Shown here: piece after piece, positions 1 through 64,000 of the stretch
Numbering within the stretch: the stretch's first letter is position 1
Layout of the letters: every line of letters starts with the position of its first letter
DNA from: Gimesia chilikensis
GTDB lineage: Bacteria > Planctomycetota > Planctomycetia > Planctomycetales > Planctomycetaceae
Assembly: GCF_007744075.1 (NCBI RefSeq)
Contig: NZ_CP036266.1
Span: 2,775,748 to 2,839,747, forward strand
Reading direction: 5' to 3'
Length of the DNA stretch: 64,000 nucleotides
Notes under the pieces: model-generated
The model's input: the letters and a program-made list of their open reading frames with translations, nothing else
Told to the model about the DNA's origin: nothing
The model's database searches: none
Program-made: the position numbers and the translations under genes

Positions 1-178
1 GATGCTTGCCACGGTGCTCGTGTTATTCCTGGTTCCCACCTATTATTACCTGTATGCCCGCCTGATGGGGGCACAGCCGAATGAGCCCTGGTGGGACAAA
101 ATGGATGGAAAGCACGAGGAAGCAGCCTATAATGAAAGTGAAGGGCAGCACTCAGAGGCAGCTCCCGTTCAGGCTTGA
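1..178 (+). CDS. C-terminal end of a membrane permease, probably RND efflux family (partial)
   Basis: Only the last 58 or so codons are inside the window; the frame is open to the left edge and stops at TGA 176-178. The visible part is one hydrophobic helix ending in a Pro-Thr-Tyr-Tyr-Tyr-Leu-Tyr stretch, then a short charged, Glu/His-rich cytoplasmic tail. A final helix of the type Leu-Phe-Leu-Val-Pro followed by Tyr and a positively charged boundary is typical of the C-terminus of AcrB/HAE-1-like RND permeases. The family assignment rests on this one helix and is tentative. An intrinsic-terminator-like hairpin follows at 218-251. Confidence 0.5.
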   Translation, partial: MLATVLVLFLVPTYYYLYARLMGAQPNEPWWDKMDGKHEEAAYNESEGQHSEAAPVQA

Positions 179-217
179 TTCTGTTTGTGAACAGGGTTAC
201 AGGCTCTTGCTTGTTGT

Positions 218-251
218 GATGGCGTCTGGTTAGTATACGCCGTCCATTTTT
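218..251 (+). terminator. Candidate intrinsic terminator after the partial permease gene
   Basis: Arms 218-225 and 237-244 pair over eight positions (one G-U), with an 11-nt loop, and are followed two bases later by five T residues at 247-251. It lies 40 bases after the permease stop and about 60 bases before panD, so it would separate the two transcripts. Confidence 0.5.
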
Positions 252-310
252 AAGACAGGCCTCCAGTCAGAGTTGAAAAGAAGACGATATCTTCTTTCAG
301 GTTGAGAAGA

Positions 311-694
311 ATGAAGCGCGTACTACTCAAATCAAAAATCCACCGAGCAACGGTGACCGAAGCGAATCTGGCCTACAATGGCAGTGTGACCATCGATCAG
401 GAATTGATGGAAGCAGCCGACATTGTGGAGTACGAACAGGTACAGATCTACAACATTACTTCGGGGACCCGGTTGACCACCTACGCGATTGTAGGAGAGC
501 CCGGTTCGGGAGTGATCTGCATCAACGGCGCTGCCGCACACCTGGTAAATCCCCAGGATCTGGTGATTATCGCCAGTTACGCGGAATATAAAGAGAAAGA
601 AGCCCGCGGCCATCAACCCAAGGTCGTGCTGGTTGATGAAAATAACACTCCGATTCCCGCCAGTCAGCCGGTAGCCACCAGCTCAGAATCATGA
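311..694 (+). CDS. panD: Aspartate 1-decarboxylase (pyruvoyl-dependent)
   Basis: Makes beta-alanine from L-aspartate for pantothenate and coenzyme A synthesis in the cytoplasm. The 127-residue protein matches the usual length. The self-cleavage site Gly24-Ser25 sits at exactly the canonical position; Ser25 becomes the pyruvoyl group. Active-site residues Lys9, Arg54 and Tyr58 are also in register. I chose ATG 311 rather than the in-frame TTG 302 because only the ATG puts Gly-Ser at 24-25. The C-terminal 20 or so residues are a Pro/Ser-rich tail. It stands alone, with no other pan genes beside it. Homologues in many bacteria need a maturation factor (PanM or PanZ); none is visible here. Confidence 0.95.
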
Positions 695-1009
695 TTAGCC
701 AGATTATTAAGCCGCGTGCTTAATAAATGTGCATGTCTGTGGCGGCCATTCGCAGTCGAATTGTATTGCGTGCAGAATTTCAAAAAAAATCGGTCTGCCA
801 CTTCCTTCCTCTTCAGTCATAGCGTATCATATTGATGCGTTCGCCATCTTTTTGAGCATGCTGGTGCAATGTTTTCATGCTGTGAATTCAGGGCTGGCAC
901 CACTTTCGGAAAAAATAATTCACCGAAATGCTTATGACTAAACTGCTTATGAACTTGTTTCGGCATCGAACAACCTTGCTGTGACTGATTAGGATTTTCC
1001 GATAAACGA
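695..1009. other. Intergenic region between panD and the sigma-54 regulator
   Basis: No convincing gene. A perfect 9-bp inverted repeat (704-712 with 718-726, 5-nt loop) lies ten bases after the panD stop and could be a weak terminator, though it lacks a T-run. A 70-codon open frame at 729-941 has no ribosome-binding site and atypical composition. A TGGCAC at about 894 resembles half of a sigma-54 promoter, but the -12 element is poor. Confidence 0.6.
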
Positions 1010-2050
1010 ATGGAAGACGATCGCCCTATTTTAGAAGATATGGTGGGGTACAGCCCTGCGATGCGTAACGTCTATCGTCTAACGCGTCGAGCAGCTGCTA
1101 CTTCATCGACGGTCTTACTGACTGGAGAAACCGGCACCGGTAAAGAGCTGATTGCCCGTGGTATCCACGAACTCAGTCCGCGCGCTACGGGTCCTTTTAT
1201 CCGTGTGAACTGCGGTGCTCTGAGTGAAAGCCTGCTGGAAAGTGAACTGTTTGGCCACATCAAAGGGGCATTCACCAGCGCTGTTGAGAATCGTACAGGA
1301 CGTTTCGAAGCGGCCCACGGAGGAACTATCTTCCTGGACGAGATTAACTCCGTCAGTTTTACGCTACAGGTGAAGCTGCTGCGTGTTCTACAGGAGCATG
1401 AATTTGAACGTGTCGGTGACACGCGATCGATCTCTGTCGACTGTCGCATTGTCGCGGCTACCAACCGTAATCTGCTGGATGAAATCGAAGCAGGGCGGTT
1501 CCGGGAAGACCTGTATTATCGATTGAACGTGATTCCCATCGATTTGCCTCCACTGCGCGAACGTTCTGAGGATATTCCAGATCTGGTGCACTTTTTTGCG
1601 AAGCAGTTCTCTGCAGAAGAAAAGATTCCTCTGCCGAATTTCTCGAGCGAGGTGTTGAACACATTCAAGAACTACAGCTGGCCGGGCAACGTTCGCGAAC
1701 TGCAGAACTATGTTGAACGTCTGATCGTACTCTCTGGTGAAGATGGTCCTTCGCTGGATTTACTGCCGGGGCATGTGACCGGTCGTTCCGCTCCACGTGC
1801 TGTCTCTGCCCGCGCACAGGATCCAGAGACGATCTGTCGTGATCTGGTTTCCATGGAGTTGCAGCGGGTGGGGGAGGATTCCACCGATGTGCATACTCAG
1901 GTTGTATCGCTCGTGGAAAAAGAAGTGATTTTGCAGGTTTTAAGGTCCTGCCAGGGTGTCCAGACCAAGACGGCCACCCGGCTGGGGATCAATCGCAATA
2001 CGCTGCATAAAAAAATCTCGGAGTACGAATTAGAATCTGAAGCAAGATGA
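1010..2050 (+). CDS. Sigma-54-dependent transcriptional activator without a receiver domain
   Basis: A 346-residue AAA+ activator plus C-terminal Fis-type helix-turn-helix (about 300-343). There is essentially no N-terminal sensory domain: the AAA+ domain begins within the first 12 residues, as in PspF-like proteins. Visible motifs are Walker A GETGTGKE at 39-46, Walker B with Asp110-Glu111, the arginine-finger segment FREDLYYRL, and sensor [10 protein letters not shown]. The sigma-54-contacting loop reads GAFTSA at residues 86-91 instead of GAFTGA, a departure in the most conserved element. With no receiver domain, activity would have to be set by expression or by a separate partner. No obvious target gene is adjacent. 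Confidence 0.88.
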
Positions 2051-2163
2051 CTTGCCCTTCACCAGCTGAACAGCCCTATAATAGGGTGCCGTTCTGATTC
2101 TCATCAGAAACGCCGCAGTCCCACCACTATTCAGCCCCTTCTGTTCGTGATAAAGTCGTCAGC

Positions 2164-3072
2164 ATGTTGTCAAATGTGACTGTTTTCTGTTTCATGGCCA
2201 GTTACCTGGTAGCCTTCTGCTTAGAGTTGGCCCGGTTTCTGCGCAAGAAGAACGGATGGCTGCGACCGCTGATCATTCTGTTTTCCCTGGCGGGACTGGT
2301 GGCGCAGACTGCCTATCTATTCAATCGCTCCCATGAAACACAACTGCCGCCCCTGTTAGGCTCGACGCACGACTGGCTGGTGGTTTTCTCCTGGCTGCTG
2401 GTGGCAATCTATCTGTTTATTAACCTGATCGATGAGGAACTCTCGATCGGGCTGTTTCTGTTTCCGCTGGTTCTCGCGCTGGTTGTGGCTTCCTATTTTG
2501 TCGATCACGTGACGAATCCACTCGTGCAGCCCGCGACCCGATCCTGGGCAATGCTGCATGCTACACTGCTGGTCCTGGGAGGCGTGGGAATTGTACTCTC
2601 GTTTGTGCTCAGCGCGATGTATCTGATTCAGCACCGACGGTTGAAGCAGAAACAGAATTTTTCCGATGGATTTCATCTGCCCAGTCTGGCTAAGCTCTCG
2701 CGGTTGAATCGCTGGGCTTTGATGATCGCGGCTCCCATGCTGACGGTTGGCATGGGCATCGGAATTGGACTGGGTGTCTATGTTCGCAAGGGAGCTCAGG
2801 CCATTTCGTTTGTTGACCCGGTCATCATTGTCTATGAGATTGTCTGGGCGGCGATGCTGTTGAGTGTGATCTTTATTCTGCGAACGAAACAACCCAATCA
2901 GAAACATATTGCTCAGTTGACGATCTGGACCGGTGGGCTGTTGCTGCTGACCGTGATCGGCATTCAGATTCTGACCAATATCCGTCTGTTGAACGTGGAT
3001 TCCTGGCACTCCGGAGCGGAGCAGCCGCGGATAGAATCGCAGGAGACGACTGCAGAGAGGGCCGCCTTGTGA
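2164..3072 (+). CDS. HemX/CcsA-like cytochrome c assembly family membrane protein
   Basis: A 302-residue polytopic protein with about eight predicted membrane helices. The segment around His-Ala-Thr-Leu-Leu-Val-Leu-Gly-Gly (near residue 137) and the following helix with Leu-Ser-Ala-Met-Tyr resemble the CcsA/HemX family, whose members handle heme in cytochrome c maturation or modulate HemA. The last four bases overlap the start of hemA (GTGA, 3069-3072), so the two are translationally coupled. This hemX-hemA order is classic and supports a role with glutamyl-tRNA reductase or tetrapyrrole flux. A full CcsA tryptophan-rich heme motif is not evident, so HemX-like is safer than heme lyase. Confidence 0.75.
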   Translation: MLSNVTVFCFMASYLVAFCLELARFLRKKNGWLRPLIILFSLAGLVAQTAYLFNRSHETQLPPLLGSTHDWLVVFSWLLVAIYLFINLIDEELSIGLFLFPLVLALVVASYFVDHVTNPLVQPATRSWAMLHATLLVLGGVGIVLSFVLSAMYLIQHRRLKQKQNFSDGFHLPSLAKLSRLNRWALMIAAPMLTVGMGIGIGLGVYVRKGAQAISFVDPVIIVYEIVWAAMLLSVIFILRTKQPNQKHIAQLTIWTGGLLLLTVIGIQILTNIRLLNVDSWHSGAEQPRIESQETTAERAAL

Positions 3073-4349
3073 ATCTGCAGGTCGTATATTGTAACCACCA
3101 GACAGCAGGACTGGATGTGCGAGAGAAGCTGGCGTTCTCCTCAAAAGAACAGCTGGAAGAGGCATATTCCATCCTCAAAAAGTCCTATCCGGAAACGGAG
3201 ATGGTGGTAATCTCGACCTGTAACCGGGTGGAGCTCTATACCGCGACGCAGGAGCCGGAGTCCGGGCCTTCCCACCAGGAACTGGCCAAATTCTTTTCGG
3301 AATTTCATCACGTTCCGGTCAGCGATTTCTTCGAAGACTTCCTGGAACGAACCGGTCCTGATGCTGTGCGACATCTGTTTCAGGTCGCTTCCAGTCTCGA
3401 CAGTATGGTGCTCGGCGAACCTCAGATTGTGAACCAGGTTAAAGAAGCCTATCAGCGGGCGACCGAGAATGCCTTATGTGGACCGCTGACTCATGCCTTG
3501 TTTCAGCAGGCGATCCGGGTTTCGGCTCGGGTGCGTACGGAAACCATGCTGGCAGAGGGGCGGGTTTCGATCGCCAGTGTGGCGGTGGGGACCTTCGGGA
3601 AAAGCATTTTCGAGCGTTTTGACGACAAGACTGTTCTGATCATCGGGGCAGGCGAGATGGCCGAAGAGACTCTGACTTATCTTAAAGATGAGGGGGTCAA
3701 GAAGATTGTCGTGGTCAATCGCAGCCTGGAAAATGCCCAGAAGCTGGCGGTCAAGGTGGGAGGTGAGGCGCGTCCCTTTGATGATCTGGATGACTGTCTG
3801 GCGGAAGCGGATGTGATTGTCAGTACGACCGGGGCCTCTCAGCCGATCGTGGATGTGGAACGGTTTCAGCGGGTATTAAAAAAGTCTGGCAATAAGACAT
3901 TCTTTATTCTCGACCTCGGTGCACCGCGGGATTTTACTCCTGCCGTCGGCCAGATTAACGATAATATCTTTCTGTTCGATATCGATAACCTGGAAGCGAC
4001 CTGTGAAAAGAACCGGCGGGCACGTCAGAAAGAGGTTGAAAAAGCACTGACGATCATCGACGAAGAAACCGAGCGTTTCATGCACGGTGTCTATCATCGA
4101 GCGACCGGGCCGATTATCAAACAGCTCCGCGAACAGTGGCACGATGTGCGCGAGCAGGAAGTCGACAAGCTGTTCAGCAAGCTGTCCCATCTGGATGAAA
4201 AAGATCAGGAACTGATTAAACGTTCGATCGAACAGATTGTGAATAAGCTGCTGCATCCACCACTGGAAGTCCTGCGTCAGGAAGCACGCGAAGGGACGCC
4301 GCACGGCTTGCTCGACGCGCTGAAGCATCTATTCCATATTCGCGACTGA
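3069..4349 (+). CDS. hemA: Glutamyl-tRNA reductase
   Basis: Reduces glutamyl-tRNA(Glu) to glutamate-1-semialdehyde with NADPH, the first committed step of C5-pathway tetrapyrrole synthesis. The 426-residue length is standard. The N-terminal catalytic domain contains Cys51 in the motif STCNRVE. The substrate-recognition stretch around residues 100-130 (LDSMVLGEPQIV) is intact. A Rossmann GAGEMAEE motif follows near residue 193, and an alpha-helical dimerisation domain makes up the C-terminus. The GTG start overlaps the HemX-like stop by four bases. The 3' end overlaps the tail of the opposite-strand gene by 21 bases. Confidence 0.96.
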   Translation: MNLQVVYCNHQTAGLDVREKLAFSSKEQLEEAYSILKKSYPETEMVVISTCNRVELYTATQEPESGPSHQELAKFFSEFHHVPVSDFFEDFLERTGPDAVRHLFQVASSLDSMVLGEPQIVNQVKEAYQRATENALCGPLTHALFQQAIRVSARVRTETMLAEGRVSIASVAVGTFGKSIFERFDDKTVLIIGAGEMAEETLTYLKDEGVKKIVVVNRSLENAQKLAVKVGGEARPFDDLDDCLAEADVIVSTTGASQPIVDVERFQRVLKKSGNKTFFILDLGAPRDFTPAVGQINDNIFLFDIDNLEATCEKNRRARQKEVEKALTIIDEETERFMHGVYHRATGPIIKQLREQWHDVREQEVDKLFSKLSHLDEKDQELIKRSIEQIVNKLLHPPLEVLRQEAREGTPHGLLDALKHLFHIRD

Positions 4350-4829
4350 TTCTTCACGAGTTGCGGGCGTCTCTCTGATTACAGGGAGATTGATCAGGAT
4401 CGCAGCGATGAAAGTCAACAGGATATTAATACTGTTGATGTATTTCGAAGCCTGATGATAGTTCGTGAACTGGGCTGGCCGTGGACTGCCCGGAGGCGTA
4501 ATCATGGATTCCAGCGGCTGATAGATCCAGAAGTAGTCGGCCAGGCTGATTGTCAGCGTAAGAATGACCAGTGCCAGGATCAGGTTTGCTTTCCAGCGAG
4601 GCAGCAGTTGTTTTGAGCGAATTCCCAGGCATCCCAGAAACGCTCCCACCAGCAGCACCCACTCCAGCGTATAGTAGACGGGGAAGTGCAGTGAAATCAG
4701 CTGGTCACGCACCAGTGAATCAAAGGGTTGAAAGGTAACATCCTGGACACCGTTGATCACAAAAATTACTGCGGCGCCGACCCAGGCTGAGAGGCAGAAG
4801 CGGGTTAAAATCAGACAGACAGACTGCAT
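4329..4829 (-). CDS. Small four-helix membrane protein, DUF4149/TMEM205-like (tentative)
   Basis: 166 residues with four predicted membrane helices (about 4-26, 49-70, 80-103 and 133-150). The third-helix end carries a Ser-Leu-Ala-Asp-Tyr-Phe-Trp pattern, and a short soluble loop lies between helices three and four. The overall size and layout recall DUF4149-type proteins, but I do not see a diagnostic motif and the function is unknown. It converges on hemA with a 21-bp tail overlap. The reading frame is long for a chance antisense frame, and hydrophobicity and codon use look genuine. Confidence 0.65.
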   Translation of the reverse strand: MQSVCLILTRFCLSAWVGAAVIFVINGVQDVTFQPFDSLVRDQLISLHFPVYYTLEWVLLVGAFLGCLGIRSKQLLPRWKANLILALVILTLTISLADYFWIYQPLESMITPPGSPRPAQFTNYHQASKYINSINILLTFIAAILINLPVIRETPATREESVANME

Positions 4830-5187
4830 GGTTCAGTTCACGTTCAATCAGGAGTCAGAGATGTGTGTCAGGGGCGTGTCGTTCTATGCGGGATTCCTTT
4901 TCAGGGTAATCAATCGCGTCGCAGTCAGGAAAGCAGATTCCTCGTGGAAGCAGGAGATTTCCCGAAATACATAGCTGGAAACAGAAAATTCGGTATCGCT
5001 TCCTTTGATGATAGCCTTTGGTGCCGCCAAACGTTAATATTGTTTATAAATTCCGCAGAATCTCGAAATCGTGTCGGAAGCGAGATAGAGAATCGTCAGT
5101 CGGTCAGTTAGGATAGATTCTATCCAACCTGAATTCCTCGTTATCATTCCATCCAGATTTCTGTCTGAAATACTACGGTGATCAAAC
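4830..5187. other. Divergent intergenic region
   Basis: Lies between the starts of the small membrane protein (minus) and the large cytochrome-like protein (plus), so it must hold both promoters. Two short open frames (4753-4974, 4863-5111) overlap each other, lack ribosome-binding sites and look non-coding. I see no strong hairpin or clear repeat. Confidence 0.55.
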
Positions 5188-8100
5188 ATGAAACAAGCAA
5201 AACATCTCGCGGTTTTCCCCGGTTCTCACAGACGTGCTTCGAGCACAGGCAAGAGGTTCCTTAAATGGGGACGCTGGGGATGCCTGGCTCTGCTGGCCGG
5301 TGTCTGTCTGAAATTCGCGGTGGCTGCTGAGAAGGAATCGGCAGTACCCAAGTCGCCTCTCTCACCGGAGGAGTCATTAAAACAGACGGTCGTGCATCCT
5401 GATTTTGAAATGCAGGTGGTGGCGTCCGAGCCGAACGTGGTTAACCCGGTCGCTGTTGCCTTTGATGAATCGGGTGTTCTGTGGGTGGTCGAGATGACGG
5501 ACTATCCTCATGGACCTAAAGAGGGAGAAGATCCCAAAAGCCGGATTAAGCTGCTGCGGGACAAGGATCAGGACGGCTTTTACGAAACGGCTACCGTTTT
5601 TGCAGACAAGCTGTTATTTGCGACCGGGGTGCAACCCTGGAAAGGGGGGCTGATCGTCACCCTGGCCGGCAAGGTGCAGTACATGAAGGACACGGACGGC
5701 GATGACAAAGCCGACCTGGTCGAAACCTGGTTCACTGGTTTCAAAGAAGAAAACTCGCAGCTGCGTGCCAACCATCCGACATTGGGTCTGGATAATCACA
5801 TTTATATTTCCAATGGTCTGCGTGGCGGATCCGTGATCGCGACCCATCCCGAGTGGACTAAAAATGCGAAGCAGGTTCCGATTAACGGTCTCGATTTCCG
5901 TTTTCATCCCTTGACCGGGAAGTACGAATCAATCTCCGGGATCGGTCAGTTCGGACTGACCTTCGACGACTACTGTAATCGGTTCGTCTGTTCCAACCGC
6001 AATCCGAACAAACACATCGTGCTGGAGAGCCGGTACCTGAAACGGAATCCTTACCTGGCTGTGAAGTCGGTCTATCATGATGTCTCTCCCGATGGAGAAG
6101 ACTCCCGCGTATATGCGATCAGCCGTACCTGGACGACTTCGACATTGCACGCTGGACAGTTTACTGCTGCCTGTGGTGTGACCATTTACCGGGGAGATCT
6201 GTTCCCGAAAGCATTTTACGGCAACAGCTTCACCTGTGAGCCGACTGCCAATCTGGTGCACCGTGATGTGATGACTCCGATGGGAGCGACCTACGATTCC
6301 AAATACGGACGCGATAAAGTGGAATTCATCGCCAGCCGGGATGAGTGGTTCCGGCCCGTCAACATGTATAACGGACCGGATGGGGCACTGTATCTGTGTG
6401 ACATGTATCGTGCGGTGATCGAACATCCGCAGTTTATGCCGGTCGAACTGAAAGAGCGTTCGGACCTGAATGACGGAATCGATCGCGGCCGGATCTATCG
6501 CATCGTACCTAAGAAATCCAAAATCAATAAAACTGTTTACACTGCGTTAAAAGATGCCACGCAGGCAGATCTCATCGCTGCACTGTCTTCGAAAGATTCC
6601 TGGCAGCGGGAAACCGCAGCGCGACTGATTTTTGAAGGTCAGGATGCCTCACTGCAGCCTGCTCTCGAAAAACTGGTGACGGCAGGCAAAAACGAACAGG
6701 CCCGCATTCAGGCACTCTGGTCCCTGGAAGGACTGGGAAAACTGAGTGACGCTGTTTTGATGCAGGCGTTGAAAGATCAATCACCGCGTGTGCAGGGACA
6801 GGCGGTTCGTCTGAGTGAACCGCGTCTGGCTGAAAGTCAGAACTTGAAAAAACAGGTTCTGGCTCTGGTCAACACAGCAGATCCCGCACTGCGATTCCAG
6901 CTGGCAATCAGCCTGGGAGAAGCGGGTGACAGTGGCTCGATGGTCGATGAACTGGCACAGCTGATGTTGCAGGGAGCTGATGACAGCTGGACTCGTGCCG
7001 CTGTGCTTTCTTCCGCAGCCGATCAAAGTGTGCCGATTTTCAAATCGTTCCTGAAGCAGTTAAAACAGACTGGTCAGAAAGTAACCGCTAAGTCCAGTGT
7101 GACTGACGCTGTGGGAGAAATGGCGGCAGTAATTGGTCCGCAGCTCAAGTCAGACGATATTCAGGAGACACTGTCCCTGATTGCCGGCCTGGATGCGGAC
7201 TCGTATCTGCCTCTGCAGATTGCCGGCTTCGAAGGACTGGGCAACAGCCTCCGACGCCGAGGGAAATCGATCGCCGCCTATCAAACGCAGCTTTCAGAAG
7301 CGGATCAGAAAAAGCTGAATCAGTTCTACCAGAAGATCGTGGAAACGGCAGCGAATCCGAAGAGTCCGCTGGCCCAGAAACTGGAAGCGATCGGTGTGCT
7401 GCAGTTTGTTGGCTTCGATGCAGCCGGCAAAACGCTGCTGGATCTGATTCAGGGCAAGAACTCGCAGGCAGTGAAGATTGCAGCCATCGAAGCGATCAGC
7501 CCTTACGGGGAAGCACAGATCGGACCGGTTTTGATGGATGGCTTTGCCCAGCAAACTCCCGGCATGCGTCGGGCGATTCTGGATGCGATGCTGGCCAGCC
7601 AGGATCGGACGAACGTATTGCTGGATGAAATCGAAAAGGGTGAGATCAAGATTTCTGAACTGGGGCCCGCACGTTCTACTCGATTGCAACGGAACCGTGA
7701 TGCTGGAATCAAGAAGCGGGCAGCCGCCTTGTTTGCTGCAGCGATTCCTGCCGACCGGAAGCAGGTTCTGGCTGACTACCAGAAGTCACTCAAGCTGAAA
7801 GCTGATCCACTGGCCGGAAAGCAGATCTTTGTGAAGAACTGCGTGACCTGTCACCGGATTGGTGAGTTGGGCGTGAATGTTGCTCCTGATATCGGCGACT
7901 CCCGGACCAAGACACCAGAGTATCTGCTGACCAACATTCTGGACCCAAACCGGGCCATCGATGCGAACTTCTTCAGTTACACGATTATCACCATCGATGG
8001 TGTGGTGCATACCGGAATCATCTCTTCTGACAGCGGCGGATCGATCACGCTGACGCAGCCAGAAGGAAAAACCATAACCGTGCTGAAGGATGAAATCGAT

Positions 8101-8247
8101 GAAATGAAGTCCAACGGCGTTTCGCTGATGCCAGTCGGGTTGGAGAAAACCATCAACCCGCAGCAGATGGCGGATCTGATTTCGTTCATTAAAAACTGGC
8201 GTTACCTGGATGGTCAGGTACCGAAAGATATTGCCAAGCCGCAATAA
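5188..8247 (+). CDS. PVC-type membrane-bound dehydrogenase / heme-binding c-type cytochrome protein
   Basis: A 1019-residue exported protein with the architecture expanded in planctomycetes. A long signal sequence has its hydrophobic core near 30-47. It is followed by a beta-propeller resembling sugar dehydrogenases (about 60-430, with DxDxDG-like turns such as DKDQDG and DTDGDD). Next comes an alpha-solenoid of HEAT-like repeats (about 450-850). A C-terminal cytochrome c domain carries one heme site, CVTCH at residues 885-889, and a later Met as possible axial ligand. It corresponds to the families known as TIGR02604 and TIGR02603. Substrate and electron acceptor are unknown; a role in periplasmic oxidation of carbohydrate is inference. 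It is monocistronic, with convergent queA 11 bases downstream. Confidence 0.88.
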   Translation: MKQAKHLAVFPGSHRRASSTGKRFLKWGRWGCLALLAGVCLKFAVAAEKESAVPKSPLSPEESLKQTVVHPDFEMQVVASEPNVVNPVAVAFDESGVLWVVEMTDYPHGPKEGEDPKSRIKLLRDKDQDGFYETATVFADKLLFATGVQPWKGGLIVTLAGKVQYMKDTDGDDKADLVETWFTGFKEENSQLRANHPTLGLDNHIYISNGLRGGSVIATHPEWTKNAKQVPINGLDFRFHPLTGKYESISGIGQFGLTFDDYCNRFVCSNRNPNKHIVLESRYLKRNPYLAVKSVYHDVSPDGEDSRVYAISRTWTTSTLHAGQFTAACGVTIYRGDLFPKAFYGNSFTCEPTANLVHRDVMTPMGATYDSKYGRDKVEFIASRDEWFRPVNMYNGPDGALYLCDMYRAVIEHPQFMPVELKERSDLNDGIDRGRIYRIVPKKSKINKTVYTALKDATQADLIAALSSKDSWQRETAARLIFEGQDASLQPALEKLVTAGKNEQARIQALWSLEGLGKLSDAVLMQALKDQSPRVQGQAVRLSEPRLAESQNLKKQVLALVNTADPALRFQLAISLGEAGDSGSMVDELAQLMLQGADDSWTRAAVLSSAADQSVPIFKSFLKQLKQTGQKVTAKSSVTDAVGEMAAVIGPQLKSDDIQETLSLIAGLDADSYLPLQIAGFEGLGNSLRRRGKSIAAYQTQLSEADQKKLNQFYQKIVETAANPKSPLAQKLEAIGVLQFVGFDAAGKTLLDLIQGKNSQAVKIAAIEAISPYGEAQIGPVLMDGFAQQTPGMRRAILDAMLASQDRTNVLLDEIEKGEIKISELGPARSTRLQRNRDAGIKKRAAALFAAAIPADRKQVLADYQKSLKLKADPLAGKQIFVKNCVTCHRIGELGVNVAPDIGDSRTKTPEYLLTNILDPNRAIDANFFSYTIITIDGVVHTGIISSDSGGSITLTQPEGKTITVLKDEIDEMKSNGVSLMPVGLEKTINPQQMADLISFIKNWRYLDGQVPKDIAKPQ

Positions 8248-8258
8248 GCTGGCGGCTG

Positions 8259-9314
8259 CTAAATAATCAACATGGCATCACCATAGCTGTAGAAGCGGTA
8301 TTTCGCTTCTACAGCTTTTTCGTAGGCTTCCCGGATCAACTCGGTATCGGCAAATGCACTGACCAGCACGAGCAGTGTTGATTTCGGCAGATGGAAGTTG
8401 GTCAGCAGGCAGTCGACCGCCTGAAACTGGTAGGGAGGATAGATGAAAATATCGGTCTCACCCTGCCAGGCCTGGAGTGGCCCCTGCTGAGCCACCGATT
8501 CCAGTGTGCGGACGCTGGTCGTTCCCACAGCAACGATGCGGCCTCCCTGGTCGCGCGTCCGATTCAGTAACGCGGCGGACTCGCCTGGAAGTTCACACCA
8601 CTCAGAATGCATTTTGTGTTCTTCGAGAGTTTCACAGGCAATGGGTTTGAACGTGCCGATGCCCACGTGCAGCGTGACTTTGGCAACCCCGACTCCTTTC
8701 CCGGTGCAGTTGGCTAGCAGGTCGGGAGTGAAATGCAGTCCCGCGGTGGGGGCAGCGACGGCACCAGGCTGGTTGGCATATACGGTCTGGTAGCGTTCCC
8801 AGTCTTCTTCGGTCGCCAGATCGCGTTTCATGTAAGGGGGTAGGGGCATGGTACCGAAATGTGAGAGCAGGGCGTGATGATCTTCATCAGACTGTACCTG
8901 GGCTGTCCAGTACCCCTCCTCATCTTTGGACTGCATGATCAGCGAGAGCTGTTTCTCTTCGCTGCGTGAATGTGCGGGAGTCAGTTTGATCGTCTCGCCG
9001 GGAACCAGTTTGCCTCGAGTTTTGCTCATCAGTTTCCACTCCCCCTCGGCATTGGATCCGAGGTAGAGTCCTTCCCACTTTCCTCCCGTGGCCTGGCGAA
9101 CTCCAAACAACCGGGCTGAGAGCACGCGGGTATCATTCAGAACCAGGCAGTCCTGGGGATTCAGAAACTGAGGCAGATCGGAGATCATGCTGTGCTCTAT
9201 GGAACGATCCTGGCGGTTGACAACCAGGAGGCGGGATTGGTCCCGCTGGCGGGTGGGCTCAGTGGCAATCAGTTCCGGGGGCAGGTGATAATCGAAGGCA
9301 TCTAAACGGGGCAT
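8259..9314 (-). CDS. queA: S-adenosylmethionine:tRNA ribosyltransferase-isomerase
   Basis: Transfers and isomerises the ribosyl group of SAM onto 7-aminomethyl-7-deazaguanine in tRNA, giving epoxyqueuosine. 351 residues, close to the E. coli enzyme. Characteristic stretches are the N-terminal FDYHLPPELIATEP, the central APTAGLHFTPDLL, the GIGTFKPI segment, and the C-terminal TNFHLPKSTLLVLVSAF. An in-frame start 45 codons upstream (9449) would add a basic, low-quality extension; the family N-terminus begins at ATG 9314, so I use that. No other queuosine genes are adjacent. Confidence 0.95.
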   Translation of the reverse strand: MPRLDAFDYHLPPELIATEPTRQRDQSRLLVVNRQDRSIEHSMISDLPQFLNPQDCLVLNDTRVLSARLFGVRQATGGKWEGLYLGSNAEGEWKLMSKTRGKLVPGETIKLTPAHSRSEEKQLSLIMQSKDEEGYWTAQVQSDEDHHALLSHFGTMPLPPYMKRDLATEEDWERYQTVYANQPGAVAAPTAGLHFTPDLLANCTGKGVGVAKVTLHVGIGTFKPIACETLEEHKMHSEWCELPGESAALLNRTRDQGGRIVAVGTTSVRTLESVAQQGPLQAWQGETDIFIYPPYQFQAVDCLLTNFHLPKSTLLVLVSAFADTELIREAYEKAVEAKYRFYSYGDAMLII

Positions 9315-9544
9315 CGGTATTGTTTCGTTGGGCTGTGATCGAGGGAATTCAGGTTCGGCTGACGCAGAATGACCGCGAAAACGACTGAAAATGGCGGATT
9401 TTAACGAACGTTTGATATTAGTCTGGTCAGAACAAACACAATTTTTCAATCTGAGCTTGCTGCGACTGACCCTGAGGGAACAATAGAAACAGAGCCTGCC
9501 CGCCTGTCCTCAGGCGAAGTCGGTATTCTGCCAGGAGATGACAG

Positions 9545-10666
9545 TTGTCTGACAGCCATGCACCTTATCCGATTGCATTTTGCATTACCGGTCTGCAGCC
9601 CGGAGGGGCGGAACGTGCGCTGGTACAGATTGTCACGCGGCTCAATCGAGAACGCTGGGCTCCTGTTGTTTACTCGCTGACCGGTACCGGTCCACTGGTC
9701 GAGCCGCTGCAGCAGGCGGGGATCCCAACAGAAATTTTACAGGTGCGTTCAGCACGAGACGTCCGCATTATCTGGCACCTGGCGCAAAAGTTCAAAGCAC
9801 AAAAACCGGTTTTGTTGCAAACATTTCTATTTCACGCCAATCTCGCGGGGCGGCTGGCTGCCCGCCTGTCACATGTACCACATGTGGTTTCTGGAATTCG
9901 TGTCTCTGAAAAGCGGCGGAACGGGCATCTGTTACTGGATCGGCTCACAAATCGGTTGGTGGAGCTGAATATCTGTGTCAGTCAGTCCGTGGCTGACTTT
10001 TCGATTCAAACTGGTCATTTATCGCCCACTAAAATCACAGTTGTTCCCAACGGAGTGGAATTTCAGCGGTTTGCGGAAGCGAAGCCTGCAGATCTCACAT
10101 GCTGGAACATACCGACAGATGCCAAGGTGGTTCTCTCAGTTGGTCGGCTCGATCCTCAGAAAGCACCCCATGATCTGCTTTCGGCATTTCTGAAATTTGC
10201 CAGCCAGGCACCTGAGTTTCATCTTCTGTTTGTAGGAGATGGTCCCCTGAGGGGTGAACTTGAGCAGAGAGTCTCTGAATCTGGATATTCCAGTCAGGTT
10301 CACTTCGCTGGATGGCAGCCCCAGATTCCGGAGCTGATGCGGGCGGCAGACTGCCTGGTGCTCTCTTCTCTGTGGGAGGGGATGCCTAACGTGGTGCTCG
10401 AGTCGATGGCTGCTGGATTGCCCGTCATATCGACCAGGGTTGATGGGATTTTTGAACTGATTCAACCGGGAGAGCAGGGGACACTGGTGGAAATCGGATC
10501 CATTGATCAGCTTCACCAGGCACTGGTCGATTTCAGGACCTCTCCTACCCAGTTTGTCAAGATGGCTGAGAATGCGCAAACTCTTGTAGAACAGGAGTTT
10601 ACTTGGGAGTCAATTGCCCGGAAATATGACCAGATTTATTCCCAGATCCTGTCTCTGACTGACTGA
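9545..10666 (+). CDS. Glycosyltransferase family 4 protein
   Basis: 373-residue GT-B glycosyltransferase, presumably acting at the cytoplasmic face on a lipid- or polymer-linked glycan. The N-terminal half has the GGAERAL donor-loop motif (20-26), and the C-terminal half has the EX7E motif (Glu278 and Glu286, in a WEGMPNVVLE context) plus a conserved GLPVI strand. The start is TTG 9545, preceded by GGAG at a proper distance; there is no suitable in-frame ATG. The donor and acceptor cannot be read from sequence. It is divergent from queA and separated from mraZ by about 200 bases, so it is probably independent of the division cluster. Confidence 0.88.
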   Translation: MSDSHAPYPIAFCITGLQPGGAERALVQIVTRLNRERWAPVVYSLTGTGPLVEPLQQAGIPTEILQVRSARDVRIIWHLAQKFKAQKPVLLQTFLFHANLAGRLAARLSHVPHVVSGIRVSEKRRNGHLLLDRLTNRLVELNICVSQSVADFSIQTGHLSPTKITVVPNGVEFQRFAEAKPADLTCWNIPTDAKVVLSVGRLDPQKAPHDLLSAFLKFASQAPEFHLLFVGDGPLRGELEQRVSESGYSSQVHFAGWQPQIPELMRAADCLVLSSLWEGMPNVVLESMAAGLPVISTRVDGIFELIQPGEQGTLVEIGSIDQLHQALVDFRTSPTQFVKMAENAQTLVEQEFTWESIARKYDQIYSQILSLTD

Positions 10667-10838
10667 TTTTCTACCGGTTATTCACACCAGAATCACCCCC
10701 CCTCAACAAAATTTAAAAATCATCAAAGTCGCAATTCCAATCCAGATAAGTATCTAGGACGAATCCGATTCCAGGAATCGGATTTACGCATTTAATCATG
10801 CTTGACGATTTCTTTCTGGGTGGTAAATTCAGCACTCT

Positions 10839-10868
10839 GTGGTGAGAAGTGGTGACGGGTGGGGACCA
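10839..10868 (+). promoter_or_regulatory. Three tandem 10-bp MraZ-type boxes abutting the mraZ start codon
   Basis: Three direct repeats with exact 10-bp period (10839-10848, 10849-10858, 10859-10868), each beginning GTGGT or GTGGG, run straight into the ATG at 10869. A further GGGTGGT lies at 10818-10824. MraZ proteins are known to bind direct repeats of a TGGG/GTGG-like core spaced one helical turn apart and to repress their own operon. Position and period fit an autoregulatory operator that would also cover the ribosome-binding site. Confidence 0.7.
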
Positions 10869-11324
10869 ATGGCGTTAACGGGAACTTTCAATAAGATTCT
10901 GGATGGAAAGCGTCGACTGGCAATCCCCAAACGGCTCAAGGAAGAGCTTATCACCGAAGACTTCACCCAGATTTATATCGCACCTGGTACTGCATCGTCT
11001 TTGTTGCTTTTCTCAGAGAAAGGATTTGAACAGCAGGCACAACGATTGAAAGAATATTCCAGGAATGGCCCGGAGGCAGCCCAGTATCTGCGGTTGTATT
11101 ATGCACGGGCGGAGAAGGTGGAAGTCGACTCTCAGGGGCGCATCTGTATCCCCGAACGACTCGCTGAACTGGCCAGCCTGGAAGTGAAACAGGAAGTGGT
11201 TCTGATTGGAGTTCAGGACCACGCTGAGATCTGGAATACCGAGCGTTGGAACACCTATCTGAACGACCATGGTCCTCATTTCGATGAGATGGCTGCGCAA
11301 GCATTTGGTCAAATGCCCTGGTAA
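10869..11324 (+). CDS. mraZ: Transcriptional regulator MraZ
   Basis: 151-residue DNA-binding protein with two AbrB/SpoVT-like half-domains (about 5-47 and 76-120). The repeated core reads as LDGKRRLAIPKRLK in the first half and VDSQGRICIPERL in the second. MraZ forms a ring-shaped oligomer and controls the dcw division/cell-wall operon. The ATG at 10869 matches the family N-terminus (MALTGTF); an upstream in-frame GTG at 10839 lies inside the repeated operator and would add ten unlikely residues. It is the first gene of the shortened dcw cluster, followed by rsmH after a roughly 600-bp untranslated gap. Confidence 0.93.
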   Translation: MALTGTFNKILDGKRRLAIPKRLKEELITEDFTQIYIAPGTASSLLLFSEKGFEQQAQRLKEYSRNGPEAAQYLRLYYARAEKVEVDSQGRICIPERLAELASLEVKQEVVLIGVQDHAEIWNTERWNTYLNDHGPHFDEMAAQAFGQMPW

Positions 11325-11399
11325 TCCATTTCACGTGACAATTCATTGATGTTCATCATTGCTGACTGAGTGTATCAACAAATCTAAATCTCATGTTGT

Positions 11400-11574
11400 T
11401 CAAGGAGGACAATCTGGAACTCTTCCGCTGGCTACCGGGCTTTGCGGATTGAAGGTGAAATGGATGTCACCTGCGTGTGCTCAGAATATTGGGTTGGGCC
11501 ACCGGTCGTTCGTCTCCACATACAGGTAGAATGGATGCTGCCTGGAGCGGATGGCTTCAGGGTTCCCTCCTTGG
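11400..11574 (+). ncRNA. Candidate structured RNA with twin AATGGATG-loop hairpins
   Basis: Nested pairing can be drawn by eye: 11401-11408 with 11566-11573 (8 bp), 11417-11420 with 11562-11565, and 11424-11429 with 11546-11551. These enclose two hairpins: 11453-11472 (6-bp stem) and 11523-11544 (7-bp stem, one G-U). Both hairpins display the same eight-base loop AATGGATG. A GGA inside a hairpin loop within ANGGANG is the known recognition element of CsrA/RsmA, so a CsrA-binding RNA or leader element is one reading. It does not match RNase P, tmRNA, 6S or SRP RNA as I know them. It could be an independent small RNA or part of the mraZ-rsmH transcript. The other strand cannot be excluded. Confidence 0.35.
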
Positions 11575-11619
11575 ACAGGACCCGCGAGATCAGTTTATAA
11601 CGAAACCTGTTAGTTTCCG

Positions 11620-11660
11620 AATCGCCTGCCTGAGGCTCAATTTGTTTCAGGCAGGCGATT
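11620..11660. terminator. Strong perfect hairpin (possible terminator or attenuator)
   Basis: Arms 11620-11633 and 11647-11660 are perfectly complementary over 14 bp, with a 13-nt loop. Only one further T follows the right arm, so it is not a classical intrinsic terminator. It may end the candidate RNA upstream, stabilise a 3' end, or attenuate readthrough into rsmH. Confidence 0.4.
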
Positions 11661-11935
11661 TACGTTACTGCCTTCGGTCCTGTTTTAAAAATCTTTAACT
11701 GATCTTGTCAGAAAATCAGAATTTTCCTAAACTTCCCGCGCTTGAGAGTCAGATAGAGTTCTTCCCTCTGGTACTCGGGCGATCGATCTCTCTAAGAGTG
11801 ACACTTCTCAAGTTTCTACCCCCACCATAAAAAATCAAATCAGAATTCAGTGATCAGAATCGTGATGATTTTCTGTCTGAGAAAATGATCAGCGACTGAT
11901 TGAGCTGTTTTATTTTTAGAATCGTAGCCAATTAC

Positions 11936-12856
11936 ATGTCAGGGAAATCCGGTGATCAGAAAAGGCCCGTACATATACCGGTCCTGCTCCGTGAAGTCAT
12001 GGAGCAACTGGATTTGTCGCCCGGACTGGTCGTCGTAGATGGCACCGTTGGCGCAGGTGGTCACAGTCAACATATCCTGAAACAAATTGGAACAACTGGA
12101 ACTTTAATCGGTCTGGATCGTGATGAGATGATGCTGGGATTTGCCAGAGAAAAATTAGGAGTGGAAACATTGCCGGACGGACAGTGTTTTCTCAGGCAGG
12201 CCAGCTATGCAGAGCTTCCCGCGGTGCTGGAAGAGCTACAGCTTCCCTCGGTCGATCGTGTTCTGCTGGACCTGGGGCTCTCTTCCGATCAACTGAGTGA
12301 TGAAACGCGCGGCTTCGGTTTTGAAACACCGGGCGATCTGGATTTGCGATTTGATACACGACAGGGCATTCCTGCCTGGCAGTTACTGGAAACACTGTCT
12401 GAAGCGGAACTGGTTGAGATTATGGAAGTCTATGGCGAAGAGCGATTCAGTCAGCGGATTGCCAGCCAACTGGTTCAGCAACGGAAAACGAATCCTGTCC
12501 GGACAGCTGCGGACCTGATTGCAGCGGTACAGGCGGCAATGCCCGCCAAGGCCCTGGCGACGGCTCGCAAAAATCCGGCAACACGCGTCTTTCAGGCGCT
12601 GCGGATTGCCGCCAATCAGGAACTGGAACAACTGGAAACCATGCTGGACGCGGTCTTGCCTCAGGCGCTGAAGCCCGGAGGAAGAGCGGTCATCATCAGC
12701 TTTCATTCATTAGAAGACCGGATGGTCAAGCAGGCGTTTAAAGACCGGGATCAATGGAAAAACCTGACAGCCAAACCGATCACAGCGACGCAGGCCGAGC
12801 AGCGGGTCAATCCTCGCTGCCGCACGGCCAAGCTGCGGGTGGCGGTCAAAACATAG
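11936..12856 (+). CDS. rsmH: 16S rRNA (cytosine(1402)-N(4))-methyltransferase RsmH (MraW)
   Basis: Methylates C1402 of 16S rRNA using SAM. 306 residues, the usual length. Motifs: HIPVLLREV at 13-21, the SAM-binding loop DGTVGAGGHS at 35-44, FQALRIAANQELEQLE, ISFHSLEDRMVKQAF, and the C-terminal NPRCRTAKLR. ATG 11936 gives the family N-terminus; the upstream in-frame TTG 11900 would add a hydrophobic, unconserved 12 residues. It keeps its dcw position after mraZ even though ftsZ, ftsA and the mur genes are not in the cluster here. Confidence 0.95.
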   Translation: MSGKSGDQKRPVHIPVLLREVMEQLDLSPGLVVVDGTVGAGGHSQHILKQIGTTGTLIGLDRDEMMLGFAREKLGVETLPDGQCFLRQASYAELPAVLEELQLPSVDRVLLDLGLSSDQLSDETRGFGFETPGDLDLRFDTRQGIPAWQLLETLSEAELVEIMEVYGEERFSQRIASQLVQQRKTNPVRTAADLIAAVQAAMPAKALATARKNPATRVFQALRIAANQELEQLETMLDAVLPQALKPGGRAVIISFHSLEDRMVKQAFKDRDQWKNLTAKPITATQAEQRVNPRCRTAKLRVAVKT

Positions 12857-12944
12857 TTTGCGTGAGTTATTTCACAGGGTGACGGGCGGGAGACTGCCTG
12901 TCTGAAAAATAAGAACAGTTTTTATTTCGAATTGGTTCAGTGCC

Positions 12945-14858
12945 ATGACTGAAGAAAAGAAAACAGAAGAGACAGCAGAAGAGGACTGGGGTGTCGAGAA
13001 GCCTAAGGGCGGAATCGCCATCGAGACCAAAGTAGGGCTTTGCCTGATTTGTATTCTGCTGAGTGCCTTTGGTCTGGTTGTCTATCAGAAAATCAATCGT
13101 CCCCAGGAAGCACTGGCTGTCAACAGCCCTGCCGAAGATGGTACGGGGGAGCAGGCGCCGGGTGAAGCGGATCCCTTCGCCGAGGGAAACGGAGAAAATA
13201 ACGGTGCTGCAGAGGTTACAGAGCAGTCCGCTGACTTCAATACGGGCGGCGGTGATTCCGGATTTTCTACCCCCCAGGAAAATCAAAACCAGGACAATGC
13301 GTTTGGTACCCAGGAGCAGCCCGCCGGTGATCAGTTCGCCCAGAACGGCTTCGATAATTTTGATAATCAGTCAACATTCAATAATCAGAGCGAGCCTGCG
13401 CAATCAACGGAAATGGCTGCCAACCAGACAAACAATGGTTTTGAGTCGTTTGACCAGCCTGCTGCAGGCAACAATGAATTTGGTAATCCGGCACAAAATG
13501 ATTTTAATGCCGGGATGCAGAATCAGGCGGAGCCAGCGACATTCGACAACGCTCAGGCAGATCCTTTTGCCGGCGGCGATCAGTTTGCGCAACAACAGAA
13601 GCAGCCTCAGGCAGCTATGCAGAATGATTTCAACTCAGGAGCAGGTTCTGAGTTTAATGCTCAGGAAACGGGTTCAGGCTCAGGGCTGATGGAACAGCCG
13701 GCTGCGAATGAATTTGCACAGGCTGAGACAGGTAACACTGCTGCAGTGCAGGTGGAAGAAGATCCCTTTGGTGCCTCCAGCGAGCCGACACAGGCCATGC
13801 CTCAGCAGGCTGAACCTGCGAGTGATAATGAGTTTGGTAACTTTGACCTCGCCGAAGATGGTGCCGGGGGGCAGATGCAGAACTCAGGCGGATTGCCGCA
13901 AAAGACGGCTAAAGTCAATATCACCGAAATCTCCAGCCAGTCGGAGCCTGATCCTTTCGGGAATGCCGGTTTTGATCAGCCGGAACCCCAGGCTTCCACC
14001 GGTCAGATGGAGAATCCAAACGAATTTGGGGCAGATGTTTCTACTGCCAATGCAGGGAACTTTGAACAGCCTCAGGTTTCCGAATTCAGTGAAACACAGG
14101 AGACTCAGGGTACTGATCGTTTCGGTGATTTTCGGGCAGAAGAATTTTCAGCCCAGCAGGCGGAGAGTGTGACTACAGTCAAACGACCGGCAGCCAGTAT
14201 CGATTCGGGATCCTTCGAAGAAACAGCGATGACTCCCGAGCCGGCTGCACAGGCACGAGGGCTGTTCGATGGACCTGCACCAACTCAGAGTGTCTCGGTT
14301 CAGGAAGAGTTCGGTGCGTTGCAGGAAGAGAGCTTCAGCCAGCCGGTCGCAGCAGCGACGGGGGGAGAGTATGTCGTTCAGAATGGCGAAAACTTCTGGA
14401 CGATTTCCAAGAAGCTGTACGGCAGTGGAAAGTATTTTCAGCTGCTGGCCCGGATTAACAAGAGTCGCGTCAGTGACCCCCGGACGATGCGTCCGGGATT
14501 AAAGCTGATTGCCCCGGATCGCTCTGCGATTGAAGCCCAATACCAGGCGATTCATAAAACCAGTAATCAGACTACTGTCAGCGAGTTCAGCGGCAGTAAC
14601 ACTGTGCGAAAGCCAGGCAAAGCATCAGGGTTTTTCATCAGTCAGGATGGGCGCCCGATGTATCGCGTGGGCAGCAATGATACACTGACAGATATTTCCC
14701 AGCGTCATCTGGGGAGATCTTCCCGCTGGTTTCAGATTTATCAGATGAACCGGCAGAGGCTGCAAAATCCGAACAAGCTTCAAATTGGTACGGAATTGCA
14801 GCTCCCGACCGATGCCAGCCGGGTCAGTCTTGTGCCCGGAAACTCTTCCAGCCGATAA
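12945..14858 (+). CDS. Membrane-anchored LysM protein with long Gln/Asn/Phe-Gly-rich spacer
   Basis: 637 residues. An acidic cytoplasmic N-terminus (1-27) and a single membrane helix (29-48) are followed by about 400 residues of low-complexity sequence rich in Gln, Asn, Glu, Ala, Phe and Gly, with recurrent NEFGN and DPFG units (eight Phe-Gly pairs). Two LysM domains follow, at about 472-522 and 571-627. LysM binds N-acetylglucosamine-containing glycan, so the protein probably spans the periplasm and contacts peptidoglycan. Lying between rsmH and an ftsL-like gene, it occupies a slot where other bacteria have only ftsL, which suggests a role in division or envelope tethering (inference). The spacer's base composition is biased by the repeats but shows no sign of transfer. 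Confidence 0.8.
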   Translation: MTEEKKTEETAEEDWGVEKPKGGIAIETKVGLCLICILLSAFGLVVYQKINRPQEALAVNSPAEDGTGEQAPGEADPFAEGNGENNGAAEVTEQSADFNTGGGDSGFSTPQENQNQDNAFGTQEQPAGDQFAQNGFDNFDNQSTFNNQSEPAQSTEMAANQTNNGFESFDQPAAGNNEFGNPAQNDFNAGMQNQAEPATFDNAQADPFAGGDQFAQQQKQPQAAMQNDFNSGAGSEFNAQETGSGSGLMEQPAANEFAQAETGNTAAVQVEEDPFGASSEPTQAMPQQAEPASDNEFGNFDLAEDGAGGQMQNSGGLPQKTAKVNITEISSQSEPDPFGNAGFDQPEPQASTGQMENPNEFGADVSTANAGNFEQPQVSEFSETQETQGTDRFGDFRAEEFSAQQAESVTTVKRPAASIDSGSFEETAMTPEPAAQARGLFDGPAPTQSVSVQEEFGALQEESFSQPVAAATGGEYVVQNGENFWTISKKLYGSGKYFQLLARINKSRVSDPRTMRPGLKLIAPDRSAIEAQYQAIHKTSNQTTVSEFSGSNTVRKPGKASGFFISQDGRPMYRVGSNDTLTDISQRHLGRSSRWFQIYQMNRQRLQNPNKLQIGTELQLPTDASRVSLVPGNSSSR

Positions 14859-14956
14859 GAGATAAAGCGTCTTTAGTTCGTCTTTATCACTCCAATTTCT
14901 GAACTGGCGGCGAGGCAGCAGGCCTGTGTCCGCTGGTGCGGAAGAGGCTGGAATCG

Positions 14957-15277
14957 ATGTTATTCCGTTTCATCAGTGCCATTTTGCTGGCAGTGGCCGT
15001 CTCTCTGATCGGCATTGCGCTAGAGAAAGAGAGCCTGAAGCTGAAACGGCAGGTCAGCCGACAGCATTTTCAGCTGGAAGTGTTGATCAATTCGCATGCT
15101 AAAATGAAGCTGGCAACGCAACGCGCCAGTTCGCCGCGTAAGGTTCTAAACTCAATGGAGCGGGGAGAGCTGGAGGTCGAGTCCAGTTCAGAGCCTGCGC
15201 TGACGAATCGTCGCGAAATGCCGTTGCTACAGTGGCATCTGCAGCGAACGCCACAGCAGGCGACACGTCAGAAATAA
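14957..15277 (+). CDS. FtsL-like small bitopic division protein
   Basis: 106 residues from ATG 14957, which has GGAAGAGG upstream at good spacing; an in-frame GTG at 14936 would add seven residues. One N-terminal membrane helix (about 2-20) is followed by a charged segment with heptad-like Leu/Ile spacing (about 24-55) that could form a short coiled coil, then an unstructured tail. Sequence similarity to FtsL is not recognisable, but FtsL is always poorly conserved. The topology, size and position directly before ftsI are those of FtsL, which partners FtsB and activates FtsWI. Named by context. Confidence 0.6.
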   Translation: MLFRFISAILLAVAVSLIGIALEKESLKLKRQVSRQHFQLEVLINSHAKMKLATQRASSPRKVLNSMERGELEVESSSEPALTNRREMPLLQWHLQRTPQQATRQK

Positions 15278-15303
15278 CAGATTTATCCCGGTGTAGAGGA
15301 CAG

Positions 15304-17100
15304 GTGGGCAGTTTCTTGAAATCCGGTATCTCTCAATCTCGAATCAGCTGGCGGAGCTGGAGCCTGATCGTACTGGTGGTCCTTGCCTGGCTGGTCATTT
15401 CCGGACGGCTGGTTTATCTGCAGTACGTCGGGCATCAGCAGTTCAAAACAGTGGTTGCCCGTCAGCAGGTGTTTAAAGAAAAAATACCGGCCCGGCCCGG
15501 CGATATCCTGGATCGCAACGGACGCCTGCTGGCAACGACAATTGTCACCAACAGTCTCTACGTGGTTCCTCAGCGGCTGAAGGGGAATCAGAGTGTGATT
15601 CCAGTTTGCGAAGCTTTGGGGCTGGATCAGAGGCACTTTCTCAAGCGGCTGAAACAGAACGACGACAAACTGTTCCTGTGGGTCAAGCGGCGACTGTCGG
15701 ATACGGAACTGAAGAAGATCCGTGCACTGAAGCTGGCCGATGATGCGTGGGGCTTCCGTCAGGAATATCGCAGGCAGTATCCACAGGGGGCACTGGCAGC
15801 CCATGCACTGGGATTACGTGACATCGACGGCAAAGGGCAGGGAGGGCTGGAAGAGGCCTTCGATCACATGATCTGTGGACAGGATGGCCATCGGTTCCTG
15901 GTTCGCGATGCTCATGGCCGGGTGATTGAGGTTCGCAATGATTCCCGGGTGGCGCCGCGGAATGGCGAAACGCTGGTTGTCTCACTGGATTCAATCATTC
16001 AGCTGTATACCGAACGGGAATTGCAGGGGATCGTCAAAGACTGGAAACCTAAAAGTGCCTGTGCCATCGTGATGGATGTTAAAACATGCGAAGTACTGGC
16101 ACTGGCTTCTGTGCCGACCTTTGATCTGAATCATCCGGAAGAGATTAGAGAAACTGCCTGGAAAAATACCGCGATTGCTTCCATCTATGAGCCGGGCTCA
16201 ACGCTCAAGCCGTTTATCGTTGCTGCCGCTCTGGAGAAAGGGCTGATCAGTAGGGATGAAGAATTCGATTGTGAATACGGCGAATACCGGATGGGCAAAC
16301 GTCTGCTGCACGATCATCACAGCTATGGCATGTTGAGCGTGACAGATATTCTGGTGAAATCCAGTAATATCGGGATGGCGAAAATCGGGGAACGTTTAAC
16401 GAACGTGGGGCTGTATGAAGCGGTCACGGCTTTTGGCTTTGGGCAGAAGACAGGCATTCAACTGCCCGGTGAGTTGACGGGGATTGTCAGGCCCCTGAAA
16501 TCCTGGAATATCTATTCGACCGGTTCGGTGCCGATGGGGCAGGAAATCGCAGTGACACCGATTCAGCTGATCACCGCCCATGTGGCCCTGGCCAATCAGG
16601 GGAAACTGCTCAATCCCCGGCTGATTCGTGACCAGATTGACCACAACTATTTTCCCCGTTCCGAGGATGAGCCCGCTCAGGTGCGTCCGCTGGTTTCAAC
16701 TCCACTCGTCTCACCTGAGGTGGCAGACTGGTTGGTCCAGGTTCCCATGCTGGAAACAGTTGAACGTGGAACGGGACGACGGGCGAAACTGGACGAATAT
16801 AAGGTCTTTGGAAAAACGGGCACCGCTCAGAAACCGGATCCGAAAACGGGGGCTTACTCCTCGCAGTTGCACGTCAGTTCTTTCATTTGTGGTGCGCCGG
16901 CTCATGATCCGCGGGTACTCGTTCTGGTGGTCGTTAATGAACCATCGGTCGGAGAAAACCACTACGGCGGGACAATTGCTGGTCCCCCTGCAGCTGAGAT
17001 TCTGAGAAAAACCCTCTTGTACCTCCACGAGCCGTTCGACGAATCGGGCTCACGCTTTGAGGAACGGTCTGCCAGCCGGGTTCGTAATATCCTGCGTTAA
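15304..17100 (+). CDS. ftsI: Penicillin-binding protein 2/3, division transpeptidase FtsI
   Basis: Class B penicillin-binding protein that cross-links septal peptidoglycan. From GTG 15304 it has 598 residues: one N-terminal membrane helix (about 20-42), the PBP dimerisation domain opening with IPARPGDILDRNG, then the transpeptidase domain. The catalytic motifs are STLK (Ser299-Lys302), SSN (353-355) and KTGT (504-507). There are no PASTA repeats. An in-frame GTG at 15232 would overlap the preceding gene by 46 bases; 15304 follows AGGA closely and is preferred, but the start is not certain. An intact active site argues for real peptidoglycan cross-linking in this organism despite the lack of ftsZ nearby. 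Confidence 0.92.
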   Translation: MGSFLKSGISQSRISWRSWSLIVLVVLAWLVISGRLVYLQYVGHQQFKTVVARQQVFKEKIPARPGDILDRNGRLLATTIVTNSLYVVPQRLKGNQSVIPVCEALGLDQRHFLKRLKQNDDKLFLWVKRRLSDTELKKIRALKLADDAWGFRQEYRRQYPQGALAAHALGLRDIDGKGQGGLEEAFDHMICGQDGHRFLVRDAHGRVIEVRNDSRVAPRNGETLVVSLDSIIQLYTERELQGIVKDWKPKSACAIVMDVKTCEVLALASVPTFDLNHPEEIRETAWKNTAIASIYEPGSTLKPFIVAAALEKGLISRDEEFDCEYGEYRMGKRLLHDHHSYGMLSVTDILVKSSNIGMAKIGERLTNVGLYEAVTAFGFGQKTGIQLPGELTGIVRPLKSWNIYSTGSVPMGQEIAVTPIQLITAHVALANQGKLLNPRLIRDQIDHNYFPRSEDEPAQVRPLVSTPLVSPEVADWLVQVPMLETVERGTGRRAKLDEYKVFGKTGTAQKPDPKTGAYSSQLHVSSFICGAPAHDPRVLVLVVVNEPSVGENHYGGTIAGPPAAEILRKTLLYLHEPFDESGSRFEERSASRVRNILR

Positions 17101-17439
17101 GGTTTTCCAGTACCCCCGTCTTACCTGGTTTGGTGGTGGGGCATTGGTTTTGCGGTATTCGCCTCTCCGGGAAGCCCCTGGACTTGAAGTAATATTGACA
17201 AAAAACGGATTTTTTTACTATTAATCCCGTCATATCACCTCTCTCAAGAACATTTCAAACACACTAACAGCTTCCTCTCCGGTTTTCTGTCTCTCTGATT
17301 CAGGTTGTCAGGAAATCTACTTTTCGTTTTGGCGTTTCCGCCACAATTCACACATTTCCATTTCGAATTGATCTGACATTCACAGCAGATCGGATCGTTC
17401 TATGCAGGATCTCCCGATTTTTGATCGGGCAGTTCTATC
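17101..17439. other. Intergenic region between ftsI and the TPR protein gene
   Basis: Contains a good sigma-70-like promoter (17195-17224) and otherwise AT-rich leader. No open frame with coding character and no clear terminator for ftsI. Confidence 0.6.
17195..17224 (+). promoter_or_regulatory. Sigma-70-type promoter for the TPR protein gene
   Basis: A perfect -35 hexamer TTGACA at 17195-17200, an 18-bp AT-rich spacer with a T-run, and TATTAA at 17219-17224 as the -10. It would give an untranslated leader of about 200 bases before ATG 17440. Confidence 0.55.
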
Positions 17440-20040
17440 ATGGCAGAAGAAACAAACAAACAACCAGAATCCGAAGCAGACCCGCAATCCTCAGCGATGG
17501 CTGCTGAGGCTGAAGTTACCGAGGCTGGTGCTTCAGTCAGCGAAGATGGTTCGCGCGCTCTGCCTCAACGTCTGCTGCAGTTTTTCAGTTCGCGCTGGAA
17601 GCTGGTTGGGATCGCCGCTTCGGTTCTCGTGCTGTTGACCATTTACCTGATGAGTGGATCCAGCGAGCCGGAAAAAACGCCTCAGGAGATTCTGGCCGAA
17701 TCGCTGGAACTGCTGGAAGATCGGGAAGATCCGAAGTCGTGGACCATCGCGCAGGACCTGGCTTACTCGCTCAAGAAACAGGAGTATCAGGACCCGGATT
17801 TTCCTGGTGCTTTATACTACATTTTTGGAGTGGTTGCCTTTCGCAATGCGGAAGAGCTGACAGGAGAGTCCCAGGATCATCAGTACCTGATTGCCAGCCG
17901 CTATCTCAAGGAAGCGGAACGTAGAGCGATCATTCAGAAGTACCGACCCGAATGGTGCTTCGCGTATGGCTCCAGTCTCTATCAGCTCGGTTCGACGAAA
18001 CTGTCGCGACCGTTGCTTGAAGAAGCGGCCGAGACCTGGCCGCATGGTAAACTCAAAGCATCCATGATGCTGACTGATATCTACCTGGATCACAAAGCGG
18101 ACGCGGAACTGCAGAACGCATTCAAGTTGAACTCCGCAGCACTGCAGTCAGACAATCTTAACCCCGTGACGCAGGATCGCCTCTACCTGCAACGTGCTCA
18201 GATCATGCTGGCCCAGGGGAAAAACGATCTGGCTGAAGAAGTGCTGACGAAGGTGCAGGAGCGGGACTCGGTCAACCAGGTGACCCTCGTCTTCCAGGCG
18301 CAGACGTTGATGGCTGAGGGTAAGTATCAGGAAGCACTGACCATCCTGGCGCCGCTCAAAGATAACCTGGGACTGGACCGCAAGTTTTCCCGGCAGGCAT
18401 CCTATCTGATGGGGCTGTGTGCGGAATCATTGAATGATGAAGAGGCGGCAATCGGCTTTTATGAGCAGACTACCCACCGCTATGCGGGGACCCATGAAGG
18501 GCTGGCTGCGTACCTGCATCTGGCCGAGTTGCTCCGCAAAAATGGACGTACAGAAGAAGCATTGATCGCCTACAGGACGGCGCTGCGGTCAGTCAGCAGT
18601 CCGGAAGATTTTCGCAATCGCTGGATCAGCCTGGAAGGATTTCGGAAGTATGCACTCGATGCCTGGAATGACTGGGTTGATGAGGAAAAAATCAAAAATG
18701 GCGTGACCTGTTTCAGTGCAGCGATTCAGTTGTCGGAATATCTGCCCCCCTTGTTACCTGAAGTGCAGGCACGGGAACTGGCAGCGAATGCCAATCGGCG
18801 GTGGGCGGAATATCTTGAACGCAGCTACGAACAGACGACCGTCAGTGAGCGGGAGAGACTGAAGCATGAACTGCAGGACCACTGGATTCAAAGTGGTAAA
18901 GCATATTATGAACTGGCCCGCCATCTGAAAACGACGGATCGTTACGGAGAGATTCTGTCCATTTCTGCAGAGCATTTTCAGAAAGGTCAGGATTATGAAA
19001 CTGCACTCAAGGTGCTGACCCGGTTTATCAATATCAACCCGGATAAAAAAATGCCCCAGGCACTTGTTCGTCGTGGGGAAATTCTGCTGGAACTGGATCA
19101 ACTGGATGAAGCCATCAGTCATTTTGAACGGGTGATGACGAACTATCCCACCGATGTGGCTGCGTTCCAGGCAAAGTATCTGCTGGGCGTCGCGCACCTG
19201 GAGCAGGATCAGCTCGAACAGGCTCAAGGGGTCTGGAAAGACATTCTGGAGAACAGCAATTTAACGCCTCAAGCGAAACAATGGTCGGATTCTCTGTTTG
19301 CACTGGGCAAGTTGAATTTTCACCTCGGGAAGATTGCGGGCCAAAAGCCCCAGGCGGCAGGTGGCACAGCACAAGGTGAGAAGTCGACTGCACAGCCAGG
19401 ACCCTATTTTTACTTTGAGGAATCGACGCGACGACTGCGGGAATACGTGAATCGGTACCCGGAATCAGAAAAGGTGCATGAGGCACGGTTCCTGCTTGCC
19501 CGGGCTTTGCAGAATCTGGCGGATGAACCCTTGCAGGAGATGAAAACTGCCCGAACTGAAAACGCCCGCCAGGAACTGCAGCGGAAACAGTATCGTTTTT
19601 TGAATATGGCGATTGAACAGTTACAGAGTCTGAATCGCGATCTCCGCCGGCTCGAGAGTCAGGATCGCCTCGATCCCCTCGGTAAGCGACTGTTGAAATC
19701 AACCTGTTTCGGCAAAGCGCATCTGCTGTACATGACCGGTGAGTACGAAGACGCGATTAAGTCGTATCACGATGCCGTCAATCGCTATCCACAATGTACG
19801 GAAGTGTTGATTGCCTATATGAAAATGTCAGGCTGCTATGAAAGCCTGGGTAAAAAAAATGAAGCCAAGAGCATGCTGGAGCAGGCCAAGATTATCCTGA
19901 AACAGATGCCCGATAAAGTGTTTGATTCCCGGGACAGTAACCTCGGGCGTGAGGAATGGAATCGCTGGCTGGACTGGTCGCGGGAGTTGCGCTATTCCAA
20001 TCAGCAGGCGACCACAGCCAAAACTGGAAATGGTGCCTGA
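17440..20040 (+). CDS. Large membrane-anchored tetratricopeptide-repeat protein
   Basis: 866 residues. An acidic, disordered cytoplasmic N-terminus of about 50 residues is followed by one membrane helix (about 54-72) and then a long alpha-helical solenoid with TPR-like repeats spread over the remaining 780 residues. Clear copies are AIGFYEQTTHRYAGTHEG, EALIAYRTAL, AISHFERVMTNYPTD and AIKSYHDAVNRYPQC. No enzymatic motif is seen. Such proteins scaffold protein complexes at the membrane. It lies just before the flagellar run, only 91 bases ahead of the FlgN-like gene and in the same direction, so cotranscription is possible, but a flagellar role is not shown. Confidence 0.75.
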   Translation: MAEETNKQPESEADPQSSAMAAEAEVTEAGASVSEDGSRALPQRLLQFFSSRWKLVGIAASVLVLLTIYLMSGSSEPEKTPQEILAESLELLEDREDPKSWTIAQDLAYSLKKQEYQDPDFPGALYYIFGVVAFRNAEELTGESQDHQYLIASRYLKEAERRAIIQKYRPEWCFAYGSSLYQLGSTKLSRPLLEEAAETWPHGKLKASMMLTDIYLDHKADAELQNAFKLNSAALQSDNLNPVTQDRLYLQRAQIMLAQGKNDLAEEVLTKVQERDSVNQVTLVFQAQTLMAEGKYQEALTILAPLKDNLGLDRKFSRQASYLMGLCAESLNDEEAAIGFYEQTTHRYAGTHEGLAAYLHLAELLRKNGRTEEALIAYRTALRSVSSPEDFRNRWISLEGFRKYALDAWNDWVDEEKIKNGVTCFSAAIQLSEYLPPLLPEVQARELAANANRRWAEYLERSYEQTTVSERERLKHELQDHWIQSGKAYYELARHLKTTDRYGEILSISAEHFQKGQDYETALKVLTRFININPDKKMPQALVRRGEILLELDQLDEAISHFERVMTNYPTDVAAFQAKYLLGVAHLEQDQLEQAQGVWKDILENSNLTPQAKQWSDSLFALGKLNFHLGKIAGQKPQAAGGTAQGEKSTAQPGPYFYFEESTRRLREYVNRYPESEKVHEARFLLARALQNLADEPLQEMKTARTENARQELQRKQYRFLNMAIEQLQSLNRDLRRLESQDRLDPLGKRLLKSTCFGKAHLLYMTGEYEDAIKSYHDAVNRYPQCTEVLIAYMKMSGCYESLGKKNEAKSMLEQAKIILKQMPDKVFDSRDSNLGREEWNRWLDWSRELRYSNQQATTAKTGNGA

Positions 20041-20131
20041 CAAATAAGATTAACCTGTCTGCGGTTCAGTCGGAACTGTGTGATGCAGTTCGGGCAAACC
20101 GGAAACGATTTAGAAAAATGTTAAAAGTGTT

Positions 20132-20584
20132 ATGACTTCCACACACATGATTGATTATCCGAAATTGTTTGCGGTGCGTCTGGAATACTCCAAGGCCCTG
20201 TTGAAGCTCTCCCTTCAGCAGCAGGATCTGATCGAGCAGGATGATTACACGCAGCTGCTGGATGTTCTGGGGCAGAAACAGCGGTTGCTGGGACAACTGG
20301 ATCAGTATACCAGGCAGTTGCCTCAACTCTGGGAAAAATGGAAGGCCGACCGGGATCAGCTGCCGACAGATCAGCGGGAAACTTGTGAAACCATTTTACA
20401 GCAATCGGAGGCAGTGCTGTCCGAGTTGTTGCAGAACGAAGATACCAGCACGCAGTCGATGGTGCATCGACGCGATCAGACTCGTGAGCAGTTAAAGTCA
20501 CTCAATCAGGGTGGCAGAGTGGGTGAAGCCTACCGGGACAACCTGGCCCCAGTGACGCATCGCCATTTGAATATCGACCAGTAA
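20132..20584 (+). CDS. FlgN/FliT-like flagellar export chaperone (candidate)
   Basis: 150 residues, nearly all helical, rich in Gln, Leu and Glu, with no membrane helix. The pattern of a long helical hairpin starting with a Leu/Gln-rich segment (about 15-65) followed by a second helix (about 85-120) resembles FlgN and FliT chaperones, which bind hook-junction or cap proteins before export. Sequence identity is not diagnostic; the call leans on size, helical character and position just upstream of the flagellar regulator and flgB. Confidence 0.5.
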   Translation: MTSTHMIDYPKLFAVRLEYSKALLKLSLQQQDLIEQDDYTQLLDVLGQKQRLLGQLDQYTRQLPQLWEKWKADRDQLPTDQRETCETILQQSEAVLSELLQNEDTSTQSMVHRRDQTREQLKSLNQGGRVGEAYRDNLAPVTHRHLNIDQ

Positions 20585-20637
20585 CGGTCACTTAAAACAA
20601 TACGTAACGTTAATCTTTCAGAGATTGGTTTTTAATA

Positions 20638-22086
20638 ATGAAGCAGAGTATGATTCATCAGGTAACATCACGCGGCGTGATCCAGGTCGTATCCGAAGAT
20701 CGGATCCGCCGACTGGAAATCTGTACGCAGTTGTCAAATCTGGGCTACACGGTCGTGCCGCTGGCAGAGATTGTTCTGTCTCCAGCACCACAGCACTCCG
20801 AGGCAGATGTTTGTGTATTGCTCGATGCGAAAGGGATTGCCGAGTACGCCTTCAAGGCAGAGACACTCCCCGAGCAGAGTTTGATCCCGGTACTGTTTTA
20901 TCCCGCTTTCACAGCCGGACAGACACGTGACGCCCGGCAGGCAGGCGGAACGGGGAGTCTGGCTGGCATGGTTCCCTTTGCAGAACTGAAGCCGGAAGAC
21001 TCGCTGGAAAGCGTTGGCCGTCTACTCGATTCCGCGATCAGATATTCTCGCCTGTCGCGAAAGTGTACCGGACTGATTCAGGAACTGAATACGCGATCTA
21101 CGCGTAAGCTGATCGGTTACAGTCAGGCGATCCAGAATCTGCGCGACCGGATTGCCGACACGATTCATCTGCTGACTCCCGTTTTGGTTCAGGGCGCTCC
21201 GGGGACGGAATTAGCACTGGTGGCGGAGATGATTCATGATGCCATGTTTCTGGAGACGCGACCTTTTATCAAGGTGAACTGCAGCAGCCTCACGATTGAA
21301 AATGTCGAGCGGGAACTGCTGGGGTATTTTACTGATGAGCAGAGCAGCTACACCGATGAGCCCAAGTGGAACCCCGGTCGCCTCGAGCAGGCCGAAGGGG
21401 GAACCCTGGTCCTGGATCAGATGCAGCTTGCCTCTCTGCCGGTGCAGTCAGCGATTCTGAAAATCGTGGAACGGAAAGAGTATCTCTCTCCCGAAGACGG
21501 TCTGCTTAAAAAACTCAACTGCCGACTATTGACGTTAAGTCATGTTCCGCTGACCGAACTGGTTGCTCAAAATCAGTTCAAGCGTAAACTGGCTTCTGTG
21601 CTGGGTGAAACGACGATTACGGTTCCGCGGTTGAATGATCGCAGGGAAGATCTGGCATTGCTCACGGAATACCTGTTGAGCGAAGTTGCCCGCAGCGAGG
21701 GGACTGTTCCCAAGCTGCTGACACTGGATGGCCTGGAAACCCTGAAGCGGCACAACTGGACCGGCGATGTGCAGGAACTGCGAAACCTGCTTCAGCATGT
21801 CAGTCGTGTAGACAATGGTCCTCGCCTGGATGCTGCCAGCCTGCAGCCCTGGATTGGATCCGAGGCATTGGCAGATCCCGAGGCAATGGTCGGTATGACC
21901 TTGCGGGAAATGGAACAGAAGTTGATTGAAAGTACGTTTGCCCGCTGCGGGGGCAATCGTGAAAATACGGCCCAGATGCTGGACATCGGCTTGAGAACGC
22001 TTTCGGGAAAACTGAGATCGTACGGTTATCCGCCACGGGGAGGCCCAGATTCAAAACGGAACTTCACGGTCCGGCGTGCAGCCTGA
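20638..22086 (+). CDS. Degenerate sigma-54-activator homologue at the head of the flagellar cluster
   Basis: 482 residues aligning along its length with NtrC/FleQ-type activators: a pseudo-receiver-like N-terminus (about 12-135), an AAA+ domain (about 155-390) and an intact Fis-type helix-turn-helix (about 425-465). The AAA+ motifs are ruined. Walker A reads GAPGTELA at 186-193 with Leu192 where the nucleotide-binding Lys should be. Walker B ends Asp260-Gln261 instead of Asp-Glu. The GAFTGA loop is absent, replaced by a GYFTDEQSS-type stretch. The YYRL segment is lost and sensor II reads WTGDVQEL instead of WPGNVREL. It should bind DNA but probably neither hydrolyses ATP nor remodels sigma-54. 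Position suggests flagellar gene control (inference). Confidence 0.82.
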   Translation: MKQSMIHQVTSRGVIQVVSEDRIRRLEICTQLSNLGYTVVPLAEIVLSPAPQHSEADVCVLLDAKGIAEYAFKAETLPEQSLIPVLFYPAFTAGQTRDARQAGGTGSLAGMVPFAELKPEDSLESVGRLLDSAIRYSRLSRKCTGLIQELNTRSTRKLIGYSQAIQNLRDRIADTIHLLTPVLVQGAPGTELALVAEMIHDAMFLETRPFIKVNCSSLTIENVERELLGYFTDEQSSYTDEPKWNPGRLEQAEGGTLVLDQMQLASLPVQSAILKIVERKEYLSPEDGLLKKLNCRLLTLSHVPLTELVAQNQFKRKLASVLGETTITVPRLNDRREDLALLTEYLLSEVARSEGTVPKLLTLDGLETLKRHNWTGDVQELRNLLQHVSRVDNGPRLDAASLQPWIGSEALADPEAMVGMTLREMEQKLIESTFARCGGNRENTAQMLDIGLRTLSGKLRSYGYPPRGGPDSKRNFTVRRAA

Positions 22087-22123
22087 CCAGCGGCAGCGTT
22101 TATTGTTTATTAAGGTGTAAATC

Positions 22124-22588
22124 ATGTTAGATCAGATTCTGAATTCGAATTCGTTGCCACTGCTGGAGAAAATGGCCGCGTTCTCAGAGCGTCGGCAGGA
22201 AGTTCTGGCGGGAAATATCGCGAATATTGATACCCCCGGGTACAAGATGCGCGATCTCCCGGTGGCCGAATTTCGACAGGCATTGCAGGAAGCCGTTCAG
22301 TTGCAGGAAAAGCTGGCTCAGCCTGCCAACCGTTCGTCGCTGTCGATGCCGGTGACGCTGGGAGAGACACGAAATCCGGAAACAGAGCTGCAGAGACTGT
22401 TTCCGCGGAGTCTGTACGAGGCCCGGGAAACGTCGCCTCAGAATCTGACTTTTAATGATGATAATAATCGGAGCATTGAAGCACAGGTGATGCATATGAC
22501 CAAAAACTCGCTGATGCAGCAGTTTGCGGTTGAGACCATGATGGCTCAGATGAATCAGCTGTTAACGGTAATCTCTGAAAGAGCTTAA
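22124..22588 (+). CDS. flgB: Flagellar proximal rod protein FlgB
   Basis: 154-residue rod subunit that polymerises on the MS ring/FliE. The N-terminal rod motif GNIANIDTPGYK (about 29-40) is intact, and the C-terminal helix (about 120-150, MTKNSLMQQFAVETMM) is the usual D0 partner. It starts the structural run flgB-flgC-fliE-fliF and follows the degenerate regulator by 37 bases. Confidence 0.93.
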   Translation: MLDQILNSNSLPLLEKMAAFSERRQEVLAGNIANIDTPGYKMRDLPVAEFRQALQEAVQLQEKLAQPANRSSLSMPVTLGETRNPETELQRLFPRSLYEARETSPQNLTFNDDNNRSIEAQVMHMTKNSLMQQFAVETMMAQMNQLLTVISERA

Positions 22589-22636
22589 GGCCTGTAATCT
22601 GAGTGAACTCGGGAAGATCAGGTAAAGGAGCGAGGT

Positions 22637-23050
22637 ATGTTTAAGGGAATTGATATCAGCAGCAGTGCTCTGGTGGCACAGCGTCAGAGAATGAACACAA
22701 TTGCAGGTAATATCGCTGCGGTGAATGTGTCTTATGATCCTGCCAGCGACAAAGAGCCTTATTATCGGCGGATTGTGACCTTCCAGGCAGATACGGAGAG
22801 CCTGGACCAGGAGAAGACAGGAGTTGGTGTTCAATATCATGTAAAAATTGATACAGACACACCTTTAAGAAAAACGTATGATCCCGGCCATCCTCATGCA
22901 GACCAGGATGGAAATGTCACCTATCCTAACATTGATATGGTCAACGAGTTCGTCAACGCCATGGAGGCAGGACGTTCATACGAGGCCAATATTTCCGCAA
23001 TGCAGATGTCGAAAGAAATGTTTAATACTTCGTTGCGGATTCTGGCGTGA
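22637..23050 (+). CDS. flgC: Flagellar rod protein FlgC
   Basis: 137-residue rod subunit. The N-terminal amphipathic helix with MNTIAGNIAAVN and the following PYYRRIVTF motif mark FlgC, as does the C-terminal NMVNEFVNAMEAGRSYEANISAMQMSKEMF-type helix (read as separate conserved pieces). The spacing of 48 bases from flgB and an AAGGAG ribosome-binding site support the ATG at 22637. Confidence 0.93.
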   Translation: MFKGIDISSSALVAQRQRMNTIAGNIAAVNVSYDPASDKEPYYRRIVTFQADTESLDQEKTGVGVQYHVKIDTDTPLRKTYDPGHPHADQDGNVTYPNIDMVNEFVNAMEAGRSYEANISAMQMSKEMFNTSLRILA

Positions 23051-23108
23051 GGTGAGACTTTCATAATCGTAAAATTCAACTTCATCTGATCTCAGGGAAG
23101 GGAACAGG

Positions 23109-23423
23109 ATGACGAATTCCATCAGTCATATCGGAAATGCATTTGTGCCGGGGATTCCCCCGACAGGCATTCAGGAAGCAGGCACTGCCAACCCATCGGG
23201 CGGTCCTTCCTTCAAGGAACTGATGCTGGACTCACTGCATAACGCCAATCAGATTCAGCTGGACTCGCAACAGGCTATTGAAAAAGGGCTGCTGGGAGGC
23301 GATATCACCCAGGCAGAAGTCTTTACTTCGGTGAAGAAGGCGGATCTGGCTCTGAAGATGATGGTGCAGATGCGAAATAAACTGCTGGAAGCCTACAACG
23401 AAGTACAGCGGATGCAGCTCTGA
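23109..23423 (+). CDS. fliE: Flagellar hook-basal body complex protein FliE
   Basis: 104-residue adaptor linking the MS ring to the rod. It shows the typical FSFKELML-like start of the ordered part (here PSFKELMLDSL at about 36-46). The rest is helical, with the C-terminal KADLALKMMVQMRNKLLEAY stretch that defines the family. The first 30 residues are disordered. Confidence 0.9.
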   Translation: MTNSISHIGNAFVPGIPPTGIQEAGTANPSGGPSFKELMLDSLHNANQIQLDSQQAIEKGLLGGDITQAEVFTSVKKADLALKMMVQMRNKLLEAYNEVQRMQL

Positions 23424-23488
23424 TCAACCGCACTCAATAGCGATTCTCTTACCATTTTGACATGGACTAGTCGATTGGTTACCCCGGT

Positions 23489-25105
23489 ATGGATACGATA
23501 AAAAAAATATATCAACAGTTCGCAAGCTTATATCAGAACATGACGGGCAGTCAGCGGGCGATTCTGCTGGCCGTCCCCCTGTTGATGATGGTTGCGTTTG
23601 GCTTCCTGTTCTTTCGCGAAAGCCAATCCAGTTATGTGTCACTTTCGCTGGGGAAAGATTTCACCACGGAAGGTGTGATTCATGCTGAAGAAGTCCTGCT
23701 GCGGGCGGGATTGACCGACTTCACCCGGAAAGGACAGCGGATCATGGTCCCGCAGTCCGAAGTGACCCGCTACAATGCAGCGCTGATTGAAGGTGGCGGG
23801 CTACCGACTGACTGGGCATCCGAATGGCAGGAGCAGTTTGAGAAATCGAGCATGTTCGTCAGCAAGGACCAGTTGCAGGTCATGCGGGATATCGCTTTAG
23901 GGAATCAGCTGCGCAGAATGATCCGGGCCATCCCCTCGATTGAAGATGCGAGTGTAATGTGGGCCCGTTCCAAGAAACGGCTTCGCTGGAATAACACCAC
24001 TCCCGAAGTCACAGCAACCGTGATGGTCAAGCCACGTCCTGGACGGGAACTCTCTCCGACTCTGGCGAGCAGCCTGCGGGCAGCGGTTTCCACCATGGTA
24101 CCTGACCTGACTGCGGAATCGGTGACCGTCTTCGACCAGTCCACCGGAAACTCTTACACCGCGGAAGATAAGAATGCCGCCTTCGATGGTAAATTCATCA
24201 GCTGGGTCAACAAGCATACCCGAAATTACCAGACCAAGATTCTGGATTCTCTCTCTTACATTCCCGATGTAATCGTGAATGTGAACGTTGATGTAGAAAA
24301 CCTGAAGCGCTACGTTGAACGCAAGCAGGAAATCAACACCGATGGCACGGTCGCACTGCAGTCGAAAGAGCAGTCGACAGAGCGGAATATCACTCAGAAG
24401 CCGGCCCGGGCCGAACCGGGGGCCCGTTCCAATCAGCCTAATTCGCTGTCGGTTGCACGCGGTAATGAGAAGAACGAGAAGGTAACCGAAACGAATTCAG
24501 AATCGCTGTCGGCGCCTTCCTTTACCTGGACGGAAAAAGAGTTTGTCGCTGCGATGCCGAACACGGTTCAGGTTTCAATTTCCATTCCCGAAGACTATTA
24601 CGCTGCCGTTGCAATCAAACGAGGCATCCAGAAGGGAGAGTCGGATGCAGATCTGGCCACCTTCAAACAGGCGACCGATACGATCAAAGCTGAGGTGGAA
24701 ACCAGTATTCAGAAACAGGTTCAGAAGCTGATTCCCTCCCAGTCCGCTGAGAATTCCGTAAGCGTCGCTTCATTCGTTCGTGTGGATCAGCAGGTGCCGG
24801 AAGTGGCATTACCGATAACGGAAACCGTAGGTGAATTTGTGAGCCAGTGGGGCAGCACCATCGGTTTGGGGCTGTTCGCTCTCTGGGCACTCTGGATGCT
24901 CAATAAGAGTATGCCGGAGATTGAAGAAGTCAATACGGAGGAAGTAAACATGCCTCGCGAAAAACCGACTCCCGCGGAAGACGAAGAGGAAGAGATTCGC
25001 CCCCGCAGGCAACCGACACAGCGGGATGAAGTGCAGTTACTCGTACGCGACAATCCAGAAGCCGCGGCCCTGGTGCTGCGAAAGTGGATCCAGTCCAAGT
25101 CGTAG
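23489..25105 (+). CDS. fliF: Flagellar MS-ring protein FliF
   Basis: 538 residues forming the membrane ring on which the flagellum is built. Two membrane helices (about 26-46 and 450-468) flank ring-building domains in the periplasm; the conserved pieces DFTTEGVIHAEEVLLRAGL, GNQLRRMIRAI and VTVMVKPRPG-like segments are visible. The C-terminal cytoplasmic tail is acidic/Arg-rich and ends in a helix (VRDNPEAAALVLRKWI) of the kind that binds FliG, encoded directly downstream. Confidence 0.94.
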   Translation: MDTIKKIYQQFASLYQNMTGSQRAILLAVPLLMMVAFGFLFFRESQSSYVSLSLGKDFTTEGVIHAEEVLLRAGLTDFTRKGQRIMVPQSEVTRYNAALIEGGGLPTDWASEWQEQFEKSSMFVSKDQLQVMRDIALGNQLRRMIRAIPSIEDASVMWARSKKRLRWNNTTPEVTATVMVKPRPGRELSPTLASSLRAAVSTMVPDLTAESVTVFDQSTGNSYTAEDKNAAFDGKFISWVNKHTRNYQTKILDSLSYIPDVIVNVNVDVENLKRYVERKQEINTDGTVALQSKEQSTERNITQKPARAEPGARSNQPNSLSVARGNEKNEKVTETNSESLSAPSFTWTEKEFVAAMPNTVQVSISIPEDYYAAVAIKRGIQKGESDADLATFKQATDTIKAEVETSIQKQVQKLIPSQSAENSVSVASFVRVDQQVPEVALPITETVGEFVSQWGSTIGLGLFALWALWMLNKSMPEIEEVNTEEVNMPREKPTPAEDEEEEIRPRRQPTQRDEVQLLVRDNPEAAALVLRKWIQSKS

Positions 25106-25159
25106 ACAGGTGCTCCTTCGGGAGTCGATCAGTAATACAGTTAAAGAGTGGATAGAAAC

Positions 25160-26155
25160 ATGGATGATCTCCAAAAAGCAGCTGTGCTGTTACTGAGTCT
25201 GGACAAACCGCTGGCTGCAGAGGTCTTAAGTCTGATGTCCAAAGATGATGTCGAAAAAGTGACAATGATGATTGCCCGGATGCAGGATGTCACCAAAGAG
25301 CAGCAGTCCAGCGTATTGAACGAGTTCACTTCTCTCAGTGGTGAGCAGACCAACATGGAACGTGGTGGTCTGGATGCGGTGAATGAACTACTGGAACAGT
25401 CGCTGGGGAAAGAAGGCGCCGGTTCGATTCTGGACAGTATCAATCAGACGATGAACTCGGTTCCTTTCGGGTTTTTACAGAAGTCCGGAGCAGCGAACCT
25501 GCTGACTTTTATCATCGAAGAACATCCACAGACCATTGCCATGATCATGTCGCATCTGCCCAGTAACCTCGCGGCAGAAGTACTGGCAGGGCTCCCTTCC
25601 AACAAGCAGATGGATGTGATCAAGCGGATTGCCAATATGGAGCAGACCAGTCCAGAGGTCATTCGTGACGTTGAGAAGAGCCTGGAACATCGAATGAAGA
25701 ATACATTCAGCCAGGGGACAGAAAAGGCGGGTGGTGTGGAACTGGTGGCTGAAATCCTGAACGTAACCGACCGGATGACCAACAAGGGGATTCTGGAAAA
25801 TATGGATCAGGAGACACCCGATCTGGCAGACGAGATCAGAAGACTGATGTTCGTCTTTGACGATCTGGTCAAACTGGACAACAAGGCCATTCAGGCTCTG
25901 CTCAAAGAGGTTGATACCAACCAGTGGGCGGTGGCTCTTAAGGGAGCTTCCGAAGAGATCAAGCAGAAGGTGCTCAGCAATCTGTCACAACGGGCGGCTG
26001 ACATGCTGCGGGAAGAAATGGAATACCTGGGGCCGATCAAGGTCAGCGATGTCGAAGCCGTTCAGCAACAGATTGTCGACAGCGTGCGGCGGCTGGAAGA
26101 TGCCGGTGAGATTGAAGTCGCCTCCGGAAGCGAAAGCGAACAGTACATTACCTGA
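25160..26155 (+). CDS. fliG: Flagellar motor switch protein FliG
   Basis: 331-residue C-ring protein that contacts FliF through its N-domain and MotA through its C-domain. The EHPQTIAMIMSHLP motif of the middle domain is intact, and the C-terminal domain has the charged torque helix (FDDLVKLDNKAIQALLKEV) and the LGPIKVSDVE segment. I chose ATG 25160, which gives the family N-terminus MDDLQKAAVLLL; an in-frame GTG at 25148 would add four residues. Confidence 0.95.
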   Translation: MDDLQKAAVLLLSLDKPLAAEVLSLMSKDDVEKVTMMIARMQDVTKEQQSSVLNEFTSLSGEQTNMERGGLDAVNELLEQSLGKEGAGSILDSINQTMNSVPFGFLQKSGAANLLTFIIEEHPQTIAMIMSHLPSNLAAEVLAGLPSNKQMDVIKRIANMEQTSPEVIRDVEKSLEHRMKNTFSQGTEKAGGVELVAEILNVTDRMTNKGILENMDQETPDLADEIRRLMFVFDDLVKLDNKAIQALLKEVDTNQWAVALKGASEEIKQKVLSNLSQRAADMLREEMEYLGPIKVSDVEAVQQQIVDSVRRLEDAGEIEVASGSESEQYIT

Positions 26156-26235
26156 TTCCGATCAGGGAACGAGTTTGATGTCAGGCGGTTCTGGACGCAG
26201 AGGCAGCCTGACAGAATACAGATAAAGATGGAATT

Positions 26236-26955
26236 ATGGCGGAACTGGAAACAGCTAAACTGTTAAAAGCAGAAGCCTTTCGAGCATTGGGTTCGAAGGT
26301 GGCTTACAGTTTTAACGACATCGAAAAACGATGCGAAGACTACATTCAGAAGGTGCGCGACCAGACGCGCCAGATGATTCTGGATGCGCAGCAGGAAGCG
26401 GAACAAATCAGACAGACTGCCTACCAGGAAGGTCATCAACAGGGGGTGACCGAAGCGCAAATGGAACAGGAGCAGTTGGTACAGACCCGGGCCGAGCAAC
26501 GGGCCAGCCAGATGGTTCAGGAGCAACTGGGAACCGTTTATCCTGCGATGCAGCAGGCCGTGGAAGCCTTGCAGCACGAACGTGTGAACTGGAGACAGAT
26601 CTGGGATAAGAGCGCTATCGAAATCTGCCTGGGGATTGCCGAGAAAGTGATCCGCGCGGAACTGAATGCGAAGCCTGAGTCGGTGCGTCCCATGATGAGT
26701 GAAGCGCTGAAGCTTGCTTCCGGCACGCAGCAGATTCGCTTTCATCTGAATCCTGTCGATGTTGAACATCTGGGGCAGAACACCAGAACTTTCATCAGTA
26801 ATTTAACCGGGTGTCAGAGCTGTGAGATCATAGAGGACGAAACTATTTCTCCCGGTGGTTGTATTGTCGAGACGCAGCATGGCACCATTGACGCGACCCT
26901 GGAAACGCAACTCGAGCGAATTTCAGAGGAGCTGATCATTCAGAATCAGGAATAG
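26236..26955 (+). CDS. fliH: Flagellar assembly protein FliH
   Basis: 239 residues. A long Gln/Glu-rich helical N-terminal half with repeated small-residue spacing (about 40-110, with QEAEQIRQTAYQEGHQQG as the family marker) is followed by a C-terminal FliI-binding domain (about 130-235) with AEKVIRAEL and the ISPGGCIVETQHGTIDATLETQ signature. FliH regulates the FliI ATPase and docks it on the C-ring. The stop lies nine bases before fliI. Confidence 0.9.
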   Translation: MAELETAKLLKAEAFRALGSKVAYSFNDIEKRCEDYIQKVRDQTRQMILDAQQEAEQIRQTAYQEGHQQGVTEAQMEQEQLVQTRAEQRASQMVQEQLGTVYPAMQQAVEALQHERVNWRQIWDKSAIEICLGIAEKVIRAELNAKPESVRPMMSEALKLASGTQQIRFHLNPVDVEHLGQNTRTFISNLTGCQSCEIIEDETISPGGCIVETQHGTIDATLETQLERISEELIIQNQE

Positions 26956-26964
26956 TCTTTTCGG

Positions 26965-28350
26965 ATGTTTGATGTATCCCAGCAGATAAAACAGATTTTG
27001 CCCTTTCGCCTGACCGGCAGGGTGACCCGTGTCGTGGGACTGACGGCTTCGGTCTCCGGATTTCCGGCACCGCTGGGGGCCGTTTGCGCTATCGATCGGG
27101 AGAATGGTCACGCCATCGAAGCGGAGGTCGTCGGCTTCCAGGATGAAGAAACGCTTTTACTGCCTTATGAAGAACTGACTGGAATTCGTCGTGGAGACCG
27201 TGTGTCACTGATTCAGTCGGTCCCTGCCGTGGCGGTGGGGGATGAAATTCTGGGACGTGTCCTCGATGGACGCGGACGATGTATCGATGGCAAAAATCAG
27301 GCGATGCTTGCGGAACGGGCCAATCTGAAGGCGAAGCCGATTTCGCCTCTGGATCGTCCGCGAATCGATACGCCGCTGAGCACAGGTATTCGGACCATTG
27401 ATGGGTTGCTCACTTGTGGCAAAGGTCAGCGACTGGGGATCTTCGCGGGCAGTGGTGTTGGAAAAAGTACTTTGATGGGACAGATGGCTCGCCAGAGTTC
27501 TGCGGACGTGAATGTGGTCTGCCTGGTGGGTGAGCGAGGCCGTGAAGTTCGAGAGTTCCTGGATCGCGACCTGGGGCCGGAAGGGCTATCCCGTAGTGTG
27601 GTGATTGTGGCAACGAGTGATGAACCGGCGTTGATTCGTCTGCGCGCCGCGCATCTGGCAACCGCCGTCTCGGAATACTTCCGTGATAACGGCAAGGATG
27701 TGCTGCTGATGATGGACAGCGTGACCCGTTATGCCCTGGCTCAACGGGAAATCGGCCTGGCGGCCGGTGAGCCTCCGGCGACCCGTGGCTATCCACCCAG
27801 CGTGTTTTCCCTCCTGCCCAAACTGCTGGAACGGAGTGGTCGGACCGATTCAGGAAGTATTACCGGATTCTACACTGTGCTCGTTGAAGCCGACGATGCG
27901 AATGAGCCGATTTCAGATACCGTGCGCGGGATTCTGGATGGCCATATTATGCTGTCGCGTAAACTGGCTCACGAATCTCATTGGCCTGCGATTGATGTAT
28001 TGCAGAGTATCAGTCGTTCGATGAATGACATTACTTCACCGTCTCATCAGGCGGCCGCGTCACAACTGAAAAAACTCATGGCCGCTTATCAGCAGTCTGA
28101 AGATTTGATTTCGATTGGCGCCTATCAGACGGGCTCGAATGCGGAAGTTGACCTGGCGATTAAATTGCGACCAATCTGGAATGAATTCCTGCGGCAGGGG
28201 AATACGGAAAACTCGAACTTTGACCTGGCAACCCAGGGGCTGGCCAATCTGACGGCACGGATGGAACAGCTCAAACCCATGCATACAGAAGGCCCTGAAG
28301 CAGCTGCAGACGTAATGTCTCCGGCTGAGGCGGCGGGCAATCTGAACTGA
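26965..28350 (+). CDS. fliI: Flagellum-specific ATPase FliI
   Basis: 461-residue homologue of the F1 beta subunit that energises flagellar protein export. Walker A is GSGVGKS at 162-168 (Lys167). The family signatures LVGERGREVREF, the Walker B region LLMMDSVTRYALAQREIGLAAGEPPATRGYPPS (conserved pieces) and the C-terminal substrate-binding domain are all present. The ATG follows fliH by nine bases, indicating translational linkage. Confidence 0.96.
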   Translation: MFDVSQQIKQILPFRLTGRVTRVVGLTASVSGFPAPLGAVCAIDRENGHAIEAEVVGFQDEETLLLPYEELTGIRRGDRVSLIQSVPAVAVGDEILGRVLDGRGRCIDGKNQAMLAERANLKAKPISPLDRPRIDTPLSTGIRTIDGLLTCGKGQRLGIFAGSGVGKSTLMGQMARQSSADVNVVCLVGERGREVREFLDRDLGPEGLSRSVVIVATSDEPALIRLRAAHLATAVSEYFRDNGKDVLLMMDSVTRYALAQREIGLAAGEPPATRGYPPSVFSLLPKLLERSGRTDSGSITGFYTVLVEADDANEPISDTVRGILDGHIMLSRKLAHESHWPAIDVLQSISRSMNDITSPSHQAAASQLKKLMAAYQQSEDLISIGAYQTGSNAEVDLAIKLRPIWNEFLRQGNTENSNFDLATQGLANLTARMEQLKPMHTEGPEAAADVMSPAEAAGNLN

Positions 28351-28388
28351 AGGTAAACGGAATCTGACTCTGACCTGAGTTTGCGATC

Positions 28389-28841
28389 ATGAAAAAATTT
28401 CGCTTCCAATTTGAATCTGTTCTGAAAATGCGACGGCATAAGCGCAGTCTCTGTCGTCAGCTGCTCGGGGAGATTCTGCAGGCTGATCAGCGTCTGGTCG
28501 AGGAGTCTCGGCGCCTGGATGCACTCCGGCAGGAACAGATTCAGGAGATCCGGCAGCGACAGGAGCCGGGACGCTTAGACATCGATGCCGGTGCGAACCT
28601 GCGTTCTTACGTAGGACAGTTGCAGGCACAGTTACGGACGGTTCAGGCCAATCGCCGGCTTTTAGAAAAGCAGCTAACTGCCTGCAGACAGGCTCTGGCG
28701 AAAGCGGAGCAGGAAGTCAAGGCGATGGAAAAACTGTCAGATAAGCACCGCGAGGCATTTCAGTTTGCCCAGATCCGTAAAGAATCTCTGGAACTGGAAG
28801 AAACCTGGGCCGCGACACAACAGTCGGGAGGTCTTCGATGA
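28389..28841 (+). CDS. fliJ: Flagellar export protein FliJ
   Basis: 150 residues, almost entirely one antiparallel coiled coil, beginning with the family pattern FRFQFESVLKMRRHKR. FliJ inserts into the FliI hexamer and links it to FlhA. The stop codon overlaps the next gene's start (ATGA, 28838-28841). Confidence 0.87.
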   Translation: MKKFRFQFESVLKMRRHKRSLCRQLLGEILQADQRLVEESRRLDALRQEQIQEIRQRQEPGRLDIDAGANLRSYVGQLQAQLRTVQANRRLLEKQLTACRQALAKAEQEVKAMEKLSDKHREAFQFAQIRKESLELEETWAATQQSGGLR

Positions 28842-29485
28842 TGCGTTCTCTGGCTGTGATAGTCAGCGTGTTCTGTGTGGCTACGATCATTTCGCAGCTG
28901 CTGGGCGCGGGATTTCTCTGGTTCCGGGGGCATCTGAATGCGGACGCTGTGAAAGATATTCGGCTGATCGTAACCGGCCAGACTCTGGACGAAGTGGAGC
29001 TGGTCGAAGATGAAACGGTGCTGCCTTCCCGGGACGAAGTGACGGAAAAACGCGCCATGCGGATTCTGGAACTGGTGGCCCGTGAAGATGAAATCGATAT
29101 GCTGAAAAGCTCGATCACGCAGTCTTCCGATGCTTTGAAACAGGATCGGCTGGCCTTTGAAGCGGCCAAGCTGAAATTTGAGGAAGAGCTGGCTCTTTTA
29201 AAAGAACAGAGCCAGAGTGTCGCGACGAAAAAGACACAGTCCGTGTTGATGGCATTACCATCTGGTGATGCGGTGCAGTATCTGATGCAGGTCTCACTGG
29301 AAGAGAATCTGCAACTGCTGAAGGGCATGGATGGCAAATTTATTGCCAAGCTGCTCAAGGAATTCCTGGTGGCCCCCGATCCGATGGTGATCAAACGCGG
29401 GAAGGAAATCTTTAAGCAGATGTCACAGGACGAGCCCTTCCGAAGTTTCGCTGACGATACCCTGGATCAACTCTCTCAGAACTGA
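28838..29485 (+). CDS. MotE-like flagellar-associated coiled-coil protein
   Basis: 215 residues: one N-terminal membrane helix or signal anchor (about 3-27), a central Glu/Lys-rich coiled coil (about 70-130), and a C-terminal helical domain (about 145-212, with MALPSGDAVQYLMQ and FIAKLLKEFL) resembling the MgtE N-domain/MotE layout. MotE-like proteins in other bacteria sit next to fliJ and act as chaperones for motor or periplasmic motility proteins. Translational coupling to fliJ supports a motility role; the exact function here is inferred. Confidence 0.65.
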   Translation: MMRSLAVIVSVFCVATIISQLLGAGFLWFRGHLNADAVKDIRLIVTGQTLDEVELVEDETVLPSRDEVTEKRAMRILELVAREDEIDMLKSSITQSSDALKQDRLAFEAAKLKFEEELALLKEQSQSVATKKTQSVLMALPSGDAVQYLMQVSLEENLQLLKGMDGKFIAKLLKEFLVAPDPMVIKRGKEIFKQMSQDEPFRSFADDTLDQLSQN

Positions 29486-29724
29486 ATCGCGGTTCCGTAT
29501 TTTCTCAGCTGATAGACAGCTGCTGCTCCTGAATCGGACTAATGCGGTTTTTCGCTAAAATTGTTCTATATTACGTATTCTGACGTCATGTCCCAGGGTT
29601 AATCCTGTCGAATATGATAGTGGTGAATTCGTCGATTCCTGTCGCGTTCACCACTGCGCAGTTCTCTCTGGAGGACTGAAGGCGATTGTATTCGGATACC
29701 TGTTTAACTCTGAGGTGATGAGGA

Positions 29725-31647
29725 ATGCCAGACGCTCCCAAGTTTTCCCTGCTGGATTTGCAGACGCCAGATGTGAGTCAGTACGGCAGGCAGAACCTCG
29801 GTTTGCAGCGAGAAGCAACTCGTTCCACCGACTCTACTTATCGTAAGCAGCTTGCGGACTCGCTGTCACAAAAGCAGCAGCGGCCTGGCTCTGAAAAACC
29901 ACAGCCAGATTCCCGTACCAATAACGAAGTGAAATCGGACCGGGGTCGTCCGGAGCCTCAAACACCGCAGGCACGTTCTACCAGTGAGACACCCACTCCG
30001 GCAGAGCGAGAGCAGCAGACGCCGCGTTCTCAGGAAAATCGTAATGATGCGGTTGAACCCAGTCAGAACGCTGTTGAGCAGTCAGCGCCAGTTCAGGATA
30101 CGAAACCTGTTGCAGAAGACAAGCCAGATACTGGTGAAGTCAATGAGAGTGCCGTCCCGGTAGAATCGGGAACGCCGGTCAAGGAAAAGTCGCCCCGTTA
30201 TTCACTGTTTCAGGGGAGTGCCGCGTCTGCAACCACTCTCGAACAGGAAGTGACAACCGGAGATACGGAAATTCGTCCACCGGCCAATTTTCAGTTCTCA
30301 GAGAATCAGAACCTGGTCAAACTGCAGACCGATGTGACGGAAACCAGACCGGTGGAGTCCCTGCCGATTCCAGAAGGGTTGGCCGAGCTGTTCAAGACTC
30401 AGGAAGTCTCTACGAATCAGACTGAGACAACGTCCCTGAATGAGACTCCCGGTGATGTCGAGGGGGGGCAGCAGCTCCAGGACGCGGGACAGTCAGAGGA
30501 AATCATTGATGCTGTTGCCGATAATCAGCAGGCTGCTGAAGAAGGGCAGTCAGTAGAGTCAGCGGAGCAACTCAAAGGGGTTAAGCAGACCGAAGATCAG
30601 CAGGCTGCGAATCAAAAGTCCCAGGATGAGCACTCAAGCTCAGACAATGTGAAAAGCGATGTCTCCCAGGCAGCGCAAGAGGCTGCTCAGCAGCAACGTT
30701 ATCTGAAAGCCCAGCAGCAGAATCCAAATGAAAATCATCCACAGCAGGGACAGGATGCCGGTGACGCGAATCCGGGTCAGCAGGTCGCACAGGCGGTGAT
30801 TGATCAGGTTCAGGAGCAGACCGAGAAAGCCGGTCCTGACAAGACGGAGTCGACAGACGAAAAAACAGAAAAGAAGGTCGATGGGGACAAGGTGCTGCCA
30901 GAGCAGAGTGCGCTGAACCAGACGAATCTGCATCCTGCAGCAGCCTCAGCGACGACTGATGCCTTACAGAAGGCCCTGACCGAGGCAACCAAACCTGGTC
31001 CGCTCGCGCAGGAACAGCATGCCGGCAATCAGAATAGTCACGATCAGACACAGACTCCTGCTACAGGGCTGGGACAGACGACGAACGTTGCCACAGAGAA
31101 TCAGGCAGCTGCTCCGACCGGTCCGGTGGTTGACGCGAAGCAGGTTGAGCAGTTGATGGATCGAATCGCGAGTGCCGTGCGGCAGTCTCAATCGACGGGG
31201 CAACAGCTCAAGATCCGGTTGAGCCCACCCGAACTGGGAGCACTGCAGATCGAGGTCTCCCTGAAGAACGGTGAGTACTCCGCCAAACTGGAAGTTCAGA
31301 ACAGGCATGCTCAGAAAGTCATTAACGATAACCTGACCCAGCTGAAAGAAGCCCTGGTCAAGACGGGTGTCTCGCTGGATCGGATCGATGTGCAGATCAA
31401 TACCCACTCCAGCGAGGATCAACGCTCGTCCCAGTCTGATTCGCAGCAACAGTCAGGGGCCGACTTCAATTCCAACGACTTCTCAGATCAGTCGGGGGAT
31501 GCAGAGCAGGGTCACGATGAGCGTGCGTTTGCTGACGAAACCATACAGCGTGAGGATGTCGAACAGGAAGAACAGAACCGACCCCATGTGACCCGATCGC
31601 AGGGAGTCGAAACCGAGAATGTCGAAGAGATCGACGTTCAGATCTAA
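29725..31647 (+). CDS. fliK: Flagellar hook-length control protein FliK
   Basis: 640 residues. The first roughly 480 form a disordered Gln/Glu/Ser/Pro-rich molecular ruler. The C-terminal hook-length domain (about 490-560) carries the recognisable LKIRLSPPELGALQIEVSL and LKEALVKTGVSLDRIDVQI pieces. An acidic Gln-rich tail follows. FliK is itself exported and switches export specificity by acting on FlhB, encoded about 9 kb downstream. The long N-terminal part is typical for planctomycetes and consistent with a long hook. It follows a 239-base gap that probably carries its own promoter. Confidence 0.9.
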   Translation: MPDAPKFSLLDLQTPDVSQYGRQNLGLQREATRSTDSTYRKQLADSLSQKQQRPGSEKPQPDSRTNNEVKSDRGRPEPQTPQARSTSETPTPAEREQQTPRSQENRNDAVEPSQNAVEQSAPVQDTKPVAEDKPDTGEVNESAVPVESGTPVKEKSPRYSLFQGSAASATTLEQEVTTGDTEIRPPANFQFSENQNLVKLQTDVTETRPVESLPIPEGLAELFKTQEVSTNQTETTSLNETPGDVEGGQQLQDAGQSEEIIDAVADNQQAAEEGQSVESAEQLKGVKQTEDQQAANQKSQDEHSSSDNVKSDVSQAAQEAAQQQRYLKAQQQNPNENHPQQGQDAGDANPGQQVAQAVIDQVQEQTEKAGPDKTESTDEKTEKKVDGDKVLPEQSALNQTNLHPAAASATTDALQKALTEATKPGPLAQEQHAGNQNSHDQTQTPATGLGQTTNVATENQAAAPTGPVVDAKQVEQLMDRIASAVRQSQSTGQQLKIRLSPPELGALQIEVSLKNGEYSAKLEVQNRHAQKVINDNLTQLKEALVKTGVSLDRIDVQINTHSSEDQRSSQSDSQQQSGADFNSNDFSDQSGDAEQGHDERAFADETIQREDVEQEEQNRPHVTRSQGVETENVEEIDVQI

Positions 31648-31689
31648 TAGTCCCCCCCCCTTGTTAACGGAATTTAAGGAGTTGCCAGG

Positions 31690-32127
31690 ATGGCAGTCGA
31701 TGCAGTGAGCGGAAGCAGTGGAGCCAGCAGTTCCACAAACGTGAAGGTGGTCGATGCCGATGAAGTCGGTTTCAATGGTTTGACCGCCGATAATTTCATG
31801 AAGTTGCTGATTACCGAGTTGCAGAACCAGGATCCGACAAACCCGATGGGGAATGAAGAGCTTCTGGGACAGATTTCCAGCATGCGGGAACTTCAGTCGA
31901 ATATCGAGCTGTCAGATACGCTGAAAGAGATTACTTCCGGCCAGTCACTGACTCAGGCCGCTGGTCTGATCGGTAAGCAGGTGGAAGGCAAGGACAGTTC
32001 CGATAACTCTGTGTCCGGTGTGGTGGAACGTGCTTTCGTACGCGATAGCAAAGCCTACGTTGCCATTGGTAATTCCGAAGTGCCGGTGTCGTCGATCACC
32101 TCGGTACAGGAACCTGCAAGTGAATGA
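31690..32127 (+). CDS. flgD: Flagellar hook assembly protein FlgD (short form)
   Basis: 145-residue hook scaffold. The N-terminal signature NFMKLLITELQNQDPTNPMGNEELLGQ-type region (about 36-60) is diagnostic. The C-terminal tudor/FnIII-like domains of enteric FlgD (231 residues) are missing and replaced by a single small beta domain, as in B. subtilis. It sits between fliK and flgE, the usual order. An AAGGAG site precedes the ATG. Confidence 0.9.
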   Translation: MAVDAVSGSSGASSSTNVKVVDADEVGFNGLTADNFMKLLITELQNQDPTNPMGNEELLGQISSMRELQSNIELSDTLKEITSGQSLTQAAGLIGKQVEGKDSSDNSVSGVVERAFVRDSKAYVAIGNSEVPVSSITSVQEPASE

Positions 32128-32321
32128 TATTTCGGAGGTTACAGAAGCAGCTTCATTTGAAGCTTGCCTGAACCGACCGAAATTTACGAAAAATGGGAAG
32201 ATGATCAGGATCAGTTTAGACGATACACAGAATACTGCTGTAGTACGGTTCTGACTGATGCTGCGCAAAAACGAACCTAAGGATTGGGTATTAACCTGGT
32301 TGATTCAACCGAGGAGTTGTC

Positions 32322-34013
32322 ATGGGATTGACGTCTGCATTAAATACATCATTGGGTGGTCTGAGCCTGAATGAAACCAGCATCGATGTGTTGGGTAACA
32401 ATATCGCCAACGCTGGCACCAATGGTTTTAAAGCCTCTAATGTGCTGTTCACGACGCAGCTTGCTCGAACCTTGAGTGTGGGTTCACGTCCTTCCTCCTC
32501 AAACGGCGGTACGAATCCCCGACAGATCGGTCTGGGGGCCTTGAGTGCTTCGATTCGTAAAGACTTCACCCAGGGGAGTGTGACCAACAGTACCAGCCCC
32601 TCCGACCTTGCGATTCAGGGGGATGGTTTCTTTATTCTGGACAGCCCCGATGGTCAGGTTTACTCCCGGAATGGTAACTTCGAATTGAACAGCTCGAGTC
32701 TGTTGACCAACCAGAGCGGTTATCTGGTACAAGGGTATGGCGTCGACGAAGACTTCAACCTGGTTAAGACCACTTTGACAGACATTAAAGTTCCCCTCGG
32801 GGACTTGAACGTGGCCCAGGCAACCAAGAATGTTGAGATTGGTGGTGCATTACTGCCGACCGGGGAAATTGGAACCCAAGGCTCGATCTTGACGACAGGG
32901 AACTTAACCGATGCCGGGAACGCGAACGCTGCCATTACTGGTACGACATTGCTGACCGACATTGAAGAAACGATTGGTACGCCGCTGTTTACCCTGGGAG
33001 AAACACTGTCATTTACGCCCAGCAAAGGGGGGCGAACTCTGGAACCATTGACCATGCAGGTTACGGGAACCACGACTGCCGCTGATTTTGCCAGCTTTAT
33101 GGACCGAACCCTGGGGATTCAGAATGGCGGTGGCATTCCCAATGATGCGACCACTGGCGCTCAACCAGGAGTGACGGTAACTGCCGGTGGTGCTTTTCAG
33201 ATCGTGGGGAATTCCGGGAGCGTGAATGATATCTCGGTGACCATTGGTAATATTACTTCCGATGGCTCAACTGTTCCGATGGCATTCACGAAAAGTGAGT
33301 CTGCGAATGGTGAAAGTGCCATTACCGACTTCGTGATTTTTGACTCGCTGGGTGAACCGGTGACGATGAAGATGACCAGCGCGCTGGAATCACGCTCTTC
33401 CAACAATACGGTCTTCCGCTACTTCCTTGAGAGTGCAGATGACAATGATGGTGATATCGCGGTCTCCAATGGGACGATTACGTTCGACAGTAAGGGGAAT
33501 GTGACTAACTTCACCCCTTCTACATTCGGGATCAGCCGGGTCAATACCGCTGCTGATGAAATGGATGTGTCCATCGACCTTTCGAACATCTCCGGTATTT
33601 CGTCTGCGTCGGCAGGGAGTACTTTGAAACTGGACCTGCAGGATGGTTCGGATCCGGGAACGCTGTCCAGTTTCGTGATTGACGAAACGGGGATTATTAA
33701 CGGCGTGTTTGACAACGGGATTATCCGGACGCTGGGACAGGTGACACTGGCCCGATTCTCCAACCCACAGGGTTTACTGGAAAGTGGGAACTCCACGTTC
33801 CAGGAAGGGGTCAGTTCCGGTCCTCCGTTCCTGGTGACGCCGGGTAACTTTGGTGCCGGTACGATTCGTGCCGGTTCAATTGAACTTTCCAACACCGACG
33901 TCGGTCGAAACCTGGTTGACCTGATCGTGGCTTCCACGAACTATCGAGGGAACGCCCGTGTGATCAGTTCCGTACAGCAGCTGGTTGACGAACTGCTGGT
34001 GCTGGGACGTTAA
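32322..34013 (+). CDS. flgE: Flagellar hook protein FlgE
   Basis: 563-residue hook subunit. The N-terminal rod/hook motif (NETSIDVLGNNIANAGTNGFK, in pieces, at about 18-38) and the C-terminal helix with LVDLIVASTNYRGNARVISS (about 525-545) form the D0 domain. The middle is Thr/Gly/Asn-rich beta structure, larger than the roughly 400-residue enteric hook protein. GAGGAG directly upstream fixes the ATG at 32322. The 194-base gap before it has no gene. Confidence 0.93.
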   Translation: MGLTSALNTSLGGLSLNETSIDVLGNNIANAGTNGFKASNVLFTTQLARTLSVGSRPSSSNGGTNPRQIGLGALSASIRKDFTQGSVTNSTSPSDLAIQGDGFFILDSPDGQVYSRNGNFELNSSSLLTNQSGYLVQGYGVDEDFNLVKTTLTDIKVPLGDLNVAQATKNVEIGGALLPTGEIGTQGSILTTGNLTDAGNANAAITGTTLLTDIEETIGTPLFTLGETLSFTPSKGGRTLEPLTMQVTGTTTAADFASFMDRTLGIQNGGGIPNDATTGAQPGVTVTAGGAFQIVGNSGSVNDISVTIGNITSDGSTVPMAFTKSESANGESAITDFVIFDSLGEPVTMKMTSALESRSSNNTVFRYFLESADDNDGDIAVSNGTITFDSKGNVTNFTPSTFGISRVNTAADEMDVSIDLSNISGISSASAGSTLKLDLQDGSDPGTLSSFVIDETGIINGVFDNGIIRTLGQVTLARFSNPQGLLESGNSTFQEGVSSGPPFLVTPGNFGAGTIRAGSIELSNTDVGRNLVDLIVASTNYRGNARVISSVQQLVDELLVLGR

Positions 34014-34079
34014 TCGGATGGTTAAGCAGGGTTCCGGCAGAGGGGCTGGTTTGACCACCGCCCCCGGGAGACTGGTGGC

Positions 34080-34274
34080 ATGATTAAATTGACCCGACTG
34101 AATGGTGAAGAGTTTGTTGTCAACGCGGAACTGATTCAGAGTATTGAAAGCAGACCCGACACGTTTATCACTTTAACTTCGGATGATCGCCTGATCGTGC
34201 GGGAAAGCGTGGAAGAAGTTGTAAAACGTGCGATCGCTTATTCGCGTGCGATTCGACTGGCGCCCGGGCTGTGA
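34080..34274 (+). CDS. flbD: FlbD family flagellar protein
   Basis: 64 residues matching the small FlbD family found between flgE and motA in many flagellar clusters: MIKLTRLNGEEFVVNAELIQ at the start, then the ESRPDTFITLTSDDRLIVRE core. The function is not firmly known. It is unrelated to the Caulobacter regulator of the same name. The position is exactly the conserved one. Confidence 0.88.
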   Translation: MIKLTRLNGEEFVVNAELIQSIESRPDTFITLTSDDRLIVRESVEEVVKRAIAYSRAIRLAPGL

Positions 34275-34387
34275 GACAGATTCTGAGTGATTGAGCAATT
34301 ATAACTTGTGATGGTGAGGGGCCTGCTCTCCGGTTTGCTGCGATCCGGATTTGAGTGAGTCCACTGACATCAGGGACCTTGATAGAA

Positions 34388-35167
34388 ATGGATAAGGCAA
34401 CAGCCGGCGGACTCGTTTCAGGCATCATTTTGCTGCTGCTGGCGATTTTCATTGCGCCAGGGTCAAGCTTCAGTGCCTTTATCGATATTCCCTCAGCTGC
34501 AGTGGTGGTCGGGGGGGCGATCGCAGCCTGTTTCATTGCCTTTCCGGGGGCAGCGATGCTGCTGTTTCCGAAGGTGCTGAAGAAGGTATTCTTCCCCAAC
34601 CAGCCGGAACTGGCTCCCGTGATTTCTCAGATCGTTGAGTTTGCTGAAATCGCCCGTCGCGACGGTATTCTAGCTCTGGAAGCCAAAACGGAAGAAATCG
34701 AAGACCCTTTCATTCTGCTCGGCGTTCAGATGGCGGTGGACGGGACCGACGTGGATCTCATGGAACAGATTCTCCGCACGGAAATGGAAGCTGTGGCCGG
34801 CCGTCATAAAAACGGCAAATCTCTGATGGATACTGTTGGTCGATATGCACCGGCATTCGGGATGATCGGAACCCTGATGGGGCTGATCATCATGCTGGGA
34901 AACATGGATGACCCGGAAGCCATCGGCCCCGGTATGGCGGTGGCGTTGATCACGACCCTGTACGGGGCACTGGTCTCGAACCTGTTCTTTCTCCCTTTTG
35001 CCGACAAGCTGGCTTATTACAGTAAACAGGAATTCCAGGTTCGGGAAGTCATCATTAAAGGGCTGATTGCAATTCAGGAAGGGGATAATCCCCGAGTGAT
35101 TGAGCAGAAGCTGAATACCTTCCTGCCGGCAGACCAGCGTGTCAGCAAAGACGGTCAGGCTGCCTGA
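34388..35167 (+). CDS. motA: Flagellar stator protein MotA
   Basis: 259-residue stator subunit with four membrane helices (about 6-24, 33-52, 150-170 and 183-203) and a large cytoplasmic loop containing the charged residues that press on FliG. The signatures GRYAPAFGMIGTLMGLI and GPGMAVALITTLYGALVSNL are complete. ATG 34388 gives the family start MDKATAGGL; an upstream in-frame start at 34355 is less likely. It is paired with motB 36 bases downstream. Confidence 0.94.
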   Translation: MDKATAGGLVSGIILLLLAIFIAPGSSFSAFIDIPSAAVVVGGAIAACFIAFPGAAMLLFPKVLKKVFFPNQPELAPVISQIVEFAEIARRDGILALEAKTEEIEDPFILLGVQMAVDGTDVDLMEQILRTEMEAVAGRHKNGKSLMDTVGRYAPAFGMIGTLMGLIIMLGNMDDPEAIGPGMAVALITTLYGALVSNLFFLPFADKLAYYSKQEFQVREVIIKGLIAIQEGDNPRVIEQKLNTFLPADQRVSKDGQAA

Positions 35168-35203
35168 TGTTCTCAATCGGTCGAAGGAAAGGAGGCAATT
35201 CAG

Positions 35204-35932
35204 ATGGCGATGCCTGAAGAAGACGGACCTCCTGGCGTTCCGGAATGGGTGGTCACCTATGGTGACATGATGTCGCTGCTGCTGACCTTCTTCATCATGC
35301 TGGTGTCCATGAGTGAGATCCGTAACGACGAAGGATCCGTGCGTGCCATGCTGGATTCGCTGCGGGAGCGATTCGGAACGCATCACGGCACAGCCGCCGT
35401 GCCGGGAAAATCGCTGGACCCTACCAGTAACCGCAGTAAGCCCGCCTCCAAGGGGACCAGCTCTGACGGGGGGACTAAAATGGGTAAAGCGGACTCATCG
35501 GGAGGTGGAGGTCCTTTCAATACCGTAGAACGAATTAATTCGGGAACCGAGGTGACCCTGGGGGGGGCTGCCTGTTTTGATCGGTTTTCTGCGGAGCTGA
35601 CTCCTGCGCTGAAGAAAAAACTGGATGTGATTGCGGAGGTGCTGCTGCCCACTCCCAATCGGCTGATCGTACGGGGGCATGCCTCGCCCGAGCCTTTGCC
35701 AAAGGACTCAAAATTCCTGGATTCCCAGGAACTCTCTTTCTATCGGGCCAAAAATGTGGCAGAGTACCTTAAGGACAAGGGAATTGCACCCGAACGACTG
35801 ATTGTCAGTTCAGTGGGAGATGCTGAGCCACGGACCATCACACGCGACCCGCAAGAGCAATACTTGAATCGTCGGGTTGACGTATTTTTGATTGATGCGT
35901 ATATAGACACTCCGCAGACAGGTAAGCGTTGA
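35204..35932 (+). CDS. motB: Flagellar stator protein MotB (OmpA-like)
   Basis: 242 residues. A single membrane helix (about 22-42) begins with PEWVVTYGDMMSLLLTFF, in which Asp21 is the ion-conducting residue. A Ser/Lys/Gly-rich linker (about 65-105) and an OmpA-like peptidoglycan-binding domain (about 110-235) follow, with the family pattern LSFYRAKNVAEYLKDKGI and the terminal NRRVDVFL. The intact OmpA domain implies a peptidoglycan layer to anchor the stator. Confidence 0.94.
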   Translation: MAMPEEDGPPGVPEWVVTYGDMMSLLLTFFIMLVSMSEIRNDEGSVRAMLDSLRERFGTHHGTAAVPGKSLDPTSNRSKPASKGTSSDGGTKMGKADSSGGGGPFNTVERINSGTEVTLGGAACFDRFSAELTPALKKKLDVIAEVLLPTPNRLIVRGHASPEPLPKDSKFLDSQELSFYRAKNVAEYLKDKGIAPERLIVSSVGDAEPRTITRDPQEQYLNRRVDVFLIDAYIDTPQTGKR

Positions 35933-36088
35933 GTTCTACAATCAATTCTGCCTGATCGGCATTCCGGAAATCGCTTTGTAATCAAATACAGAGCCTGATT
36001 GGTCTAATCAAAACCGCCGAAGTGGATGCAGAGGGGTACATGATGTGCCCCTGCGCCAACAGAGTGCGAGAGTTCAAGGAGGAGACTC

Positions 36089-36646
36089 GTGGCAACAGAC
36101 ACCGAAACAGAAGAGGCAGGTGTCGCAACAGAGGCAGTGGCATCCCCCGAAGAGAGTGCGGCCGCTTCCGGCCAGTCCAAGGCCCGGTTACTCAAGATTG
36201 GTGGCCTGTTGCTACTGGTCATCATGCTGCAGGTCGGGATCTCCTACTGGCTGTTGACACCTGATAAACCGGCGGAAGTCGCGGAAGAATCTCTTTCCAG
36301 GGAAAGCGAAAATCTGCAGGTTACCACGGCTGAAGTGAACATTGAAAACTTCAGCGTGACGAACAATATCGCCGAACCCGGAGCAACCATCCATGTGACC
36401 TTCAACCTGGTGGCGCTGGTTGAGCAGGGCGCAGCCGGTGATTTTGAAACCATGGTCAAAGAAACGAATAAAGCCCGCGTCAAGCAGGCCGTGATTGAAG
36501 TTGTCCGTAAGTCGAGCCTGGCAGATCTGAATGATCCCCAGTTGAGTACGATGAAACGGATGATGAAAGAGTCGATAAATAAAGTTCTCAAGAAGAGCTA
36601 TGTCATTGAGACGGTCATCAGTGAATACCGCACAATGACGCAATAG
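36089..36646 (+). CDS. fliL: Flagellar basal body-associated protein FliL
   Basis: 185 residues: a disordered acidic N-terminus, one membrane helix (about 37-55), then a periplasmic domain whose C-terminal half has the FliL pattern of alternating strands followed by [13 protein letters not shown] and the helix [25 protein letters not shown]. The GTG start is fixed by AAGGAGGAG at 36078-36086. FliL encircles the stator and affects torque. fliM would be expected next but is not there; fliN follows after 28 bases. Confidence 0.87.
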
Positions 36647-36674
36647 TGCCTCCCCGGCAGAACAGGATACGATT

Positions 36675-37367
36675 GTGGCTGAAGATAATGACGATCTTCT
36701 GGATCCTTCCGAAATTGAGAAGCTCTTAAACTCGCAGGGACAGAGTGCGCCTGACGAACCTCCCTCTGGCGAAAGCGCCTCTCAAAGTGCGGGGGACGAC
36801 CTGCTGGATCCCTCCGACATCGAGAAACTGCTGCAGAATGCAGGTTCGAACGAGGGGGCGAAGCCAGCCGGTTCCGGAAATGTGGTCAATAATGATGATA
36901 TCGATGGATTGTTCAGCCAGCATGGTGCGTCATCAGATCAGTCCGGTAGCCCGTTTTCCGCATCGCATGCAGAGACTGAGGCGCTATTGAATCAGGCGGA
37001 AGCCAATCTGGCGGCAGCAATTTCTCCTAACCTGGGGCCGGGCCATGGTATCCCCGGAGATCTGGGAGGAACGAAGGCATTTGAGTTTCCGAATTTTGAA
37101 TCAATGACAGGCAGCCCGGAAGAGGCGATGGCTCTGTCATCTCTGCAGAATGTCGAACTGGATCTGTGCATCGAACTGGGACGTACGGAACTGCTGATCG
37201 AAGAGGTCCTGAAAATGAAAGAGGGAGTGGTTGTTCCTCTGGACAAACTGGCGGGGGACCCGGTCGATATTCTGGTGAATGGCCGCATTATTGCCCGGGG
37301 CGAAGTCCTGGTGCTGAACGATAATTTTTGTGTCCGTGTTGCCGAGATTATTTCTCCCGAACTTTAA
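36675..37367 (+). CDS. fliN: Flagellar motor switch protein FliN with repeated FliM/FliY-like N-terminal motifs
   Basis: 230 residues. The C-terminal 80 or so form a normal SpoA/FliN domain ([51 protein letters not shown], read in pieces). The long N-terminal part is unusual. The unit [14 protein letters not shown] occurs at 6-19 and nearly exactly again at 41-54, followed by NDDIDGLFS at 73-81 and a looser [10 protein letters not shown] at 98-107. These resemble the DEIDALL motif by which FliM and FliY bind phosphorylated CheY. FliN is normally about 100-140 residues. With fliM absent from its usual place, this protein may supply the response-regulator docking sites (inference). Confidence 0.9.
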
Positions 37368-37440
37368 GAGTAACGCCGGGGAAGGGAGTTTCCCGGCTGA
37401 GTGAGCCCCCAATCCCGTAAGAGGCGACGTAAAGGATTCC

Positions 37441-38340
37441 ATGATTCGTCTTTGCATTCTTGCCGTACTGACGTTGCTCTGCCTGCTGATCTCAGCGGTG
37501 CGAAGCCAGGCAGCCGAACCTGCGTATCAGTCGCGGCCATCTGAATTTCGCCAGCCCCGTGAGATGTCCGGTAATCCCAATACGTATTCCCGGACGGCAC
37601 AACGGGGAGTGGCTCCGACTACCATTGGTCGGGAGAGTTTGAATCGGCCGCAGCCGGTCAATTCCGGAATCGCTCCCTCACAGACGCGCAGTCTGCCTCA
37701 ACAGAGAATGCCCTCAGAAGCAAAGACGGTTGCGAATCCGATTACTCCCCTGGATCGACAGAAACAGGCAAATTCAACAGCAGAAGATCAGGCATCTCCA
37801 CGACGGGTGCCTTCCATCTGGGGGACATTCGGTGCGCTGGCACTGGTGATCGGCATAATCCTGATCGCTGCGAAAGTGATGAAAAAACATAATCCTTTGT
37901 CTGCGAAAACGCTGCCTCGCGAAGTGCTCGAAGTTCTGGGAAAACGGCCGTTGGATGCCCGTCAGACCATTCACTTCGTGAGATGCGGCAATCGGATCCT
38001 GATTCTGGGATCATCGCCCGCGGGTCTGGAGACCTTGAGCGAAGTTCTGGATCCGGTCGAAGTCGATCTGATTACCGGAATGTGTCGCGAACAGGCGGAC
38101 TCTTCTCGTGCAAATCAGTCGTTCCTGAACCTGTTTCAATCGACTCAGCAAAAGACACCACCAGCGCGTACTGAGCGAAAGCCGGAACGTGTGCAACCTC
38201 CGGTACGTTCTGAAGCGGAGCCTGAAACAACTCAGGACGAATATCCCGAATTTGATTCTGCCATGTCCCGGTTGCAGCAGAAACTGTTACAGCCTTCCCG
38301 TCATTCCCTGAATGAAACCGGGGACCGCGATCATGTTTAA
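37441..38340 (+). CDS. fliO: Flagellar biosynthetic protein FliO
   Basis: 299 residues: a signal peptide (1-26), a periplasmic disordered Gln/Pro/Arg-rich segment, one membrane helix (about 126-144, [18 protein letters not shown]), then the cytoplasmic FliO domain with [21 protein letters not shown] and [20 protein letters not shown] charged tail follows. Longer than enteric FliO (about 125), mostly because of the periplasmic part. The last eight bases overlap fliP. Confidence 0.87.
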
Positions 38341-39274
38341 GCGGAGCGGGGGGGGACAGCTCCGAAATCTGGGAGCCTGGTTGTGTCTGTGCTGGTTACT
38401 GACAGGGACAGACGCTCTGCAGGCACAGACCACAGCGCAGAATCAGGCACTCTCTAACCAGGGAGTGGGCAGTCAGAGTCTGCAGAATTTCCCGGCGCAG
38501 GCCGATCCCAACGTGCAGCCTGCTTCTGCTGAGAAATCAGGAGTTCCCGAGCTGCTGAATGTGGAGCAGATGACGTCACCGGAAGGTCTGAATTCGACTC
38601 TCAAGCTGTTTCTGTTACTGACTGTATTAAGTCTGGCTCCGTCGATTCTGATCATGACGACCTGTTTTATCCGGTTTGTGATTGTATTCGGATTGTTACG
38701 TCAGGCACTGGGAACGCAGCAATTACCACCGAACCAGGTGCTGACTTCCCTGAGTCTGTTTCTGACCTTCATGGTGATGGCTCCCATCTGGGAGAAAGCC
38801 TACGAGGAGGGAATCGTCCCCTATACGAACCAGACTCAGCAGGCTCCAGTGTCGCTGGAAGACGCATTTGAAAAGACGGTTGCTCCCCTGCGAAAGTTCA
38901 TGAGCGATCAGATTGAACTCACAGGTAACAGTGATACGGTCTGGATGTTTCTCGACTATCAGCGACCGCTGCCTGGTTCTCCCGGAGCCGCGGAATATAA
39001 AGCACCCAGCGACTACGACGAAGTCCCTTTGAGTGTGTTGCTGCCGGCCTACATGTTGAGCGAAGTCAAAACCGCGTTTCTGATCGGCTTCCAACTGTAT
39101 CTGCCTTTTATTGTGATCGACATGGTGATCAGTTCGATTCTGATCAGCATGGGGATGATGATGTTGCCCCCGGTGTTGATCTCATTACCGTTTAAAATTC
39201 TGTTATTTGTCTTGATTGATGGCTGGTTACTGACAGTAGGCATGCTGCTGGAGAGTATCAGGGCCGTAGGATAA
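38333..39274 (+). CDS. fliP: Flagellar export gate protein FliP
   Basis: 313-residue core subunit of the type III export gate. A cleavable signal peptide (about 1-31) is followed by a periplasmic linker and the conserved domain: [38 protein letters not shown] in pieces, the extracellular loop, and the C-terminal [37 protein letters not shown] region in pieces. The ATG at 38333 lies inside the overlap ATGTTTAA with fliO; an in-frame ATG at 38312 would overlap more and delay the signal sequence. Confidence 0.94.
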
Positions 39275-39327
39275 ATCCCGGCGCTCCCGTTGCGCCCGGA
39301 ATAGCGTGAAAACACAGGTGTGAGTTT

Positions 39328-39594
39328 ATGGATACGTCAACCGTTGTGGATCTGGGGCGAGAAGGACTGCTGATCATGCTGGAAGTCAGCGGCCCGGTGA
39401 TGCTGACCGCCGTCGTGGTCGGTCTGGTGATCAGTATCGGCCAGGCGGTGACCCAGATTCAGGACCAGACCATCAGTTTCGTGCCTAAAATCATCATGAT
39501 GGTGCTGGCGATTCTGTATACATTGCCCTGGATCACAGCATTGATGATGGAGTATAGCACCAGTCTGATCACCAACATTCCGTCGCGGCTCTGA
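39328..39594 (+). CDS. fliQ: Flagellar export gate protein FliQ
   Basis: 88 residues with two hydrophobic helices and the diagnostic stretch LVISIGQAVTQIQDQTISFVPK. Four copies assemble with FliP and FliR in the export gate. Order fliP-fliQ-fliR-flhB is the standard one. Confidence 0.94.
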   Translation: MDTSTVVDLGREGLLIMLEVSGPVMLTAVVVGLVISIGQAVTQIQDQTISFVPKIIMMVLAILYTLPWITALMMEYSTSLITNIPSRL

Positions 39595-39631
39595 AGCCGA
39601 CCTCGAAACCTGAAGTAGTGAAGAGAAGGCC

Positions 39632-40621
39632 GTGAGCGCACTGCTCGATCAATATCTGTTGAATCCCATTTTGCAGCTGGCGCCTGGTCAGATTCTGCAA
39701 TGGGCGATGCTGCAGTTCTATGCCTTCACGCTGGTCCTGGTTCGGATCAGCGGTCTGATGATTATCGGGCCTGTATTCGGGCAGCCGATCTTTCCGACGA
39801 ATATCCGGGTGCTGTTAATTGTGTGCCTGTCGATTCTGATCACCCCGACGCTGCACGAACAGGTTACCGTTGGTTTCTATCAGCTGGATGCCAATCAGGA
39901 TCAGCGACTCAGCCAGGATGAAGTGCCCGCGCATCTGCAGAAACGCTTTGAGGAGCTACTCGTCAGCAGTGGTCGCCAGGGAGAACGGGAACTGACAGTC
40001 AACGATTACCGCTTCGTCACGCATATGCCGGCGTCTCTGTTGGATTATGCCTGGTCGATTCTGGGTGAGTTGACACTGGGCTTTGCCCTGGGGCTAGGGG
40101 TATTTCTGATTCTGTTAAGTCTGCAGATGGCCGGTCAGATGATTGATCAGCAGGCGGGGATGGCGCTGGGAGAAGTCTTCAATCCCGGCTTTGACATGAA
40201 CGCGTCGTTGAGTGGCCAGTACCTGTATTATGTGGGGATCGCGGTCTTTCTGCTGATGGAGCCGATTAATGGTCATCTGCTGATGCTTTCGGCGTTGATC
40301 GATACGTTCCAGATCTTTCCCGTCGGCGAGGGGATTGTCTCAACCAATACGCTGGATCTGTTGCAGGCCCTGATGCATCAGTCGCTGGTGCTTTCGGTAA
40401 AAGTTGCCGCGCCCCTGCTGGCGATCAGTGCCCTGATTTCGCTGGCGATGGGGTACCTGGGACATACGGTTCCCCAGATCAATGTGCTGGTGATCGGCTT
40501 TCCGATTCGTGCGATTGTCAGTCTGGTCGTCCTGATCTTCACCCTGTCTGGCGCCGCTGACATTGTGGTCGAATCGATTCCCAGTGCCATCGATCAGATC
40601 AGCCGCAGTACCGTGATGTAG
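39632..40621 (+). CDS. fliR: Flagellar export gate protein FliR with an inserted EF-hand
   Basis: 329 residues against about 260 in most bacteria. The FliR core is intact: VLVRISGLMIIGPVFGQP (about 36-52), the GQMIDQQAGMALGEVFNPG region (about 170-190), and the C-terminal APLLAISALISLAMGYLGHTVPQINVLVIGFPI segment in pieces. Between the second hydrophobic segment and the following ILGELTLGFALGL helix lies an extra stretch of roughly 50 residues (about 80-133). It contains a perfect 12-residue EF-hand loop, DANQDQRLSQDE at 86-97 (bases 39887-39922), followed by a helix AHLQKRFEELL. Asp, Asn and Asp at positions 1, 3 and 5 and Glu at 12 are the calcium ligands. The GTG start follows GAGAAGG. Confidence 0.94.
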   Translation: MSALLDQYLLNPILQLAPGQILQWAMLQFYAFTLVLVRISGLMIIGPVFGQPIFPTNIRVLLIVCLSILITPTLHEQVTVGFYQLDANQDQRLSQDEVPAHLQKRFEELLVSSGRQGERELTVNDYRFVTHMPASLLDYAWSILGELTLGFALGLGVFLILLSLQMAGQMIDQQAGMALGEVFNPGFDMNASLSGQYLYYVGIAVFLLMEPINGHLLMLSALIDTFQIFPVGEGIVSTNTLDLLQALMHQSLVLSVKVAAPLLAISALISLAMGYLGHTVPQINVLVIGFPIRAIVSLVVLIFTLSGAADIVVESIPSAIDQISRSTVM

Positions 40622-40643
40622 TTCGAATTGAGATTCATTCAGC

Positions 40644-41723
40644 ATGGCAGAGAATGATACCGGAGAAAAAACAGAAGACCCGACGGATCGCCGGCGCAAT
40701 GAAGCCCGCGAGAAGGGGAACATTGCGAAAAGTACCGACCTGAATGCAGCGGGGATGATGCTGGCGACAGCGGGTGTGCTTTACTTCTTTGCGGTCAGTC
40801 TGAGCCACGACATGAAGAATCTGATGGAAGCGACGCTGACCAGCCCGGTCTGGCTGCGTGTCGATACCGCGGTCATCATGGAACGCGTGCAGGCGATCAT
40901 TAAACAGTTTCTGCAGGGATCTGCTCTGACGATGCTGATTCTGTTTATCGCTGCCATCATCCTGAATATCGTACAGGTCGGATTCATGATGACCCCGGAT
41001 GTGCTGCAGATCAAATGGGAACGCCTGAATCCGATTGAAGGTGCCAAACGAATCGTTTCGATTCGCGGACTGGTCAAGCTGGGAGTCAGCCTGGGAAAAA
41101 TTACGCTGCTGGTGCTGATCGCGGTCTGGTTCAGCTACCTGGTGTTCCCGAATTTTCTCGCGTTGATGGGGGCACCTCCCGAGACCATTATGCGCGACAT
41201 TTTTAATTCCTCGATCGAGCTGGGCATCCTGCTGGCACTGGCGCTGATTATCCTGGGAGGTCTGGATTTTGCCTTTCAGAAATGGAAGCATGAAAAAGAC
41301 CTGATGATGAGTAAGCAGGAAGTCCGCGAAGAGATGAAGTCGATGGACGGGGATCCGCTGATCCGTCAGAGACGCCGCGAAGCACATCGCAAACTGGCAC
41401 TCTCGCAGGAACTCTCCCAGGTCGCGAATTCCGATGTTGTGATCACCAACCCGACCCATATTTCGATTGCCATCAAGTACGATCCGGAGAAGATGCCGGC
41501 ACCGGTTGTTGTGGCCAAAGGGGCAGGGGAGATCGCGTTGCAGATCCGGAAGATCGCCAATGAACATGGGATTCCGATTATCGAACGGAAGCCGCTGGCG
41601 CGACAGATGTATCGCGATGTGAAAGCCGGCGAGGAAATTCCTTTCGAACTGTACGAGGTCTTTGTCGAGATCATGGCCTACGTCTATAATCTGACCGGAA
41701 AAACGATGCCGGACGCCCGCTGA
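40644..41723 (+). CDS. flhB: Flagellar export switch protein FlhB
   Basis: 359 residues. The N-terminal EKTEDPTDRRRNEAREKGNIAKS pattern, four membrane helices (about 30-50, 90-112, 145-165 and 185-208), and a cytoplasmic domain with the self-cleavage motif Asn269-Pro270-Thr271-His272, at the same residue numbers as in E. coli. Cleavage changes export from rod/hook to filament proteins together with FliK. The gene ends in a perfect 14-bp palindrome (41717-41730) that includes the stop codon. Confidence 0.95.
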   Translation: MAENDTGEKTEDPTDRRRNEAREKGNIAKSTDLNAAGMMLATAGVLYFFAVSLSHDMKNLMEATLTSPVWLRVDTAVIMERVQAIIKQFLQGSALTMLILFIAAIILNIVQVGFMMTPDVLQIKWERLNPIEGAKRIVSIRGLVKLGVSLGKITLLVLIAVWFSYLVFPNFLALMGAPPETIMRDIFNSSIELGILLALALIILGGLDFAFQKWKHEKDLMMSKQEVREEMKSMDGDPLIRQRRREAHRKLALSQELSQVANSDVVITNPTHISIAIKYDPEKMPAPVVVAKGAGEIALQIRKIANEHGIPIIERKPLARQMYRDVKAGEEIPFELYEVFVEIMAYVYNLTGKTMPDAR

Positions 41724-41926
41724 TCAGCGGCAGCAACCTGATTTCCAGACAAAGATATGCAGAGAGTGGCGATCTGGATTCTATCGGGAAATCAGGAGAA
41801 TTCTGCGGGTTTTCAGTAAAAACACAGAATTCATAAAGTGTGCACTGGTGTTTGATTTGCATTCTCACCAAGATATGAAATAGTAAAGTATCTATGCACT
41901 GTAGTGGCTTGTTTTGAGGGGATTCA

Positions 41927-43264
41927 ATGCGTTGGGAACATCCAGTTCAGTTCGCATCGCAGAGTGATGTTGGCTTTCGACGACGGAATAATGAAGACTC
42001 CATTTCCGTCCGGATCTGTAAAGATCAGGAAAGCTGGCGGGACCATGGGCATTTCTTTCTGGTCGCCGATGGAATGGGGGGGCATGCTGTTGGTGAACTG
42101 GCCAGCAAGATCGCCTCTGAAACCGTTCCGCATACCTTCTTCAAAAACAAGCCGGGCCCTGTTGCTAAATCTCTGAAAACCGCCGTCGAAATTGCCAACC
42201 AGGCGATTCATGAACGGGGGATGGCCAACCGCGAATTCATGCGGATGGGAACGACCTGCAGCACGCTCTGTCTCTGTCCCGAAGGGGCCGTGATCGGTCA
42301 TGTCGGCGACAGCCGGGTCTATCGCGTCCGCGAGAACCGGATCGACCAGCTGACCTTCGATCACAGTCTGCAGTGGGAGCTGATTCGCCAGGGACGGATG
42401 AAGCCGGAAGAGGTTTACCTGAATGAGCCACGGAATGTGATTACGCGCTCTCTGGGACCAGAGCCGGTGGTCAAAGTCGATATCGAAGGACCCTACCCGG
42501 TGCTGGAAGGGGATCGTTATATTCTTTGCAGTGACGGGCTGACCAGTCATCTCAAGGATGATGAGATCGGGATGATCTCCAAGTATCTCGATCCGAGTGA
42601 TGCCTGTCGGCTGATGGTGAATCTGGCGAACCTCCGTGGCGGTTCCGATAATATCTCAGTGATCATTGTGCGGGTGGGCGATTTGCCTGATGGGAATCTT
42701 CCACAGCAGCAGGAGCCTGATGCTGAACCAGAGATTGAACTGGAGAAAGACTACCGGGAGTGGTTGTGGCTGGCGGGCGTCTGGGGAGCTTCGCTGATGG
42801 TGGCGACCGGCATCGTGATGTGGTTGCTGACCCAGTTTAACAAAGGGGAGTTTCTGGCTTTTGGCGGCATGTCGCTTCTGGTGATGCTGCTTGTCAGAAA
42901 AGTGTTCGCCCAACGGGAATTCGGTAAAAATAAGGACTACCTGGATAATAAAACCGTTGAGTGGCGGCCTTATCGGTCAGAGCGACTGAAGTTCAACACT
43001 GATTTTCTGCAGTACCTGACCACAATGGAATCAGAGTTACAGCGGGCTGCGATGGAAGAAGAGTGGACGATCGAGTGGTCGAATCATAATAAAATTTATT
43101 ATGAGGCTAAGGAAGAACTCGAGCAGAAGAAGTACCTCAAAGCCTTTCGCGATTTTTCACGGGCCATCGATATTCTGATGACCGGTCTGCATTCCTATCG
43201 GAAGGAAATGGTGCACCAGGCACGCTGGAAGAAAAATCCCCCCACGTCTCAGCAGGGTGAGTAA
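41927..43264 (+). CDS. Membrane-anchored PP2C-type serine/threonine phosphatase
   Basis: 445 residues. The N-terminal PPM domain (1-245) has all metal-binding positions: Asp24 in RRNNEDS, Asp49-Gly50 in VADGMGG, Asp203 in CSDGLTSH and Asp241 in GGSDN, plus GHVGDSRVYR. Two hydrophobic segments (about 276-302 and 307-325) follow, then a C-terminal cytoplasmic region of about 110 residues, helical and Glu/Lys-rich. The phosphatase therefore faces the cytoplasm. Planctomycetes have many Hanks-type kinases, the expected counterparts. Its place between flhB and a histidine kinase does not by itself show a link to motility. Confidence 0.88.
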   Translation: MRWEHPVQFASQSDVGFRRRNNEDSISVRICKDQESWRDHGHFFLVADGMGGHAVGELASKIASETVPHTFFKNKPGPVAKSLKTAVEIANQAIHERGMANREFMRMGTTCSTLCLCPEGAVIGHVGDSRVYRVRENRIDQLTFDHSLQWELIRQGRMKPEEVYLNEPRNVITRSLGPEPVVKVDIEGPYPVLEGDRYILCSDGLTSHLKDDEIGMISKYLDPSDACRLMVNLANLRGGSDNISVIIVRVGDLPDGNLPQQQEPDAEPEIELEKDYREWLWLAGVWGASLMVATGIVMWLLTQFNKGEFLAFGGMSLLVMLLVRKVFAQREFGKNKDYLDNKTVEWRPYRSERLKFNTDFLQYLTTMESELQRAAMEEEWTIEWSNHNKIYYEAKEELEQKKYLKAFRDFSRAIDILMTGLHSYRKEMVHQARWKKNPPTSQQGE

Positions 43265-43408
43265 GCGTCGGCCCGTATGGATGCCCCGTCTGTCCTTTTT
43301 GTACACCTGCAGGATATTGCCGATTTAACATTGGACTTCTGCAGTGAATCCGGTATGATCTGGCACTTATTTCAGAGGATCTGAAGGACTTGTGACACGG
43401 AGGTCGGT

Positions 43409-44971
43409 GTGTTCTTTACACAAACAATCAGGCGGAAACTGGGTGTCGGACTGGGGATTATCTTCTTCATGCTGATCCTGCTGGCCTATGGTGCGGTTTC
43501 CGGTCTGCTTTCCTATCAAAATACGGTGGCAGACTTTAAATACTCGCTGGACAGCCTGCCCGATCGCGATCGACTGATCGTATCCGTCGTCTCCCTGAAT
43601 GAACCGCTGCAGAAGATCCGTCATTCCCGTCCCGCTGCCAGTGCCCATTATCAGCAGAAATTTAAAGAACAGCTGCAGGATGTGAAAGATAACGAAATTC
43701 CAGGCTTTCTGCAGAAGGTCGATCGCCTGCCGGATCCTTCCCTGTCGACGTGGCGCGGATTTGTTAACTCCCAGTTCAGTCAACACAGTGCTGTTATGAA
43801 ACGCCTGGACCACCTCTCCCTGATGGCGGAGCAACTGGAAGATCCCAAGCAGAGGCTGAAGGTTGCTGAGCAGATGATCCTGGAAGTGGCCCATCTGGAA
43901 AGCCTGATTCTGGAAGTCAAAGAAGTCCCTTCCAGCATGAAATCGGTGATTGAGCGGGCATCGCGGGTCTATCGTTCCCGCTATAACCTGGTCTGGGTCA
44001 CATGCCTGATAGTATTTATTACCTTCGGCTGTCTGATCTGGTATGGCTACAAAACCGTCCTGGCTCCCATCCAGGAACTGCACTCCGGAGCTCGCATTGT
44101 GGCCCAGGGGCATTTTGACCATCATTTCGAAATCAAATCGCGCGATGAAATGGCTGAACTGGCCGAAGCCTTCAATAAGATGACGCAGCGATTCAAGGAA
44201 AAACGGGACGAATTGAATCACAAAGTGGATGAACGCAGCAGGCAACTGGTGCGGTCTGAGCGACTGGCGGGAATCGGTGTGCTGGCTGCCGGGGTGGCCC
44301 ACGAGATCAATAATCCGCTCTCTGCGATTTCCATGGCTTCCGAATCCCTGCAGGGCCGAATGGGAGATTTGAAGCCACACTGCCCGGAGGATGATCTGGA
44401 TGTTGTAGAGCAGTATCTGGGGCTGATTCAACGCGAAGCAATGCGCTGTCGGGACATTACCTCCAAACTGCTCGACTTCTCTCGCGGTCAGAATTCGGTT
44501 CGCAGCGAAAATGATCTGGTGGCCGTCATCGAAGAGGTTTGCTCGATGGTCAGCCTGATCAAGCGTCTCAAAGGACGGAATATCCAGTTTTCCCCGCCGG
44601 GAGCCTGTTGGGCCGAGTTTAATCCGGCCGAGATCAAACAGGTTGTGCTCAATATCATGACCAACGCCCTGGAATCCATGGAGGTAGGGGGCAGTCTGGA
44701 GATCCAGGTTCGTGAGCATGTCGATTCTGTGACGCTCATTTTCAAAGACGACGGCTGTGGTATGTCGCCAGAAGTCATGGATAGTCTGTTCGATCCCTTC
44801 TTTACTCAGCGGGCCGATGGAACCGGTACCGGACTGGGCATGTCGATCACGCATCGGATCGTGAAGGACCACGGTGGTGAGATCGAAGTCGAAAGCGCAG
44901 GGCCGGGAAAAGGGAGCACATTTTTTGTGGAGCTTCCTAAAAAAGCCAAGCTGCAAAGTAAGGCTGCATAA
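43409..44971 (+). CDS. NtrB-like sensor histidine kinase
   Basis: 520 residues. Membrane helices at about 12-34 and 193-214 enclose a helical periplasmic sensor domain of about 155 residues. A HAMP linker (214-267) and the dimerisation domain follow, with His298 in AAGVAHEINNPLSAIS. The ATPase domain has the N box NIMTNALESM, G1 DDGCGMS and G2 GTGLGMS. The GTG start has GGAGG upstream. The response regulator encoded 390 bases downstream is the likely partner. The signal sensed is unknown. Confidence 0.9.
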   Translation: MFFTQTIRRKLGVGLGIIFFMLILLAYGAVSGLLSYQNTVADFKYSLDSLPDRDRLIVSVVSLNEPLQKIRHSRPAASAHYQQKFKEQLQDVKDNEIPGFLQKVDRLPDPSLSTWRGFVNSQFSQHSAVMKRLDHLSLMAEQLEDPKQRLKVAEQMILEVAHLESLILEVKEVPSSMKSVIERASRVYRSRYNLVWVTCLIVFITFGCLIWYGYKTVLAPIQELHSGARIVAQGHFDHHFEIKSRDEMAELAEAFNKMTQRFKEKRDELNHKVDERSRQLVRSERLAGIGVLAAGVAHEINNPLSAISMASESLQGRMGDLKPHCPEDDLDVVEQYLGLIQREAMRCRDITSKLLDFSRGQNSVRSENDLVAVIEEVCSMVSLIKRLKGRNIQFSPPGACWAEFNPAEIKQVVLNIMTNALESMEVGGSLEIQVREHVDSVTLIFKDDGCGMSPEVMDSLFDPFFTQRADGTGTGLGMSITHRIVKDHGGEIEVESAGPGKGSTFFVELPKKAKLQSKAA

Positions 44972-45361
44972 AGATTTAGAAAGCCTGCTGGAGAACCGTT
45001 TTTCTCTGATTCTCCGATTGCCACGATTTTCAAAATCTGATATTACACGTCTCTCCCCACTAATGATTCACACAAAGTTAACGATACAGGAGAAAATGGA
45101 TGTTCTCTGTACAGCAGATTGCTCTCGATAATTCCTATCCCGATCTGATGCAACTCGTGCAGAGAAAGGTCGTGGCTGATCTTCCGGTTCCGGAGAGGTC
45201 AGTGTGAACGTTGATCCTCGAAAAGCAGTCGGGGCCTCCTTTCAGGAACAACTGCTTTTCAGAGCCTTTCCCCGATTCCTTCCAGAATACCATTCGGTTA
45301 AGAAATTTGTTAAATGGCTTTCTCTTTGACAGGATGTCAAAGCAGGAAGAAGGAGCACAAG
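44972..45361. other. Gap between the kinase and regulator genes
   Basis: Holds a possible 35-codon gene (45100-45207) behind a strong AGGAG, and a perfect 10-bp inverted repeat (45220-45229 with 45251-45260, 21-nt loop) whose right arm ends in TTTTC. The gap suggests that the regulator can be expressed separately from the kinase. Confidence 0.5.
45100..45207 (+). CDS. Possible 35-residue small protein
   Basis: Runs from ATG 45100 to TGA 45207, preceded by ACAGGAG seven to eight bases upstream, a better ribosome-binding site than most annotated genes here have. The peptide begins MFSVQQIALDNSYPDLM and is mildly amphipathic, without a membrane helix. A competing ATG at 45096 in another frame opens only 11 codons. 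No family is recognised. It could equally be a leader peptide or chance. Confidence 0.22.
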   Translation: MFSVQQIALDNSYPDLMQLVQRKVVADLPVPERSV

Positions 45362-46756
45362 TTGAGTAATTCGGTTAATAAATTACGGGTCTTGTTTGTC
45401 GATGATGAAGCAGCCATTCGTGAGGTGATGCGCATCGAACTGCCCCGGATGGGACATGATGTTACCATCTGCGAGGACGGTCAGTCGGCATTGACGGCAC
45501 TGGATAAAATCACATTTGACGCAGCGATTGTCGACCTGCGGATGCCTGGCTTAAGTGGCTGGGATGTGATCGATCATATCAATAAAGTCTCTCCTGAAAC
45601 CGAAGTGATTATCAGTACCGGTCACGGGAGTATTGACGAAGCGATCCAGGCGATCCGCCGCGGCGCGTATGACTTCCTGCCTAAGCCCTGTAAACTGATT
45701 GATATTGCGACCGTACTGCAGAAAGTGGCTGACAAACGCTCGCTGCAGAACAAGAATTTCGCACTCGAGTCACGGCTGAAAAGTGTGGAAGGCCCGTGTC
45801 AGATCGTGGGCGAAACTCCACCGATGCTGCGAGTGAAAAAGCTGATCGAGAAGATTGCACCGACCGACTCGACCGCGTTGATTCTGGGTGAAACCGGGAC
45901 CGGTAAAGAACTGGTGGCGCGTCGTGTTCACGATTTGAGTGCCCGTGCATCAATGCCGTTTGTGCCTGTGAACTGTGGTGCCCTGCCTGAAAACCTGGTG
46001 GAGAGCGAACTGTTCGGTCATCGCAAAGGCGCGTTCACCGGCGCAGATACTCCCCGTAAAGGGTTGATTGAAATTGCAAACGGCGGAACCCTGTTCCTGG
46101 ACGAACTGGGTGAGCTGGATAAAACGATGCAGGTCAAATTGCTGCGGTTTCTGGAATCCGGCGAAGTCCGCCGTGTGGGTGACAGCGAGACATTCCACGT
46201 TGACGTGCGAATCGTCTGTGCAACCAACCGGGATCTGCAGGAAATGGTCGGTGAGGGAACCTTCCGTGAAGACCTTTATTTCCGGGTGAATACGTTCGAA
46301 ATCAATCTGCCTGCGTTGCGGGAGCGGAAAGGTGATATTCCGGAAATCTCCCGGGTACTGCTCAAGCGGCATCTGAAAAAAGATTCCATTCCCCAGGATA
46401 TTCTGGCTCCTGAGACCGTCGAAATTCTTCAGGAATACGACTGGAAAGGGAACGTGCGGGAACTGGCAAATGCGTTGGAGCATGCCGTGATTCTGTGGGA
46501 TGGCGTGCAGATCCAGCCTGCGGATCTGCCTTCCAATCTGACACGAAATTCTTCCGTTCCGATGTCGGGTTCGACCAGTGTGAACTGGACCGAAGGGATG
46601 GAAGGTAAGACATTACGTGATATCGAGATGGAAGTGATTTATCACGTTCTGGATAAGCACGATGGAGACAAACCCAAGTGTGCTGCCGAGTTGGGAATTG
46701 CCTTAAAGACACTGTATAACAAGCTGAATCAGTACCAGACCCGCGCTGCCGGCTGA
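45362..46756 (+). CDS. NtrC-family sigma-54-dependent response regulator
   Basis: 464 residues: receiver domain (about 8-120) with acidic pocket Asp14-Asp15 and phosphorylation site Asp58 in VDLRMPG; AAA+ domain (about 143-370) with Walker A GETGTGKE, an intact GAFTGA loop, Walker B GGTLFLDE and sensor II WKGNVREL; Fis-type helix-turn-helix at the C-terminus. I chose TTG 45362 because GAAGGAG lies seven bases upstream and the receiver domain then starts normally. An in-frame ATG at 45314 would add a 16-residue Cys- and Lys-containing extension. It is the likely partner of the upstream kinase. It is the only one of the three sigma-54-type proteins in this window with all motifs canonical. Confidence 0.92.
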   Translation: MSNSVNKLRVLFVDDEAAIREVMRIELPRMGHDVTICEDGQSALTALDKITFDAAIVDLRMPGLSGWDVIDHINKVSPETEVIISTGHGSIDEAIQAIRRGAYDFLPKPCKLIDIATVLQKVADKRSLQNKNFALESRLKSVEGPCQIVGETPPMLRVKKLIEKIAPTDSTALILGETGTGKELVARRVHDLSARASMPFVPVNCGALPENLVESELFGHRKGAFTGADTPRKGLIEIANGGTLFLDELGELDKTMQVKLLRFLESGEVRRVGDSETFHVDVRIVCATNRDLQEMVGEGTFREDLYFRVNTFEINLPALRERKGDIPEISRVLLKRHLKKDSIPQDILAPETVEILQEYDWKGNVRELANALEHAVILWDGVQIQPADLPSNLTRNSSVPMSGSTSVNWTEGMEGKTLRDIEMEVIYHVLDKHDGDKPKCAAELGIALKTLYNKLNQYQTRAAG

Positions 46757-46793
46757 AGTGCAGGGATCGCTGGCTGTTTGGGATACAGTGAAA

Positions 46794-46828
46794 AAAAATG
46801 CTCTGGTGAATTACCAGAGCATTTTTAT
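46794..46828. terminator. Bidirectional intrinsic terminator between the response regulator and lexA
   Basis: Arms 46794-46807 and 46813-46826 are perfectly complementary (14 bp, the outer four or five A-T) with a 5-nt loop. An A-run at 46791-46798 and a T-run at 46822-46826 serve as U-tracts in the two directions. The genes on either side converge on it. Confidence 0.85.
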
Positions 46829-46878
46829 TTGAGTTTTACCAGCCTGTGACTCAATGAGCCAGGGGCTGAATTCGCGGC

Positions 46879-47481
46879 TTAGTATTTACGGATGACGCCG
46901 GTGACGACTCCCAGGATGTCCACATTTTTGGAGTAAATGGGCTGCATGCTGGAGTTAGCCGGTTCGAGACGGATCCGATCGCCTTCTGAGTAGTAGCGTT
47001 TCAGAGTCGCTTCCTGACCATCGACCAGAGCAACCACAATGTCACCTTCTTTGCAGGTGTTCTGTTTGTGGACGATGACGTAATCTCCATCAGCGATCTG
47101 ATCTTCGATCATGGAGACCCCTTTGACTTTCAGGCAGAACTGATCATCCGGGTCGAACAATGGTCCGAAGTCGATGTGCTCATCATCCTGTACGGCGAGT
47201 ACGGGACTGCCGGCAGCGATTTGACCAGCCAGAGGCAGACGAGTCCGTTTCTGGGAGTGGTCACAGAGCTGAATCGCACGAGACATGTGAGACTCGCGGG
47301 TGATCAGCCCTTTTTTCTCAAGAGCTTTGAGGTGACACATCACACCATTGGGAGAGCGGATGCCAAAGTTGGCACCGATTTCACGCACGGTGGGGCCGTA
47401 GCCACGATTGATAATTTTGTCTTTCAGGAAATCGTAGATCTCCTGCTGTCGTTGGGTAAGGTTTGCTTTGGTGCCTGCCAT
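46879..47481 (-). CDS. lexA: LexA repressor (SOS regulator, S24 autopeptidase)
   Basis: 200 residues. The N-terminal winged helix (1-70) starts LTQRQQEIYDFLKDKI and has the recognition region around GPTVREIGANFGIRSPNGV. The C-terminal domain has the self-cleavage bond Ala90-Gly91, nucleophile Ser123 (KGVSMIEDQI) and general base Lys161 (EATLKRY). RecA filaments trigger cleavage after DNA damage. The ATG has GAGGT upstream. The recognition helix differs from the enterobacterial type, so the operator may be lineage-specific; a palindrome about 200 bases upstream is a candidate. Confidence 0.94.
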   Translation of the reverse strand: MAGTKANLTQRQQEIYDFLKDKIINRGYGPTVREIGANFGIRSPNGVMCHLKALEKKGLITRESHMSRAIQLCDHSQKRTRLPLAGQIAAGSPVLAVQDDEHIDFGPLFDPDDQFCLKVKGVSMIEDQIADGDYVIVHKQNTCKEGDIVVALVDGQEATLKRYYSEGDRIRLEPANSSMQPIYSKNVDILGVVTGVIRKY

Positions 47482-48218
47482 AACAAAGTACCTCGTTTCT
47501 GAATTCTAAGGTGAACTAATCATTGATTCCTGAAACGGCCAGGAATTCTCATTGTTGCCTCAGGCCACACCGGACCTGAGTTAAGAAAAAAGCCGCATAC
47601 GGATTCAGGAAAATAACAGTAGAGGGTGTTATTGTGAAAAACTAAAAAGTCCTGAATTTTGTATGTGCCCTTATTCTAGTATACTAGCGTGTACAGGACA
47701 AGTATGGGGCCCTAAAAACAATCGCGTTTCAACAGCCCCTCAACGGGTTTTGTGGAGAAATTCAAAAAAACTGTTTATAAGTGGCTAAATAACAACGCTT
47801 TATAATTTGTCTAATTAAAACGGGCTGACTGATGTTTTTCTGAATATTTGATAAAATGTTCATAGATCAGGCCGGCAGATTCAAAAACAGGCTCTGAAAA
47901 CTTAAGAAACCCTGTTAACCAGCGAATCGAAACCAGAGAGAGATAGGTAGATACACGGATAACAACCAGTAGTTGTTTGATAGTTGTCTATCTCTGAAAG
48001 TCTGACCAATATCAGGTTGCCACTAATTAGTTGTATAGTGAGCCTGTTTTCCTACCCGTGAAATTCAAAATTTTCTGGTAAATTTAGGTAAATTTTAGAT
48101 TAGGTGAAGAAAAGTAAGTGCAGGGAAGGTCTTACTGAGTGCAGGCATTCTATTTCGTGATCTGTCGCCAGACAGGCTCCGCTGAGTTCTGGCGTTAAAG
48201 AGAAAGGGGAACGCCCTG
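47482..48218. other. Long divergent region between lexA and the DUF1559 gene
   Basis: 737 bases, AT-rich, without a coding frame. It contains the 12-bp palindrome at 47676-47687, a shorter palindrome ACTAATTAGT near 48020, and a nested hairpin: outer arms 47939-47946 and 47988-47995 (8 bp), inner arms 47961-47966 and 47972-47977 (6 bp). The length and structure suggest regulatory content or an unrecognised small RNA. Confidence 0.5.
47676..47687. promoter_or_regulatory. Perfect 12-bp palindrome CTAGTATACTAG, candidate LexA operator
   Basis: Fully self-complementary, in the region upstream of lexA, within a stretch otherwise poor in symmetry. LexA operators vary between phyla and are dyads of this size. 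It lies about 195 bases from the lexA start, so it would require a long leader or serve another promoter. Confidence 0.3.
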
Positions 48219-49247
48219 TTGTCTACTGACTACTCGAAACGGTGCGGATTCACCCTGATCGAAATTCTGGTGACAATCACCATTATCGGTCTGCTGATTG
48301 CGCTGTTGATCCCCGCGGTTCAAGCCGTGCGTGAAGCTGCACGTAAAATGCAGTGCTCCAATAACCTGCATCAGCTGGGGATTGCCGTTCAGTCCTACCA
48401 TGAAGCGCACTCGGTGCTCCCGTTTGGCGTGGGCCTCGACTATGACGGTCCTGTTTCTTCACTGGGCACACTCGAAGACCGTCGCTATTCCGCGCATGCC
48501 ATGCTGCTGCCTTATCTGGATCAGTCAGTGGTTTATAACCAGCTTAATTTCAACGTGGCCCCGTTCTATCCGTTTGTGAATGCGGCCAACGACGATCAGC
48601 AGGAACTGGCCCGTCGATTTGATGAGGTCATTAACGGCCCCGCTGCTGCGGCTCGACTGGAAGTCTTTCTCTGCCCCAGTGATCTGGATCGTCTGCAGAG
48701 TCGCTGGGGGCCCAATAATTATCGCACGTGCAACGGAAGTTCCTGGTCCGGGCGGGAAGGGAATGGCATGTTCGGACAGATCAGCAGTGTGAAACTGGAC
48801 GATGTCAAAGACGGGCTTACCAACACGGCGATGTTCAGCGAACACGTTAAAGGGAGCTGGGATGATACGCTCATCGATCCACTCTCTGACCTTTATAATC
48901 TGCAGGGAGTCTGGACCGAGAGCCAGTTCAGTGATGCCTGCGGTCGCCTGACCCCTCAGACTGCGGGGGCGTATCAGTACGATGTGGAATCGGGGCAGAC
49001 CTGGCTGGCAGGGAACATGAACTGGACCCGCTATAACCATGTACGGACGCCCAATCGCACGAACTGTAAAAATGGTTTTACCTGGGACGGAGTGATCCTG
49101 AATGCGACCAGTTGGCACACGGGAGGGGTCAATGTATTGATGGGAGATGGGAGCGTGCGTTTCGTCAATGAAAATATCAATGATGAACTCTGGCGTGCCT
49201 TGGGTACCCGATCCGGAGGCGAAGCGATCTCAGGGGCAGGCATATGA
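48219..49247 (+). CDS. DUF1559 prepilin-like (type II secretion G-like) protein
   Basis: 342 residues. A prepilin leader of ten residues ends in Gly10; cleavage before Phe11 leaves FTLIEILVTITIIGLLIALL with Glu at mature position 5, the pseudopilin hallmark. The conserved PAVQAVREAARKMQCSNN follows, and the C-terminus has the H-x9-DG-type ending with LMGDGSVRFVNENI. This large family is characteristic of planctomycetes; its function is unknown but it is probably membrane-inserted and processed by prepilin peptidase. The start is TTG 48219 behind AAAGGGG. The last four bases overlap the next gene (ATGA). Confidence 0.88.
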   Translation: MSTDYSKRCGFTLIEILVTITIIGLLIALLIPAVQAVREAARKMQCSNNLHQLGIAVQSYHEAHSVLPFGVGLDYDGPVSSLGTLEDRRYSAHAMLLPYLDQSVVYNQLNFNVAPFYPFVNAANDDQQELARRFDEVINGPAAAARLEVFLCPSDLDRLQSRWGPNNYRTCNGSSWSGREGNGMFGQISSVKLDDVKDGLTNTAMFSEHVKGSWDDTLIDPLSDLYNLQGVWTESQFSDACGRLTPQTAGAYQYDVESGQTWLAGNMNWTRYNHVRTPNRTNCKNGFTWDGVILNATSWHTGGVNVLMGDGSVRFVNENINDELWRALGTRSGGEAISGAGI

Positions 49248-50089
49248 AGTGTTATCTCACTGCTGTGTTGATCCTGATTCTGGGAGGCGTTCCCGCGCCG
49301 GTGCTGGCGCAATCCGAGACCCGCGAAGCCTATTTCAGCTTTCGTGGGGAAGAGTTCGATAATAAACTGCTCGTTCCCCTTGGCAGGGGAACGGTGCGGT
49401 TGTTTCAGCCCCGTCCTGAAGGTTTGCTGTTCCGGCTTCCTGCAGGGCATAAGCTCCCCGCGCTGGGGATCAGCCCCCGTTTCCAGATTGAGGGGGATTT
49501 TGAAATCACTGCTGCGTACGAAGTCCCCGTCTGGAAGGATCCGAAAGCCGGCTATGGAATGGGACCGAGTCTCTACCTGAAACTGAATGACGAGACTGGG
49601 TCAGCAGTCGCACTGGGACGTCTGCTACGTCCGGGAAAGAAGCATGTCTTCAGCTCCATGCTCTCAAGTACGGTGGATGAGAAACGCAACTATGATGTGA
49701 AACTGTATGACACCAGCGTCAATTCCGGGAAATTAAAACTGGTTCGGACCGGGGGACTCTTGAAGTTCCTGGTCACGGAAGATTCTCCGAATGAGTTTCG
49801 TGAGTTGGGGCAGGTGGAACTGGGAACCGCCGACGTGGAGTTGCTGCGTCTGGGAGCTCAGCAGAGCGACCCGGAAACGCCGGTCCAGGTGCTCTGGAAA
49901 GATTTGAGTATCAAAGCCACCGGGTTTCCGAACCATCCCGATTCCCTCGCGAAAGGGAAACAGCTGCATGTGCCCAGCTATCATCCGGCACCTCAACCCG
50001 AATCCTTTTCCTTATATTGGAGCCTGGCAGCAGGGATTGGCCTGGTCGTGGTGATCGGTGGCGTGATCTGGGTGCGAAAGCGCGGTTGA
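49244..50089 (+). CDS. DUF1583-like secreted, C-terminally anchored protein
   Basis: 281 residues. A signal peptide (1-22), a beta-rich concanavalin-like domain (about 25-225, with FEITAAYEVP and VLWKDLSIKATGF) and a C-terminal membrane helix (about 257-276) followed by Arg/Lys residues. The pattern matches planctomycete DUF1583-type domains, though I cannot confirm the family number. Translational coupling (ATGA) with the DUF1559 protein suggests the two are made and perhaps act together at the cell surface. Confidence 0.65.
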   Translation: MKCYLTAVLILILGGVPAPVLAQSETREAYFSFRGEEFDNKLLVPLGRGTVRLFQPRPEGLLFRLPAGHKLPALGISPRFQIEGDFEITAAYEVPVWKDPKAGYGMGPSLYLKLNDETGSAVALGRLLRPGKKHVFSSMLSSTVDEKRNYDVKLYDTSVNSGKLKLVRTGGLLKFLVTEDSPNEFRELGQVELGTADVELLRLGAQQSDPETPVQVLWKDLSIKATGFPNHPDSLAKGKQLHVPSYHPAPQPESFSLYWSLAAGIGLVVVIGGVIWVRKRG

Positions 50090-50241
50090 GCCTCTCCGGG
50101 ACGAGAGTGATCGCTGTCGTTAAAAAGTCTGCTCAGGCTGGCATGGCCTGCTGTTTTCCGGTTAGACTGGATGAATTCCTAACCTGCTGAGGGTTCAGCA
50201 AGACGACTCTGATACGTTAATCCATCCAGGAAAGCGGGGCG

Positions 50242-52473
50242 ATGATGTTGCAGAAAGACGATCAGTTCTCAATCGAGCGCAGAGAAGCATTACAGAATAT
50301 CGGCTGGGCTTTATTGTCAGCAGGATTGCTGCAGGCGGGATCCCCGGCGGGAAGTGTGTTTGCGGCAGAGCAGGGCCCCGGTTTCAAAGACAGCCGGCTG
50401 GGAGAACTGAAAGATCTGAATGGTTATTTCCCCTTCACCCCCAGTGAATCTCCTGAAGCCTGGGAAGAGCGTGCTGCATATGTGCGGCGGCAGATCAAAG
50501 TCGCAGCCGGCGTCTGGCCTGAGCCTGAAAACACAAAGATTAACGCCACCGTACACGGCAAAGTGGACCGGGATGAATACACGGTTGAAAAAGTCTTTTT
50601 CGAAAGCTCCCCCGGTCTGTATGTGACGGGGAATCTGTATCACCCCAAAGGCAAGCAGGGACCGCTGCCGATGGTGCTCTCGCCACATGGTCATTTCCAG
50701 GACGGTCGGTTTTATGACAGTGGTGAAACACGTGTCAAAGCGGATATCGAAGCAGGAGCGGAGAAATACGAAGTTGGCGGTCGCTATCCACTGCAGGCCC
50801 GCTGTGTGGAACTGGCACGTATGGGGTGCATGGTCTTTCATTATGACATGCTGGGCTACGCGGATGGGGTCTGCCTGAGCTACGATCTGATTCATCGTTT
50901 TGCGAAGCAGCGTCCGGAGATGTCGAGCGCCAAAAACTGGGGACTGTTCAGCGCGCAATCGGAACTGCGGCTCATCAGCGCACTGGGGCTGCAGACGCTG
51001 AACTCCATCAAGGCCCTGGACTGGGTCTGTTCGCTGCCCGAAGTGGATCAATCCCGAATTGGAATTACCGGTGCCAGTGGCGGGGGGACGCAGACATTCA
51101 TCCTGGCCGCGATCGATGACCGCATCAAGGCGGCTTTTCCGGCGGTGATGGTTTCGACTGCGATGCAGGGGGGCTGTACCTGTGAAAATGCGACCTATCT
51201 GCGGATTGAAACGGGGAATGTGGAGTTCGCGGCACTGGTGGCGCCACGGCCGCTGGGAATGACGGCTGCGAATGACTGGACCAAAGAAATAGAAACCAAG
51301 GGGCTGCCCGAACTCAAACAGCATTTCAAAATGATGGGAGCACCGGAGGATGTTGAGGGGAAATATTATTCCTTCCCTCACAATTACAACTATGTCAGCC
51401 GGGCAATGATGTATGAGTTTTTCAACAAGCACTTCAAGCTGGGGCTGGAGTCACCGATTGTCGAGGCTGACTTTAAACCGCTGACGAAAGAGGAAATGAC
51501 CGTCTGGAGCAAGGAGTATCCAGCGCCGCCGGGGGATGAGCAGTCCGAAGTTAAAATTCTACATACGCTGGCACGCAACAACGCCCGCCAGATCGAAGCA
51601 CTGACACCCCACGATCAGACATCGCTGGCGGAATATCGTCGCGTGGTGGGGGGAGCGATTGAGGTAATGATTGGGCGTACGTTGCCTGCGGCTGAAGATC
51701 TGGAAACCGAAACCATTTCTGAAGATCAGCTGACAGGTTATAAGCAGTACCATTCACTGATTAAGAATCAGCGATTCGGTGAAGTGACGCCGGCGCTGTT
51801 CTGTCTGCCCGATCAATGGAATCGGAAAGTGGTGCTCTGGCTGACCGATGCCGGAAAGTCCGGATTACTCAAAGCAGATGGAAAACTGGTCGATCCTGTG
51901 CAGAAGCTGGTCGATGCGGGGACCGCGGTCGCCGGGATTGATGTATTGTACCAGGGCGAATTCAAACAGATTCAAGCTGCCCCCAACGAGATGCCTGTCG
52001 TCAAGAATCCACGTGAATTTGCCGGCTACACGCTGGGCTATAATCATCCGGTCTTTGCCAGACAAGTGCACGATATTCTGAATGCCCTGGCGTATTGCAA
52101 GTATCACGAGAGTCAGCCGCAATCTATCGCAGTGGCAGGCTTTGGGTTTTCCGGAGTGAGAGCTGCTGCTGCGTGTGCCCATTCACCGGAACTGGTCAAA
52201 CAACTGGCAGTGGATCCCGGTGGCTTCCGCTTTGCAGAGATTACGAACATTCGTGATCTGCGTCTCTGGCCTGGCGCTGTGAAATATGGAGATGTGCCGG
52301 GGCTGCTCTCGCTTTGTGAACCCGCCGCACTCTGGCTGGCCAGCAGCTCGGCCGCTGTCCCGAAACTGGTACAGTCGACTTATAATTCAGCAGGTCTGTT
52401 GAACAAGGTGGAACTCTTCCAGGGGAAAGCGAACTCCCAGAACGCGGCGGTCGACTGGCTGCTGAAAGGCTGA
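50242..52473 (+). CDS. Secreted alpha/beta hydrolase, acetyl xylan esterase-like
   Basis: 743 residues, exported: the N-terminus has an Arg-Arg pair (IERREALQNIGW) before a hydrophobic stretch ending near Ala42, which may be a Tat signal. The first hydrolase lobe (about 95-400) has the nucleophile elbow GITGASGGGTQ with Ser279 and a late His in SFPHNYNY. The second half (about 480-740) looks like another hydrolase fold but shows AGFGFSGVR instead of a clear GxSxG elbow. Similar planctomycete proteins are annotated as acetyl xylan esterases; the substrate is inferred, probably a polysaccharide ester. It is monocistronic. Confidence 0.75.
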   Translation: MMLQKDDQFSIERREALQNIGWALLSAGLLQAGSPAGSVFAAEQGPGFKDSRLGELKDLNGYFPFTPSESPEAWEERAAYVRRQIKVAAGVWPEPENTKINATVHGKVDRDEYTVEKVFFESSPGLYVTGNLYHPKGKQGPLPMVLSPHGHFQDGRFYDSGETRVKADIEAGAEKYEVGGRYPLQARCVELARMGCMVFHYDMLGYADGVCLSYDLIHRFAKQRPEMSSAKNWGLFSAQSELRLISALGLQTLNSIKALDWVCSLPEVDQSRIGITGASGGGTQTFILAAIDDRIKAAFPAVMVSTAMQGGCTCENATYLRIETGNVEFAALVAPRPLGMTAANDWTKEIETKGLPELKQHFKMMGAPEDVEGKYYSFPHNYNYVSRAMMYEFFNKHFKLGLESPIVEADFKPLTKEEMTVWSKEYPAPPGDEQSEVKILHTLARNNARQIEALTPHDQTSLAEYRRVVGGAIEVMIGRTLPAAEDLETETISEDQLTGYKQYHSLIKNQRFGEVTPALFCLPDQWNRKVVLWLTDAGKSGLLKADGKLVDPVQKLVDAGTAVAGIDVLYQGEFKQIQAAPNEMPVVKNPREFAGYTLGYNHPVFARQVHDILNALAYCKYHESQPQSIAVAGFGFSGVRAAAACAHSPELVKQLAVDPGGFRFAEITNIRDLRLWPGAVKYGDVPGLLSLCEPAALWLASSSAAVPKLVQSTYNSAGLLNKVELFQGKANSQNAAVDWLLKG

Positions 52474-52607
52474 GTGCCTATGGAGTGATTTCGCTTTCCC
52501 GCAAGAAAGCAGGTGCATTTTCCAGCAGTGGCTGTATACTGATGGATATGGTGTCTGTACGCTTTGGTCGCCGGAGTTCTGACAGGAAATGAGCAGGGGA
52601 GAGTTCG

Positions 52608-54146
52608 ATGCACTCAAATACATTCCGGGAGTTACGACGTTGCTTCGGTCTGGTTCTGTTCCTGACCGCAGGTTTGCCTGCGTTGTTGTCTGCTGCCGAT
52701 CCGGTCGCTTTAAAGTATCAATGGAAGCAGGGGCAGGAGCTGGCTTATCGAATTGAGATCGAAGTGGATCTGGAAGATTCCACAGAGTTGCTCAGTGGAA
52801 TTGAGCAGTACCGTGTAACAGAAGCGACAGATCACAGTCTGACGATCCGCTGTACCGGGAGCTTGAATTCAATCCGTAATATTAAGCACAAGCAGGGACG
52901 CCGGCTGATTATCCCGCCTGCGCCGCGGATGCCTCATTCGAATCCCTTTGCAGGACTGACTGGCAGCATGGCCGGGGTGATGAATCCCCATGAGATCGTG
53001 ATGAATCGGTTTGGGGAAATCGAGACGATCAAAGGGTCATCGCTGCTGCCGTATCTGATCGGGCATTTGTCTCAGATCAATCTGATTCCGCTTTCTCCCG
53101 CTGGTAAAGCGGAATGGTCTGAGCAGGACAAAGCGAAGATTTCGGTGATCTCATCCGACCGGATGGCACTTCCGTTCCGAGGGCCGAATGTTGAGAAAAC
53201 GCTGGAAGCCAAAAAGTCGACCGAATATGTGATCGAAGCGGAGCAGGGGAATCTTGTGACGATCAAGGTTCAGCACAGCTATCGTACGATTGCAATGGTC
53301 GAAGACGGACCTGAGGTGGAACTGACGGGCTCGGGACAGATTCAGTTTGACAAACAACAGGGCGCGGTCAAAGAGCTTAAATTGAATTACAAAATGGTGC
53401 GACGCAGTGAGTCGTCGACCCATCGGATCCCGATTACGATCACATCGCATCAGCTGACCGCGGAAGAGCTGGCACAACAGCAGGCTGCGCAGGCCGAGTT
53501 GCGCAAGAAGCATGAAGCTGAAATGCAAAAGCGGGAAGCGGCAGCGAAATTTGAGGTCCCGAAAAACCTGGATGCAGAGCTGACAGGGATATTGCAGGAT
53601 CTGTCGACGACGAATCTGCTGCAGCGTAAAGCGGCTCTGAAAAAACTGATTCAGGCGAAACCGACGAAGAAAAATCCGGAAGTGGCGCGGATCCTGATTG
53701 GACTCCTGGAGAGTAAAGACATCACCATCGTTAAGGATGCTTCCGAAGCTCTGGTAGTCTGGTCCACCAAAGAGAATATACCCGCCATGATTCAACTGTT
53801 GCCCGAAGTTAATATTCTGGGACAGGAAAACGTGATGCAGGCTATTTTGCAGCTTCAGACCGATGAGGGGACAGAGGCGGTTGCTGGACTGTTGTGTGAT
53901 CGGTCCAGAGCTCATCAGGCGGGGAATCAGCTGATTAAGTACGGCAGTGATGCAGAGGATGCGGTACTGGAACAGCTTGCCCCTGAAGATTTTCTGACAA
54001 CGGTGAACGTGATGCGCGTCTTGAAAGAGATTGGCACGGAAAAGAGTCTGAAGAAAATCGACGAAGTGACACGCACCACGAAGAATAAAAGTTTCCGTTT
54101 TCAGGCTGCCTCGACGGTCAGAGCCATCGAGGCGCGCGTCAAGTAG
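52608..54146 (+). CDS. Secreted protein of unknown function with C-terminal HEAT-like repeats
   Basis: 512 residues. A signal peptide (about 1-30) is followed by a beta-rich N-terminal domain (about 34-285, starting KYQWKQGQELAYRIEIEVDLE) typical of uncharacterised planctomycete proteins (DUF6263-like at best). A Gln/Ala/Glu-rich helical linker (about 286-320) leads into an alpha-solenoid of short HEAT-like repeats (about 325-510, for example VARILIGLLESKDITIVKDASEALVVW). No catalytic motif is seen. Its 3' end is ten bases from the convergent TPR lipoprotein gene. Confidence 0.65.
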   Translation: MHSNTFRELRRCFGLVLFLTAGLPALLSAADPVALKYQWKQGQELAYRIEIEVDLEDSTELLSGIEQYRVTEATDHSLTIRCTGSLNSIRNIKHKQGRRLIIPPAPRMPHSNPFAGLTGSMAGVMNPHEIVMNRFGEIETIKGSSLLPYLIGHLSQINLIPLSPAGKAEWSEQDKAKISVISSDRMALPFRGPNVEKTLEAKKSTEYVIEAEQGNLVTIKVQHSYRTIAMVEDGPEVELTGSGQIQFDKQQGAVKELKLNYKMVRRSESSTHRIPITITSHQLTAEELAQQQAAQAELRKKHEAEMQKREAAAKFEVPKNLDAELTGILQDLSTTNLLQRKAALKKLIQAKPTKKNPEVARILIGLLESKDITIVKDASEALVVWSTKENIPAMIQLLPEVNILGQENVMQAILQLQTDEGTEAVAGLLCDRSRAHQAGNQLIKYGSDAEDAVLEQLAPEDFLTTVNVMRVLKEIGTEKSLKKIDEVTRTTKNKSFRFQAASTVRAIEARVK

Positions 54147-54155
54147 TCTGTGACA

Positions 54156-55397
54156 TTATGGCTGTGCGAGTTCACCCGGTGCACGAAACAGGGGTTCTTC
54201 CGAAGCAGCAGTCTTATCCTGGGCAGGTACTTCATTCGAAATACGAATGATAACCGGTGCTTCCTCTTCGATTTCATCGAGTGATCGGAAGGGGTTGATT
54301 TCCAGAGGAGCCTCTTCCCGTTGTGGTTCAGGTTTCGTTTCCACTTTGGGCTGAGGGATGGTCCGGGTTACAACGGGTTTGGATTGAACAGATACCGTTC
54401 GGGTAGCGGTTTTAACCGGTGCCGGATTATCAGGGATTTTCCGGAAGGGTTGTACTTTAACCGGCGCTGCCGATTCCATTTCTTCCTTCAGTGAGACCTG
54501 GCTGATCAGCTTGGTTTTCTCAGGGGCTGGTTTGCTTGGTGCCAGTGTTTCGCGTTGTTGAGCGCGGGTGTCTGCAGAAGCTTTCAGGCTGGCCAGTTGT
54601 GTGGGTTTATCCAGTGACGGGGTCTTCTGCGGTGCAGTTGCTTTCGCACTGGTCTGGGGCTGTGTCTGTTTTTCAGCAGACGCTGCTGCCAGTTGCTCTT
54701 CCGCTTCTGCTGTCTTGTGGGCGAGCATGCGATCTCTCAGCAATGCCAGTTCGGCTGCTCCCTGTCCAGCGGAAGTCAGATCCGGGTCTGCCGAGAGGGC
54801 GAGGTCGTATTCCTTGAGAGCCAGTTCTCCTTCGCCGCGCTGGGTATGAATATAGGCGACGTTGGCATGCGCTTCTGCTTCCGACATGATGTTGCGGAAC
54901 ATGGTATAGCTCTCTTTGAAGCGTCCCTGATGCCCAACAACCAGCGCGAGGTTATTCATGATCCGTGGGTTTTTAGCATCGTTCTGCAGAGCAGCGGCGA
55001 GTGCTTTTTCAGCGGCTTCATACTGGCCCCGCTGGTAGAGGGCATAGCCGAAGTCGTTCAGCACTTCTGAGTTATTCGGGTCAAGCTGTTTGGCCTGAGT
55101 GAAATAACGGGTAGCTGCAACAGTATCGCCCAGGTGCGAACAGACAATCCCCAGGCGATGGCAGGCCTTCACACTGTGCGGGTTCTTTTTCAGGTAAGAT
55201 TCGTATTTCTCCCTGGCGCCGATCCACTCTTTCTGTCTCTCCATTGAGCGAGCGGCAGCGAGAGCGTTCTCGTCTTTTTCTTTCCCACCGGGAAGCACAG
55301 ACTTCACTTTGGAAACGTGTGTATTCAACTGCGTGCATCCCTGGAAAGTGAGAGTGCAGAGGATCAAAGTTGAACAAAACAATCCATTGCTGTTCAT
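54156..55397 (-). CDS. TPR lipoprotein with Pro/Lys-rich C-terminus (Flp-pilus-associated candidate)
   Basis: 413 residues. The N-terminus has a lipoprotein signal with a lipobox-like TFQGC (Cys21). Four or five TPR units follow (about 45-210; clear copies at VKACHRLGIVCSHLGDTVAA and EVLNDFGYALYQRGQYEAA). The second half is disordered and rich in Pro, Lys, Thr and Glu. A TadD-like TPR lipoprotein is commonly encoded with Flp/Tad pilus genes; here it lies downstream of a CpaC-type secretin on the same strand, but a terminator at 55517-55553 separates them. A pilus role is therefore plausible but not proven. Confidence 0.68.
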   Translation of the reverse strand: MNSNGLFCSTLILCTLTFQGCTQLNTHVSKVKSVLPGGKEKDENALAAARSMERQKEWIGAREKYESYLKKNPHSVKACHRLGIVCSHLGDTVAATRYFTQAKQLDPNNSEVLNDFGYALYQRGQYEAAEKALAAALQNDAKNPRIMNNLALVVGHQGRFKESYTMFRNIMSEAEAHANVAYIHTQRGEGELALKEYDLALSADPDLTSAGQGAAELALLRDRMLAHKTAEAEEQLAAASAEKQTQPQTSAKATAPQKTPSLDKPTQLASLKASADTRAQQRETLAPSKPAPEKTKLISQVSLKEEMESAAPVKVQPFRKIPDNPAPVKTATRTVSVQSKPVVTRTIPQPKVETKPEPQREEAPLEINPFRSLDEIEEEAPVIIRISNEVPAQDKTAASEEPLFRAPGELAQP

Positions 55398-55516
55398 AAT
55401 TGTGTCCTGGCGTTATTTCAGACTGATTTCGGTTTCGATCGAAACCGTGGTGAGAGCGTCGAAATTAAAAGGACGCTTTCAGAGATTGTGACTGATACGA
55501 CTCGATTAAACCGTTA

Positions 55517-55553
55517 TAAAAAGTGGACGGATCCCCCGAAGAATCCGTCCACT
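55517..55553 (-). terminator. Intrinsic terminator of the minus-strand secretin/lipoprotein operon
   Basis: Arms 55522-55532 and 55543-55553 form a perfect 11-bp GC-rich stem with a 10-nt loop. On the minus strand the stem is followed by four to five T residues. It lies about 35 bases after the stop of the Gly-rich lipoprotein gene. Confidence 0.85.
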
Positions 55554-55586
55554 GTAGTTGAGGTTGCTCAGCAGGAAACTTCCGGC

Positions 55587-56180
55587 TTAGAAGAAGCCGA
55601 TTCCACCGCCGCCGCCACCGAAGCCGGAGCCAAAGCCACCGAAGCCACCATATCCGCCTCCGTTACCATTGTTACGGAAACCGTTATTGTAGGCACGGTA
55701 TGCTTCAAACCCTTCAAAGCCTGGTGTGAAGGCCGGAGCAACAACCACCCGTTCGTCAGCATCCTGCACGTTCATCGCCTGCAGCATTTTGACGATGACG
55801 TTGCGACGATGCATGTCCAGATCGTCGTTGCCATGAATCGGGTACTTGTATTCAGATTTTTCTGCGACAGACATGGAGCTGGGCTCGATCACCACCGGGA
55901 ACGGAGTGGAAGCCATGCGGACCGCAATCTGCTTGATGTGGTCTTCGCCTGCAGCATTCAACTTGGCAGTGGAGCCGACGAATTCGCTTTCAACGATTAC
56001 GAAGTCGGAGGCTTCACCATTTTCTTCCTGCTTCTGCCAGATATCATCACTGATGGTTCCCAGCGGGGCTACAGAATCGTGAGGGATCTGAGCCTGGTAA
56101 CCTTTGTGGTGGCAACCGCTGACCAGCAGTGCTGCTAAAGCAATAGCAGGCAAACTTGCAATTTTGGGTTGTATTGACAT
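55587..56180 (-). CDS. Gly-rich lipoprotein with OmpA-like core, downstream of the CpaC secretin
   Basis: 197 residues. A lipoprotein signal peptide with lipobox LVSGC (Cys23). The middle (about 60-150) has a strand-helix-strand pattern (VGSTAKLNAAGEDHIKQIAVRM, then VVIEPSS, then DLDMHRRNVIVKMLQAM) reminiscent of OmpA/MotB folds or CpaD-like partners of pilus secretins. The last 35 residues are almost entirely Gly, Phe and Asn. It follows the secretin gene by 93 bases on the same strand and is probably its partner or pilotin (inference). Confidence 0.65.
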   Translation of the reverse strand: MSIQPKIASLPAIALAALLVSGCHHKGYQAQIPHDSVAPLGTISDDIWQKQEENGEASDFVIVESEFVGSTAKLNAAGEDHIKQIAVRMASTPFPVVIEPSSMSVAEKSEYKYPIHGNDDLDMHRRNVIVKMLQAMNVQDADERVVVAPAFTPGFEGFEAYRAYNNGFRNNGNGGGYGGFGGFGSGFGGGGGGIGFF

Positions 56181-56273
56181 CGTTTAATCCCTTGTTTATT
56201 TCTTTCACATGTTCGAGGAGAAGCGATGTGATTGATATTTTAATAGTCTCTTATCAGGCGAAGTTAAAGATGA

Positions 56274-57956
56274 TTATTCAGAGAAACCGTAGTCACCGTT
56301 GATGTAGTACTTATCAGATTTTGTCTGATGGATGTAATCTTTCTGTTGCTGGTGAATCCGTTTTTTCTGCATGTACCAGACAGTGCTTCTGTGGTGCACA
56401 TCCGGCTTGCCTTCAATGTTGTTCATGAAGTAGAAGTCGATGTCACCTGGTTCAGTGACTTCCATGCCCGGCAGAATTGTCGGAGCATCTTCCGGTTCCA
56501 GCGGATGGACCAGTTCAGGACTGACGAGCACGATCAGCTCGGTTTCATCCCGTTGTACTGATTTGTTAGAGAACAGCGGTCCGACCAGCGGAATGTCTCC
56601 GATGAAGGGCACGCGGTTCAAGTCTCCACGCTGCTGTTCCTGAATCAGACCAGCGATTGCCAGTACCTGACCTTCACGCAGATCGACGGTCGTGCTGACA
56701 GACTGAGTATCCAGACCCAGGATTCCGTTGACCGACAGGGCAGGGTTGACCTGGCTGAAAGTCGGAGTTACCTGGAGACGAATCCGGTCTTTATCGAGTA
56801 CGGTCGGCAGGAAGGTCAACTGGGTACCAAAGCCTTTGAAGGTAGTGGTTGCTGCCTGAGCCCCACCTACACCAACCACGGTTGGTACAGCAAACTCACC
56901 ACCAGAGATGAAGTTTGCAGGACGGCCACTGATTGTCACCAGGTTTGGTTCTGCCAGGATCTTGGCATATCCGTTCTGGGCCAGAGCCGAGATGAACAGG
57001 TCGACGTGTTTACTATTGAGTGATGCGGTGACCAGTCCTGAACCGCCATTGGCCAGGTTCTGAGCAACACCGGTGAAGATCTGGCTCCAGCCGAATTCTC
57101 CCGCCTGAACGATCAGGTCGGTGCTGGCAGTCCGGGCAGCAGATCGGTCAAGCTGTGCGATTCGCACTTTGAGCATGATCTGTTTTTCACCAGGAACTTT
57201 CAGCATGTCGATGACAGTGGCTTCCGGCAGCACAGCTCCCCCCGGGAAGGGGTCAGCAGCCTGGCCATCAGCGAAGAGTGAACCTCCTCCAGCACCGTTG
57301 GCTCCACCACCGCCAACTCCTGATCCACCGGACCGGGCACGGATGATCGTGATGATCTGCACGGCTTCCTGCTCATCACGAGCCTGGCCACGCACAATCA
57401 GTTTGTCAGCAAAAGGAATCAGCTGAACTTTGCTGTTAGGAAAGAATTCATTGATCATCTTCTGGAATTCACTGTATTCCATCCGACGCAGGTCATCGAT
57501 GGAGTTGTCGCCTTCTACTTTCACCTGAACGCTCAGGATTTGTGGATTGGCTTCTTCTCCCAGCCAGAGGGTCATGGTCGTAGTACCGGTTTCTTTACCG
57601 ATCACTTCGACTTCCTGTGACCCGAAAGCGACGACTTCAATCTTGGTCGGATCGGCGATCGCGACGCGGAAGACGTCCATTTTCATTTTCAGAATTTTGG
57701 AATGTCGCTGCTGGACACTCAGCTCAACTTCAGATTCATAAATCTGATCAACGAGCTGATGCACCTTTTCTTTAACTTTGGTGCTTGCGACTGGTGTGTT
57801 CTTCTTTGCAGTGCCAGCCTTGAAGCCATTTGTTTTGATTTTTCCCGGAACGGGAGGTGCTGGCGGGACCTGTGCAGCAAGGGGCGAAGCCGTCAAAGCG
57901 ACACCGCAGGCGAGTGCCAGCATTGTGCGTCTTTTCCATAAGGCGTTAATAGACAT
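56274..57956 (-). CDS. CpaC/RcpA-type secretin of the Flp (Tad) pilus
   Basis: 560 residues. A signal peptide (about 1-28) is followed by the pilus assembly N-terminal domain (about 70-160, with SKILKMKMDVFRVAIADPTKIEVVAF in pieces), a BON-like domain (about 170-210) and a Gly-rich linker. The C-terminal secretin domain (about 260-500) has VNGILGLDTQSVSTTVDLREGQVLAIAGLI, PFIGDIPLVGPLF and ELIVLVSPELVHPL (pieces). It forms the outer-membrane channel for the pilus, which implies an outer membrane. No cpaA, cpaB, cpaE or cpaF is in the window. The divergent upstream region holds its promoter. Confidence 0.87.
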   Translation of the reverse strand: MSINALWKRRTMLALACGVALTASPLAAQVPPAPPVPGKIKTNGFKAGTAKKNTPVASTKVKEKVHQLVDQIYESEVELSVQQRHSKILKMKMDVFRVAIADPTKIEVVAFGSQEVEVIGKETGTTTMTLWLGEEANPQILSVQVKVEGDNSIDDLRRMEYSEFQKMINEFFPNSKVQLIPFADKLIVRGQARDEQEAVQIITIIRARSGGSGVGGGGANGAGGGSLFADGQAADPFPGGAVLPEATVIDMLKVPGEKQIMLKVRIAQLDRSAARTASTDLIVQAGEFGWSQIFTGVAQNLANGGSGLVTASLNSKHVDLFISALAQNGYAKILAEPNLVTISGRPANFISGGEFAVPTVVGVGGAQAATTTFKGFGTQLTFLPTVLDKDRIRLQVTPTFSQVNPALSVNGILGLDTQSVSTTVDLREGQVLAIAGLIQEQQRGDLNRVPFIGDIPLVGPLFSNKSVQRDETELIVLVSPELVHPLEPEDAPTILPGMEVTEPGDIDFYFMNNIEGKPDVHHRSTVWYMQKKRIHQQQKDYIHQTKSDKYYINGDYGFSE

Positions 57957-58483
57957 ACTCGTCTCCCAATCCTTTGGTCGTCAGTGTGGATATAAAGGTA
58001 TATTGGTTTGAACCAGCCCCGAGAAACAGTCTTACCTGGGACTGTGAATTTTTCAGTTACTTATACTTATTCCGGGGTGTCACTCAATGTCTGCGGTGTC
58101 GTTGTATCAGGTCGGATGGTGCAGTTCCCGTTATAGTCGTGCACATCAGGTCCAGAAAAACTGTTGCAGTTATCATAGTGCCTGCAAAGCGGAGATTCGC
58201 AAAGACAAATCCCACAGCATCAGTTCTATCGGAACAACCATTACTGAATGTTGATGGTTTTTTTGGGAGGTAGTTCAAGAATGTACAAAATTAGAGATTC
58301 TGGCGATTTCAGCAGTTTTCTACTTTATTCCTTATGTGTGTTGAGACGAAACTGAACTATGGTGGGAGAACTCCTGCTCTGGTGTCTGATTGCGTACCAT
58401 CCAGAGTGAATTCAGTGGTGATCCACCAGTTAACCTTACCAGTTAAGTTGTAGATACAACATAAAATATCAAAAGGTGGTCTC
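57957..58483. other. Divergent region between the secretin and the Cys/Tyr-rich protein
   Basis: 527 bases without a credible gene. Close to the rightward gene are two direct copies of ACCAGTTAA (58425-58433 and 58438-58446, 13-bp period) and an inverted repeat GTTGTA/TACAAC (58447-58460). An AT-rich TAAAAT follows, then the ribosome-binding site AAAAGGTGG. This is a compact operator-like arrangement. Confidence 0.55.
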
Positions 58484-59023
58484 ATGAATGCGAGTATTGC
58501 ATTGCTCATTGGTCTGAGTGTATGGCAGTCTGACGGTCAAGTCACGCCAGCCAACACGGTCAGTGCTCCCGCAACCATTTCTCCTGTTTCTTACGAATGT
58601 AATTACCCGGCTTCTCATGAGTGCATGTCGGACGGGTACTGTCAGTCAGGAGGCGGGAACGGATACTGTGGTATGTGTGGCAGCAGTTACTGTGATGGCC
58701 ACTGCAAACTGAAGAAACGTTGCTTATGTGACTGGAAAACGACGGGGGACATGTATCCCCACTATCCTTATGCTCCAGCATACCATGGCTATTATTACTT
58801 CCGGCCATACAACTACACCAACATTTTGCGTCAAAAGGGTGAGATCATCGCCCTGGGAGGAAATCCAAAAGCTCCTTACGCACACAAAATGTTCGACCGG
58901 ATCTATGAGCAGATTGATCTGACAACATATGAAGAAGCTCCTGCTGATGGCGACGGTGTCCCGGGGCTGGAACGAATTCATAACGAACTTCCCAGTCTGG
59001 AAGACATTCTGAAAAGCAAATAA
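58484..59023 (+). CDS. Small secreted Cys- and Tyr-rich protein of unknown function
   Basis: 179 residues, with a weak signal peptide (about 1-19). Residues 38-84 carry eleven cysteines in tight spacing (for example GYCGMCGSSYC and CKLKKRCLC), followed by a Tyr-rich stretch (YPHYPYAPAYHGYYYFRPYNY, in pieces, about 90-112) and a polar C-terminal part. No family is recognised. Cys/Tyr-rich exported proteins can become disulfide or dityrosine cross-linked in envelopes; that is only a suggestion here. Strong ribosome-binding site; an intrinsic terminator follows. Confidence 0.72.
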   Translation: MNASIALLIGLSVWQSDGQVTPANTVSAPATISPVSYECNYPASHECMSDGYCQSGGGNGYCGMCGSSYCDGHCKLKKRCLCDWKTTGDMYPHYPYAPAYHGYYYFRPYNYTNILRQKGEIIALGGNPKAPYAHKMFDRIYEQIDLTTYEEAPADGDGVPGLERIHNELPSLEDILKSK

Positions 59024-59064
59024 GCTGCTGCCGGATACCTGACGGACTGATAAGAAATTGAAAC

Positions 59065-59101
59065 AAAAAAGATCTGTGCCTTTGTGTGCAGATCTTTTTT
59101 T
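59065..59101 (+). terminator. Intrinsic terminator after the Cys/Tyr-rich protein gene
   Basis: Arms 59065-59076 and 59089-59100 pair perfectly (12 bp, the outer six A-T), with a 12-nt loop. The right arm ends in a run of seven T residues. It begins about 40 bases after the stop codon. Confidence 0.85.
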
Positions 59102-59159
59102 CGTTTGGGGAACTGGAGTGGGCGAATCTGATTCACCAATGGCAACTGGAGCGTGGACC

Positions 59160-60782
59160 ATGAGTCAGCGGGAATGGCTGATCTCCCTGGGGCTGATCTG
59201 GTGCGCATGCCTGTTTCTGATATCTACCGTAACGATCGCTGATCCTGACTTGTGGGGGCATACCCTGTACGGGATTCGTGCTCTGGAAGCGGATGTGCTG
59301 GTAGAGCACACCGATCCGTTCTGCTATACCGAACCGGGGGCAACCTGGATCAATCATGAATGGTTTTCTGAGGATACCTTCGGTTGGCTCTGGTTGCGAT
59401 TCGGGAATACCGGTCTCTGGCTCTGGCGCAATTTCTGGCTGCTGATGATTATGGTTCCAGGCTGGCTGGCTTTGAGATCGCAGCATGCCAGCCTGGCTGG
59501 TGGTCTGTTGCTGCTGGTTTATACCGCGTTTTGCCTGTCACAGTTCGTGGTCTTTGTGCGACCTCAGCTGGTGACCTTTGGCTGTTTTGCCTGGACACTC
59601 CTGCTGCTGCGTGGCTATCTGACTGATCCGCAACGTAAAGCGATCTGGTATCTGCCGGTCCTGATGTTGTTCTGGTCTAATTCGCACGGCGGGTTTCTGG
59701 CGGGAGTGGGAGTGCAGGGGCTGGTTGTCTGCTGGATGGGGGGGAAAACGATCCAGGGAATGTATCGGCCTGCAGATTTCTGGCGACTGGCATTAGTGAT
59801 CGTCTTTGCCTGGGTTGTGACGCTGATCAATCCTTACGGGGTCGGTCTGCATCAGATGCTCTGGGATCACCTGGTAACAAAACAGATTGTGCGAGAGTGG
59901 CAGCCGTTGTGGGAGGCGCGCCAGGCACTCCTGTATTACATTCCGTTTCTGCTGATCGGCCTGGCGTTTTTCGGATCACGTAAGTGGGAATGGATCGACG
60001 TGCTGCTGATAATCGTTGTTGCCTATCAGGCACTGAGCCATATCAGGCATGTGGCTCTGCTCGCGATCGCTGTGCTGATCCTGCTGCCGGCACCTTTGTC
60101 GGAAGGGCTTCACAAACTGTTACCCCGTCTGCATCAGCGCTGGGCGGGCCCGCAGCGTACCGGATTGCGAATGTTACTGGTAGGAGGACTCCTCTTGGGG
60201 ATTTATGGACTATCCGTGCATACGATTGTAAAACTCTGGCAGCAGCAGGTAGCACCCTGGCAGATCGGCGTGGAAACACAGAGTCGGGCTCCGGGTATGC
60301 CTGTGGCTGCAATCGAAATATTGCAGCAAGCGGATCTGCGGGGGAACATTCTTACCGACTATGGCTGGGCGCAATATGTCATCTGGCAGACCTTTCCCGA
60401 GTCACGAATTGCATTTGACGGGCGCTATCGGACCGTCTATTCCGCGCAACTGGAACAGGAACTGGTTGAGTTTCAGCAGTTAAACGCTGATTCGTCTGGA
60501 CCCACACCATTGCTGGATGCGTATCCAACTGAAATCCTGTTGCTTCCTGCAGCTCAGCCGGTCCAGGGATATCTGAAGCAACGGTCTGACTGGAAACAGG
60601 TCTATGCTGATGCGCAGTCCACGATCTGGCTTAAGGATTTGCCTCGTTTTCAACCGATTATCAGTAGAGCCAGGCAGGAATTGCTCCCGGTACCTGAGAT
60701 TCCGCTCTGGATCCTGTTTCCCGGGGATCCTCCCCGGCAGAAACCGGGAGAGGCATCTCTACAAACAGGACGGTCTACCTGA
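59160..60782 (+). CDS. Polytopic membrane protein, GT-C glycosyltransferase-like (tentative)
   Basis: 540 residues with about ten membrane helices in the first 380 and a soluble C-terminal part. An early loop after helix one has IADPDLWGHTLYG followed by DPFCYTEPGATWINHEWFSE; the Asp-Pro-Asp-Leu-Trp and His-Glu-Trp elements resemble the acidic first loop of GT-C enzymes that use polyprenyl-phosphate sugars. The later RGNILTDYGWAQYVIWQ and RIAFDGRYRTVYS also recur in such proteins. ATG 59160 is preferred because GGAG lies nine bases upstream; longer in-frame starts run into the preceding terminator. Substrate unknown. Confidence 0.68.
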   Translation: MSQREWLISLGLIWCACLFLISTVTIADPDLWGHTLYGIRALEADVLVEHTDPFCYTEPGATWINHEWFSEDTFGWLWLRFGNTGLWLWRNFWLLMIMVPGWLALRSQHASLAGGLLLLVYTAFCLSQFVVFVRPQLVTFGCFAWTLLLLRGYLTDPQRKAIWYLPVLMLFWSNSHGGFLAGVGVQGLVVCWMGGKTIQGMYRPADFWRLALVIVFAWVVTLINPYGVGLHQMLWDHLVTKQIVREWQPLWEARQALLYYIPFLLIGLAFFGSRKWEWIDVLLIIVVAYQALSHIRHVALLAIAVLILLPAPLSEGLHKLLPRLHQRWAGPQRTGLRMLLVGGLLLGIYGLSVHTIVKLWQQQVAPWQIGVETQSRAPGMPVAAIEILQQADLRGNILTDYGWAQYVIWQTFPESRIAFDGRYRTVYSAQLEQELVEFQQLNADSSGPTPLLDAYPTEILLLPAAQPVQGYLKQRSDWKQVYADAQSTIWLKDLPRFQPIISRARQELLPVPEIPLWILFPGDPPRQKPGEASLQTGRST

Positions 60783-60824
60783 CCGGCAGGAAAGTGAAAT
60801 GCAATTTTGTGGAATCAGTTTTGA

Positions 60825-61007
60825 TCAGCGACAGGAGCGAGGAGCTGAGCTGGCTGTCGCATCGCGCTCAGCCGGGTTATCCGTATCCAGTTGAAACAGA
60901 ATTTCGTCTCCCTCAATATCTACGACCGTTAAAAACTGATCGCCAACCTGAATAGTATCACCAATAGAAAGTTCGAGTTCGCAGGTTTGGGTTACCAGGT
61001 CTGCCAC
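60825..61007 (-). CDS. Small beta-rich protein of unknown function (60 residues)
   Basis: Starts at GTG 61007, behind AAGGTG at good distance on the minus strand. The core (about residues 10-44) alternates beta strands with turns: ELELSIGDTIQVGDQFLTVV and DIEGDEILFQLD. The IGD-x-I and VVDIEGDEILF pattern is loosely like the CsrA fold, but key CsrA positions (N-terminal MLVLTR, the GxN turn) are absent. The acidic C-terminal tail looks disordered. It stands alone, convergent with the polytopic protein gene and divergent from manA. Confidence 0.55.
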   Translation of the reverse strand: MADLVTQTCELELSIGDTIQVGDQFLTVVDIEGDEILFQLDTDNPAERDATASSAPRSCR

Positions 61008-61335
61008 GTAAGCACCTTTCGTAGGGAAGCAGTGTTCCTGGCCGTTGTTTTGTGTCGTCAGGAGAATTTCAACGGCAGGAAGTGTACATTAGTGTCGTTT
61101 GTGGGGCTCGCTCATGGGGTCAGGGGGGGAGAGATTAGCAGGAGATCCCGTTTATGGCAATTGGAACTCGGCAAGATCAGTAATTCGCCGAAAACGTTTG
61201 AAAAAACAGAGACTCGGGTACGCCCAATTCGTATGATTATAGTTGCAACCAGCAGGTTTGGTGGTTTAGGATAGATAAGGTTTCTATCCTTTCCAGTTTT
61301 TCTATCTTGTTATCTGGTGTTACTTTCCAACTGTT
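61008..61335. other. Divergent region upstream of manA
   Basis: 328 bases, holding the promoters of the small beta-rich protein (minus) and manA (plus). It has a G-run near 61122 and a pyrimidine-rich stretch before manA with two TTTCTATC-like units. No gene or strong hairpin seen. Confidence 0.5.
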
Positions 61336-62337
61336 ATGTCTTTGCAAGAAGTCCAATCGACGGCCACGTTATTGCCGCTGGAGTTTACGCCTCTCTTGAA
61401 GCGTGCCCGGTGGGGCGGGGAGCGTCTGGGCACAATCTTGCAGAAACCGATCGGTCTGGAAGGGGATTTCGGCGAAAGCTGGGAACTGTCAGATCATCCC
61501 GAAGCACCGACCCTGATTGCCAGTGGTGAGTATGCGGGATCGACACTTTCCGAAGTGATCGGTCAAAATCCCCAGGCAATGTACGGTGCGGGAACCTGCT
61601 ATTCGACGTTTCCGCTGCTGATCAAATTCATCGACGCTACCGATCGACTTTCCCTGCAGGTCCATCCCGATGATTCACACCTGGCCGACTTCGATGCCCG
61701 TAAAGCAGGGAAATCGGAAGCCTGGGTGATTCTGGATGCCGCCCCCGACAGCCGGATTTATGCCGGTTTGAAAGCGGGCGTTGATGCCGATGAACTTGGA
61801 GCCCAACTGGAACAGGGTAATGTCGAGGCCTGTCTGCACAGTTATCCGGTTCGTCCGGGAGATTGTGTGTTTATTCCTGCGGGGACTCTGCATGCGATTG
61901 GCGAAGGGATCCTGCTGGCTGAAGTTCAACAGACCAGCGATATCACTTATCGATTATTTGACTGGAACCGACTGGATCAGTCGGGCGAGCCACGCCCCCT
62001 GCATGTTGAGCAGGCATTCAACAGTATCAATTTCCAGCGGGGGCCCGTTGATCTGCTCGAGCCTCGATTACGTCAAGACGCCGACCACAGAGTTGAGACT
62101 CTGCTGGAATCTTCCTGTTTCTCTATCCGTCGCCATCAGAGTGCGAGTCCGCTGCGGTTACCATCAGTGAACCGGGCACAGATTCTGATTGTGCTGGAAG
62201 GGACAGGGCAGCTTGAGTGCAGTGCCGAAAGCTATGAGCTGTTCCAGGGTAAGACGCTGCTGGTGCCGGCGGCCGCTTCGGATTGCCAAATTGTGGTCGA
62301 GCACGAAATGACGTTCCTGGAAGTGATTCCCGGCTGA
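61336..62337 (+). CDS. manA: Mannose-6-phosphate isomerase, class I
   Basis: Zinc enzyme interconverting mannose-6-phosphate and fructose-6-phosphate, supplying GDP-mannose for glycans or feeding mannose to glycolysis. 333 residues. Cupin-fold metal ligands are in place: Gln108 and His110 in LSLQVHPDD, Glu128 in KSEAW, and His186 in PAGTLHAIG. The active-site Arg region LFDWNR is also present. It is the short bacterial form (the enteric enzyme has 391 residues). The ATG at 61336 matches the family start. It converges with glnD, with a 7-base gap. Confidence 0.93.
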   Translation: MSLQEVQSTATLLPLEFTPLLKRARWGGERLGTILQKPIGLEGDFGESWELSDHPEAPTLIASGEYAGSTLSEVIGQNPQAMYGAGTCYSTFPLLIKFIDATDRLSLQVHPDDSHLADFDARKAGKSEAWVILDAAPDSRIYAGLKAGVDADELGAQLEQGNVEACLHSYPVRPGDCVFIPAGTLHAIGEGILLAEVQQTSDITYRLFDWNRLDQSGEPRPLHVEQAFNSINFQRGPVDLLEPRLRQDADHRVETLLESSCFSIRRHQSASPLRLPSVNRAQILIVLEGTGQLECSAESYELFQGKTLLVPAAASDCQIVVEHEMTFLEVIPG

Positions 62338-62344
62338 ACCGGAA

Positions 62345-64000
62345 TCAGACCCGCTGGTAACGTTTGTAGCCTTCGAGTTCGAAGTCGTGCAGTGTCGATT
62401 CGAGTTTCTGTCTGATCTGCTGCAGCCGCTCCTCATCAACGATTTTCTGCTCGTGCTCATCGATCACATAGAAGACATCGACAACCTGGTCGAGGTGCGT
62501 CGAAATTTTCGCCATGACGACGGACAGTCCCATGCGGCTGATGGCCCGGGAAATAATATAGAGCAGCCCGGTGCGGTCGTTGGAAATGACGTCGATGATC
62601 GTGCAGCGTTTGGAAGAGTGATTGTCAATTTCCACGCGTCCCAGTTCGTATTCTCCACTCAGCTCTGTTGATTCATGGAATCGCTGATTGGAGAGGAACA
62701 TGGTGCGGGCATCGCTTTCGCCTTTGACGGCCTTGCGGATTTCCTCTTCGATTTTTTCGATGTGACTTACGGGGACTTCATCCACAAAGTCATGGTCGAT
62801 GACATGAAAACTGTCGACGACACCGCCGGAGGCGCTGGTCGTAATCTGGGCGGATATGATTTCCATGCGACGAGAAGTAAACACGCTGACCATGCGATGG
62901 AAACAGGCCTGTGAGTACATGGCGGGAGCGATCACATGGTAATTGACCGTGCCTGTGTCCGGTTCGAATTCCCCCTCCACCACGATCTGATCCGGAGGGA
63001 GGTCGCGGAGGATTTTGATATCGGCGGCAATCCGTTCTGAAGAATTGACCAGTAGATAATGTGGTGAGAACGAATTAAACAACTCGGTGAACCATGAGTC
63101 GGGATCTTCTTCGTACTCGGGGATCTGGGGGAGGTCGAGGTGATTTCGGACCAGCTGTTTTACGCGGGCCAGACGCTGGTCACGATGATAGCGGGAATGC
63201 TTTCCACCCAGCAGGAGCATGGTGCGTTCGTATAAATCCGCGAGCAGTTCCGACTTCCAGTCAGTAAACACGCCGGGGCCAACCGCAGTGATGTCTGCCG
63301 CGGTCAACACGTATAGCATACGGAGTTTTTCCGGGCTGCCGACCTTCTGACTGAATTCGAAGAGGATGTCCGGATCAGAGATATCCCGCCGAAATGCCAG
63401 GTGGGCCATCGTGAGATGCTCTAAGACCAGGAAGACGAGCAGTTTCTGTTCGTCCTCTCTGAGCCCCAGACGGACCGCGGTGTCTGTTGCGATCATGGCC
63501 CCCATTTTACTGTGGTCTTCGCCATAGCCTTTCCCGATGTCATGCAGCAGAATTGCGAGGTTGAGCAGATCCTTATCCTCGATATTGCGATACGAGCTGC
63601 CCAGGGCGGAGTCATCATCGGCGAACAGTTCCGCTGCTTCGATGGCGCGGAAAGTATGTTCGTCGACGGTGTAGCTGTGATACTGATTGAACTGCAGCAG
63701 ACAGTAAGCGTGTTGCATGTACGGGATCAGCAGATTGAGAATGCCGGTTTCCGACATGATTCTCAATGTGGGGCCCAACTGGGTGCTGCGACCCATGATT
63801 GCGCGGAACAGATCGATCGAGCGATTGGTGATTGTGGGTGGCAACTTAAGCGCTGCTTCGCGAATGGTATCCAGCAGGTCAGGGGCGATTGAGATGCCGT
63901 ACAGCGAAGCGGTATCGAACAGTTTGAGAATTTCTTCCAGGTTGTTGCAGACTTCGTTTCTGTATTTCGGGACGACATCCAGGTGATCGGGAGCGATTTT
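62345..64000 (-). CDS. glnD: Protein-PII uridylyltransferase/uridylyl-removing enzyme GlnD, C-terminal part (partial)
   Basis: The reading frame is open through the right edge (first visible codons encode KIAPDHLD), so the N-terminal nucleotidyltransferase domain lies outside. Visible on about 551 residues: the HD domain with LLHDIGKGYGEDHS, which removes UMP from PII; a linker with the HLTMAHLAFRRD stretch; then two C-terminal ACT domains (VNYHVIAPAMYSQACFHRMVSVF and IIDVISNDRTGLLYIISRAI, in pieces) that sense glutamine. GlnD relays nitrogen status to PII and, through it, to NtrB/NtrC-type systems. An NtrB/NtrC-like pair lies 16-20 kb away in this window, but no link is shown. Confidence 0.92.
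   Translation of the reverse strand, partial: KIAPDHLDVVPKYRNEVCNNLEEILKLFDTASLYGISIAPDLLDTIREAALKLPPTITNRSIDLFRAIMGRSTQLGPTLRIMSETGILNLLIPYMQHAYCLLQFNQYHSYTVDEHTFRAIEAAELFADDDSALGSSYRNIEDKDLLNLAILLHDIGKGYGEDHSKMGAMIATDTAVRLGLREDEQKLLVFLVLEHLTMAHLAFRRDISDPDILFEFSQKVGSPEKLRMLYVLTAADITAVGPGVFTDWKSELLADLYERTMLLLGGKHSRYHRDQRLARVKQLVRNHLDLPQIPEYEEDPDSWFTELFNSFSPHYLLVNSSERIAADIKILRDLPPDQIVVEGEFEPDTGTVNYHVIAPAMYSQACFHRMVSVFTSRRMEIISAQITTSASGGVVDSFHVIDHDFVDEVPVSHIEKIEEEIRKAVKGESDARTMFLSNQRFHESTELSGEYELGRVEIDNHSSKRCTIIDVISNDRTGLLYIISRAISRMGLSVVMAKISTHLDQVVDVFYVIDEHEQKIVDEERLQQIRQKLESTLHDFELEGYKRYQRV

Follow-up and report, generated by a model that had tools for sequence, protein, structure and literature searches.

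A predicted EF-hand lobe within the R-loop of the flagellar export gate protein FliR in one planctomycete family

At the core of type III export gates stand FliR and its relatives. A FliP–FliQ unit is described as the structural equivalent of FliR (PMC7064499). In a recent study of the Salmonella gate (Kinoshita et al. 2025, PMC12403130), the periplasmic gate is described as the location of the β-cap and of the N-terminal portions of FliP and FliR. The R-loop of Salmonella FliR (residues 55–68) lies in the β-cap pore, where P64-L65-F66 clash with helix α3 of the first FliE molecule (FliE1); the authors propose that the loop prevents premature secretion as long as FliE has not docked, and that it has to rearrange. 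In the same study, the FliP helix-turn-helix shifts outward upon opening, and the FliP p-loop touches the i-loop of FliF and supports the open gate (PMC12403130). FliR and the EF-hand are both known families; within the open-licence literature searched, their combination and the position of the EF-hand in FliR are undescribed. The papers searched there, for broad queries the best-ranked ones, did not describe FliR as having a Ca2+ site; the sequence-only reading knew of no calcium-binding FliR.

The stretch of DNA analyzed here (the window) comprises 64,000 nucleotides of Gimesia chilikensis (contig NZ_CP036266.1, positions 2,775,748 to 2,839,747), from a genome that consists of one contig of 8.29 Mb; all features of the window described below lie on the plus strand. 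The fliR gene (39632..40621) has a GTG start at 39632 and a stop codon ending at 40621, and encodes a flagellar export gate protein of 329 amino acids with an EF-hand insert. Its product matched Pfam Bac_export_1 (PF01311) over residues 30–313 (E = 1.9e-45) with 155.7 bits versus a curated cut-off of 27.8 bits, and thus belongs to this family; it is 84–87% identical to the FliRs of Gimesia sp. (L049–L051). As part of a long flagellar gene cluster, the gene order is fliO-P-Q-R-flhB, with fliO at 37441..38340 (PF04347, 5.6e-7) and the genes of the gate partners FliP at 38312..39274 (PF00813, 1.5e-72), FliQ at 39328..39594 (PF01313, 3.6e-26), and FlhB at 40644..41723 (PF01312, 9.9e-117). The window further encodes FliE (23109..23423, PF02049, 9.4e-21), a protein of the rod base by which the periplasmic gate of Salmonella is opened and here the sole FliE match found in the whole genome, and FliF (23489..25105, PF01514, 1.1e-21), the MS-ring protein that surrounds the gate. 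The FliP of the window has 320 amino acids, but its Pfam match begins only at residue 102. Its p-loop, which seems longer than that of Salmonella, might accompany an altered rim of the gate.

Within FliR, residues 86–97 (39887..39922, DANQDQRLSQDE) form a predicted canonical 12-residue EF-hand Ca2+ loop, a reading backed by ligand conservation (see below). The ligand positions 1, 3, 5, 9, and 12 are occupied by D86, N88, D90, S94, and E97, as claimed from the sequence; at position 6, Gln stands in place of the usual Gly. In the AlphaFold2 model, FliR helix 2 (residues 56–85, 39797..39886) continues unbroken into the EF-hand entering helix (about residues 73–85), and the loop is followed by the exiting helix that had been anticipated (residues 100–112, 39929..39967, in both the full-length and the isolated-insert models). 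A degenerate second EF loop follows (residues 114–125, 39971..40006), of which strand 120–122 pairs the lobe. The second hand ends in a short helix (residues 123–130, 39998..40021), which was formed in the isolated-insert model (helix 53–60, with residue 1 corresponding to FliR residue 71) and not in the full-length model. The whole lobe spans residues 73–133 (39848..40030), as judged from the structural match (about 73–127) and from the break in the alignment with Salmonella FliR. The stretch corresponding to P72–E146 comprised 70–85 residues (median 75) in 57 EF-bearing FliRs and 22–24 residues in 19 FliRs from other families, which gives about 51 extra residues and agrees with the earlier estimate of roughly 50. 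By its sequence and predicted fold, the insert comprises two paired EF-hands, the first with a canonical Ca2+ loop and the second degenerate.

AlphaFold2 prediction on the full FliR alignment gave a mean pLDDT of 84.5 (73.6–84.5 for the five models) and values of 84–93 by blocks in the insert region, which consisted of helix 56–85, strand 92–94, helix 100–112, and strand 120–122. When the isolated insert was folded alone, a helix-strand-helix-strand-helix arrangement was obtained (pLDDT 78.2, pTM 0.55). Strands 92–94 and 120–122 appeared in both models, so that the two hands are predicted to be paired by short strands, and the loop was helix-loop-helix in the AlphaFold2 models; a different fold at this site would have spoken against the original reading. 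VIA-align superposed residues 73–127 (approximate limits) on NCS-1, frequenin, SCaMC-1, and calmodulin at 1.5–2.7 Å over 46–59 residues, with Z values for EF-hand pairs of 5.2–5.8, a range that can reflect merely a common arrangement. In a Foldseek search with the isolated insert, 48 of the best 50 matches (1076 at E up to 10) were titled as EF-hand proteins or EF-hand complexes, while the other two titles (8tkp_B, 9e78_2Q) give no indication; the E values were only 0.015–0.1, at a probability of 0.96 or more. The FliR lobe resembles the calmodulin lobes, NCS-1/frequenin, and the SCaMC-1 regulatory domain in its ligands, the hydrophobic position 8, and strand pairing. It differs from these EF-hand pairs in that its second loop is degenerate, that it sits within a membrane export protein, and that its entering helix is shared with a FliR core helix. 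The FliR model as a whole aligned with the FliR chains of flagellar FliPQR structures at ranks 1–6 (VIA Z 21.5–22.4, 242–256 residues aligned). Two further chains, 7cg4_r and 7bin_A, which are probably FliP, aligned at Z 6.3–6.7.

Profile comparisons pointed to the same relationship. With an insert profile (A3; 67 positions, 35 sequences) searched against the PDB, the best 60 of 492 matches were all EF-hand proteins by name, with a best E value of 1.6e-11, although the strong values add up several repeats per chain and single stretches in two alignments gave E = 0.2–46. The full FliR profile retrieved 11 FliR/SpaR sequences and then, from E = 0.0023, EF-hand proteins only (best 60 of 192). A single-sequence Pfam scan of the window FliR reached no EF-hand cut-off (EF-hand_7, E = 0.12); automatic annotation would therefore probably miss the EF-hand. 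At E of 1 or better, 23 of 35 nonredundant members matched EF-hand_6. Searched against its own genome, the insert profile found FliR itself (5e-24) and then 43 further places (best 9e-11), and the eight proteins read at these places were all EF-hand proteins; genome-wide, 65 PF13202 matches at E of 1 or better were counted. The best further match (9e-11) is a 387-amino-acid EF-hand repeat protein (G000:C1, about 3834.7–3835.6 kb, L214–L216) with an apparent signal peptide, as judged by eye, and several EF-hand lobes. It shares with the FliR insert the D-x-N-x-D loop, the E-(V/A)-P start of the exiting helix, and a similar linker to the second loop, but is a separate protein with several lobes, the first of which has an intact second loop. 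Judged by these sequence likenesses, the donor class of the FliR lobe was likely the apparently exported EF-hand repeat proteins of these bacteria.

To determine conservation, the family was surveyed in 170 genomes by PF01311, which matched in 141 of them, and by a profile built from FliRs that carry the insert. The proteins of 109 family loci were read, and family genomes with an unfetched PF01311 match were assessed by match span alone. In total, 57 FliRs carried the insert, one per genome, from 27 genera; an insert unique to one genome with unconserved ligands, which would have counted against the sequence-only reading, was thus rejected. These 57 were picked by a score above 310 bits with profile A1, independent of the ligands; as A1 was itself made from insert-bearing FliRs, the choice was not wholly blind. 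Among the rows below this cut-off that were also read, no intact lobe with broken ligands was found. Two genomes (G070 and G097) gave FliR fragments only and stand outside the 57. A nonredundant set (<80% identity) comprised 35 of the 57 sequences.

Loop positions 1, 3, 5, and 12 were D, D/N, D/N, and E in 57/57 FliRs (35/35 nonredundant). Position 9 was S, T, D, N, or E in 47/57 and no ligand type in the remaining 10, so that the conservation check proposed for the insert and its five ligand positions came out fully for four of them and in part for the fifth. In the 35 nonredundant rows, position 8 was always L/I/V, position 6 was Gly in 20, and residue 82, four residues before the loop, was F/I/L in 33 and V or A in the other two. 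The five ligand positions had a mean entropy of 0.80 bit (2.48 bits for position 9 alone), compared with 2.58 bits for six other loop positions (range 2.05–3.07). Among the 50 positions 79–128, the five least variable were ligand positions 1, 3, 5, and 12 plus P99, a ranking with a chance of 2e-5 if positions are exchangeable, taken as a post hoc figure. In the second hand, the pairing residue 121 (L/V/M/I/F) and residue 126 (F/Y/L/W) were hydrophobic or aromatic in 35/35 rows, and residue 125 was E/D/Q in 31/35 (E or D in 25/35); the second loop lacks the remaining ligands in these rows and does not look metal-binding. In 17 genomes of the genus, D86, S94, and E97 were invariant and residues 88 and 90 swapped between D and N only; at high synonymous differences (0.65–0.70 per site), changes in ligand codons were solely D/N or synonymous. 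Within the genus, dN/dS was 0.078 for the insert versus 0.039 for the rest of FliR, and 0.19 for residues 100–119 (exiting helix and linker) versus 0.08 for the whole insert. In a set of named genome contigs overlapping the family set, the same motif occurred in 24 of 55 loci (FliR score >300); it was absent from the remaining loci, some of them from other phyla and one of them (L070) a fragment without the region.

The lobe appears to be confined to the family of the window. Among the matches listed for the class (397 genomes) and the phylum (294 genomes), in which insert-bearing FliRs rank top and a very divergent insert would appear only as a break, none from outside the family spans the loop, and 19 FliRs of other families that were read directly lack the insert. 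Within the family, 31 FliRs of 16 genera have no EF-hand and P72–E146 loops of 23 to 80 residues, which makes the EF-hand dispensable in evolution; 21 more distant PF01311 proteins were set aside. A quick tree without bootstrap was built from 99 rows with the insert columns excluded, after eight near-copies from the genus and 21 family loci with scores of at most 120 bits had been dropped; the branch of L185 is long, and its make-up, like that of L177 and L167, is odd. On this tree the EF-hand trait requires at least five changes, three of them forced by well-supported branches. The pattern is best read as one early gain followed by several losses, for which the tree is no proof of a single gain. 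One genus (g47) contains a FliR with the full lobe and one with a short loop (L020 versus L046), which we read as a natural loss pair, an example of loss within one genus. FliRs of another genus (g32; L161, L160, L181) have loops of 53–80 residues without a full EF-hand. The loop of L161 retains the half-motif GGDGRLHRNE, which by its sequence is perhaps a decayed EF-hand remnant.

In the alignment with Salmonella FliR, profile positions 25–75 correspond to residues 14–64 and positions 133–316 to residues 69–249. The lobe therefore falls between Salmonella residues 64 and 69, within the R-loop (55–68). The periplasmic orientation that the sequence-only reading had considered agrees with this comparison with solved FliPQR structures, which places the site in the R-loop of the periplasmic gate; a cytoplasmic location was rejected since the R-loop is located in the β-cap at the periplasmic gate. 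Because the lobe is inserted there, Ca2+ would act at the periplasmic gate. The two FliRs are alike in fold (VIA Z 22.3–22.4 to 9k29 and 8wk3), family profile, gene order, and conserved core; the window FliR differs in its R-loop lobe of about 51 residues and its helix 2 that is predicted to be longer, whereas the Salmonella chain (264 amino acids, PDB copy) has no lobe. By analogy, we infer that the lobe occupies the same place after helix 2 as the FliP helix-turn-helix α3–α4 and p-loop, which is likewise helical and lies at the periplasmic face of the gate (PMC12403130). The likeness is one of position only: the FliP element is not known to be an EF-hand, and the excerpts of PMC12403130 mention no metal there. 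Direct comparison of FliR with a single FliP by hhalign gave no useful match, and global alignment was likewise useless; the full profiles matched over 24 columns only (P = 0.02), elsewhere in the protein. Sub-profiles placed helix 2 on helix 2 weakly (hhalign P = 0.02) with a score of 14.3 versus 14.1 for the best shuffle, and 0 of 60 column shuffles were as good. This weak match agrees with the FliR–FliP equivalence.

On the basis of sequence and model, the lobe very probably carries helix 2 on toward the periplasmic face of the gate, with a single Ca2+ bound in its first loop. The best explanation, to which we assign a probability of about 0.6, is a constitutively Ca2+-loaded structural lobe in the R-loop that was inserted early in the family. 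An EF-hand lobe of the type found in apparently exported proteins of the genome would have entered the FliR R-loop early in this one family, and its first loop would hold one Ca2+ and be filled at normal periplasmic Ca2+. The metal would serve as a structural staple, giving a rigid lobe in which helix 2, the exiting helix, and the paired strand are locked together. Taking the place of the short R-loop tip, this lobe would organize the gate loop and shape the site at which FliE first docks between FliR and FliP5, and it may touch the MS-ring in the manner of the FliP p-loop. The glutamate at EF-loop position 12 favors Ca2+ over Mg2+. EF-hands outside the cytoplasm are constitutively loaded as a rule, which makes stabilization likelier than gating. 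Constitutive loading, the docking role, and the single gain are what we infer from these data.

Alternative explanations start with the signal itself. A chance resemblance to an EF-hand, which the failure of the single sequence to reach Pfam cut-offs would allow, was rejected as extremely improbable because the profile search, the predicted fold, and conservation across 27 genera all agree; the features that run against the structural lobe include the variable position 9 (2.48 bits) and the Gly at position 6 in just 20/35 rows. It is also quite improbable that the insert is a relic or neutral and has lost metal binding. Its absence from several family lineages would fit such a history, as would the loop of L161 and further loops of intermediate length in the family, taken as possible decayed remnants, but D1, D/N3, D/N5, and E12 persist in 57/57 sequences while their neighbors vary, and ligand codons in the genus change just between D and N or synonymously. 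Somewhat less remote, yet still unlikely, is that the lobe serves mainly as a docking surface that FliR otherwise lacks compared with FliP (helix-turn-helix α3–α4 and p-loop), providing a sixth MS-ring contact with Ca2+ merely folding it. For this speak the insertion after a FliR helix that seemingly, if weakly, matches FliP helix 2, the equivalence of the FliP–FliQ unit to FliR (PMC7064499, excerpts), and the p-loop contact to the FliF i-loop that supports the open gate (PMC12403130, excerpts); the fast-changing residues 100–119 (dN/dS 0.19 versus 0.08) argue against a fixed partner surface there. This reading overlaps with the structural lobe, with the emphasis on the partner, and the structural and gated readings alike share ground with docking to FliF or FliE.

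A gate regulated by Ca2+ is possible but doubtful. Here, outside Ca2+ would alter the occupancy of the site, the R-loop would be held blocking (or open), and FliE and later export would be controlled. The lobe does sit in the very loop by which, as proposed in PMC12403130, premature secretion is prevented before FliE has docked. In the model, FliR helix 2 runs straight into the entering helix, and a change at the loop could thereby reach the gate. EF-hand pairs are a standard Ca2+ switch, which also favors regulation. On the other hand, a site of micromolar affinity would usually stay occupied at the Ca2+ levels of the periplasm, and one canonical loop out of two disfavors cooperative switching. 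A variant that we regard as similarly tentative is a latch, in which the Ca2+ of the lobe would lock the R-loop across the FliE entry pore until the loop is freed by release of the ion or by the force with which FliE docks; if true, calcium would gate when these planctomycetes begin to assemble the rod. With the structural lobe as the preferred reading and regulation as the doubtful one, calcium may hold or control the flagellar export gate in one planctomycete family. A natural R-loop in the form of a folded domain of the metal-binding type offers a way to test the role of this loop: mutation of the ligands or removal of Ca2+ could unfold the R-loop lobe and leave the core untouched.

Two minor observations were made on proteins matched in the searches. 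Several family genomes encode a distant PF01311 protein that lacks the insert and in some of them stands beside a second copy (L019, L028, L029, L031, L033–L035, L037, L039, L040, L042–L044); these distant proteins perhaps belong to another type III-like system. Furthermore, FliR matches in Romboutsia and related Firmicutes (L083–L094) lie in open frames of 608–624 amino acids, as expected of a FliR–FlhB fusion, which is mentioned for Clostridium in the excerpts of PMC7064499.
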